A DNA stretch of 33,656 bases from Actinomycetes bacterium (GTDB lineage Bacteria; Actinomycetota; Acidimicrobiia; Acidimicrobiales; SZUA-35), in assembly GCA_024280015.1 (NCBI GenBank), contig JAJRQY010000053.1, forward strand, positions 1 to 33,656. Direction: 5' to 3'. Every line of letters begins with the position of its first letter. The stretch's first letter is position 1. Below are positions 1 through 33,656 of this stretch, piece after piece. The position numbers and the translations under genes were made by a program. Under the pieces are notes generated by a model. The model made no database searches. It was given only the letters and a program-made list of their open reading frames with translations, and was not told the DNA's origin.

Positions 1-874
1 CAAGTGCGGCCTCAACCCGACCACGTTCTTCAACAATGGAGGCCACCCTGGTTTGCATGTCATCCAAGAAACCCAGGGCGGCGAGTCCAGCGGCTTGTTT
101 CATGGCGTCCAGGTGGTAAGGCAATACGACCTTGTCCAGCTCAGCTACCAGCCAGCGAGGACCAATGAGGTAGCCCAAGCGAGCGCCCGCCATGGCCCAC
201 GTTTTTGAGTAGGTCCTGGTCACAACCAAGGGTGCTTCTTCTTCGACGAGTTCGAGAGCAGACCAGGGAGCAAACTGTCCGTAGGCCTCGTCCACCACCA
301 ACAAGCCACCAAAAGCAGCGATCCCCGCAAGCATGGCCACCACGGTTTCACGAGGCTCAACAATGCCGGTCGGGTTGTTGGGCGAGCAAACAAAGCTGAC
401 AGCGGGCCTCTGCTCGGCCAGTACGGCCATGGCCGATGGACGGTCAATAAGAAAGTTGTCGTCCCGATCACCGGCGATACAGGATGCGCCGGTGATCCTG
501 GCCAGGTGCGCGTGGAGGGCATAGGTCGGCTCAAAGGTCAAGACCGACCGTCCAGCACCGGCAAAGGTCAGGAGCAGGGTTTGTAGCACCTCGTTGGAGC
601 CGTTGGCGCAGAAGACCTGCTCGATGTCGACCTGGTGAAACTCGGCCAGGGCGCGGCGCAAGTTGGTTGCCGCTCGATCGGGATAGCGATGCCAGTCAAT
701 GCAAAGCGCAGCATCGGCAACTGCCTGAGCAAACTCGGGTGGCGGCGGGCCGGGAGCCTCATTGGTATTGAGACGAACTTCCACTTCGACCTGGGGCGAG
801 TGATACCCCTCGAGCGAACGCAGGTCGTCTCGAACCCTTGGACGGAGGGGCTCGTTCTCGTTGGACGCGCTCAT
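1..874 (-). CDS. hisC: Histidinol-phosphate aminotransferase, 3' end beyond window
   Basis: PLP-dependent enzyme that converts imidazole-acetol phosphate and glutamate to histidinol phosphate, in the histidine pathway in the cytoplasm. About 291 N-terminal residues are visible and the C-terminus lies outside the window. Aminotransferase class I/II motifs seen in order are CANGSNEVL, SPNNPTG, VDEAYGQF and TYSKTWAMAGARLGY. The Schiff-base lysine in SKT is near residue 224. The start ATG (874-872) overlaps the hisD stop as ATGA, so translation is probably coupled to hisD in one his operon. The family normally has 350-370 residues, so roughly 60-80 are missing. The assignment is firm; HisC and aromatic aminotransferases of this fold can be confused, but the hisD neighbour decides it. 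Confidence 0.93.
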   Translation of the reverse strand, partial: MSASNENEPLRPRVRDDLRSLEGYHSPQVEVEVRLNTNEAPGPPPPEFAQAVADAALCIDWHRYPDRAATNLRRALAEFHQVDIEQVFCANGSNEVLQTLLLTFAGAGRSVLTFEPTYALHAHLARITGASCIAGDRDDNFLIDRPSAMAVLAEQRPAVSFVCSPNNPTGIVEPRETVVAMLAGIAAFGGLLVVDEAYGQFAPWSALELVEEEAPLVVTRTYSKTWAMAGARLGYLIGPRWLVAELDKVVLPYHLDAMKQAAGLAALGFLDDMQTRVASIVEERGRVEAAL

Positions 875-2199
875 GATGTCGCCTGCTCAGAACTACTGTT
901 CTTGGGGGCATCGTTGCCAGTCAGCCGCATGCGGATCGAGAGGGCGTGGGCATCGAGTCCTTCGCATTCGGCCAAGGCAATGGCGTCGGGGCCAAGGGTG
1001 TCGATCCCGACCTGATCGATGACGACAACGTGATGATCCTTGAGGAAGTCACCAACGGTTAGTGCACTAGCGAATCGGGCCGAGCCATAGGTCGGTAAAA
1101 CATGGGAGGGACCGGCAACGTAGTCGCCAATGGAGGCGGGGGCCATATTGCCGCAGAAGATAGCACCAGCATTCTTGACGCCCTCAGCCATGACCTCCGC
1201 ATCATGCACCATCAGTTCCACATGCTCAGGGGCAATAGCGTTGACGACTGCTAGCGCGGCTTCACGGTCATCGACCAGGGCGACATAACCGCCTTCGGCC
1301 AGGGTGGAGGCGATCTCACTGGCTCTTGGCGACTTCGCCATCAGCTCGTCACCGGCTCTACAGACTGCATCGGCAACGACCTCATCCCAAGTCACCAGCC
1401 AGGCCAATCCGTCCGGGCCATGCTCGGCTTGGACCATGACATCAATGGCGGCAAATTCTGGAATTGCTGAATCGTCGGCAACAACTACCACTTCGGAAGG
1501 GCCGGCGAAGGCGGCGGCCACGCCAACATCAGAAGCCACTTCTTGTTTGGCCAGGGCAACATAGACATTGCCGGGGCCAGCGATCACGTCGACGGCGGAG
1601 ATGGATTCGGTACCGTAGGCCATGGCGGCAATGGCCTGGGCTCCACCAACGGCGTACACCGTCGATACCCCGCTCAATCTGGCCGCGGCTAAAACTACGG
1701 GCGACACTCCCCCGAACTCCTTGGACGGAGGAACACACAACACAATGTCCTCAACGCCAGCGACACGCGCCGGAACTGCGGTCATGATGACGGTGCTTGG
1801 GTATTGGGCTCTGCCCCCGGGCACATACAAGCCCGCCCGGTCAATGGGGCGCTGGTAGGCCCGGATTGTCATGCCAGGACTGTCGACCAAGCTTTCTGGC
1901 CGAAGCTGGTGCTGATGGAAGCGCTCAACGTTCTTGATCGCGGTATCCATTGCTCGACGCAAGGTGGGGCTGAGGGCTTCGACAGCTCGATCAAGATCTT
2001 CGTCTGTGAGCGGCAACGAAGACAACGCTACCCCGTCAAAACGTTCGGTCAGTTCCAGCAATTTCGCATCGCCATGCTCACGGACATCGGCCAAGATCGA
2101 ACGGACAATGTCCAGCGGCTTCTCACCGGCGATGGTTGGTCGAGGGAGAAGGTCAGCAGTGTCGCTGCCCTTACCTCGTAGATCGAGCCGATTCAGCAC
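871..2199 (-). CDS. hisD: Histidinol dehydrogenase
   Basis: Zinc- and NAD-dependent enzyme that oxidises L-histidinol to L-histidine in two steps, the last of the pathway. The frame stays open up to 2280, but GTG at 2199 is the better start: it has an AGGAGA ribosome site about 9 nt upstream and opens with VLNRLDLRG, the usual HisD N-terminus. This gives 442 residues, normal for the family. Motifs visible are IAGPGNVYVALAKQEV (NAD region), GPSEVVVVADDSA, MVQAEHGPDG (zinc-ligand Gln and His), APEHVELM and GPSHVLPT. It is followed by hisC with a 4-nt overlap. The upstream leader contains a short tandem repeat (see 2219-2266). Confidence 0.95.
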   Translation of the reverse strand: MLNRLDLRGKGSDTADLLPRPTIAGEKPLDIVRSILADVREHGDAKLLELTERFDGVALSSLPLTDEDLDRAVEALSPTLRRAMDTAIKNVERFHQHQLRPESLVDSPGMTIRAYQRPIDRAGLYVPGGRAQYPSTVIMTAVPARVAGVEDIVLCVPPSKEFGGVSPVVLAAARLSGVSTVYAVGGAQAIAAMAYGTESISAVDVIAGPGNVYVALAKQEVASDVGVAAAFAGPSEVVVVADDSAIPEFAAIDVMVQAEHGPDGLAWLVTWDEVVADAVCRAGDELMAKSPRASEIASTLAEGGYVALVDDREAALAVVNAIAPEHVELMVHDAEVMAEGVKNAGAIFCGNMAPASIGDYVAGPSHVLPTYGSARFASALTVGDFLKDHHVVVIDQVGIDTLGPDAIALAECEGLDAHALSIRMRLTGNDAPKNSSSEQATS

Positions 2200-2218
2200 C
2201 AGATTCTCTCCTGGACAG

Positions 2219-2266
2219 TATTGCTTCTTGTATTGCTGCTTGAGTTGCTGCTTTGTATTGCTGACT
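2219..2266. repeat. Imperfect 12-bp tandem repeat upstream of hisD
   Basis: Four adjacent copies of a unit near TGTATTGCTGCT (plus strand): TATTGCTTCT, TGTATTGCTGCT, TGAGTTGCTGCT and TTGTATTGCTGACT. They lie 20-67 bp upstream of the hisD GTG, in its leader or promoter. If the longer hisD frame were translated they would encode a Gln/Lys/Tyr-rich stretch. Function is unknown; a repeated operator or a leader element is possible. Confidence 0.6.
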
Positions 2267-2335
2267 GGTTGCCCAGCCACTGCGGCTCGACGCTACCGTA
2301 CGCCGCCCTGGTAGCGGTGCGAATTTGGAGGACTC

Positions 2336-2524
2336 ATGGCAATCGACGTCAGTGCCCTTGGATCAATTGAATTATCACTGGAAGAAGTGATCGACCGTCT
2401 ACGAGAGGTTTCTCGCGATCTTGACGATGACGACGAGGTCGGCTCGGAGTTGCGTGAGGTAGAACGTCAGCTCCATATGGCTTTTCGTCGTTTGGAGAAA
2501 GCCACCCGACGGGCGATCACCTAG
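2336..2524 (+). CDS. Small acidic/helical protein of 62 residues, unknown function
   Basis: I do not recognise this protein. It begins MAIDVSALGSIELSLEEVIDRL and is almost entirely charged amphipathic helix, with an acidic run LDDDDEVGSELREVE in the middle and a basic end (RRLEKATRRAIT). It has no signal peptide or membrane segment, so it is probably cytoplasmic. A strong ribosome site GGAGGA lies 4 nt before the ATG, and a possible -10 box TACCGT sits at 2294-2299. It is divergent from hisD and convergent with nth. The good ribosome site and clean stop before a hairpin-rich gap support a real gene. It may fold as a helical hairpin or bind a partner, but no role can be assigned. Confidence 0.7.
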   Translation: MAIDVSALGSIELSLEEVIDRLREVSRDLDDDDEVGSELREVERQLHMAFRRLEKATRRAIT

Positions 2525-2570
2525 GGTTGCTTCCCGAAAAGCCGACCAACCTGCTAATCCCAAAAATCAC

Positions 2571-2596
2571 ACAGACGCCCCATAGGGGCGCCTGTG
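2571..2596. terminator. Strong hairpin downstream of the 62-residue gene
   Basis: ACAGACGCCCC, loop ATA, GGGGCGCCTGT: an 11-bp stem with one mismatch and a 3-nt loop. There is no T-run after it on the plus strand. It lies 47 nt after the stop of the small gene and could block transcription or be part of a structured RNA. Confidence 0.4.
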
Positions 2597-2633
2597 GAGC
2601 TACTGGCGGGCGGCGGATCCCCCCAGCAGCATT

Positions 2634-2656
2634 TACCAGGTGGCGGGAACCTGGTA
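2634..2656. repeat. Perfect 8-bp stem-loop
   Basis: TACCAGGT, 7-nt loop GGCGGGA, ACCTGGTA. It is the second of a chain of hairpins in the 246-bp gap between two convergent genes. Confidence 0.5.
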
Positions 2657-2684
2657 TCGGTAACCTAGGTGACATCGTGGGACC

Positions 2685-2709
2685 AGTGGGTGATCTCACC
2701 CACTTTTCT
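2685..2709 (+). terminator. Probable terminator between small gene and nth
   Basis: AGTGGGTGA-TC-TCACCCACT is a perfect 9-bp inverted repeat around 2 nt, directly followed by TTTCTC on the plus strand. The shape fits a Rho-independent terminator for the 2336-2524 gene. A protein-binding palindrome is the alternative. Confidence 0.5.
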
Positions 2710-2770
2710 CTGCGGCTGACCAGATCCTGTCCAAGCGGTTCCCGCAAGGCCAGCGGACTTGGAGCAATCT

Positions 2771-3430
2771 TCAAACGGTGCTGGACGGACAGAAATCGTT
2801 CAGCACACACGCTTCGCACTGGGGACGTCTGGCGATGCAGACCCTTCGGCCATGCAGAATCATTCGCAAGCTGAACGAGCCACGCTCTGCCGCTGGCACC
2901 ATCGGGTTGAGTAGTAGTTCGACCTTGACCGCGTCGCGCTGTTGAGATTCGGGCAATGCCTCCGTCAAGTGCAGAAGCTGGCTCAGTCGAAGCACGTGGG
3001 TGTCAACCGGCAAGCCGGGAAGGTCAAGAGCCACGCTGCGAACAACATTGGCGGTCTTGCGGCCAACCCCGGCAAGGGCGACCAGATCCTTCATCGACGT
3101 TGGGACCTGACCATCGTGATGGTCCATCAGTTGATTGGCGCACTTGATCACGCTCTTGGCCTTATTGCGGAAAAGGCCGAGCGAATTGATGAGTGCTTCA
3201 ACCTCTTCCTGACTGGCCTCGGACATGCTTTCGGCGTCTGGGTAGTGAGCGAACAAGCCAGGAGTGGCCTTGTTCACACCGACATCGGTGGCCTGGGCCG
3301 ACAAGATGGTGGCAATCAGCAATTGGAAGGAAGTTGTGTGGTCCAATTCACAGAGTGCCTCGGGGTAGAGCAAGGTGAGTCGCTCGTTGGTTCGTTGCGC
3401 TCTGCCTTTTGGGGTGCGGGGTCTGGCCAT
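2771..3430 (-). CDS. nth: Endonuclease III, base-excision repair
   Basis: DNA glycosylase/AP lyase that removes oxidised pyrimidines. The 219 residues are typical. The helix-hairpin-helix is LAGVGRKTANVV, whose lysine is the catalytic nucleophile, and the aspartate is in PVDTHV. The 4Fe-4S loop C-X6-C-X2-C-X5-C is complete at the C-terminus. The ATG at 3430 follows a TAGCCT box by 6 nt and has no ribosome site, which fits a leaderless mRNA. It is divergent from mshD, with 74 bp between start codons, and convergent with the 62-residue gene. The C-terminus has no odd features, although the last codons fall in a 10-bp hairpin at 2778-2806. Confidence 0.95.
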   Translation of the reverse strand: MARPRTPKGRAQRTNERLTLLYPEALCELDHTTSFQLLIATILSAQATDVGVNKATPGLFAHYPDAESMSEASQEEVEALINSLGLFRNKAKSVIKCANQLMDHHDGQVPTSMKDLVALAGVGRKTANVVRSVALDLPGLPVDTHVLRLSQLLHLTEALPESQQRDAVKVELLLNPMVPAAERGSFSLRMILHGRRVCIARRPQCEACVLNDFCPSSTV

Positions 3431-3442
3431 AGGTGGAGGCTA
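3431..3442 (-). promoter_or_regulatory. Leaderless -10 box of nth
   Basis: TAGCCT on the minus strand (3442-3437), then CCACCT and the ATG. The 6-nt spacer places the predicted transcription start at the start codon. No clear -35 is visible. Confidence 0.6.
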
Positions 3443-3490
3443 GTGGAGTTGGGCAAGAAAGTCGGAGGTAGCCCACGACAACCGGCCTAC

Positions 3491-3504
3491 TAGGCTGGCA
3501 GAGA
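3491..3504 (+). promoter_or_regulatory. Leaderless -10 box of mshD
   Basis: TAGGCT (3491-3496) followed by 8 nt and ATG at 3505. No ribosome site lies between them. Confidence 0.55.
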
Positions 3505-4449
3505 ATGACTCTTCCTCAGATGCTCCGATCCAATGACCCCGCCCTGTCGGATCGGCTGCGCCGGCTCGCGGCCCGCTCGGTGCCACCTGGTCTCGCTGAC
3601 AGTCGCTTCGATGAGACATGGATGCAGGACGTGAACCAAGCGGGCGAGCGATTCGTGGCCGCAGCGTTGTCGAGGGATGATGGAGAACTCACCGCCTACG
3701 TCGGTGGGATCGCCGAAGGTGCTCAGCTTCATCTTGAGGTCCTCATAGACCTCGAGCTTTCCGACCCTCTAGCTGCCACGATCCAGCTGCTGAGGTTCCT
3801 TGCCTCAAGTGTCGGACTGCCTGACGCCAACCAGCAGAGCAAGCTGCAAGCCAGCGACTTGGAGGTCATTGTTTGGGCCAAACCCAGTTTTGGCTGGCAA
3901 GACGGCTTGACCGATCTCCGACTCGGATCGGGCTCCCGGATGCAGACCCACCGGGCACTCCACCAGATGCAGGCACCAATGGCCGATGTCCTCACCGACG
4001 CAAAGCCGTTGACTACCCGAGCATTCAGTCCCGGAATCGACGATGAGGCCCTCCGACTTCTGAACAATCGGGCCTTTGCCAAACATCCGGATCAGGGAGG
4101 ACAAAGCGAGAGCAGGTTCAGGGAGGGCCTCGACCAGGACTGGGTCCGCCCCGAAGGAATTCGGATCTATGAAGTAGACAACAAGATGGCAGGGTTTTGC
4201 TGGACGAGGATCCATCAAGAGCCGCCCTTGGGCGAAATCTACGTCATCGGCATCGATCCCGACTTCCATGGCCAAAGGCTCGGGGGTCCAATAACGGCCG
4301 CTGGCCTGCACTGGCTTCAGAATCAGGGGCTGGAAACAGCAATGCTGTATGTCGAGGCCAACAACGAACCGGCCTTGGCGACCTATGAGCGACTTGGCTT
4401 TCGTATCGTCAGAACTGACCGATCTTGGCGCTGGATCACGCTCCGATGA
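3505..4449 (+). CDS. mshD: Mycothiol synthase (MshD)
   Basis: Acetyl-CoA:cysteinyl-glucosaminyl-inositol N-acetyltransferase, the last step of mycothiol synthesis; mycothiol is the main actinobacterial low-molecular-weight thiol. The 314 residues hold two GNAT folds. The C-terminal half carries the recognisable stretch FSPGIDDEALRLLNNRAFAKHPDQGG, then GEIYVIGIDPDFHGQRLGG (acetyl-CoA loop) and MLYVEANNEPALATYERLGF. The N-terminal GNAT domain (about residues 1-150) is degenerate, as is usual in MshD. The start is fixed by a TAGGCT box 8 nt upstream. The 3' end overlaps the convergent transporter gene by 14 nt. This gene is the best taxonomic marker in the window, since mycothiol is essentially restricted to Actinomycetota. 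Confidence 0.92.
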   Translation: MTLPQMLRSNDPALSDRLRRLAARSVPPGLADSRFDETWMQDVNQAGERFVAAALSRDDGELTAYVGGIAEGAQLHLEVLIDLELSDPLAATIQLLRFLASSVGLPDANQQSKLQASDLEVIVWAKPSFGWQDGLTDLRLGSGSRMQTHRALHQMQAPMADVLTDAKPLTTRAFSPGIDDEALRLLNNRAFAKHPDQGGQSESRFREGLDQDWVRPEGIRIYEVDNKMAGFCWTRIHQEPPLGEIYVIGIDPDFHGQRLGGPITAAGLHWLQNQGLETAMLYVEANNEPALATYERLGFRIVRTDRSWRWITLR

Positions 4450-5146
4450 GGGACCCAATCGAGTAAGTAATCATGGCCGGGATCGCGGTAAAGATCAATT
4501 GGCGACCAACTGCCTTTGTCCGTGAGCCTTCGGTGAAGTAGCTGATGCTCAGGCCAATGATGACAGCCGCGATCAGAGCCAGGACCATAGAAGCCAGAAC
4601 CGCGTTGGTGCCATCGGTGTAGAACCAGGGAAGAAGTGGGGTGAGGGCACCCAGGGAGAAGGCAACCAGAGACCATCCCGCGGCACTGAGCGGAGATCCC
4701 AAGTCATCAGGGCTCACACCAATTTCTTCACGGGCGTGGAACTCCAGGGCAACTTCCGGCTTGTCCATCAAGTCATCAGCTAGCTCGCGAGCCAGATCGG
4801 GATTGAGACCACGGCTCACATAGCGGTGAGCCATTTCTTCTGCTTCGCCAGCAGGGTTGCGCTTCAGCTCTCGACGCTCCATTGATATTTCACGCTCGAA
4901 TAGATCGGCTTGAACCCTCATCGAGTTGTATTCGCCAGCCGCCATCGAGATGGCCCCCGCCACGAGGCCAGCAACCCCGGCCACCTGCACAGCACTGGAA
5001 CTCGTCGACGCTCCGGCCACGCCAAGAATCAGGCCAACGTTGGAGACCAATCCGTCACTCACGCCAAAGACCGCGGCTCGGGCCGCGCCACCCTGAACAT
5101 CTCGATGTTCGTGCAGGTGGGCGGGAGCAACCGAGTGAGAACTCAT
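4436..5146 (-). CDS. VIT1/CCC1-family iron/manganese transporter
   Basis: Membrane protein of 236 residues related to vacuolar iron transporter VIT1/CCC1, which moves Fe2+ or Mn2+, probably out of the cytoplasm. TM1 contains the family signature AVFGVSDGLVSNVGLILGVAGA. TM2 carries AGAISMAAGEYNSM, with the conserved Met and Glu. A charged cytoplasmic segment (about residues 75-145, with EREISMERRELKRNP) corresponds to the metal-binding domain. Three more hydrophobic segments follow, to the C-terminus. The ATG lies 7 nt after a TAAGGT box with no ribosome site. It is divergent from rlmN with 50 bp between starts, and convergent and overlapping with mshD. Which metal it moves cannot be read from the sequence. 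Confidence 0.88.
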   Translation of the reverse strand: MSSHSVAPAHLHEHRDVQGGAARAAVFGVSDGLVSNVGLILGVAGASTSSSAVQVAGVAGLVAGAISMAAGEYNSMRVQADLFEREISMERRELKRNPAGEAEEMAHRYVSRGLNPDLARELADDLMDKPEVALEFHAREEIGVSPDDLGSPLSAAGWSLVAFSLGALTPLLPWFYTDGTNAVLASMVLALIAAVIIGLSISYFTEGSRTKAVGRQLIFTAIPAMITYSIGSLIGA

Positions 5147-5159
5147 GGTGACTACCTTA
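5147..5159 (-). promoter_or_regulatory. Leaderless -10 box of the VIT1/CCC1 gene
   Basis: TAAGGT (5159-5154) then AGTCACC and ATG, a 7-nt spacer. Confidence 0.5.
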
Positions 5160-5183
5160 TTGGATGACCCTTGCTTTAGGCCC

Positions 5184-5196
5184 TAGCCTTGCCTCC
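5184..5196 (+). promoter_or_regulatory. Leaderless -10 box of rlmN
   Basis: TAGCCT (5184-5189) then TGCCTCC and ATG at 5197. This selects 5197 over the upstream in-frame ATG at 5164. Confidence 0.6.
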
Positions 5197-6234
5197 ATGA
5201 CTTCGCCTTGGGACCTTGACCGGGACGCCCTTACCGACCTGTTGAGCGATCAGCCTCGATACCGGGTGGACCAGGTCTGGAAAGGGCTCTATGACCAGGG
5301 TGTCGCTCCATCGGCGATCTCCACCCTGCCTCGGGCCTTGCGTGAACGGTTGGCAACAGACCTCACACCAGCCTTAGACCTGACTACGCGCTCGATCTCC
5401 GAGGACGAGCTGACGGTCAAGAGTTTGTGGAATATGTCTGGCGACGCCGCCATCGAAACCGTGCTGATGCACTATCCCGACCGCTCAACCATCTGTGTTT
5501 CCAGTCAGGCGGGCTGCGCCATGGCTTGCGGGTTCTGCGCCACTGGCCAGGCTGGCTATCAGCGCAACCTGACCGTTGGCGAGATCCTGGAGCAAGTGGT
5601 GCTGGCCAGAAGCGAAGCACTGCCTCGCCGATTGTCCAACATCGTGTTTATGGGGATGGGCGAGCCCTTCGCTAACTATGACCGGGTCATGGAAGCCATC
5701 CGACGGATTATCGCTGACCTAGGCATTGGTGCCCGCAAGATCACGGTTTCAACGGTCGGGCTGGTTCCCCAGATACGCCGCTTTGCCAACGAAGGCCTAC
5801 AAGTTGGACTTGCGGTCTCATTGCATGCCGCAAACAATGAGCTGCGAACCAGCCTGGTTCCGGTCAACAAGAAGCATCCAATCGAAGCGATCGTTGACGC
5901 CTCGCGCCAGTTTCGAGACAAGACTGGACGTCGGGTGAGCTTCGAGTGGGCCATGATCGACGGTGTTAACGATCGGACCAGCGATGCCAAGGAGCTGGCC
6001 AAGGTCGCTCGAGAAGCCGCTGCTCATGTCAATCTCATTCCCCTCAATCCGACACCGGGCTGGCCAACCGTTGGCAGCCCGGCGAGCCGGATCAGAGATT
6101 TTGCCAACGAGCTGGATTCTCTTGGCGTCAATGTGACCGTTCGGCGCAATCGCGGTAACGAAATCGATGCAGCTTGTGGGCAGCTTCGGGCGAACCAGGG
6201 AGCAACACCGGTCAAGCTTCGACCAAAACGCTAG
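5197..6234 (+). CDS. rlmN: 23S rRNA (adenine-C2)-methyltransferase RlmN
   Basis: Radical-SAM enzyme that methylates C2 of A2503 in 23S rRNA (and A37 in some tRNAs). With the ATG at 5197 the protein has 345 residues and starts MTSPWDLDRDALTDLL. An ATG at 5164 is in frame but lies upstream of the TAGCCT box. The radical-SAM CX3CX2C cluster is C107, C111 and C114 (GCAMACGFC). The catalytic methyl-carrier region near the C-terminus is NEIDAACGQL, with Cys about residue 327. FMGMGEPFANYDRV and GLAVSLHAANNELR are typical of the family. All key cysteines are present. The related Cfr shares the fold, but the housekeeping context and N-terminus support RlmN. Confidence 0.95.
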   Translation: MTSPWDLDRDALTDLLSDQPRYRVDQVWKGLYDQGVAPSAISTLPRALRERLATDLTPALDLTTRSISEDELTVKSLWNMSGDAAIETVLMHYPDRSTICVSSQAGCAMACGFCATGQAGYQRNLTVGEILEQVVLARSEALPRRLSNIVFMGMGEPFANYDRVMEAIRRIIADLGIGARKITVSTVGLVPQIRRFANEGLQVGLAVSLHAANNELRTSLVPVNKKHPIEAIVDASRQFRDKTGRRVSFEWAMIDGVNDRTSDAKELAKVAREAAAHVNLIPLNPTPGWPTVGSPASRIRDFANELDSLGVNVTVRRNRGNEIDAACGQLRANQGATPVKLRPKR

Positions 6235-6325
6235 GAACTGCCAGCGAAGTGTGCAGCTGCCAGTGACACAGGCCTTTGGGCCGGATTTAGCTGCCAACAG
6301 TTGGGTCAGCGTTTGTCGGCTCGGT

Positions 6326-6337
6326 TAGCCTTCGGCG
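6326..6337 (+). promoter_or_regulatory. Leaderless -10 box of the MaoC gene
   Basis: TAGCCT (6326-6331) then TCGGCG and ATG at 6338, a 6-nt spacer. Confidence 0.6.
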
Positions 6338-6799
6338 ATGACAACTCAAGTTGAAGGAATTGAAGGACTGCGAGCCATCGTTGATCAGCACCTTGGCTAC
6401 AGCGAGTGGATCACGGTCTCCCAAGAGATGGTGAATACCTTTGCCGAGGCCACTGGTGATCACCAGTGGATCCACGTTGATGTTGAACGGGCAAAGGCTG
6501 AGTCACCATTTGGCGGCCCGATTGCCCACGGCTACCTGACCCTGTCGCTGGCGCCTCGACTGCTCCCAGAAGTCCTGGTGGCAACCGGCTTTGTGATGGG
6601 AGTCAACTACGGCACCGAAAAGGTTCGATTCCCCTCCCCCGTTCCCGTCGGCTCGCGGCTTCATATGGGAGCCACGGTGAAGGACGTGAAGGAGATTGAT
6701 GGTGGTTGTCAGTGCACCATCGAGTTGAGCTTCGAAGTTGAAGACTCGGCCAAACCTTCTTGTGTGGCTGCCGTGGTCTTCCGCTACTACGCCGGCTAG
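6338..6799 (+). CDS. MaoC-family hot-dog dehydratase (enoyl-CoA hydratase-like)
   Basis: Protein of 153 residues with a single hot-dog fold, likely hydrating or dehydrating an acyl-CoA as (R)-specific enoyl-CoA hydratases do. The hydratase-2 signature is clear: FAEATGDHQWIHVDVERA gives the catalytic Asp and His, and FGGPIAHGYLTLSL follows. The remainder (VNYGTEKVRFPSPVPVGSRL) is the usual substrate-tunnel part. The length matches single-domain MaoC proteins. It stands alone between rlmN and a convergent phosphatase gene, so context gives no substrate. The start follows a TAGCCT box by 6 nt. Confidence 0.87.
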   Translation: MTTQVEGIEGLRAIVDQHLGYSEWITVSQEMVNTFAEATGDHQWIHVDVERAKAESPFGGPIAHGYLTLSLAPRLLPEVLVATGFVMGVNYGTEKVRFPSPVPVGSRLHMGATVKDVKEIDGGCQCTIELSFEVEDSAKPSCVAAVVFRYYAG

Positions 6800-7126
6800 C
6801 GACTGGCCGGAGAGGGGGGCGACTACGACAGTTTGTCGAGCTGGAGTCCGCGGCGCCGACGGTGACGAGATTTAGTGCTGGCCCCGGGGGGCGGCGGCAT
6901 TCCCGGGGCCAGCTGAACGATGGCCAAGGCATAGCCTGGCTTCCCGTTCGGCCTACAAGATAGCCCGGCCAATCGAATTTACTCACCGACAGGCTGTCGT
7001 TTCTAAGAAATTTCTGACAATTTGTTGCAGGCTTGGTTCTGGAGATTGTCTGGCCACTTCCCCAGGTCAACCGAATTAGCGAAAGATCGACTCATATTTA
7101 GCCTCCATCACCCAAAAGATGGCCCG
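6800..7126. other. 327-bp gene-free gap between convergent genes
   Basis: It holds one very strong inverted repeat (6877-6913) and two TAGCCT hexamers (6932-6937, 7099-7104) that are not followed by start codons. The second half (about 6960-7110) is more A+T-rich. I see no credible coding frame or tRNA. Confidence 0.6.
6877..6913. terminator. Perfect 12-bp GC-rich inverted repeat
   Basis: GCTGGCCCCGGG, 13-nt loop, CCCGGGGCCAGC. There is no T-run on either side. It sits between convergent genes, so a bidirectional transcription barrier is the simplest reading. Confidence 0.5.
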
Positions 7127-7660
7127 CTACGCGCTGACGTTCGCCCGAGCTAGCGGGCCGATAACCCGTTCGATCAGCTCATCGACCTGGCCTACCATCT
7201 TGCGGTATTGACGCTTGCCGCGTTTGTACGGATCGCTAACATCCCATTCCGAAGAGAGATATTCCGCGCCGTCGCGGTATTGGAGCGCTTCCAATAGCCG
7301 TTCAACGGAATATCCGTCACGGATCAACGAAGCGGCCTGGAGCAAGGGCAAGGTCTTGGCGAAGACCTCGGGAAACGAGATCGCTATTTCCTGGACGTGT
7401 CGGCCTTCCATCGTCAAGATCAGCTCGGCTGCTCCCAGTGTCTCTGCTTCAAGCTGGTTGCTCCGGTGAGCCGCGGTCGAAATGTCTTTCTCCCCGAGGA
7501 TCTCGCCCAGTTCCTTAGGCATCGTCTTGCCGCTCTCCAGCAACCCAGCGGACCGAAACATGACCGTTTCCTCGCCAAAACGAGCGCGGGCAAGCAGCTC
7601 GGCTGTCGGGCTACGACAGATATTGGCAGTACAAACAAAGAGCACTCGGCGAGGTTCCAC
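7127..7660 (-). CDS. Low-molecular-weight protein-tyrosine phosphatase
   Basis: Cytoplasmic phosphatase of 177 residues. The P-loop CTANICRSP at residues 10-18 gives nucleophile C10 and R16, and the general-acid region is DVSDPYKRG near residue 142. The start is GTG at 7660, six nt after a TACTGT box, with no ribosome site. In polysaccharide systems such enzymes (Wzb, Etp) dephosphorylate the tyrosine cluster of BY-kinases. A BY-kinase occurs about 18 kb away at 25342, so a functional link is plausible but is inference. Arsenate reductase of the same fold is a less likely alternative. It is divergent from the menaquinone methyltransferase, with only 32 bp between the start codons. Confidence 0.87.
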   Translation of the reverse strand: MEPRRVLFVCTANICRSPTAELLARARFGEETVMFRSAGLLESGKTMPKELGEILGEKDISTAAHRSNQLEAETLGAAELILTMEGRHVQEIAISFPEVFAKTLPLLQAASLIRDGYSVERLLEALQYRDGAEYLSSEWDVSDPYKRGKRQYRKMVGQVDELIERVIGPLARANVSA

Positions 7661-7672
7661 CCGAACACAGTA
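7661..7672 (-). promoter_or_regulatory. Leaderless -10 box of the phosphatase gene
   Basis: TACTGT (7672-7667) then GTTCGG and GTG at 7660. It lies back-to-back with the promoter at 7680-7692. Confidence 0.5.
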
Positions 7673-7679
7673 GTGCCCC

Positions 7680-7692
7680 TAGCCTGTCAGGT
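7680..7692 (+). promoter_or_regulatory. Leaderless -10 box of the UbiE/MenG gene
   Basis: TAGCCT (7680-7685) then GTCAGGT and ATG at 7693, a 7-nt spacer. Confidence 0.6.
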
Positions 7693-8391
7693 ATGAGCAT
7701 GCCCAGCGAGTATCTTCCTGAAGGCGATGAGAAGCGGACCGCGGTCCGTTCACTCTTTGATTCCATCGCTCCCAGATATGACCTTGTGAATCGGATCATG
7801 ACCTTCCGTATGGATGTCGGCTGGCGAAAGAAGACAATCCAATCTCTCCAGCTCCAGAGCCCGTCAACTGTGCTTGATCTGGCTTGTGGAACCGGAGACT
7901 TTTGCCGTGAATTGAATAGGGCGGGACACCAGGCACTTGGCGTTGACTTGTCGCTTGGCATGCTCCAAGCAGCCAAGACCGATGCTCCCCTGCTGCAAGG
8001 TGACCTTCTGTTGCTCCCCATCGCCGATCAATCCGTTGATGCCGCTGTCTGTGGCTTCGCCCTTCGTAACCTGGTGGATTTGCAGACATTCTTTGATGAG
8101 CTGGCGCGGGTCGTTCGTCCCGGTGGCCGAATTGGACTCCTTGATGTTTCCCAGCCAGACAACCGCTTTGTGGCGTTTGGCCATGGCATCTATTTCAACA
8201 AGGTCGTTCCTTTTGTTGGCGGCCTGCTGTCGGACAAGAACGCCTACAGCTACCTGCCTCGCTCGGTGTCCTACCTTCCCCCAACCGAACAGATGTTGGA
8301 GCTCTTGTCCCAAGCCGGTTTCCAACAGCAGCAACGTCGTCAGTTGACTGGCGGACTGTCCCAACTTTTCACCGGTGTTCGTCGGACCTGA
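7693..8391 (+). CDS. menG: Demethylmenaquinone methyltransferase (UbiE/MenG)
   Basis: SAM-dependent C-methyltransferase acting on demethylmenaquinone, the last step of menaquinone synthesis; UbiE homologues can also act in ubiquinone synthesis, but actinobacteria use menaquinone. The 232 residues are typical. Motifs are LFDSIAPRYDLVNRIMTF near the N-terminus, VLDLACGTGDF (SAM motif I), FALRNLVD, VVRPGGRIGLLDVSQP and AYSYLPRSVSYLPP. It is preceded by a TAGCCT box 7 nt before the ATG. A bidirectional hairpin follows at 8400-8423. Confidence 0.93.
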   Translation: MSMPSEYLPEGDEKRTAVRSLFDSIAPRYDLVNRIMTFRMDVGWRKKTIQSLQLQSPSTVLDLACGTGDFCRELNRAGHQALGVDLSLGMLQAAKTDAPLLQGDLLLLPIADQSVDAAVCGFALRNLVDLQTFFDELARVVRPGGRIGLLDVSQPDNRFVAFGHGIYFNKVVPFVGGLLSDKNAYSYLPRSVSYLPPTEQMLELLSQAGFQQQQRRQLTGGLSQLFTGVRRT

Positions 8392-8399
8392 ACACGAAA

Positions 8400-8423
8400 G
8401 CACCCTCTCCGAGGAGAGGGTGC
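8400..8423. terminator. Bidirectional terminator between convergent menG and LPXTG gene
   Basis: GCACCCTCTCC-GA-GGAGAGGGTGC is a perfect 11-bp inverted repeat. On the minus strand it is followed by TTTCGTG, so it best fits termination of the LPXTG gene, and it also lies 9 nt after the menG stop. Confidence 0.65.
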
Positions 8424-8454
8424 CAACAAGAATTTCGATTGTCTGGGGCGAGTT

Positions 8455-8793
8455 CTACGCCTCGGCTTCAGCACCCTTGGAGCGCCACACCAGGATTGCT
8501 CCACCACTGACGAGGACTGCGCCAATCGCGGCCAGTCCTGCAGCGTCGGTTCCAGTAACGGGAAGCTGCTGCTTGCCCTTAACTTCAACACCGGGAAGTC
8601 CGGCAGACTCAACCACTGCTGGATCTGTTGATTCCTTGGGTAGGACGTCAGGATCTACCGAGTCCGGGCTCTCAGACTTGACCTTGTCGCAGTTGTCCGG
8701 ATAGCTACATCCGTCCTCTGCCGCGCCAGCGATACCGACGAATCCGCCAGTTAGACCGGCTACCAATGTTGCTGCCACGATCATTTTTCTCAT
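8455..8793 (-). CDS. Small LPXTG cell-wall-anchored protein
   Basis: Protein of 112 residues built as a sortase substrate. The N-terminus is a signal peptide (about residues 1-24, ending AGA-AE). A short acidic, proline-rich extracellular segment with two cysteines (DGCSYPDNC) follows, then LPVTG at residues 77-81, a hydrophobic helix and a short tail RSKGAEAEA. Sortase would cut in LPVTG and link the protein to peptidoglycan. The mature part is only about 50 residues with no recognised domain. The ATG has a ribosome site (AAGGGTG), and a normal promoter lies upstream. The tail is less basic than usual, with one Arg and one Lys. No sortase gene is seen in the window. Confidence 0.8.
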   Translation of the reverse strand: MRKMIVAATLVAGLTGGFVGIAGAAEDGCSYPDNCDKVKSESPDSVDPDVLPKESTDPAVVESAGLPGVEVKGKQQLPVTGTDAAGLAAIGAVLVSGGAILVWRSKGAEAEA

Positions 8794-8839
8794 GATTCAC
8801 CCTTCCCGAAGGACCACAAACTGCCTTCGTACAAGCTAC

Positions 8840-8870
8840 ATCATACTCGACTCGCTATTCCGCATTTCAA
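8840..8870 (-). promoter_or_regulatory. Promoter of the LPXTG gene
   Basis: On the minus strand TTGAAA (8870-8865), 19 nt, then TATGAT (8845-8840). The leader to the ATG at 8793 is about 40 nt and carries a ribosome site, unlike the leaderless genes nearby. Confidence 0.5.
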
Positions 8871-8969
8871 GGGTAAATGTGTTGATATGCCTAGCCAAAA
8901 AGACCAGGGAGTCCCGGACTGGTCACTCCGGGTGCTTTATCGGCTGGGAATTCGGCCGACGTAGTCTCC

Positions 8970-10130
8970 ATGGGATCGCCATCCACCATCGACACGCCGG
9001 TGCCGGTATCAGGCCGCACTGATCGTCGAGAGGTTTCCAATTGCACGGTGTCGGTGATCCTGCCGACCTTCAACGAGGCACAAAACATCCCGATTCTGGT
9101 AGCCCGACTTCAGGATCTGCTCGCCGAACTTGACTATGAGATCATCATCGTCGATGACGACTCACCCGATCACACCTGGGAGATAGCAGCCGAGCTTTCA
9201 CGGCAGTATGCGCGTGTCCTGTCGGTGCGACGAGTCGATGAGCGAGGCTTGAGTTCGGCTGTACTCACCGGCATGCACCTGGCCCGAGGCCGCGCCTTGG
9301 TTGTCATGGACGCTGATCTCCAGCACGATGAGAGTGCAACACTGGATCTCATCGCTCCGATCCTGGCTGGCGAGGCCGACGTCGTTGTCGGTTCGCGAGA
9401 AGCCGACGGTGGCAGTTATGGCGATTGGAATCGTTGGAGACGAACCGTCTCCTGGGGTGGCAAGCAGCTGGCGCAGCGGCTACTTGGCACCCAGGTCAGT
9501 GATCCAATGAGTGGCTTCTTTGCTGTTTCCCAAACGCGATTCCAAGCAGTTGAGCCCCTGGTTAATCCTCGTGGCTTCAAGATTCTGCTGGAGTTCTTAG
9601 CCCGCGGCGACCGGCCACGGGTCCGCGAAGTTGGCTACGAATTCCGCGATCGACTTCATGGTGCAACCAAGATGAGTGGATCGGTTGCTGGTTCCTACCT
9701 GCTAGCCCTCCTCGATCTTGTACTCGGTCGCATGGTGTCGGCCACCTTTACCGCCTATGCCCTGGTTGGACTCATCGGGGCCATTGTCCGACTCACCGGG
9801 CTCTATGTGTTGACCGAAACCGGTTTCGCCAATGCTGGGTTGATCGCCTTCGAACTCAGCGTGCTGACCAACTATTGGCTGAACAACCGGTTCACCTTTG
9901 CTCCGCTGGCTCGACGCGGCTCCCGCTTACTCAGTGGGCTTGTGCCCTTCCACCTTATTGCCCTGCATGGCCTGATGGTGCAGGTCGGCATCGCCGCAAC
10001 CCTCGGGGACGGAAGCTCTGGCATTCTGGAGAACGCCTGGTGGATCCAGCTCCTTGGCATTGGCGTTGCTACCGCTGGCAACTTCCTTGGCAACCAGAGA
10101 ATCACCTGGCGGCCAAGCGTCGCCTCCTAG
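8970..10130 (+). CDS. GT2 polyprenol-phosphate glycosyltransferase fused to GtrA-type membrane domain
   Basis: Two-domain protein of 386 residues. Residues about 26-240 are a family-2 glycosyltransferase like dolichol-phosphate mannose synthase: VSVILPTFNEAQNIP, IIIVDDDSPDHTW and the metal-binding VVMDADLQHDE, then SDPMSGFFAVSQ. Residues about 255-380 form four hydrophobic segments of the GtrA family (YALVGLIGAIVRL, ELSVLTNYWLNNRFTF, and a repeated NFLGNQRITW end). Such fusions load a sugar on polyprenyl phosphate and help move it across the membrane. The sugar, mannose or glucose, cannot be told. The start is not certain: the ATG lies only 2 nt after TAGTCT, so GTG at 9000 or 9048 is possible. 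It opens the polysaccharide region. Confidence 0.85.
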   Translation: MGSPSTIDTPVPVSGRTDRREVSNCTVSVILPTFNEAQNIPILVARLQDLLAELDYEIIIVDDDSPDHTWEIAAELSRQYARVLSVRRVDERGLSSAVLTGMHLARGRALVVMDADLQHDESATLDLIAPILAGEADVVVGSREADGGSYGDWNRWRRTVSWGGKQLAQRLLGTQVSDPMSGFFAVSQTRFQAVEPLVNPRGFKILLEFLARGDRPRVREVGYEFRDRLHGATKMSGSVAGSYLLALLDLVLGRMVSATFTAYALVGLIGAIVRLTGLYVLTETGFANAGLIAFELSVLTNYWLNNRFTFAPLARRGSRLLSGLVPFHLIALHGLMVQVGIAATLGDGSSGILENAWWIQLLGIGVATAGNFLGNQRITWRPSVAS

Positions 10131-10241
10131 ACTCAGGGACTGACCACCGGCTAGCTCCGCGGGCAGTTCTGCTTGGTTAACCGGGTCATATGGCTACTAC
10201 GCATGCGGTAACGTTTGTTCAGCGATGACTACTGAGCGACG

Positions 10242-11153
10242 ATGACGAGTAAACGACCCAGCGCGGCAACCGGCCCGACCACCAAAGGGCCAGCGGCGGA
10301 GAAGTCTCCGGTCAGGGTTCAACGACCAGCAGATGCCCAAACCAGGCGAACCGATCCTCAACCAACGGTGGTTGCCACCAAGCCCATGCGATCTGACAAG
10401 GCCGCAAAGGGCACATCAGCTCGGTTGTCCGGTCGCGCCTTGTCCCTTGCCGCCCTACTGGTCGGGGTTGCAGTTGGTGTCGCCGCCTTCTCGATCAATC
10501 GGATCAATGCCTCTGACCCCGAAGCCATCGCCCCACTCATCCTTGATGAGAACGAGATCCATTGGCCCTTCTTTCGAGCCTCTCACGACCTGGCGGACGC
10601 CATCTTGGCTGACCCGGCCGTTCTTGACGAAGCGGCAACCGCTCTGCCTAACGCCAGCGATGCGCTGTCACTTCGAGTGGATCCATCTTCGGACCTGTCT
10701 GTGCTCCAACTGGTGGCAACGGCCAAGACGCCCGAAGCTGCACAACAATTGGCTGCCTCCGGAGCTGCGGTACTGATACAACAATCCCAGGCCAATCGTC
10801 GCCAAGGCCTGAGCGTCGACCTCACTCCCCTCGACGTAGCCATTGCCGATCTTGAAGAACAGCAAACCACTGGTGAAGCTGAGTTATCGGCTGCGACCGA
10901 AGAGTCGGCTCAGATTCGCCTCCGCTCAGATCTACAAGCAGTGAGTGACCAGCTGAATGCCAGGCGATCTGAACGCCAAGAACTTCAGAGCAAGATTGAT
11001 TCGACTGGTTCGGCCTACATCTTTCTACAGCCAGCTCTGATCAGTACCCCGACTCAGCAATCCCTGTTGGCCTCGGTTGCCGCCGGAGCAGGAGCGGCAG
11101 TATTAACCTTGCTCATGTTGTCGTTCATAACGGCCCAACCCCGTGACGACTAG
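10242..11153 (+). CDS. Wzz-like two-TM polysaccharide chain-length protein, no kinase domain
   Basis: Protein of 303 residues. A basic, proline-rich cytoplasmic N-terminus (about 1-64) is followed by a TM helix (LSLAALLVGVAVGVAAFSI). An extracytoplasmic segment with a coiled-coil-prone, Gln/Glu-rich part (about 190-255: ADLEEQQTTGEAELSAATEE) leads to a second TM (LLASVAAGAGAAVLTLLMLSF) near the C-terminus. This is the topology of Wzz co-polymerases, but sequence motifs are weak, so the call rests on topology and context. The stop overlaps the GTG of the polymerase gene by 11 nt, which implies co-expression. A TACTGA element 6 nt before the ATG could be a weak -10. Another ATG at 10225 leads quickly to a stop. 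Confidence 0.6.
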   Translation: MTSKRPSAATGPTTKGPAAEKSPVRVQRPADAQTRRTDPQPTVVATKPMRSDKAAKGTSARLSGRALSLAALLVGVAVGVAAFSINRINASDPEAIAPLILDENEIHWPFFRASHDLADAILADPAVLDEAATALPNASDALSLRVDPSSDLSVLQLVATAKTPEAAQQLAASGAAVLIQQSQANRRQGLSVDLTPLDVAIADLEEQQTTGEAELSAATEESAQIRLRSDLQAVSDQLNARRSERQELQSKIDSTGSAYIFLQPALISTPTQQSLLASVAAGAGAAVLTLLMLSFITAQPRDD

Positions 11154-12492
11154 GCAACTGGCCAGGGGCTCGGATCGGCCAGCCAGTAGGTCAGCAACGA
11201 CCCCATCCGGACGACCAAGGGCGCGTCAAGGCGAGAATTGGTCGCTATTGCTGCCGACTTGGCAAGAGGGTCTACTTGCGGTTTTTGTCGCCATCGCCGC
11301 CATTGACCAGACTCGGTTCGACAATCCAATCGGTCTGCGGGTCCTGTCCGTTGTCATGACTCTTTCCCTCCTTGGGCTCCTGATCTCTGACTACAACCGC
11401 GGAATGCTGTCCCGCCCCAATCTGTATTCCTCACCCCAGCTTGGGTTGCTGATTAGCTGGGTTCTGTGGTCGGCGATTTCTGCTATAGGACCCAACTGGC
11501 AACACTCCCTATCCACGAGCGGTGGCTTCGCTCTGGTGTTAGGTGCCTCCTACGCCATTGTTCTGCGGGGTGGGCGGGTTGCCGCCACCCGGACGATCTG
11601 GATGAGCTTTTTGACATACCTGCTTATTGGGACCTTCCTGACCAAGACCACATCGGCTACCCCATTTGTGGAGGACCACCTTGCTCTGGCTTCCTTGGAA
11701 GCCAACCAACTTGCGCGGGTCGCCGCGATTGGTTGTATCGCTTCGCTCTGGCTCGCCCGTGAGAGTGATGGCCTCCAGCGATTCATCGCCGCTGGCACTT
11801 CGATCGTGAGTTTGGGCATTGTCTTGATGACCATGAGTCGAACCGGAGCACTCGGACTTGCAGTTGCCCTCATCATCATGGTCCTCCATGTATCTCGTCG
11901 ACGCATCGCCGCTCTAGCCCTTGGACTACTCCTTCTCCTCGTCGCCCTCGCCCTATCGGGGACGATCGACATCGGCAACTCAACGAGATTCTCTCAGGTC
12001 ACGTCATTTTCTGAAGGCGAGGTCCAATCATTCAGTGGTCGTTCCACCCTTTGGCCACAGGTCATTGATGAGATTTCTGGGTCTCCCATCATCGGAATCG
12101 GGCTCGGGAATGACCGCTCGGTGGTAGCAGAGTTGCCAATTGGCTGGGGGGCCCAGCACACTCATAGTCTGGTTCTTCATCTGGCTCTCACCACCGGCGT
12201 GATCGGAGCAGGCATCCTGCTTGGAGCGGTAGCCCTGAGCTTGGTCCGTTCGGCCTCTCGAACAGAACCGCTGGCAATGGCCCTTTTGACATTCGTCCTG
12301 ATCGACGGCATCAGCGAGGCCGTCCTTCGAGTACCCGCTTTTGGATGGATGGCGATTTGTGTTGCCGTCCTGCTGACATCTTCAGTCGCTGCGAAGCGGA
12401 TTCCTGATCAGCTTGACGAGATCGACTTGCGAACACCCGTCGAGCGCTCAACGCACGAACCGGAGCAAGACATGTCTGCCATCAACCTCTAA
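11143..12492 (+). CDS. O-antigen polymerase/ligase-like membrane protein (Wzy/WaaL family), copy 1
   Basis: Multi-spanning protein of 449 residues with about ten hydrophobic segments. The family's large periplasmic loop is recognisable: MSRTGALGLAV before it, then SGRSTLWPQVIDEISGSPIIGIGLGN and HTHSLVLHLALTTGVIGAGILLG. These proteins polymerise lipid-linked repeat units (Wzy) or ligate glycans to an acceptor (WaaL). Without an LPS outer core, polymerase is the more likely role here. Translation probably starts at GTG 11143 inside the preceding Wzz-like gene, which suggests coupling of polymerase and chain-length control. The stop shares the CTAA motif with the convergent DUF4012 gene. Confidence 0.8.
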   Translation: MTTRQLARGSDRPASRSATTPSGRPRARQGENWSLLLPTWQEGLLAVFVAIAAIDQTRFDNPIGLRVLSVVMTLSLLGLLISDYNRGMLSRPNLYSSPQLGLLISWVLWSAISAIGPNWQHSLSTSGGFALVLGASYAIVLRGGRVAATRTIWMSFLTYLLIGTFLTKTTSATPFVEDHLALASLEANQLARVAAIGCIASLWLARESDGLQRFIAAGTSIVSLGIVLMTMSRTGALGLAVALIIMVLHVSRRRIAALALGLLLLLVALALSGTIDIGNSTRFSQVTSFSEGEVQSFSGRSTLWPQVIDEISGSPIIGIGLGNDRSVVAELPIGWGAQHTHSLVLHLALTTGVIGAGILLGAVALSLVRSASRTEPLAMALLTFVLIDGISEAVLRVPAFGWMAICVAVLLTSSVAAKRIPDQLDEIDLRTPVERSTHEPEQDMSAINL

Positions 12493-14258
12493 TCATCAAG
12501 CGAAATCAAGCGACGCTCAGCGTCATCGAACTCTTGACCGTCCCAATTCCAGGTGACCAGCGGGAAACGACCAGAAGGCAAAATCTCGATTGATGTGCGT
12601 TCGACCGGAACGGTGTATTCAAAACGGATCGTCGTGCTCCGCCCGGGCCGAACAATCATTTGCTCACTGGACATGAGCCATAGCCGGCCATCGGGCCCTT
12701 GTACATCCAGAGGCCGACTCGGGGCGAATCTCACATCGGTGGCGTCATTGGGAGCGTAGAGAGCGAAGCGGCCGCGGTAGGCACCGGGCTCAGGCACTCC
12801 CAAGGTCTCCCAGGGGCCGAGCACATAGCGGGAGATGCCAGCATTAGCGGAGCTCGTGGTCTGGACAACGAAGGACAGTTCTCGGCCGTCCTCGACAATG
12901 GCGGTTGTGACCTGGACGTCAACGGCGAGGAACGAGTCCAGCTTGCTTGCGCCAGTATTCAGCCAGAAGACCCCGGTTTCGTGGCCACTGATCTGGCCGG
13001 CGACACCCATCTCTTCCCAGCCGCGTTGCTCCGCCTCCTCGACGCTGTACACCATGAGGTGTCTCCCTCGTGCAACCGGGGCGAGGGCTTGAATCAGGTC
13101 AAGGGGGTCCCACGATGCGGTATCGAACGATTCACTCATGGCCCCAGCAAGGAGGGCCAAGCGATCGCGCCGAGCTTCGTTCTCTGCATCGCCGGTCCCT
13201 TCGCCGACAACGTCGTACTGATCGCGAAGCAGGTAGGACAGCAAGGTGGCCCGGTCATAGGTTTCTCCCTCAACTGTCACATCTCCAAGCACCCCAGACA
13301 GAGCCTCCAAAACAAAGGGGTCTAACAGGATGACGCCATCCAAGGACTCCCCCGTTTTGGCCTGCCACATCTCTAGAGCCTGGGGGGCGACAAACTCATC
13401 AAATCGCGCCGAATAGCCAAGTTTGCGGAAATCCGTTTCGATATCCAAAAATCCCCACCTCGCTGCGACGTCTTCGTCAATCAGTCTTGCCCCAACAACC
13501 GGGACCAGTTCGGCGCTAGGAGTGAGGTCTACAAGGTCTAGACGGCCGTCACTAGTCGTCAACCGACCGACCGAGAGATGCATACCTGAACCGAGCCGCA
13601 TCTCGGCGTTATTCGAGCCCAGCAAGAGGTAGTCGCCCTCTTCCAAGAAGGCGGCGAGACCGTCGGTGACTATTCGGTAGGTCGCTCCTCGATCAGCCAG
13701 CTCGGCCAGTTGTGTCGCCATCTCGGTCCTACCCTCAGCGAGAGGGCCAATGAGGCCGTCCTCTGGGCCGAGATCGGCGCTGGCAACGACTTGTTCCAAA
13801 TCGCCAAGCTGATCGGCGACTCGGCGAAGAAAGGCGATTCGGTCAAGTCCGTTGGAATCGTTTCTGGCGGTTTGCACATCGGCGATGAGCGGTTGAACCA
13901 CCTCCGTCAACTCACGCGCTGCTCCGACAAGGGCACGGGTTGAAGCGAGCTGGCGGCCGATGACTGGGAAAGGCCGCAAAGGCCACAGAATCGACGAATT
14001 GAGCCTGCCTTCAGCCGACGCAAGATTTGTCTGACCCACCTCAAGAGAATGAGCGACCACATCTAGATCTATGGCGATCGGGTCCGACAAATCAGCAACT
14101 GAACGTAGTGCCACTTCACCAGCCCGAGCTTCTTTTTGTGCCTTAACCAAGGTCGCCGCAGCCAGGGCGAGCCACACGAGAAACGTGAACAACAACCACC
14201 GCTTGAAGCTTGTCGTAGCTAGGCCGGGGCGAGGTTCTTCCGTGGAGAATTCCGACAT
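12489..14258 (-). CDS. DUF4012 membrane-anchored extracytoplasmic protein
   Basis: Protein of 589 residues with one N-terminal membrane helix (WLLFTFLVWLALAAATLV, about 21-38) and a large extracytoplasmic part. It resembles DUF4012, seen as LLGSNNAEMRLGSGMHLSVGRL and the later ...DGVILLDPFVLEALSGVLGDV. DUF4012 proteins are frequent in actinobacterial polysaccharide loci and are thought to share a fold with LytR-CpsA-Psr enzymes; no catalytic activity is established. The C-terminal third is beta-rich. The ATG follows TAGGCT by 7 nt (leaderless). It overlaps the convergent polymerase by 4 nt. A role in attaching or processing surface glycan is inference. Confidence 0.75.
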   Translation of the reverse strand: MSEFSTEEPRPGLATTSFKRWLLFTFLVWLALAAATLVKAQKEARAGEVALRSVADLSDPIAIDLDVVAHSLEVGQTNLASAEGRLNSSILWPLRPFPVIGRQLASTRALVGAARELTEVVQPLIADVQTARNDSNGLDRIAFLRRVADQLGDLEQVVASADLGPEDGLIGPLAEGRTEMATQLAELADRGATYRIVTDGLAAFLEEGDYLLLGSNNAEMRLGSGMHLSVGRLTTSDGRLDLVDLTPSAELVPVVGARLIDEDVAARWGFLDIETDFRKLGYSARFDEFVAPQALEMWQAKTGESLDGVILLDPFVLEALSGVLGDVTVEGETYDRATLLSYLLRDQYDVVGEGTGDAENEARRDRLALLAGAMSESFDTASWDPLDLIQALAPVARGRHLMVYSVEEAEQRGWEEMGVAGQISGHETGVFWLNTGASKLDSFLAVDVQVTTAIVEDGRELSFVVQTTSSANAGISRYVLGPWETLGVPEPGAYRGRFALYAPNDATDVRFAPSRPLDVQGPDGRLWLMSSEQMIVRPGRSTTIRFEYTVPVERTSIEILPSGRFPLVTWNWDGQEFDDAERRLISLDD

Positions 14259-14271
14259 CCAGGGAAGCCTA
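14259..14271 (-). promoter_or_regulatory. Leaderless -10 box of the DUF4012 gene
   Basis: TAGGCT (14271-14266) then TCCCTGG and ATG at 14258, a 7-nt spacer. Confidence 0.6.
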
Positions 14272-14355
14272 AACCAGGTGACTCGGTGAGAGACGGATCA
14301 AGGAGGTCTAGGTAATTCTTCTCAACATTCGAGACGAACGCGCCGTAGTTCTGCC

Positions 14356-16053
14356 GTGCGACACTTTCGGTTCTTCCCTCTTTTGGCAATGCTCACCCTC
14401 CTGGGGTCCTTCGTTACTGGACCCGGCATTATTGCTGCGGACGCCTCTGCAAGCTTGTCTGGCACCACAGTGTTCGTCAGCCCTAACGGTGATGACGGCA
14501 GGACAGGCGCTACCTCGGCTGAGGCCGTCAGGGAGATTCAGCGGGCCGTCGAACTGGCCCCCGCCGGTGCGACCATCCAGATTGCCGCTGGCTCATATCA
14601 ATCATTTGTCATCCAGGGCCGCAATGACTTACAAATTGTGGGCAAGCCAGGTGCAACGGTGTCTGATGGACGCTATGACAGGCGCGCCTCAGTAGCCATT
14701 GCTTCGAGTGAACGGATCACAGTCGAGGGACTGTCGCTTTCGAACTCGCTATGGGGAGTCAAAGTCGAAGCGTCTAAGACGATCATTCTGAAGAATCTAG
14801 ACGTCACCGACATCGGGCAAGAAGCAATTCACATTCATCGCTACTCGTCCGACGTCGTTGTCTCCGATTCTCAAATCTCCGATACTGGCAGGCGCGGTGG
14901 GCAGTTTGCTCGCTATGGGGAGGGGATCTATGTGGGCACTGGCAGCGGTCTGAACGATGACGACACGAACAACATTCGAATCCTTAGAAACAATATCTCA
15001 CGCACCACATCAGAAGCCATCGACATCAAGCAGACGGTGTACAACGTCTTGGTCGAGGGCAACTATGTTCACGACATCAACACCAATACCAGCGGCGCTG
15101 TTGTTGTAGGGGTTGGTGTTCGTTCTTATCGAAATCCAGATGTTCTCATCCGCGGCAACATTTTCTGGAACATCTCCTCCAACTCACAGTGGCTAGATGG
15201 CAATGCCATCTCCTTAAGTGCTGCAGCCACCGTCGAAGCGAACGTGATCTGGAACACTGAACATTTCGGCATACTCATGGATGGCAACTTCGTGTCGCCA
15301 ACCAAGACTGTGACACTTCGCAACAACGTTGTGTTTCAGACCGGCCGAGATCCGATCGGACAGTGGTCTACGCCCAGTCCTGCTCAACCTCAGTTGGTGA
15401 ACAATCTAACGGCCGGCCAAGCGACGGATGCACTGGGTTCCGAACCAAGACCCACAGCAGACAGCCCAGGAGCGAACGTCATCCAACTTCGGGACAATCT
15501 AGTGGCCGACCTGGGAGGCGCTCCGGTTCAGCAGCCAACACCGTCACCCACCATCGCTACGACGACCCCCCCGGCGGCTTCACCATCCACAGAGTTGCCA
15601 TCGCCTGAAAGATCCGCTACTACAACCTCACCCCGAACCGTCTCGACAACGACAACCCCAAGGCGAGGAGTGCAAGCGAACCCTGAGACGGAACTCAACA
15701 ATGCGCAGGATTCGATCCCGACTTTCGCTGGCGACGATCCAGGCGCCTTCTCGCCATCAGAGATGACGGCGACTGGACTCCCAGGAAATGGACCCCGAGC
15801 GGCCGTCCGAGTCGTCCGAGAAGATCACCAGCAACGACAGGTTGCCGAACCCACTACTGCGCCTCACCTAGCCGACATTCCATCAAACGATGCCGCGGCG
15901 CCTGAGAGTCTTCAGACGGATCCGCCATCACAGCTTGCTTTTAGCGACTCCCCCGCCTCCTCCAAATCTGGCAACCCGCTCCTATGGTTAGCCACCTTGA
16001 CCGGGATGCTGCTCATCCTGGTTCGGATCGGGTGGGCCAAACGGCTCAGTTGA
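14356..16053 (+). CDS. Secreted parallel beta-helix protein with C-terminal membrane anchor
   Basis: Protein of 565 residues starting with GTG. A signal peptide (FFPLLAMLTLLGSFVTG, cleavage near residues 30-34) leads to a DUF1565-like start (VFVSPNGDDGRTG) and a right-handed parallel beta-helix of about residues 35-350. The helix shows repeated N/D-rich coils such as RILRNNISRTTSEAIDIK and VLVEGNYVHDI. A long Pro/Thr/Ser-rich linker (about 380-530) follows, then a C-terminal TM (WLATLTGMLLILVRIGW) and AKRLS. Such folds occur in polysaccharide lyases and epimerases, but no catalytic site is recognised. It is paralogous to the protein at 21966. The linker would hold the helix outside the peptidoglycan. 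A weak TAGTTC element lies 4 nt before the GTG. Confidence 0.78.
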   Translation: MRHFRFFPLLAMLTLLGSFVTGPGIIAADASASLSGTTVFVSPNGDDGRTGATSAEAVREIQRAVELAPAGATIQIAAGSYQSFVIQGRNDLQIVGKPGATVSDGRYDRRASVAIASSERITVEGLSLSNSLWGVKVEASKTIILKNLDVTDIGQEAIHIHRYSSDVVVSDSQISDTGRRGGQFARYGEGIYVGTGSGLNDDDTNNIRILRNNISRTTSEAIDIKQTVYNVLVEGNYVHDINTNTSGAVVVGVGVRSYRNPDVLIRGNIFWNISSNSQWLDGNAISLSAAATVEANVIWNTEHFGILMDGNFVSPTKTVTLRNNVVFQTGRDPIGQWSTPSPAQPQLVNNLTAGQATDALGSEPRPTADSPGANVIQLRDNLVADLGGAPVQQPTPSPTIATTTPPAASPSTELPSPERSATTTSPRTVSTTTTPRRGVQANPETELNNAQDSIPTFAGDDPGAFSPSEMTATGLPGNGPRAAVRVVREDHQQRQVAEPTTAPHLADIPSNDAAAPESLQTDPPSQLAFSDSPASSKSGNPLLWLATLTGMLLILVRIGWAKRLS

Positions 16054-16076
16054 ACTAATGGACTGCTTAGTCGGAG

Positions 16077-16089
16077 TATCGTCGGCCAA
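16077..16089 (+). promoter_or_regulatory. Leaderless -10 box of the GT4 gene
   Basis: TATCGT (16077-16082) then CGGCCAA and ATG at 16090, a 7-nt spacer. Confidence 0.5.
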
Positions 16090-17205
16090 ATGACCAAAGT
16101 ACTGTTTGCGCTCGAGTGGCTACCAAGCTACCGGCTCGGCCTTTTCGATGGAATCCGGGACCGCCTGGCCGAAGACGGAATCGAAATCAACCTGGTTCAT
16201 GGCCAACCGCCCTCGACAAAGACCACCAGTGGAACTCAAGCGAAGCTTCCGTGGGCGACCTACCGCGAAAATCGTACGGTGAGGGTCAAGGGAGTCCGCT
16301 TCTGCGTTCAGCCCGTCAGAGATTTGGTCAAAGACCATGACGTCGTGATCGTTCAACAAGCTTCCGGCCTATGGCTGAATCTCCTTCTCTCTACCAAGGT
16401 GGTCAGACCCAAGAAAGCTTGGGGGATGTGGGGGCTCGGACAGCACACCAATCCTCTCGAAGTGTCAGAGACCACTGAAAAACTCAAGGCTTGGGAGACA
16501 CGACGCGGCGACCACTTCTTTGGCTACACCGAAACCTCCAAGCAACGAGCAATGGAAGTAGGTGTCCCGTCTGACCGTATTACGGTCGTCAACAACACGC
16601 TGCCGCTTGACCTCGTCACGTCGCTCACCCCGGCAACCGAGCAGCTCGCAACTGAGATCTCGGGCCGAACCAAGAACGTCGGCATTCTCATTTCCTCCCT
16701 CGACCAGTGGAAACGCCTACCGTTTCTATCTGAAGTCTTGGCACGCACCCGTGAAAAGCTTCCTGACTTCGAGTTTATTGTCATTGGAAAGGGAGATCAT
16801 GGTCAACCGCTCGAATCGTTGGCTCAGGCTGGCTCGTGGGTTCACATGGCTGGCTCTCAGTTCGGGTCGGACAAAGCCCATTTGGCCTCGATCTGTAACG
16901 TAATGGTCCATCCCGGGGTAGTCGGCCTCCACATCGTTGACGCATTCCGTTTGGGCTGCCCGATGGTGGCGACCACGATCGATCACCACAGCCATGAGTT
17001 TGACTATCTCCGGCCTGGGGTCAATGGAGTTCTCACTCCACCGGGCGCTGGCGTTGAGGAGATGAGCGATGAAGTCGTCCGGGTGCTCACCGATTCTGTA
17101 TGGCGCGAATCTTTGATCGAAGGTGGACGGGAGTCAGCGGCCGAACTCACACTGGACTCAGCAGTTGAGAGGTTCCGCGACGGAATCATACAGATGTTGT
17201 CCTAG
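16090..17205 (+). CDS. Glycosyltransferase, GT-B fold (family 4-like)
   Basis: Cytoplasmic or membrane-associated transferase of 371 residues that probably adds a sugar to the lipid-linked repeat unit. The C-terminal nucleotide-sugar domain shows ILISSLDQWKRLPFLSEVL, FEFIVIGKGDHGQPL and NVMVHPGVVGLHIVDAFRLGCPMVATT. That last stretch matches the place of the family-4 EX7E motif, but the second Glu is Asp and the first is not evident. The N-terminal domain begins KVLFALEWLPSYRLGLFDGI. The start follows a TATCGT box by 7 nt. Donor and acceptor cannot be predicted. It is followed by an FkbM methyltransferase, also on the plus strand. Confidence 0.75.
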   Translation: MTKVLFALEWLPSYRLGLFDGIRDRLAEDGIEINLVHGQPPSTKTTSGTQAKLPWATYRENRTVRVKGVRFCVQPVRDLVKDHDVVIVQQASGLWLNLLLSTKVVRPKKAWGMWGLGQHTNPLEVSETTEKLKAWETRRGDHFFGYTETSKQRAMEVGVPSDRITVVNNTLPLDLVTSLTPATEQLATEISGRTKNVGILISSLDQWKRLPFLSEVLARTREKLPDFEFIVIGKGDHGQPLESLAQAGSWVHMAGSQFGSDKAHLASICNVMVHPGVVGLHIVDAFRLGCPMVATTIDHHSHEFDYLRPGVNGVLTPPGAGVEEMSDEVVRVLTDSVWRESLIEGGRESAAELTLDSAVERFRDGIIQMLS

Positions 17206-17283
17206 CAACGCTGGCGACTCTACCCAGGGCCCTCACCAGATCTGTCGAACTCTACAATCGAGGCAGGATCCGCCATCGCGTGT

Positions 17284-17313
17284 TAGCGTGCCCGAAGCGA
17301 AAGGCTGATTCAC
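17284..17313 (+). promoter_or_regulatory. Probable promoter and short leader of the FkbM gene
   Basis: TAGCGT (17284-17289) is followed by a leader of about 18 nt containing AAAGG, placed 10 nt before the TTG start. This gene seems to use a ribosome site, not a leaderless start. Confidence 0.4.
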
Positions 17314-18129
17314 TTGCTTCGTCCGTTGCTAGGCGAACTGATCGAACGTGTTGTTCCCGGACTCGCTTTGTCGAGGTTAGAAGGTAGAGCCCGTCGGGCG
17401 GCTCTTGGGCACGAGTCCGAGCTTCGAGCGTTGGCGGCTCTCTCTGACCAGTCCCACCGTTTTTTGGATGTTGGTGCCAACGAGGGTCTATACACCGCTC
17501 ACTTGCGGAGTCGAGTTCACAGTACTCACCTGTTCGAACCAGTACCCCAAATGGCCGATCACTTGAAACGCCTCTTTCCTTCGTCAGAAGTGAAGGTGGT
17601 GGGACTTTCAGACTCACCGGGTTCCGCAGTACTTCGTATTCCCGTTATCAATGGGCAATTGCTTACAACTCGAAGTTCAATCCATCTTGAGGGTCAGGCT
17701 GAGCACGAACAAGAGATCACCATCAAGCTAGAAAAGCTCGACGACGTTGCTCCGAGCGGTCGGTTGCTTGTCAAAATCGACGTCGAAGGCCACGAGATAG
17801 CGGTCGTTCGAGGAGGATCAAGTGTGCTGAGCGACCGCGCTGACGCGGTACTTGTCGAATCGGAGGAGCGACACGCCAGCGGTGCACCCTCCAAGCTGAT
17901 TGAGTGGTTCTCTGATCACGAATTCGGCGGCTGGATCGTCTTGGGAGATCATTTGATTGACGTTGGGGCATATGACCCCAACCTGCACCAAATGCCCGAG
18001 CACGGCGAAGCAATCGATGCGGGTGACGGGCGGCCGCCGGGCTACGGAAACAACTTTCTCTTCGTGCGTAAGGAATTGCTAACACATGCATCATCTATGC
18101 TGAAAGAAAACAAATTCAGTATTGGCTAG
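17314..18129 (+). CDS. FkbM-family SAM-dependent methyltransferase
   Basis: Protein of 271 residues with a class I methyltransferase fold, likely O-methylating a sugar of the surface polymer. Family signatures are FLDVGANEGLYTAHL (SAM motif I, about residues 50-64), HLFEPVPQM, and LLVKIDVEGHEIAVVRGG, the FkbM KIDVEGxE motif. The start is TTG at 17314, with an AAAGG site 10 nt upstream; no ATG or GTG gives the full N-terminal helix. It lies downstream of the GT4 gene with 108 bp between, and convergent with wecB. FkbM enzymes are common in polysaccharide loci. The exact substrate is unknown. Confidence 0.82.
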   Translation: MLRPLLGELIERVVPGLALSRLEGRARRAALGHESELRALAALSDQSHRFLDVGANEGLYTAHLRSRVHSTHLFEPVPQMADHLKRLFPSSEVKVVGLSDSPGSAVLRIPVINGQLLTTRSSIHLEGQAEHEQEITIKLEKLDDVAPSGRLLVKIDVEGHEIAVVRGGSSVLSDRADAVLVESEERHASGAPSKLIEWFSDHEFGGWIVLGDHLIDVGAYDPNLHQMPEHGEAIDAGDGRPPGYGNNFLFVRKELLTHASSMLKENKFSIG

Positions 18130-18187
18130 CGTCATTTGGCAGCCCCTCTGTGAGCCAATCTAGAGGCTCGCGGTCCGACCCTAGCCG

Positions 18188-18201
18188 AGGCTCCGGAGCC
18201 T
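18188..18201. terminator. GC-rich palindrome between convergent FkbM and wecB genes
   Basis: AGGCTCCGGAGCCT is a perfect 14-bp palindrome, extended by GCC/GGC with one bulged base. It lies 12 bp from the wecB stop. It may act as a bidirectional terminator, although there is no clear T-run. Confidence 0.35.
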
Positions 18202-18212
18202 GGCTGTTTGGT

Positions 18213-19337
18213 TCATCGGCGCAAGTCGGTTGGCCGCAGCCTCTCAGCATTCCCGAGCGCCGCCAACAATACCTCAGCAATGCGGTCACCCGCCTTGCCG
18301 TCCCATAGCTCCGGGCAACGCGGAACGGGAGGACTTGCTAGCACTTCGGCTGCTGCAATCCGAATCTTCTCCGGGTCAGGTCCAACTAGCCGGTTCGTCC
18401 CCTCACTAATCGTGATCGGGCGCTCAGTCGAGGTACGCAACGTCAAACAGGGAATTCCCAGCGCAGTCGTCTCCTCTTGCAAGCCTCCCGAGTCGGTTAG
18501 AACCAACCGGGCATCAGCTTGTAAACCAAGAAAGTCCAAATACCCCTGAGGTCCAATCAAACGCAAGTCCTCTGACCGATCCAACGCCTCCACTGCATCG
18601 CGAGCCCGAGGATGAACCGCGAACAACAACGGCAAGGACTCCGCCACATCCGACAACGCCTCAATCAAGCCTCTCAATTGCTCAGGATCATCAACATTGG
18701 ACGGTCGGTGCAGTGTCACCAAGCCATAGTTGCCCGCCTCCACCCCGAACCGCTTTGGGGCATCTCGCAGCTTGGCCCGCTCAGCATTCACCAGCAGGGT
18801 GTCGATCATGACGTTACCCACCAGATGGATCTGATCGTCCCGATAGCCCTCAGCCCGAAGGTTCACCACCGCGTCCGGCGAAGAAGCAAGCAACAAGTCA
18901 GCAACCCGATCAGCGACGACCCGGTTCACTTCCTCAGGCATGCCCCAATCGCGTGATCGCAAACCGGCCTCAACATGAGCAACAAGAACACCCTGCTTGG
19001 CCCCCACCAAGGCACAGGCAAGAGTCGAATTCACATCACCGACCACCACAACTGCATCAACCGGCTCAGCCACCAACAGATCTTCATAGGCCACCATGAT
19101 CTTGGCCGTTTGCTTGGCGTGTGACCCTGAACCTACTTCCAGATGATGATCCGGCTTACGAATCCCCAGGTCCTCAAAAAACACATCACTCATGGCCTCG
19201 TCATAGTGCTGCCCTGTATGAACAAGCACCACATTGGCGCCAGCCTGCTCCAACGAGTCCAAGACTGGCTTAACCTTCATGAAATTCGGGCGAGCACCCG
19301 CAATCAGCGAGATCCTCGGAGATCCTTGAACAGTCAT
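18213..19337 (-). CDS. wecB: UDP-N-acetylglucosamine 2-epimerase (non-hydrolysing)
   Basis: Cytoplasmic enzyme that interconverts UDP-GlcNAc and UDP-ManNAc. The 374 residues match the family. Motifs are GARPNFMKVKPVLD, VLVHTGQHYD, VVVVGDVNSTLA, HVEAGLRSRDWGMPEEVNRVVAD (catalytic acidic residues), LVTLHRPSNVDD, and LTDSGGLQEETTALGIPCLTLRTSTERP. All expected active-site stretches are present. UDP-ManNAc can be oxidised by WecC to UDP-ManNAcA, or used directly by a TagA/WecG-type transferase. A WecG-type gene is intact at 30794, whereas the WecC-like gene at 27267 is broken. The start has a weak GGGAAG ribosome site. Confidence 0.93.
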   Translation of the reverse strand: MTVQGSPRISLIAGARPNFMKVKPVLDSLEQAGANVVLVHTGQHYDEAMSDVFFEDLGIRKPDHHLEVGSGSHAKQTAKIMVAYEDLLVAEPVDAVVVVGDVNSTLACALVGAKQGVLVAHVEAGLRSRDWGMPEEVNRVVADRVADLLLASSPDAVVNLRAEGYRDDQIHLVGNVMIDTLLVNAERAKLRDAPKRFGVEAGNYGLVTLHRPSNVDDPEQLRGLIEALSDVAESLPLLFAVHPRARDAVEALDRSEDLRLIGPQGYLDFLGLQADARLVLTDSGGLQEETTALGIPCLTLRTSTERPITISEGTNRLVGPDPEKIRIAAAEVLASPPVPRCPELWDGKAGDRIAEVLLAALGNAERLRPTDLRR

Positions 19338-19547
19338 CTACTTCCCATCTCGTCAAACCTTGCTATCTACGCCAGTGAGTGGCTTGAAGACGCTATCAGG
19401 TCCGTTCCAACCCAAGGCGCACCCTGTAGCCCCCAACACTGAAGGTCTCCTGCGCAGGCGGGAGAAATCGCACCCGCCTTGGCGACGGACTCGAAAGACT
19501 GCGGTACCGCCGGCCATCGGCAATGCTCTTGGATCAAGGGAACTCGT

Positions 19548-19560
19548 TAGGCTATTGCGA
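19548..19560 (+). promoter_or_regulatory. Leaderless -10 box that sets the start of the next glycosyltransferase
   Basis: TAGGCT (19548-19553) then ATTGCGA and ATG at 19561, a 7-nt spacer. The frame is open further upstream, to about 19360, but that part lies before this box. Confidence 0.6.
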
Positions 19561-20613
19561 ATGCAGAGACCAGTCTCTCCCTCCTCACAAGTTGTGCTTA
19601 CCCACCCGCGCCCGAGGCCCGAAGACAACAGCTACATCGGGCGCTGGTCCAAGGCCTTGTTATCCAAGGCAATCGACGTCCAGTTCTTGACCGTCGCATC
19701 GGCGCTGAAGAATCCCGATGCCGTGGTGCATATCCATTGGCCCGAACACCTGATCTCTCACGATTCACCCCTTGGGCGCCTGTCCAAGAAGCTCAACACG
19801 TTCACGATCCTTTCTATTCTGACAATTCGACGGCGTCCGGTCATCTGGACCGCCCACAACGAACAGCCACATTCGGTCAAGCTTGCCGGAAGCCAACGAC
19901 TGGTCCTATTTTGGGTGCGACGACTGGTGACGGGTGTCATTGTCACTGCCGAGCCTCACATCGGCCTTCTGACCGCCAGGTTCCCAGATCTCGCACATAC
20001 CCAGTTCCACATCATTCCGCTCGGTTCGCTCGCTCTCGAGTCAGCCGGCAAACACCCGCCGCGATCAGATAGAAACCTCCCTCCGATCTTTATCCAGTTT
20101 GGGACGATCGATCCCTACAAAGAACAACTCCGAACTCTTGACCTTCTCGAAAGTCTTGTTTCGAAAGGATTGATCCGATTGCAATTCGTGGGGCGGATTG
20201 GTGATGCGGATTACGCCGACGAGTTGCGCCGACGAGTTGCTGGACTCCAAGGCGCCGAGCTATTCGATCGGTACGTTTCCGACGCCGAGCTTTGCACCCT
20301 CGTTCGCCAGGCTCATGCCTCCTTGGCCCTGCAAACAGGAGCGCTAAACTCCGGAGTTATTCCGGCCTCGGTACCTCTGGGGACACCGGTGATCTCCGCT
20401 GATACGGCACAGGCGCGACAGGCCAGAGACAGCATCGGGGTAGAATGGATTCAATGCATCTCGGAACGACCAACGGGCGCTGAATGGCTTGGTCTGATCG
20501 ATTGGAGCCAGAATGAAAGGCAGGTCGCCCCGGTCGAGTTCTTTGACTGGGATCGAAACGTGTCACTGCATCTAGCGGCGTATGAGGACAGCCGCAGAGA
20601 ACTAGCTCGATGA
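19561..20613 (+). CDS. Glycosyltransferase, GT-B fold
   Basis: Protein of 350 residues from the ATG at 19561. It begins MQRPVSPSSQVVLTHPRPRP, and contains the acceptor-side motifs AVVHIHWPEH and VIWTAHNEQPHS, seen in family-4-like transferases. The C-terminal donor domain has FIQFGTIDPYKEQLRTLDLL, LQFVGRIGDADYADEL and HASLALQTGALNSGVIPASVPLGTPVIS. No signal peptide is evident. The reading frame extends upstream to a TTG at 19360, but that segment has no transferase similarity and lies before the TAGGCT box. Its 3' end overlaps the convergent flippase gene by 12 nt. The sugar is unknown. Confidence 0.75.
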   Translation: MQRPVSPSSQVVLTHPRPRPEDNSYIGRWSKALLSKAIDVQFLTVASALKNPDAVVHIHWPEHLISHDSPLGRLSKKLNTFTILSILTIRRRPVIWTAHNEQPHSVKLAGSQRLVLFWVRRLVTGVIVTAEPHIGLLTARFPDLAHTQFHIIPLGSLALESAGKHPPRSDRNLPPIFIQFGTIDPYKEQLRTLDLLESLVSKGLIRLQFVGRIGDADYADELRRRVAGLQGAELFDRYVSDAELCTLVRQAHASLALQTGALNSGVIPASVPLGTPVISADTAQARQARDSIGVEWIQCISERPTGAEWLGLIDWSQNERQVAPVEFFDWDRNVSLHLAAYEDSRRELAR

Positions 20614-21849
20614 CAGCGCTCGCGTCGATCTCGTGAGGAACACCCAGAGTAATACTGCCATCAAAGTTTCGGCGACGAGGGTGGCAACAATCGCTCCTCG
20701 CCAGGTGTGGGTTGGTATCAGTACAAGATTTAGCGCCACATTGATGGCCAAAGCAACGATTACCGCCCGGTTACGGGCCCCTTGTTGACCGGAACCCGTG
20801 AGGGCATTCGCAGGAAATATCTGGAGGGCTTTGATAAAGGCTAGAGGTGCCAAGAAGCGAAGAACCGTTGTCGTGTCGGCATAGTCATCTCCCAGAACAT
20901 CATCGGCAAAGCCCGATATTGCAACGAGCCCGGCGCCTGCGAGCACTCCGTACCCAGCCGCCATGCCCGTCATCCGAATAGCCAGGCGCTGCGCGTGTTG
21001 ACGGCTCTGGTTGCCAGCAGCATAGAAGTCGTAGTCGCTGGCCCGGACGAGTGCCATGATCGGGAGGGAGGAGAAGGCAGCTAGCTTGTAGCCGACGGCA
21101 TACACGCCGGTGGCGTCCGCTCCGCCCTCATTGCTCAAGCGCAGAAGCATCGGTTGGTCGACAACCGAAAGAATCGTTGCCGCTCCTCCCCCAATCACAA
21201 ACGGGAGGCCTCGGCGAAGCGTGCGCACATCTGGGGGCCGCCAACGCGGCCAGCTCCCAAAGAACAGACGGACCCATGTCAAGGCGACGAGCCCTGCAAA
21301 TGACCACGCTCCGAGGGCAAACCAGACCCATTCGGACACCTGAGGACTCCCAAACACGGTGAATAGCCCGACCGCAGCGAGGCGTATCGAGCCAGACGAC
21401 ACCCGCGAGGCGAAGGCACAAACCATTCGCCTCTGGGCCTGGGCGGCGATAATCGCAAATTCCGAGAATCCGAAGAAAACTACTTGTGAAAGCGCAATTG
21501 CCGCCACCTCCAGCCTCGACAGCTCTTGCAGAATTAAGGGTTGTATCGCAACCAGAACGGCGGTCACCACGAATCCTCCGAGAGCTACGGTTGAGACCAG
21601 CCTCGACCACAGAGCATCGAATGAGCCGCCGCTGGATAGGTCGATCATGAGAATCTGTTGCGCACCCATATAGCCAAGCAATGCCGAGAGGCCACAGATA
21701 GCGATCGCCGCGCTGTAGATGCCAAACTCTCCCTTGCCCAGGAACCGACTTAGCCAAAAGAAGGAAGCAATTGTCAAGACAATTTGTGCGCCATCAGCAG
21801 CAAAAGCCCATATTGTGTTCAATCGCAGGTCGCCAGCTGGCTTCGTCAT
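20602..21849 (-). CDS. Polysaccharide flippase, Wzx/MATE-like
   Basis: Integral membrane protein of 415 residues with about 12 hydrophobic segments. It resembles lipid-linked oligosaccharide flippases of the MOP superfamily. The N-terminus is typical: LNTIWAFAADGAQIVLTIASFFWLSRFLGKGEFGIYSAA. Later pieces include RRGLPFVIGGGAATILSVVDQPMLLRLSNEGGADATGVYAVGYKL and the C-terminal LALNVALNLVLIPTHTWRGAIVATLVAETL-like region near residue 375. It would move undecaprenyl-linked repeat units to the outer face for Wzy. A TATCAT box at 21878-21873 (minus strand) could be its -10, giving a short leader with no ribosome site. It is divergent from the second beta-helix gene. Confidence 0.85.
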   Translation of the reverse strand: MTKPAGDLRLNTIWAFAADGAQIVLTIASFFWLSRFLGKGEFGIYSAAIAICGLSALLGYMGAQQILMIDLSSGGSFDALWSRLVSTVALGGFVVTAVLVAIQPLILQELSRLEVAAIALSQVVFFGFSEFAIIAAQAQRRMVCAFASRVSSGSIRLAAVGLFTVFGSPQVSEWVWFALGAWSFAGLVALTWVRLFFGSWPRWRPPDVRTLRRGLPFVIGGGAATILSVVDQPMLLRLSNEGGADATGVYAVGYKLAAFSSLPIMALVRASDYDFYAAGNQSRQHAQRLAIRMTGMAAGYGVLAGAGLVAISGFADDVLGDDYADTTTVLRFLAPLAFIKALQIFPANALTGSGQQGARNRAVIVALAINVALNLVLIPTHTWRGAIVATLVAETLMAVLLWVFLTRSTRALSSS

Positions 21850-21872
21850 GAGAGGTCGCCCATCAGATCGGG

Positions 21873-21878
21873 ATGATA
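21873..21878 (-). promoter_or_regulatory. Possible -10 box of the flippase gene
   Basis: TATCAT on the minus strand, 23 nt upstream of the ATG at 21849. The predicted leader is about 16 nt and has no obvious ribosome site. Confidence 0.35.
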
Positions 21879-21953
21879 GCTCCCCTTAGGCACAGCAAGC
21901 ACCACCGGCTTTAGATGTAAGCGACCCGCCAACCAAGACCAACTCTGTCGTAA

Positions 21954-21965
21954 TAGGCTTGCCTT
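21954..21965 (+). promoter_or_regulatory. Leaderless -10 box of the second beta-helix gene
   Basis: TAGGCT (21954-21959) then TGCCTT and GTG at 21966, a 6-nt spacer. It supports a GTG start. Confidence 0.6.
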
Positions 21966-23282
21966 GTGAGAGAATTGCGCCGGTCGGCGACCACGTCAAG
22001 TGTGGCCCTACTCATTGGCGGGGTCCTGATCGGCATCGGCTTGACTCTTGCCACGCTCCTGGCTCTCGGTCAACTTTCCAAGAGCGAGCAGGCTGTTCAA
22101 GAAGAACGGGATAGCCGCCAGGCCGTGACGACCGAAAGCATCGACCAGCCAACGACCCCATCGACAACGGCTCCGACCACCACCATTCCGTCAGATCAGA
22201 TCTTCGTCTCAGAGCAAGGAGTCGACGAACCTGGACGCGGCAGACAAGAAGACTCGCCAGTACGAACTTCGGCCTACGCCATCGCCATGGCCAATCCTGG
22301 AGACACCGTTCACTTTGCCAAGGGCATCTACGAACCACTGATCGTCGAGAACAAGAATGGCCTCACCGTGGTGGGCGATACGACTGCGCTTCCCTTGTTC
22401 ACCGCCGCCGGCTATGGCACTGGACCTGGCATCCTCATTCGAAACAGCAGCCAGATCGACCTTGTTGGCGTGAGAGTAGAACAATCTCTTTGGGGAATTG
22501 TTATCGCAGAATCAACCGACATCGCGGTGTTCGACTCCGAAATAGTCGATGTTGGCCAGGAGGGTTTCCTCATTGGGGAGAATTCGCACCGCATCGAGAT
22601 CTCCGGAAATCTCGTGACACGAACGGGTCAGCGCCCGGGCTCCAACGGGAAAACGGACTTTTCTGACTTTGGTGAGGGAATCTACTTGGGTACCGGAGGG
22701 GTTCTAGCCGATGGTAGCTACGACCAGTCAACCGAGATTTTCATTCATGACAACGAAATCTCGTTCACCACAGCCGAGGCGATCGATGTAAAACCATCTG
22801 TTGTTGGGGTGGAAATCTCAAACAACACCATTCACGACATCGCCACTGCGAACAGCGGAGCAATCGTGATAAGTATCGGACCGCGAGTGAGTCCCGACCC
22901 AATGGTGCTCATCGAAGGCAATTCCATCTATCGGATCACGAGAACCAGTCCGTGGAAGGACGGCAATGCCATTGTTTTGAGCGCCCCAGCAATAGTGCGG
23001 AACAATGTCATATGGGACGTACAGCACTACGGAATCTACGTCGATGCGAATTTCGTGAGCGGGACCCCCGCTCAACTGCTGATTACCAACAATTTGATCT
23101 TCTCTACTGGGCTCAGTCCGATCGAAGACGTCTCCCAGAATCTTGATGCCCCGGTAGAGATCTTCATTGCTGAGAATCTGACAGGTGTCGATGCTCAGGT
23201 TCTGGTTGCGGATCTTGACCAGGAAGCATCAGAGGAAGAATTCATCATGCTGCTTTTCGGCATCCTCGATGCATCAGGTTGA
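21966..23282 (+). CDS. N-terminally anchored parallel beta-helix protein
   Basis: Protein of 438 residues starting with GTG. An uncleaved-looking N-terminal membrane helix (VALLIGGVLIGIGLTLATLLALG, about 13-35) and a Thr/Pro linker (TTPSTTAPTTTIPS) precede a right-handed beta-helix of about residues 75-400. It is clearly paralogous to the 14356 protein: both share SLWG, GEGIY-GTG, EAID-K, DGNAI-LSA, a VIW-H-GI coil and NFVS in the same order. Unlike that paralogue it lacks a C-terminal anchor and long tail. The fold suggests binding, lyase or epimerase activity on the polymer, but catalytic residues are not identified. It lies between the divergent flippase gene and a convergent methyltransferase (8-bp gap). 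Confidence 0.78.
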   Translation: MRELRRSATTSSVALLIGGVLIGIGLTLATLLALGQLSKSEQAVQEERDSRQAVTTESIDQPTTPSTTAPTTTIPSDQIFVSEQGVDEPGRGRQEDSPVRTSAYAIAMANPGDTVHFAKGIYEPLIVENKNGLTVVGDTTALPLFTAAGYGTGPGILIRNSSQIDLVGVRVEQSLWGIVIAESTDIAVFDSEIVDVGQEGFLIGENSHRIEISGNLVTRTGQRPGSNGKTDFSDFGEGIYLGTGGVLADGSYDQSTEIFIHDNEISFTTAEAIDVKPSVVGVEISNNTIHDIATANSGAIVISIGPRVSPDPMVLIEGNSIYRITRTSPWKDGNAIVLSAPAIVRNNVIWDVQHYGIYVDANFVSGTPAQLLITNNLIFSTGLSPIEDVSQNLDAPVEIFIAENLTGVDAQVLVADLDQEASEEEFIMLLFGILDASG

Positions 23283-23290
23283 CACCCTGG

Positions 23291-23926
23291 TTAGAAGATC
23301 ACCACGAAGTCAATCGTGAACGGGCCAGCCTTGTTCTTGTGGATCTCATAGTCAGCTATCTCAGCAGCAGCAAGGAGCTGCTTTAGACGACGCTCACCAA
23401 TGAGATCCATGTAAGAGCCAGTGACCCAGCCCTTGCCAACCTGTCTGGCAATGCGGTCGAACATCGGCTTGGGCAAGTAGTGCAGAACTGGGATCCTGCT
23501 ATGTAGCTCGATGGGAAACCAGCGATTGGGCGTCGTTACGAAACTTGACTTCGCTACTCGATGAATCTCGCTGAGGAACTCGATCTTCTTCTCGTCAGTT
23601 CCGACATGTTCGAGCACGGCGTTTGACCAACATACATCGAACTCATCGTTGCCGAAGGGAAAGATCCCACCGGAATACTGAATCATCGTCATTCCCGGGT
23701 ACGGGTTGATTTCAGGAATTGGGTCGAGGCTCAGACCAGTCACTCGTGAGAGGTCAGTAATCGCCTGTTCTAGCGTATTCTCGTACCCATCGGAGAGAGC
23801 GGCCGCAGCAAATCCCACATCAAGAACAGTCTGGTCATCATCTTGAAGACACCGCTCGCTAAAGAGTTCCCACTTTCGCTGACGGTTCCAATCGTGGGCA
23901 CGTCGAGCCACGGTCAACAGCGACAT
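23291..23926 (-). CDS. SAM-dependent class I methyltransferase
   Basis: Protein of 211 residues with a Rossmann-like methyltransferase fold: VLDVGFAAAALSDGYENTLE (motif I is LDVGFA, less Gly-rich than usual), VTGLSLDPIPEINPYPG, then FPFGNDEFDVCWSNAVLEHVG and FLSEIHRVAKSSFVTTPNRWFPIELHSR. The latter stretches are typical of methyltransferase type 11/23 proteins in polysaccharide loci. A GGGAG ribosome site lies 10 nt before the ATG. It is probably the last gene of a minus-strand unit with the polymerase (69-bp gap) and the BY-kinase, although TAGTAT at 23988-23993 (minus strand) could be its own -10. The substrate is not known. Confidence 0.72.
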   Translation of the reverse strand: MSLLTVARRAHDWNRQRKWELFSERCLQDDDQTVLDVGFAAAALSDGYENTLEQAITDLSRVTGLSLDPIPEINPYPGMTMIQYSGGIFPFGNDEFDVCWSNAVLEHVGTDEKKIEFLSEIHRVAKSSFVTTPNRWFPIELHSRIPVLHYLPKPMFDRIARQVGKGWVTGSYMDLIGERRLKQLLAAAEIADYEIHKNKAGPFTIDFVVIF

Positions 23927-23987
23927 TCTTACTAGCTCCCTCGGGCGATGGTTCGGTCTTAGCCCGACAACTGTTTGGGCATGCCAG

Positions 23988-23993
23988 ATACTA
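23988..23993 (-). promoter_or_regulatory. Possible -10 box of the methyltransferase gene
   Basis: TAGTAT on the minus strand, about 60 nt before the ATG at 23926. The gene may also be transcribed through from the polymerase gene. Confidence 0.3.
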
Positions 23994-23995
23994 GT

Positions 23996-25381
23996 TCAAG
24001 AGCGGTGATGGTCACCGCGATCTAACACATCTGCCTCGTCTGCATCATTCTCCATTCGTCTATCGCTGCTTCCAGCTGCCGACGTACTAGTGGACTCGTT
24101 AGAGCCTGCTGTGAGTAAGGCGACGACAAAAAGCACCCAGCGGGCAGTTCTCCCGACAACACCGGCCTCGGTTAGAGAGAAGATGAATCCGTAGGAGAGC
24201 ATCATGATAGGGAAGAGAGCCAGTCCTCCCGGATTCTCCCGAATGAACCGCGTTGCACGGTACATGCCACGAACAAAGGCCGCCACAAACAGGCCTGCTC
24301 CGGGGATTCCGATGACCAAGAGGTAGTCCAAGATCGCGTTGTGAGAATGGGGAGGAAGCCAGTCCATCTCCACCCACAGCTCATGGGCCGGACTAAAGAA
24401 TCCATTCCAATAGGCGTCGTAGCCCCAACCCAGCAAGGGTCGTCGCCCGATCTCCCTCCAAACCGCGGACCACAAGTCGGTGCGACCCGTCAGCGAAACA
24501 TCCTTGCCGAGGAGTCCTGCCAATCTTTCAAGGTTGCCGTACGCGAGAACAACTGAGCCCAAACCAGTCGCAAACAAGGAGAAAACGACTGCTCCGAACA
24601 AGGTATCTCGCGATCGAAAGAGCCGAAAGACGGTGTAGTTACCGAGAATGGCCAACATTCCAATTATTGCCGTCGCTGAAGTTGCCCCCAAGATCAATCC
24701 CATCGAGGCCAACGCCTGAAGAGCAAAGACGCTTCTCCAACGCTTGTCGCTCGAAGCGGCCATGAGCGAGACAATGGTGGCGAGCGCCTCATGTCGACCG
24801 AGCGAATTCTTGTTGTCAAAGATGCCTATCCATCCGCTCCCAGCAACTCCGGAGGCCGGAATGGCGAAGATGAAGAAATAGCTCAGCAAGGTTCCGATTC
24901 CGAAGGAAATGGCACTCATTCGAATGATCTCTTGGAGCGGAAAACGAATGACGAGGAACACCGCAAACCCGGTGGTCAAGACCAATGCTGCGGTCCGGCG
25001 AGCAGTTAGGCCCGGGTTGATCGACCAGAAGGTCGAGGCTCCGATCCAGATGATGAAGGCGCTAAGCAGTCGGTCCCGGCGCATCACCGCCAGGATCAAA
25101 TTCCCGTTGTTGACCAATCGTGAAAACGAAAGAGCGTAGAGCGCTAGGAAGATGGCCAGGGTCTTGATATCGCCCCCAGCAATGATCTGACCTGGGGCCT
25201 TGTTGTCCCTGTTCTCGAACCACAAAGACGGGAAATCAAAGGCCAGAAGAAACAGAGTTAGCGAAACAATGGCCTTCTCGACGCGTCCTGGCCAGCTGAG
25301 TGACGCAGCGAGTTGCGGACCACGGCCAGGCCCCTCGGCCTCTACACGTACGCGTAGCTGTAACGGTCGCGTTTGCGCCAC
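23996..25381 (-). CDS. O-antigen polymerase/ligase-like membrane protein (Wzy/ExoQ family), copy 2
   Basis: Protein of 461 residues with roughly ten membrane segments and a cytoplasmic acidic tail (ENDADEADVLDRGDHH). The family pattern is clear: STFWSINPGLTARRTAALVLTT, GIFDNKNSLGRHEALA, the loop SLTGRTDLWSAVWREIGRRPLLGWGYDAYW and PPHSHNAILDYLLVIGIPGAGLFV. It probably polymerises lipid-linked repeats. The only usable start is GTG at 25381, which overlaps the BY-kinase 3' end by 40 nt; this implies coupled expression of polymerase and chain-length regulator. The third copy at the window end is closer to this one than to the 11143 protein in the NKNSLG-type motif. Confidence 0.82.
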   Translation of the reverse strand: MAQTRPLQLRVRVEAEGPGRGPQLAASLSWPGRVEKAIVSLTLFLLAFDFPSLWFENRDNKAPGQIIAGGDIKTLAIFLALYALSFSRLVNNGNLILAVMRRDRLLSAFIIWIGASTFWSINPGLTARRTAALVLTTGFAVFLVIRFPLQEIIRMSAISFGIGTLLSYFFIFAIPASGVAGSGWIGIFDNKNSLGRHEALATIVSLMAASSDKRWRSVFALQALASMGLILGATSATAIIGMLAILGNYTVFRLFRSRDTLFGAVVFSLFATGLGSVVLAYGNLERLAGLLGKDVSLTGRTDLWSAVWREIGRRPLLGWGYDAYWNGFFSPAHELWVEMDWLPPHSHNAILDYLLVIGIPGAGLFVAAFVRGMYRATRFIRENPGGLALFPIMMLSYGFIFSLTEAGVVGRTARWVLFVVALLTAGSNESTSTSAAGSSDRRMENDADEADVLDRGDHHRS

Positions 25382-26991
25382 GGCAGTGTCCGTTTCTGTC
25401 GCTCGCGATTGAGCACAGCTCCAATAAGCCGGGAGCCCGCCCGATCAAGGTCAGAACGAACCTGCAGGAGTTGATCGGTTTCGGTCTTTCGAGAGTCAAC
25501 AACGATGATCACACCATCAACGTGCTTTGAAGCTGCGCCAGCATCGGCTGTGGCAAGAACGGGGGGCGCGTCAATCAGCACGACGTCGAATTTGGAGCGT
25601 AGCTCCTCAATCAGCAGGGCGAATCGATCCGAACCCAACAGTTCGGAGGAGTTCGATGCCCTCTGTCCAGCCGGAATGAAATAGAGATTGGCTTCCGGCA
25701 GCTCAATGAGCAGGTCACTATTGTCATCTCCACCGAGCCACTCGCTCAGACCAGTCGTCGCTTCAATACCGAACAACCGTTCCAACGAAGGCCGACGGAG
25801 GTCTGCTGACACGAGCACTGTTTGCTGACCGCTCTGGGCAAAAGCATATGCCAGGTTCGCTGAAATGGTCGACTTGCCCTCACCTGGGAAGGCCGACGAA
25901 ACCAGGAAAACCTTTGAGTCGTCAGACTTGGAAAGAAAACTGACGCCCGTTCGCAGCCGTCGGAATGCCTCCGCAGCGTTGATCATCCGAGGGCCCTTTG
26001 CTTCGTTGGCCATGATGAGGGCTCCCTGGCCCCGTCGGTCTCCAAATCCGACACCGAAGTTTGGGACCGAGGCCAAGACGCGCTGACCCAAGGCAAGTTC
26101 TATATCGTCCTGGCCTCTCGCTCGTCGATCCAGGCGAGCGAGAAGGAACGCCCCTGCTATTCCGAGGCTCGCCCCCAAAATGATACCAATCGCCGACAGC
26201 ATCGACTTGGACAGGCCCTTGGGGACCGTCGGAACCCGAGCTGGACTAAACAACAGAGCCGTCGATGGCCGGGTACCCAGCTCCGCTTCGATGGCACGCA
26301 GCTGTGTATCCGAGGATCGAATAGCAATGAGCAACTGCTGGCGACTTGTTTGGCGAGTCGCTCGCTCAGCATCGATCGAGGAGATCAAGGTTGGGCCGGA
26401 GGTATCATTTGCAGGCAGTGCTGCCGCGGCAGCGCGCTGCACAAGCAAGTCAGCGATCTCTGCGTCCAGTGCGGCCAGCGCATCGTTGGCTTCAACTATG
26501 TCTTCTTCTAACCCCTTGATCCGAACATTGAAAAACTGCTCCTCGGCCGCCTCGGTCTGGTCCACGTATGCAGCAGCGATCGTGTTCACAAGCTCCGCAG
26601 CATCAGCTGGCTCATTGGCTGAGGCTGAAAGAGCCATCACATCACTATCGGGGATAAACCGTACTGACGCCAAGCGCACCCGCTCGTGGACTTCCGAAAC
26701 CTCAATTCCGAGATCTCGAGCGACCTGCTCGAACACATCGTCACCGAGCATGATCTCGCGTTCGCGCTCCAGGTTCGGAGCTTTCGCTAACTTCGGATTC
26801 AAGCTCAAACGCCGCGATGGTCCGACAACTACCCGTGCAGCTGCTTCAAACGTCTCAGTCCGATACGACTGATAGAGCAAGGCAGACAACAATCCAAAAA
26901 TAGTCATCAACAGCACCACCCACTTGCGGGAAGTGATCGCCTTGATGTAGTCGTCAAGAGACGGTGCCTCGTTTGAAGGCTGTTGAAACAT
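25342..26991 (-). CDS. Wzz chain-length protein fused to BY-type tyrosine kinase
   Basis: Membrane protein of 549 residues. The Wzz part has TM1 (WVVLLMTIFGLLSALLY, about 25-42), an extracytoplasmic segment with coiled coil, the proline-rich SPARVPTVPKGLSK, and TM2 (MLSAIGIILGASLGIAGAFLLARL). The kinase part has Walker A SAFPGEGKSTISANLA, Walker A' VSADLRRPSL and Walker B VVLIDAPPV, ending in a short Tyr cluster YSYAYV. It would control polymer length by autophosphorylation. The frame is open to 27093, but ATG 26991 lies 7 nt after a TATTCT box; a second ATG just before it (26994) is also possible. Walker A' has Ser where Asp is common (VDADLR). It is followed by the overlapping polymerase. 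Confidence 0.9.
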   Translation of the reverse strand: MFQQPSNEAPSLDDYIKAITSRKWVVLLMTIFGLLSALLYQSYRTETFEAAARVVVGPSRRLSLNPKLAKAPNLEREREIMLGDDVFEQVARDLGIEVSEVHERVRLASVRFIPDSDVMALSASANEPADAAELVNTIAAAYVDQTEAAEEQFFNVRIKGLEEDIVEANDALAALDAEIADLLVQRAAAAALPANDTSGPTLISSIDAERATRQTSRQQLLIAIRSSDTQLRAIEAELGTRPSTALLFSPARVPTVPKGLSKSMLSAIGIILGASLGIAGAFLLARLDRRARGQDDIELALGQRVLASVPNFGVGFGDRRGQGALIMANEAKGPRMINAAEAFRRLRTGVSFLSKSDDSKVFLVSSAFPGEGKSTISANLAYAFAQSGQQTVLVSADLRRPSLERLFGIEATTGLSEWLGGDDNSDLLIELPEANLYFIPAGQRASNSSELLGSDRFALLIEELRSKFDVVLIDAPPVLATADAGAASKHVDGVIIVVDSRKTETDQLLQVRSDLDRAGSRLIGAVLNRERQKRTLPWRKRDRYSYAYV

Positions 26992-27004
26992 CATTGTTAG
27001 AATA
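26992..27004 (-). promoter_or_regulatory. Leaderless -10 box of the BY-kinase gene
   Basis: TATTCT (27004-26999) then AACAATG and ATG at 26991, a 7-nt spacer. The spacing favours the second of two adjacent ATGs. Confidence 0.5.
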
Positions 27005-27230
27005 CTGCCAAGTGAGTAGTCATGGCCCAACCAGGTGGCGAACCAGCGAGCACAATAACCTACCGCCAGCAAGAAGTGGTCTACCCTTTGCAAGTCGAAA
27101 CTTCTAACATGACCGCCGGATCTTCACGGCTTGAGTCATGCGCAGGAGGAACTGGGCCAGATAGTTCACCGAATACGATGTTCGCCCATCGACCTCGTAC
27201 CCACCCCTGCCAGACTGATGACACGCAAGA

Positions 27231-27251
27231 CATGGGCTGCCCCAGCCCATG
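27231..27251 (+). promoter_or_regulatory. 9-bp hairpin just before the dehydrogenase ribosome site
   Basis: CATGGGCTG-CCC-CAGCCCATG is a perfect 9-bp stem with a 3-nt loop. It ends 3 nt before AAGGAG (27255-27260) and 15 nt before the ATG at 27267. It could be an operator or an RNA element affecting initiation. The gene itself is now broken. Confidence 0.45.
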
Positions 27252-28290
27252 AACAAGGAGTTGGTGATGAACCAACCTCTTCGGACAAGAGAACAACGCG
27301 TCGCGATTGTCGGACAAGGGTACGTCGGGCTTCCCGTCGCCATTCGCGCCGTTGAAGCTGGCTTCGACGTCGTCGGTGTCCGACTCCCAGATTGCGGAGG
27401 CCCTTGAACTCGGCCGGTACAAACCGACCCGTGATCCCGCAGATCTCGCGGACTTCGACATTGCCGTCATCACGGTTCCCACTCCCCTGCGAGATGGCGC
27501 ACCCGACATGTCCAACATCGAGAGTGCGTCTCGGACCGTTGCCACGCACATTCCGTCCAGATTCGACAGTCATTCTTGAATCAATGACCTACCTGGGCAC
27601 CACCGAGGAGTTTGTTGCTCCAATCCTGGAAGAGATTTCCGGCCTGGAAGCGGGCTCAGACTTTCATCTTGGCTTCTCGCCCGACTGGGATTGATCCCGG
27701 CAACGTGACATGGGACTTTCGTCGGACCCCCAAAACTATGTCTGGTATCGACGAGGGCATCGCTAGCGGTCATCCAGGACTTCTATGACCACCTCGTTGA
27801 CACGATAGTGGTCACTAGAAGTACCAGAGAAGCCGAACTAGCCGAACTGGTGGAAAACAGTTTCCGTGACGTCAACATCGCCCTCGTCAACCAGCCCGCC
27901 GTCAGCTCTCGGGCGCTCGGAATCGATTTCTGGAATGTCGTCGAAGATGCTTCGACCAAACCGTTCGGATTCATGCCCTTCTACCCGGGACCCGGAGTCG
28001 GCGGGCACTGCCTTCCAGTCGATCCATCCTACCTCTCTTGGCAGTTCCAACGCGAACTCGGAACCGTCAGCCGCCTCGTCAAGATTGCCGATGACGTCAG
28101 CAACGGAATGTCTGCCGAAGTGGTCCGACCGGTACAGGTCGGCCTGAACGAACTTGAGGGACTTCTGGCCCTGGGAGTGGATGTTTCGGTCCATGATTCT
28201 TGGGTTGGTGCCCATCAAGTCGATGCAACCACCGAACGAACTGAGCTGACCAGTGAGGCCCTGAGCGGCTCCGACACCGTTGTAATCGTG

Positions 28291-28294
28291 ACTG
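28291..28294. repeat. Left target-site duplication of the IS
   Basis: ACTG, directly before the left inverted repeat; the same ACTG follows the right end at 29604-29607. A 4-bp duplication fits the IS407 group of IS3. Confidence 0.8.
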
Positions 28295-28371
28295 TGGGAT
28301 GCCCCCGATATTAGGTCCACGCGGAACTTGGATCGGGATGGTTCTACGACACTGACACTAGCTCGACGGCC

Positions 28372-29208
28372 TCACCTCCGACAGACACTATTGACAGTCT
28401 CATGGACACAATCACAGCGGGCCGCGTACTCATCCGGAGTGGCATACCCCAACGACGAATGCCGATGGAACTCGTTGTACCCGCGTTTCCAGTCACCAAT
28501 CAACACCCTGGCCTGGAGGATCGTGTCGAACTGATGCTGGTTCAGACACTCGTCACGAACCCTGTTATTGAACGACTCGATGAACCCGTTCCGCCACGGC
28601 TCACCAGGAGGAACAAACAGAATCTTCAGTTTCTTCTCGCAGTACTCCGCCAACACATCAGCAATGAACTCCGGCCCGTTATCGAGCCTCAGCATGAGCG
28701 GCAAACCCCGCAACGTGATCACGGCATCCAACGCAGCGACGACACCCTCAGCAGTGATCGAACGCTCAACAAGGTCAGTCAACGATTCTCTAGTGTGCTC
28801 GTCAACCATCGAGAAAATCTTGATCCGACGGTGATCAGATGTCGCGTCGAACTGGAAATCAGCAGCCCACACCACGTTCGCCGCGTCCGCTTTCACAACG
28901 GTCTTCGACCGCTTGAGAGGCTTCTTGCGGCGCCTGCGATGCTTGACCTGTAGTCCTTCTTCGCGCCACACGCGATGCACCCGTTTCTTGTTGATGAGAT
29001 GGCCTTCGGCCTTCAGATCAGCCCACGCGCGCCGGTATCCCTTGCGAGCGTTGCGTTCGAGGCCGACCCACTTGTGGAGCCAATCGCGGAGCCAACGATC
29101 AGGATCATCGGGTGTGTCGGCTAACGGTTTTCGCCGGAACGTTGAGCGGGTCATTCCCGTTACCCGACATGCAGCGCGTTGCGACATGCCCATCTTCGCG
29201 ATGAGCAT
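28372..29208 (-). CDS. IS3-family transposase OrfB (integrase-core domain)
   Basis: Catalytic part of the transposase, 278 residues from an internal ATG but probably produced as a -1 frameshift OrfAB fusion from 29549. An HTH-like start (SQRAACRVTGMTRSTFRR) and an HTH_21-like region (GYRRAWADLKAEGHLINKKRVHRVWREEGLQ) precede the rve domain. The DDE residues are in VVWAADFQFD, LRLDNGPEF and NGFIESFNNRVRDECLN. The frame continues upstream of the ATG as LLDPTCRRRATD, matching the usual OrfB start in this group. No stops or gaps are seen, so it looks functional. Confidence 0.92.
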   Translation of the reverse strand: MLIAKMGMSQRAACRVTGMTRSTFRRKPLADTPDDPDRWLRDWLHKWVGLERNARKGYRRAWADLKAEGHLINKKRVHRVWREEGLQVKHRRRRKKPLKRSKTVVKADAANVVWAADFQFDATSDHRRIKIFSMVDEHTRESLTDLVERSITAEGVVAALDAVITLRGLPLMLRLDNGPEFIADVLAEYCEKKLKILFVPPGEPWRNGFIESFNNRVRDECLNQHQFDTILQARVLIGDWKRGYNEFHRHSSLGYATPDEYAARCDCVHETVNSVCRR

Positions 29209-29237
29209 GTCGGTCGCGCGTCGACGGCATGTCGGGT

Positions 29238-29549
29238 CTAGAAGTTTCCCTCAGCGATCTCCCGCAACCCGAGGATCTCGAGCTCTTTGTCGGCGACAAT
29301 CCGTTTGAGCTTGCCGTTCTGTTCTTTGAGCTGGCGGAGCTGTTTCGCCTCGTTGACGCTGACACCGCCGTAACGCTTGCGCCAGTTGTAGAGGGTCTGT
29401 AGGGAGATTCCGAGCTCGCGTGCGATCTGCTCGCTGGAGTGGCCCTGGCCGGCGAGTTGGTCGGCTTTGGCGAGTTCCCTGACGATCTGTTCCGGGGTGC
29501 GGTTTCTTCGTTTCTTAGTCACGTTGGTTGGTTCCTTTGACGCCCTCAT
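29238..29549 (-). CDS. IS3-family transposase OrfA (helix-turn-helix)
   Basis: DNA-binding part of the transposase, 103 residues. It has a HTH_8 or transposase_8 domain: RNRTPEQIVRELAKADQLAGQGHSSEQIARELGISLQTLYNWRKRYGG, followed by a leucine-zipper-like helix (LRQLKEQNGKLKRIVADKELEILGLREIAEGNF). Ending in EGNF with stop TAG at 29240-29238 is typical of the IS407 group. The last codons contain G GGA AAC (29250-29244), a canonical -1 slippery heptamer, from which the ribosome would enter orfB. Confidence 0.9.
   Translation of the reverse strand: MRASKEPTNVTKKRRNRTPEQIVRELAKADQLAGQGHSSEQIARELGISLQTLYNWRKRYGGVSVNEAKQLRQLKEQNGKLKRIVADKELEILGLREIAEGNF
29244..29250 (-). other. Programmed -1 frameshift site of the transposase
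   Basis: The heptamer GGGAAAC (X XXY YYZ form) sits in the OrfA frame as GAG GGA AAC, 3 nt before the TAG stop. Slipping -1 gives AEGN-LLDPTCRRR, joining OrfA to OrfB. Confidence 0.75.
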
Positions 29550-29603
29550 GGGCGGGGATCAGGACCCAAAATCTACTTGGACTCGTTCACGGGGAGCATT
29601 CCA

Positions 29604-29607
29604 ACTG
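29604..29607. repeat. Right target-site duplication of the IS
   Basis: ACTG, matching 28291-28294. Confidence 0.8.
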
Positions 29608-29768
29608 ACCATGACGATGTTGGCTACGAGCTGATCGCCACTCACGTCCGCTATGTCTTTGATACTCGTCACCGGATGCCGATAGGTACCGCAGAAACAC
29701 TCTAATCATCAAGGCCAGAAGAACGGCCAAACCCGATGATGATTGGGATACTTGGATCCAGCAGTGGA

Positions 29769-29774
29769 TAGTAT
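29769..29774 (+). promoter_or_regulatory. Possible -10 box of the GT2 gene
   Basis: TAGTAT. The expected transcription start is near 29781, so the upstream TTG at 29775 would not be in the mRNA and ATG 29811 is preferred. Confidence 0.4.
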
Positions 29775-29810
29775 TTGAATCTTACAGCGGCAAATAACAC
29801 GGATGAACGC

Positions 29811-30797
29811 ATGGGTGGTTACACAATCGAAGATCTGACGGTCAATATCTGCACCGTCAACCGTCCAGAGTATCTTGGGGCTTGCTTGGAGAGCCTGCTG
29901 CACACCACTCCAGAGGGCGCTCCCCTAACCATCGTTTTCAACGGGACACCGTCCACTTCACGTGAACGGACAATGGAGCAAGCAGGCGCGTGGAAGGGGC
30001 CCGTCCACTTTGAGCACATTCCCGAAATGGTCTCCCTCGACGCTTCCCACAATCGTGCTCTTGAGCTAGTCAAGACTCCCCTCGTCAACTTCATGGGTGA
30101 CGATGACGTCGCCCTTGCACCTCGATTCGAGAAGATCCTCCAGGCCTTCAATCAGACGGATCCCGAGCCGGCAGCCGTCACAACCTTCGCCCGCCGTATC
30201 GCTGGCGATGCCACCCAACCGACCATCGGAACCAGGAAAAATCTTGGCCCAACCTCGGTGCCAGAATGGAAGCGCTGGCGCGACGAAGGGTTCATCTTTG
30301 AGATGCTTTGGCCTGGGGCCGTCCTGCGAACCGACGTTCTTCGCAAGAGTGGCGGATTTGAAGCGAAGTTCAATCAGTCAGTCGACAACCGAATCTTCAC
30401 CAAGTTGGCAATCGAGGCCCCGGTCATCGCACTTCCCGATTGGGACTTTGGCTACCGGATCCATCAGGGATCTGTCTCGACCTCCAACTGGAAGCTCCAG
30501 AACGAACATGTTCGGCTGGTCGAGGCGTGTCATCGGGCCCGGCGCCAGAATCTACCGGAACCGTCCCTTGAGGACCTCCTCAAGACCGAGGCTGCTGATC
30601 CTTCCTGGATTCGAGCGAAACGTGACCTTCGGGATCGCAGCCGCATGTATTTCCGGCGCGGCGGCGCACTCGCCCTCGGAGGACAACGAGTTCAAGGATT
30701 CGGAAACCTTGCGGTTTCGGGGCTTCTCTGGCCACCGGCTTTCTTCGACAAGTTGACCGATCAGTTCAAGAACAAATCCGTGGCGGCGAAGGTCTAA
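29811..30797 (+). CDS. Family-2 glycosyltransferase
   Basis: Transferase of 328 residues from ATG 29811, GT-A fold. It starts MGGYTIEDLTVNICTVNRPEYLGACLESLL, with the metal-binding DDD in LVNFMGDDDVAL and a later WPGAVLRTDVLRKSGGF, typical of GT2. No membrane helix is seen. The frame is open back to TTG 29775, but this lies directly after a TAGTAT box. It likely adds a sugar to the lipid-linked unit. The stop shares a CTAA with the convergent WecG-type gene. Its location next to the broken dehydrogenase shows that genes downstream of the IS remain intact. Confidence 0.82.
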   Translation: MGGYTIEDLTVNICTVNRPEYLGACLESLLHTTPEGAPLTIVFNGTPSTSRERTMEQAGAWKGPVHFEHIPEMVSLDASHNRALELVKTPLVNFMGDDDVALAPRFEKILQAFNQTDPEPAAVTTFARRIAGDATQPTIGTRKNLGPTSVPEWKRWRDEGFIFEMLWPGAVLRTDVLRKSGGFEAKFNQSVDNRIFTKLAIEAPVIALPDWDFGYRIHQGSVSTSNWKLQNEHVRLVEACHRARRQNLPEPSLEDLLKTEAADPSWIRAKRDLRDRSRMYFRRGGALALGGQRVQGFGNLAVSGLLWPPAFFDKLTDQFKNKSVAAKV

Positions 30798-31615
30798 CGG
30801 CCCCGAGTCTTGACGAATGCCTTCCCAAAGTTGAACACGAACTGGGAGTTAGTGAACAGGTAACGCTTCCAAAGCCGGCCCGGCTCTTGCTTGAGCCGAT
30901 ATAGCCACTGCAAGCCGTAGCGCTGCATCCAAGCCGGTGGCGGCTCCAGTGACCCCGCCCCGTAGTCAAAGGCCGCTCCAACCGCCAACATTGCCCCGTT
31001 CACCTTTCCCCGGTGATCGGCAACCCACTTCTCCTGGCGGGGACAACCACGTCCGACCAGAACAACACCGGCACCAAACTCATTGATCCGATCGATATCA
31101 GCCTGGTCTTCCTCTGGCGTCGGCTCACGGAACCGGTCTGACTGATAGTCAACGACCGCCCCTGGGCACCGCTTACGAATCGCACTAGCGAACGCATCGC
31201 AGGTCTCTTCGGTTGAGCCGAAGAGGAAGATCTTGATTCCTTCCTTGGCCGCAGCCTCAATCACGTACCAGGTCAGATCAGGGCCATACACCCGTTCATC
31301 AAGATTGGCCTGGTGAAGCGCATTCATGGCCCAGCGGACAGGCTGTCCGTCAGGAGTGATCAGGTCAATGGTTCGCACCTGCGCCATGAACGATGTGTCA
31401 TTCACCGCCTCCATCAGGCCGTGCACTGCTAGAGCAGAAACCGCGTAGGACTGGTTCTGTCGGGCCGCAACCATGATGCGTTCGGTGGCATCCACATAGT
31501 CGGTGATGGTGTAGTCGACACCAAAGATGTCGACCTTCTCACCGTAGCGATCGCTGGCCGGGCGGAGGGCTCCGGATCTACTCACAGGCGGACCAACGTT
31601 CAACCCCATTGTCAT
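30794..31615 (-). CDS. WecG/TagA/CpsF-family glycosyltransferase
   Basis: Protein of 273 residues. WecG (ManNAcA transferase) and TagA (ManNAc transferase) belong to this family and add the second sugar to undecaprenyl-PP-GlcNAc. Motifs are [32 protein letters not shown] (catalytic Asp region), [27 protein letters not shown] and [18 protein letters not shown] conserved C-terminal part ([29 protein letters not shown]) binds the membrane in TagA. The start at 31615 overlaps the upstream SDR gene by 38 nt; a later start is possible since the first 25 residues are not conserved. WecB nearby could supply UDP-ManNAc. Confidence 0.88.
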
Positions 31616-32651
31616 GGATGTCTTGCAGGATGCCGGTGATGTCGTAGTTCAATTCCCACTCAGGGAAGTGATTCTTGAACTTTCGTATATCGGAGACCCA
31701 CCAGATGTGGTCACCAATTCGGTTGTCCTCGGCATAGGAGTGATCAAGCTCCTTACCCGCGATGGTCTGACAAAGCTCGATCGCTTCCATCATCGAGCAG
31801 TTGGCTTCGGGACCGCCACCGATGTTGTAGGCCTCACCGGCTCTCGGTGCCCTGTGGAATGCCTCAAAGGCACGGACCAGGTCATCGGCATGGATGTTGT
31901 CGCGAACTTGCTTGCCCTTGTAGCCAAACACGGTGTAGGGATCACCCGTTGTGGTGCACTTCATCAGGTATGCCAAGAAACCATGGAGCTGGGCTCCGGA
32001 GTGGCCGGGGCCAGTTAGACAACCGCCACGAAACACACCCGTATTCATATCGAAGTAGCGCCCGTACTCCTGGACCATGACATCGGCGGCAACCTTGGAT
32101 GCGCCAAAGAGACTGTGGGTCGAGTTGTCAATCGACATTTCTTCGGGGAACCCGAATTCGGCCCATTCGTGACTCGGATCTAACGTCCACCGAGTCTCCA
32201 ACTCGATCAGCGGCAACCGGTTGGGAGTATCGCCGTAGACCTTGTTGGTCGAGGTAAAGATGAACGTGGCTTTTGGGCAATGCTGTCGAGCAGCTTCCAA
32301 AAGGTTCAGGGTCCCGCCAGCATTCACATCAAAGTCAGTGAAGGGCTCATTTGCCGCCCAGTCGTGTGATGGCTGGGCCGCAGTGTGGATAATCAGCTCG
32401 ATGTCGGAGCTGTGCTCGGCCAACAAGTCAAGAGTTCCCTGTCGGTCTCGAATATCCAATGAGCGGTGTTCGTAGTTGTCCAGCGACGACTTGTGTTCGG
32501 CAACAGCCCAGTCGGTGGAGGCTTCCTCACCAAAGAAATAGGCCCGCATATCATTGTCGACACCGATGACCTTGTCTGCCATCGGCGCGAAGAATCGCAC
32601 TGCTTGAGCGCCAATAAGGCCGCCTGATCCGGTGATAATGACTGTCTTCAT
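31578..32651 (-). CDS. NAD-dependent sugar epimerase, CDP-paratose 2-epimerase-like SDR
   Basis: Extended short-chain dehydrogenase of 357 residues acting on a nucleotide sugar. The NAD motif TGSGGLIG is at residues 7-14. The stretches [53 protein letters not shown] and [18 protein letters not shown] are shared with CDP-paratose 2-epimerase-like proteins. The expected YxxxK site appears as FGASK (F182-K186), so the catalytic Tyr is replaced by Phe. A GGAG ribosome site lies 8 nt before the ATG. It is followed by the overlapping WecG-type gene, forming an operon of two. The precise sugar is unknown. Confidence 0.83.
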
Positions 32652-32865
32652 ACGAATTCTCCGCGGTCACGATGTCGGGTGAACGGATCAAGGACTCGTT
32701 CACACTGAGGTATTGCTGCCAGGAAAGGCAGTTTTTACCGTCGCTCATAGTATTCCCTTCTCGACCCATCGACTCTGATGGTGCAGTCGTGAGCTCTTCG
32801 ACCACGAACCCAGCAGCCGGAAATGCCTCGGGGCCGTCGCACTCGCGAGACGCAACGGTCCGCAT
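32551..32865 (-). CDS. Possible small ORF upstream of and overlapping the SDR gene
   Basis: An open frame of up to 104 residues ([19 protein letters not shown]...) or 65 residues from the internal ATG at 32748 ([20 protein letters not shown]). The internal ATG has AAGGG 6 nt upstream, so a short peptide could be made and coupled to the SDR start. The codon pattern before 32651 looks plausible, but after that it overlaps the SDR gene out of frame. No family is recognised. It may be a leader peptide, a remnant, or chance. Confidence 0.25.
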
Positions 32866-32946
32866 TCAGTCGAGCCCCTGAGACGTAAGTTGATGACCCG
32901 TAGAGTCGAATTGCCCGGTCTCAAAGGCAAGGTGGAACAAGGGTCC

Positions 32947-32959
32947 TACCCTCTTGCCT
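32947..32959 (+). promoter_or_regulatory. Leaderless -10 box of the third polymerase gene
   Basis: TACCCT (32947-32952) then CTTGCCT and ATG at 32960, a 7-nt spacer. Confidence 0.5.
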
Positions 32960-33656
32960 ATGGCCATTAATCGGGGGGGACATCAGGGAGAGAGCATTGC
33001 CCTGTTTTCTGAGAACGAATGGTCTGAGGAAGATGGCCCCGAGCAGGTTCGCCCCCGTTTCCGTAAGCCTGATCACTCCGGTTGGCCCGACCAGACCAGT
33101 CGTCCCGGTCAGGTCGAGCATGACAGCCGACCTTCTCACTATCGCCGCCGACAGGTGGCCTCTCTCGTGGAGACCTCATTCGCCTTCTTTTCCATCCTGC
33201 TATTTGCCGTTGACCTTCCCCAGACCTGGTTCACCTCAACGGACGCCTTGAATACCGACGCCAACGTCAACGCCAGTCTGACTGGCCCCCTCTCATCAAT
33301 TGTGTTCATGGCCGTCGCCGGTGTGGCCTTCCTAATTTTGCTCCCCAACTTCCAATGGGTCTTTGGTGTGATCCGAGCCAATAAACCTCTCATGATCTTG
33401 ACCCTTTGGATCATGATGTCGACCCTCTGGTCCGAGGACATTGCCACCACCGGTCGCCGGTCAATGTCGGTTGCCATCACGGTCTTCTTCGGGGCATACC
33501 TCGCCCTACGATTTAGCAGGCACCAGATTCTCCACATGTCTGCCATTGCCCTCGCCACGAACACCATGATGAACTTGGCGTGGGTCTTCGTCCTCCCACA
33601 GTACGGAATCATGCAGAACTCAGACCTGTGGAGTGGGATCTATTTCAACAAGAACG
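32960..33656 (+). CDS. O-antigen polymerase/ligase-like protein (copy 3), 3' end beyond window
   Basis: The first 232 residues are visible. A long hydrophilic cytoplasmic N-terminus (about 1-65: MAINRGGHQGESIALFSENE...) is followed by membrane segments (TSFAFFSILLFAVDL, IVFMAVAGVAFLILL, LMILTLWIMMSTLW). The motif STLWSEDIATTGRRSMSVAITVFFGAYLALRF parallels STFWSINPGLTARRTAALVLTT of the 23996 protein. The end reads GIYFNKN, matching the family's NKNSLG site. The start follows a TACCCT box by 7 nt. It is divergent from the SDR gene, with 308 bp between starts. It is probably a polymerase of the same system. Confidence 0.78.
   Translation, partial: MAINRGGHQGESIALFSENEWSEEDGPEQVRPRFRKPDHSGWPDQTSRPGQVEHDSRPSHYRRRQVASLVETSFAFFSILLFAVDLPQTWFTSTDALNTDANVNASLTGPLSSIVFMAVAGVAFLILLPNFQWVFGVIRANKPLMILTLWIMMSTLWSEDIATTGRRSMSVAITVFFGAYLALRFSRHQILHMSAIALATNTMMNLAWVFVLPQYGIMQNSDLWSGIYFNKN

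Follow-up and report, generated by a model that had tools for sequence, protein, structure and literature searches.

The window analysed here, a stretch of 33,656 bp, belongs to an assembly of 4.8 Mb in 175 contigs and contains two genes, ptp and menG, that are read away from each other across a very short gap. An earlier sequence-only reading had reported this divergent arrangement with start codons at GTG 7660 for the phosphatase and ATG 7693 for menG, and we recovered the same coordinates. The genes, the gap and the putative promoter hexamers that it contains are listed below.

7127 to 7660, minus strand: ptp, encoding a low-molecular-weight protein tyrosine phosphatase (Pfam PF01451 LMWPc, E 3.4e-21), GTG start at 7660
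7661 to 7692, no strand: ptp/menG divergent gap, 32 bp between the start codons
7667 to 7672, minus strand: TACTGT, putative -10 hexamer of ptp, offset -12, 6 nt before GTG 7660
7680 to 7685, plus strand: TAGCCT, putative -10 hexamer of menG, offset -13, 7 nt before ATG 7693
7693 to 8391, plus strand: menG/ubiE methyltransferase gene (Pfam PF01209, E 3.6e-42), ATG start at 7693

The GTG at position 7660 is the furthest-upstream ATG, GTG or TTG codon in the open frame of ptp, and menG contains a second in-frame ATG at 7699. menG is a menaquinone synthesis gene, and ptp is located near a polysaccharide region with Wzy_C, Wzz-like/AAA and glycosyltransferase genes; a function shared by the two does not appear evident.

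Both hexamers end 6-8 nt before the start codon, as is typical of the leaderless TANNNT promoters of Actinobacteria, which the two putative promoters also resemble in their ATG/GTG starts and in having no -35 motif. In M. tuberculosis, where TANNNT is described as occurring without a -35 motif, leaderless mRNAs make up 26% of the genes having a primary start (PMC3898074), and more than 20% of genes are given as leaderless in Actinobacteria (PMC3160421); the start sites considered here differ from those of M. tuberculosis in that they are assumed from the position of the box. Placed in this way, the starts of ptp and menG are 33 bp apart, the hexamers are separated by 7 bp, and each hexamer lies at about -20 to -26 relative to the assumed start of the other promoter. 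The -36 to -31 stretch of menG corresponds to positions 7657-7662 and covers the ptp start codon, while the equivalent stretch of ptp corresponds to 7691-7696 and covers the menG start codon, which bears out the earlier claim that each -35 region falls on the start codon of the opposite gene. Given the usual footprint of RNA polymerase, two polymerases are sterically unlikely to be present together on sites this close. The geometry is therefore that of juxtaposed divergent promoters, i.e. two outward-facing promoters whose polymerase sites would overlap. Such closely juxtaposed divergent promoters are common in M. tuberculosis according to a figure legend (PMC3898074), and the ptp/menG pair is similar in that two close promoters point outward, here from a gap of 32 bp between the start codons.

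The boxes of ptp and menG exceed chance expectation, as judged from a sample of 58 stretches of the host genome that includes the window and comprises 868,443 bases (18%). Contigs were taken at number steps, the first 20 kb of each was used, and genes were called with a purpose-built codon model. When starts were chosen by coding signal only, using the first 38 stretches (596,387 bases), the TAnnnT motif peaked with 23 occurrences at -12 and 19 at -13 among 487 starts, as compared to 0-6 before the same starts at any single one of the 30 offsets between -45 and -16. In front of 6227 in-frame ATG/GTG codons inside genes, its rate at each offset from -12 to -14 was 0.05-0.11%. Across the full sample, and with nearby alternative starts allowed, 137 of 723 genes carry a box at -12 to -14, whereas each of eight decoy offset sets yielded 17-23 genes. 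The earlier statement that ptp and menG each have a TAnnnT box of their own holds, with TACTGT at -12 and TAGCCT at -13. The boxed genes amount to about a fifth of those sampled, which is similar to leaderless usage in Actinobacteria, and TAGCCT is the most frequent box among them (17/137).

The same 137 boxed promoters were profiled for a -35 element. Information content in the region 13-40 nt upstream of the box was 0.00-0.05 bit per position, and small signals (at most 0.16 bit) occurred only directly adjoining the box. A sigma-70 scan of positions 7400-7900 returned no promoter, where chance expectation is just 0.1, and a sigma-70 style promoter or -35 element for ptp/menG was consequently discarded on the basis of both searches. 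As no -35 motif is visible, the placement of the '-35' position over the start codon of the opposite gene would cost either promoter little.

The menG box recurs before orthologues of the gene. We examined 49 of 60 relatives, the 11 omitted being in part weak or partial matches and in part matched but unfetched (for example G047 and G055), and allowed menG to start anywhere between 45 nt before and 15 nt after the aligned first residue. Of the 31 same-family genomes, 26 have TAnnnT at -12 to -14, as do 9 of the 16 testable genomes from other families (two further genomes were untestable), and two of the five same-family misses (G003, G013) carry the motif at -15. Decoy offsets in the same family gave 13 matches at -21 to -23, 5 at -24 to -26, 4 at -18 to -20 and 0-2 elsewhere, the larger counts arising mostly because another in-frame ATG lies 6-12 nt further on and sees the same box; in other families they gave 0-1. 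For ptp the count was confined to the same family, the matches obtained outside it being weaker, and here a box at -12 to -14 precedes the gene in 7 of 14 testable genomes (three more were untestable; decoys 0-1). In the same-genus relative G001, ptp retains its GTG start and has TATTGT at -12. The box is thus missing at -12 to -14 from 7 of 14 testable ptp orthologues and from 12 of 47 testable menG orthologues, and several of the ptp misses seem, judging by the upstream sequence alone rather than by gene calls, to follow another gene closely and so may do without a separate promoter. Taken together, these data indicate that the predicted menG promoter is well supported and that the predicted ptp promoter is reasonably, if less strongly, supported. 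Combined with the position of the boxes and the geometry of the gap, their recurrence backs the earlier view that the putative promoters would be too close for simultaneous occupation by two polymerases.

The recurrence also bears on where translation begins. One or both of the true starts could lie elsewhere, at the menG ATG 7699 or at GTG codon 6 of ptp (7645), with transcription beginning inside the opposite gene, in which case the transcripts would overlap and the 32-bp layout would be incidental. Both codons exist and both were preferred by the coding-only caller; however, it is from 7693 and 7660 that the boxes have leaderless spacing, they recur at this spacing near the aligned starts in relatives, and no strong Shine-Dalgarno sequence, as judged by eye, precedes either start. 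We consider displaced starts very improbable.

The pairing of the two genes is not shared in the same way as their boxes. Within the flanks that were fetched, some of which end at contig ends, no relative contains an intact ptp divergently beside menG, and in six relatives ptp is located downstream of menG in convergent orientation. G001 is syntenic with the window over hisD-nth-mshD-VIT1-rlmN-maoC-ptp, but its ptp gene faces only a truncated 5' end of menG, 77 bp away, which comprises the promoter plus ten menG codons that run into a stop. The intact menG gene of G001 is located on another contig, C148, where it follows a relative of the O-antigen-ligase-like gene of the window (11143). The G001 configuration, with ptp facing a menG-type promoter, might be taken as weak conservation of the arrangement; a conserved ptp/menG pairing was nevertheless rejected, as it is represented by this remnant and by no intact divergent neighbour in the fetched flanks of relatives. 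The two copies of the menG 5' end in G001 match at 88% over 78 bp, consistent with a duplication in the G001 lineage, and G001 also holds twice a stretch with the neighbouring glycosyltransferase (89% over 596 bp). When the window is aligned to G001, both promoter ends are common to the two sequences and ~45 bp between them are missing in the window. In G008, relatives of window genes 10242 and 11143 are positioned between divergent ptp and menG genes. The order of ptp, the menG 5' end and then, further on, a glycosyltransferase occurs in both the window and the G001 assembly, and this speaks against the window being a chimeric join. In G001, the menG remnant with its promoter occupies positions ~1678-1755 of locus L080 (contig C106) and is preceded there by what resembles the remains of an O-antigen-ligase-like gene (3' end); the menG-type promoter may now serve the glycosyltransferase gene that comes next.

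Divergent genes with leaderless boxes on both sides are frequent in the host genome. Among the 120 adjacent divergent pairs of the 18% sample, 15 have both genes boxed and 43 only one of them, and the gap is at most 50 bp in 7 of the 15 doubly boxed pairs (24, 32, 35, 40, 41, 43 and 50 bp); eight decoy sets produced 0-1 doubly boxed pairs and none with a gap of 50 bp or less. Extrapolated from 7 in 18%, about 40 close doubly boxed pairs are expected genome-wide. Gaps are shorter in doubly boxed than in other divergent pairs (Mann-Whitney p = 0.002), to which start choice may contribute, as boxed upstream starts, when chosen, can shorten gaps. A non-random sample of 840 kb from seven same-family genomes, in which the G001 stretches and several contigs were picked for their menG or ptp content, contains 11 doubly boxed pairs among 105 divergent pairs, four of them no more than 50 bp apart, and one decoy set gave 0. 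Gaps of this size number only 11 over both samples (7 + 4). The other close doubly boxed pairs join genes from unrelated families, and the ptp/menG pair is a lineage-specific case of a known architecture that is common in its host genome.

The reading that we hold to be probable is that two pre-existing leaderless promoters were pushed together by rearrangement and fire mostly independently. The 32-bp gap would then consist of two complete minimal promoters pointing outward, each with a TAnnnT -10 hexamer and each initiating transcription at the start codon to yield a leaderless mRNA. Each promoter would be older than the pairing, with rearrangement and deletion in this lineage having joined ptp and menG until little besides the two promoters remained, and each would extend into the first codons of the other gene. 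At any instant polymerases at the two promoters would exclude each other sterically, and, as no -35 element is visible, both promoters are probably weak enough to allow mostly independent firing; the start sites, promoter strength, lack of coupling and order of rearrangement in this account are those that we infer.

The sequence-only reading had proposed that the overlap makes initiation at the two genes mutually exclusive or couples their regulation. The overlap would in this case act as a regulatory device in which a polymerase at one promoter blocks the other, such that ptp and menG alternate or keep a set ratio. The spacing of 33 bp between the assumed starts and the placement of upstream contacts over the start codon of the other gene are compatible with such a device, and in an E. 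coli bidirectional promoter, strengthening or activating one side represses the other (PMC12825309). However, neither the pairing nor its spacing is conserved within the genus, no common function of the two genes is apparent, and similarly close pairs are common and unite unrelated gene families. The gap itself (7661-7692) contains no inverted repeat with arms of at least 8, the sole one nearby being located in the first codons of menG, and a palindromic operator in the gap was dismissed for this reason. Moreover, basal activity is reported as too low for substantial competition at five bidirectional promoters of E. coli whose starts are separated by 10-23 bp, and clear competition appeared once one side was strengthened, with all changes but one (PMC12825309); these non-competing promoters differ from ptp/menG in polymerase and in spacing (10-23 bp). 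Mutual exclusion or coupling is thus not supported. Independence of ptp and menG is most likely and regulated exclusion unlikely, while competition is plausible if one side is strongly activated.

Transcription in divergent directions leaves negative supercoiling behind each polymerase, and the two promoters could on this basis ease each other's opening, which would result in mild co-activation. The geometry is suitable and the general physics of divergent transcription favours the effect, but no sequence feature sets mutual help apart from independent firing and the pairing is unconserved; we think it has a small chance of being correct. Closeness alone is not evidence of regulation, because the comparison within the genus finds both promoters where the genes are unpaired. 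The pair also shows how far a divergent gap can shrink if leaders are dispensable, and, should the boxes function as predicted, the family offers many pairs for testing at what point interference between minimal promoters sets in.

The ptp/menG pair can be compared with the bidirectional promoters that share a -10 element, described by Warman, Grainger and colleagues (PMC12825309, PMC10268837), which are similar in that steric exclusion is expected and divergent mRNAs are produced. The counts for this class cover start-to-start spacings of 7-25 bp (PMC10268837), with distances of 18, 10 and 23 bp being common (PMC12825309). In that class the -10 elements overlap or are shared and starts are 7-25 bp apart, whereas the hexamers of ptp and menG are separated by 7 bp and their assumed starts by 33 bp, a spacing that rules out membership. 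A full-text literature search combining bidirectional promoters, leaderless and mycobacteria returned only Vibrio work, and one combining Acidimicrobi and leaderless returned only work apparently on translation initiation signals and on sterol degradation; no wider absence is claimed from either.

Two further divergent pairs in the window, described earlier as a milder form of the same layout, were confirmed to have the reported gaps and boxes on both sides.

3431 to 3504, no strand: nth/mshD gap, 74 bp, boxes at -12 and -14
5147 to 5196, no strand: VIT1/rlmN gap, 50 bp, boxes at -13 and -13, rlmN ATG at 5197

The nth/mshD gap of G001 is also 74 bp, with the mshD-side box at -15. The first in-frame ATG of rlmN (5164) would leave a VIT1/rlmN gap of 17 bp, and the two genes are divergent within 200 bp at 10 of 30 VIT1 loci (our own included), from eight families. 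In G001 the VIT1/rlmN gap (L181) is 22 bp (AGGCTAGGCT), its hexamers share a TA and the assumed starts are 23 bp apart. A comparable arrangement is found at positions 8869-8892 of L090 (G000:C45), where a 24-bp gap with overlapping hexamers that share a TA (AAGATAGCTT) is flanked by an indigoidine-synthase-A-like gene and an amidase gene. Unlike ptp/menG, both of these fall within the range of the -10-sharing class. By box offsets, a G003 pair has a gap of 25 bp and hexamers that share a TA, and a G018 pair has a gap of 19 bp and hexamers that overlap by five bases, giving four gaps of 19-25 bp with overlapping -10 boxes, three of which share one TA (ANNNTANNNT).

These pairs raise the tentative idea that the leaderless genes of the clade let a divergent gap shrink until one shared hexamer pair serves both genes. 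It is conceivable, though we would not expect it, that in such pairs the leader, ribosome site and -35 element are all absent and initiation one way forbids the other. By the same tentative scheme, ptp/menG, with 7 bp between its boxes, might stand one step before this end state. If the scheme is true, the shared-hexamer pairs would constitute a natural test bed for polymerase competition in the absence of other elements.

A different short gap is seen at positions 14140-14174 of L113 (G000:C18), where 35 bp separate divergent DUF3097 and ABC-F-like genes and contain a perfect inverted repeat with 15-nt arms and a 3-nt centre. The palindrome carries two identical outward-facing TAGCCT boxes at -12. 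The DUF3097/ABC-F-like pair of G001 has a 36-bp gap and both boxes (the plus-strand one read by eye) in the absence of the palindrome, and a role of the latter as a selected operator is accordingly not supported; it may have originated by templated inversion of one arm.

Elsewhere in the window, a transposase pair with rve and HTH_Tnp_1 domains is located at 27166-29549, beside apparent pieces of a broken UDP-sugar dehydrogenase gene. Positions 8455-8793 encode a small protein that has no Pfam match; its N-terminus is signal-like and an LPVTG motif is followed by a hydrophobic stretch at the C-terminus, features that we take to be sortase-substrate-like.
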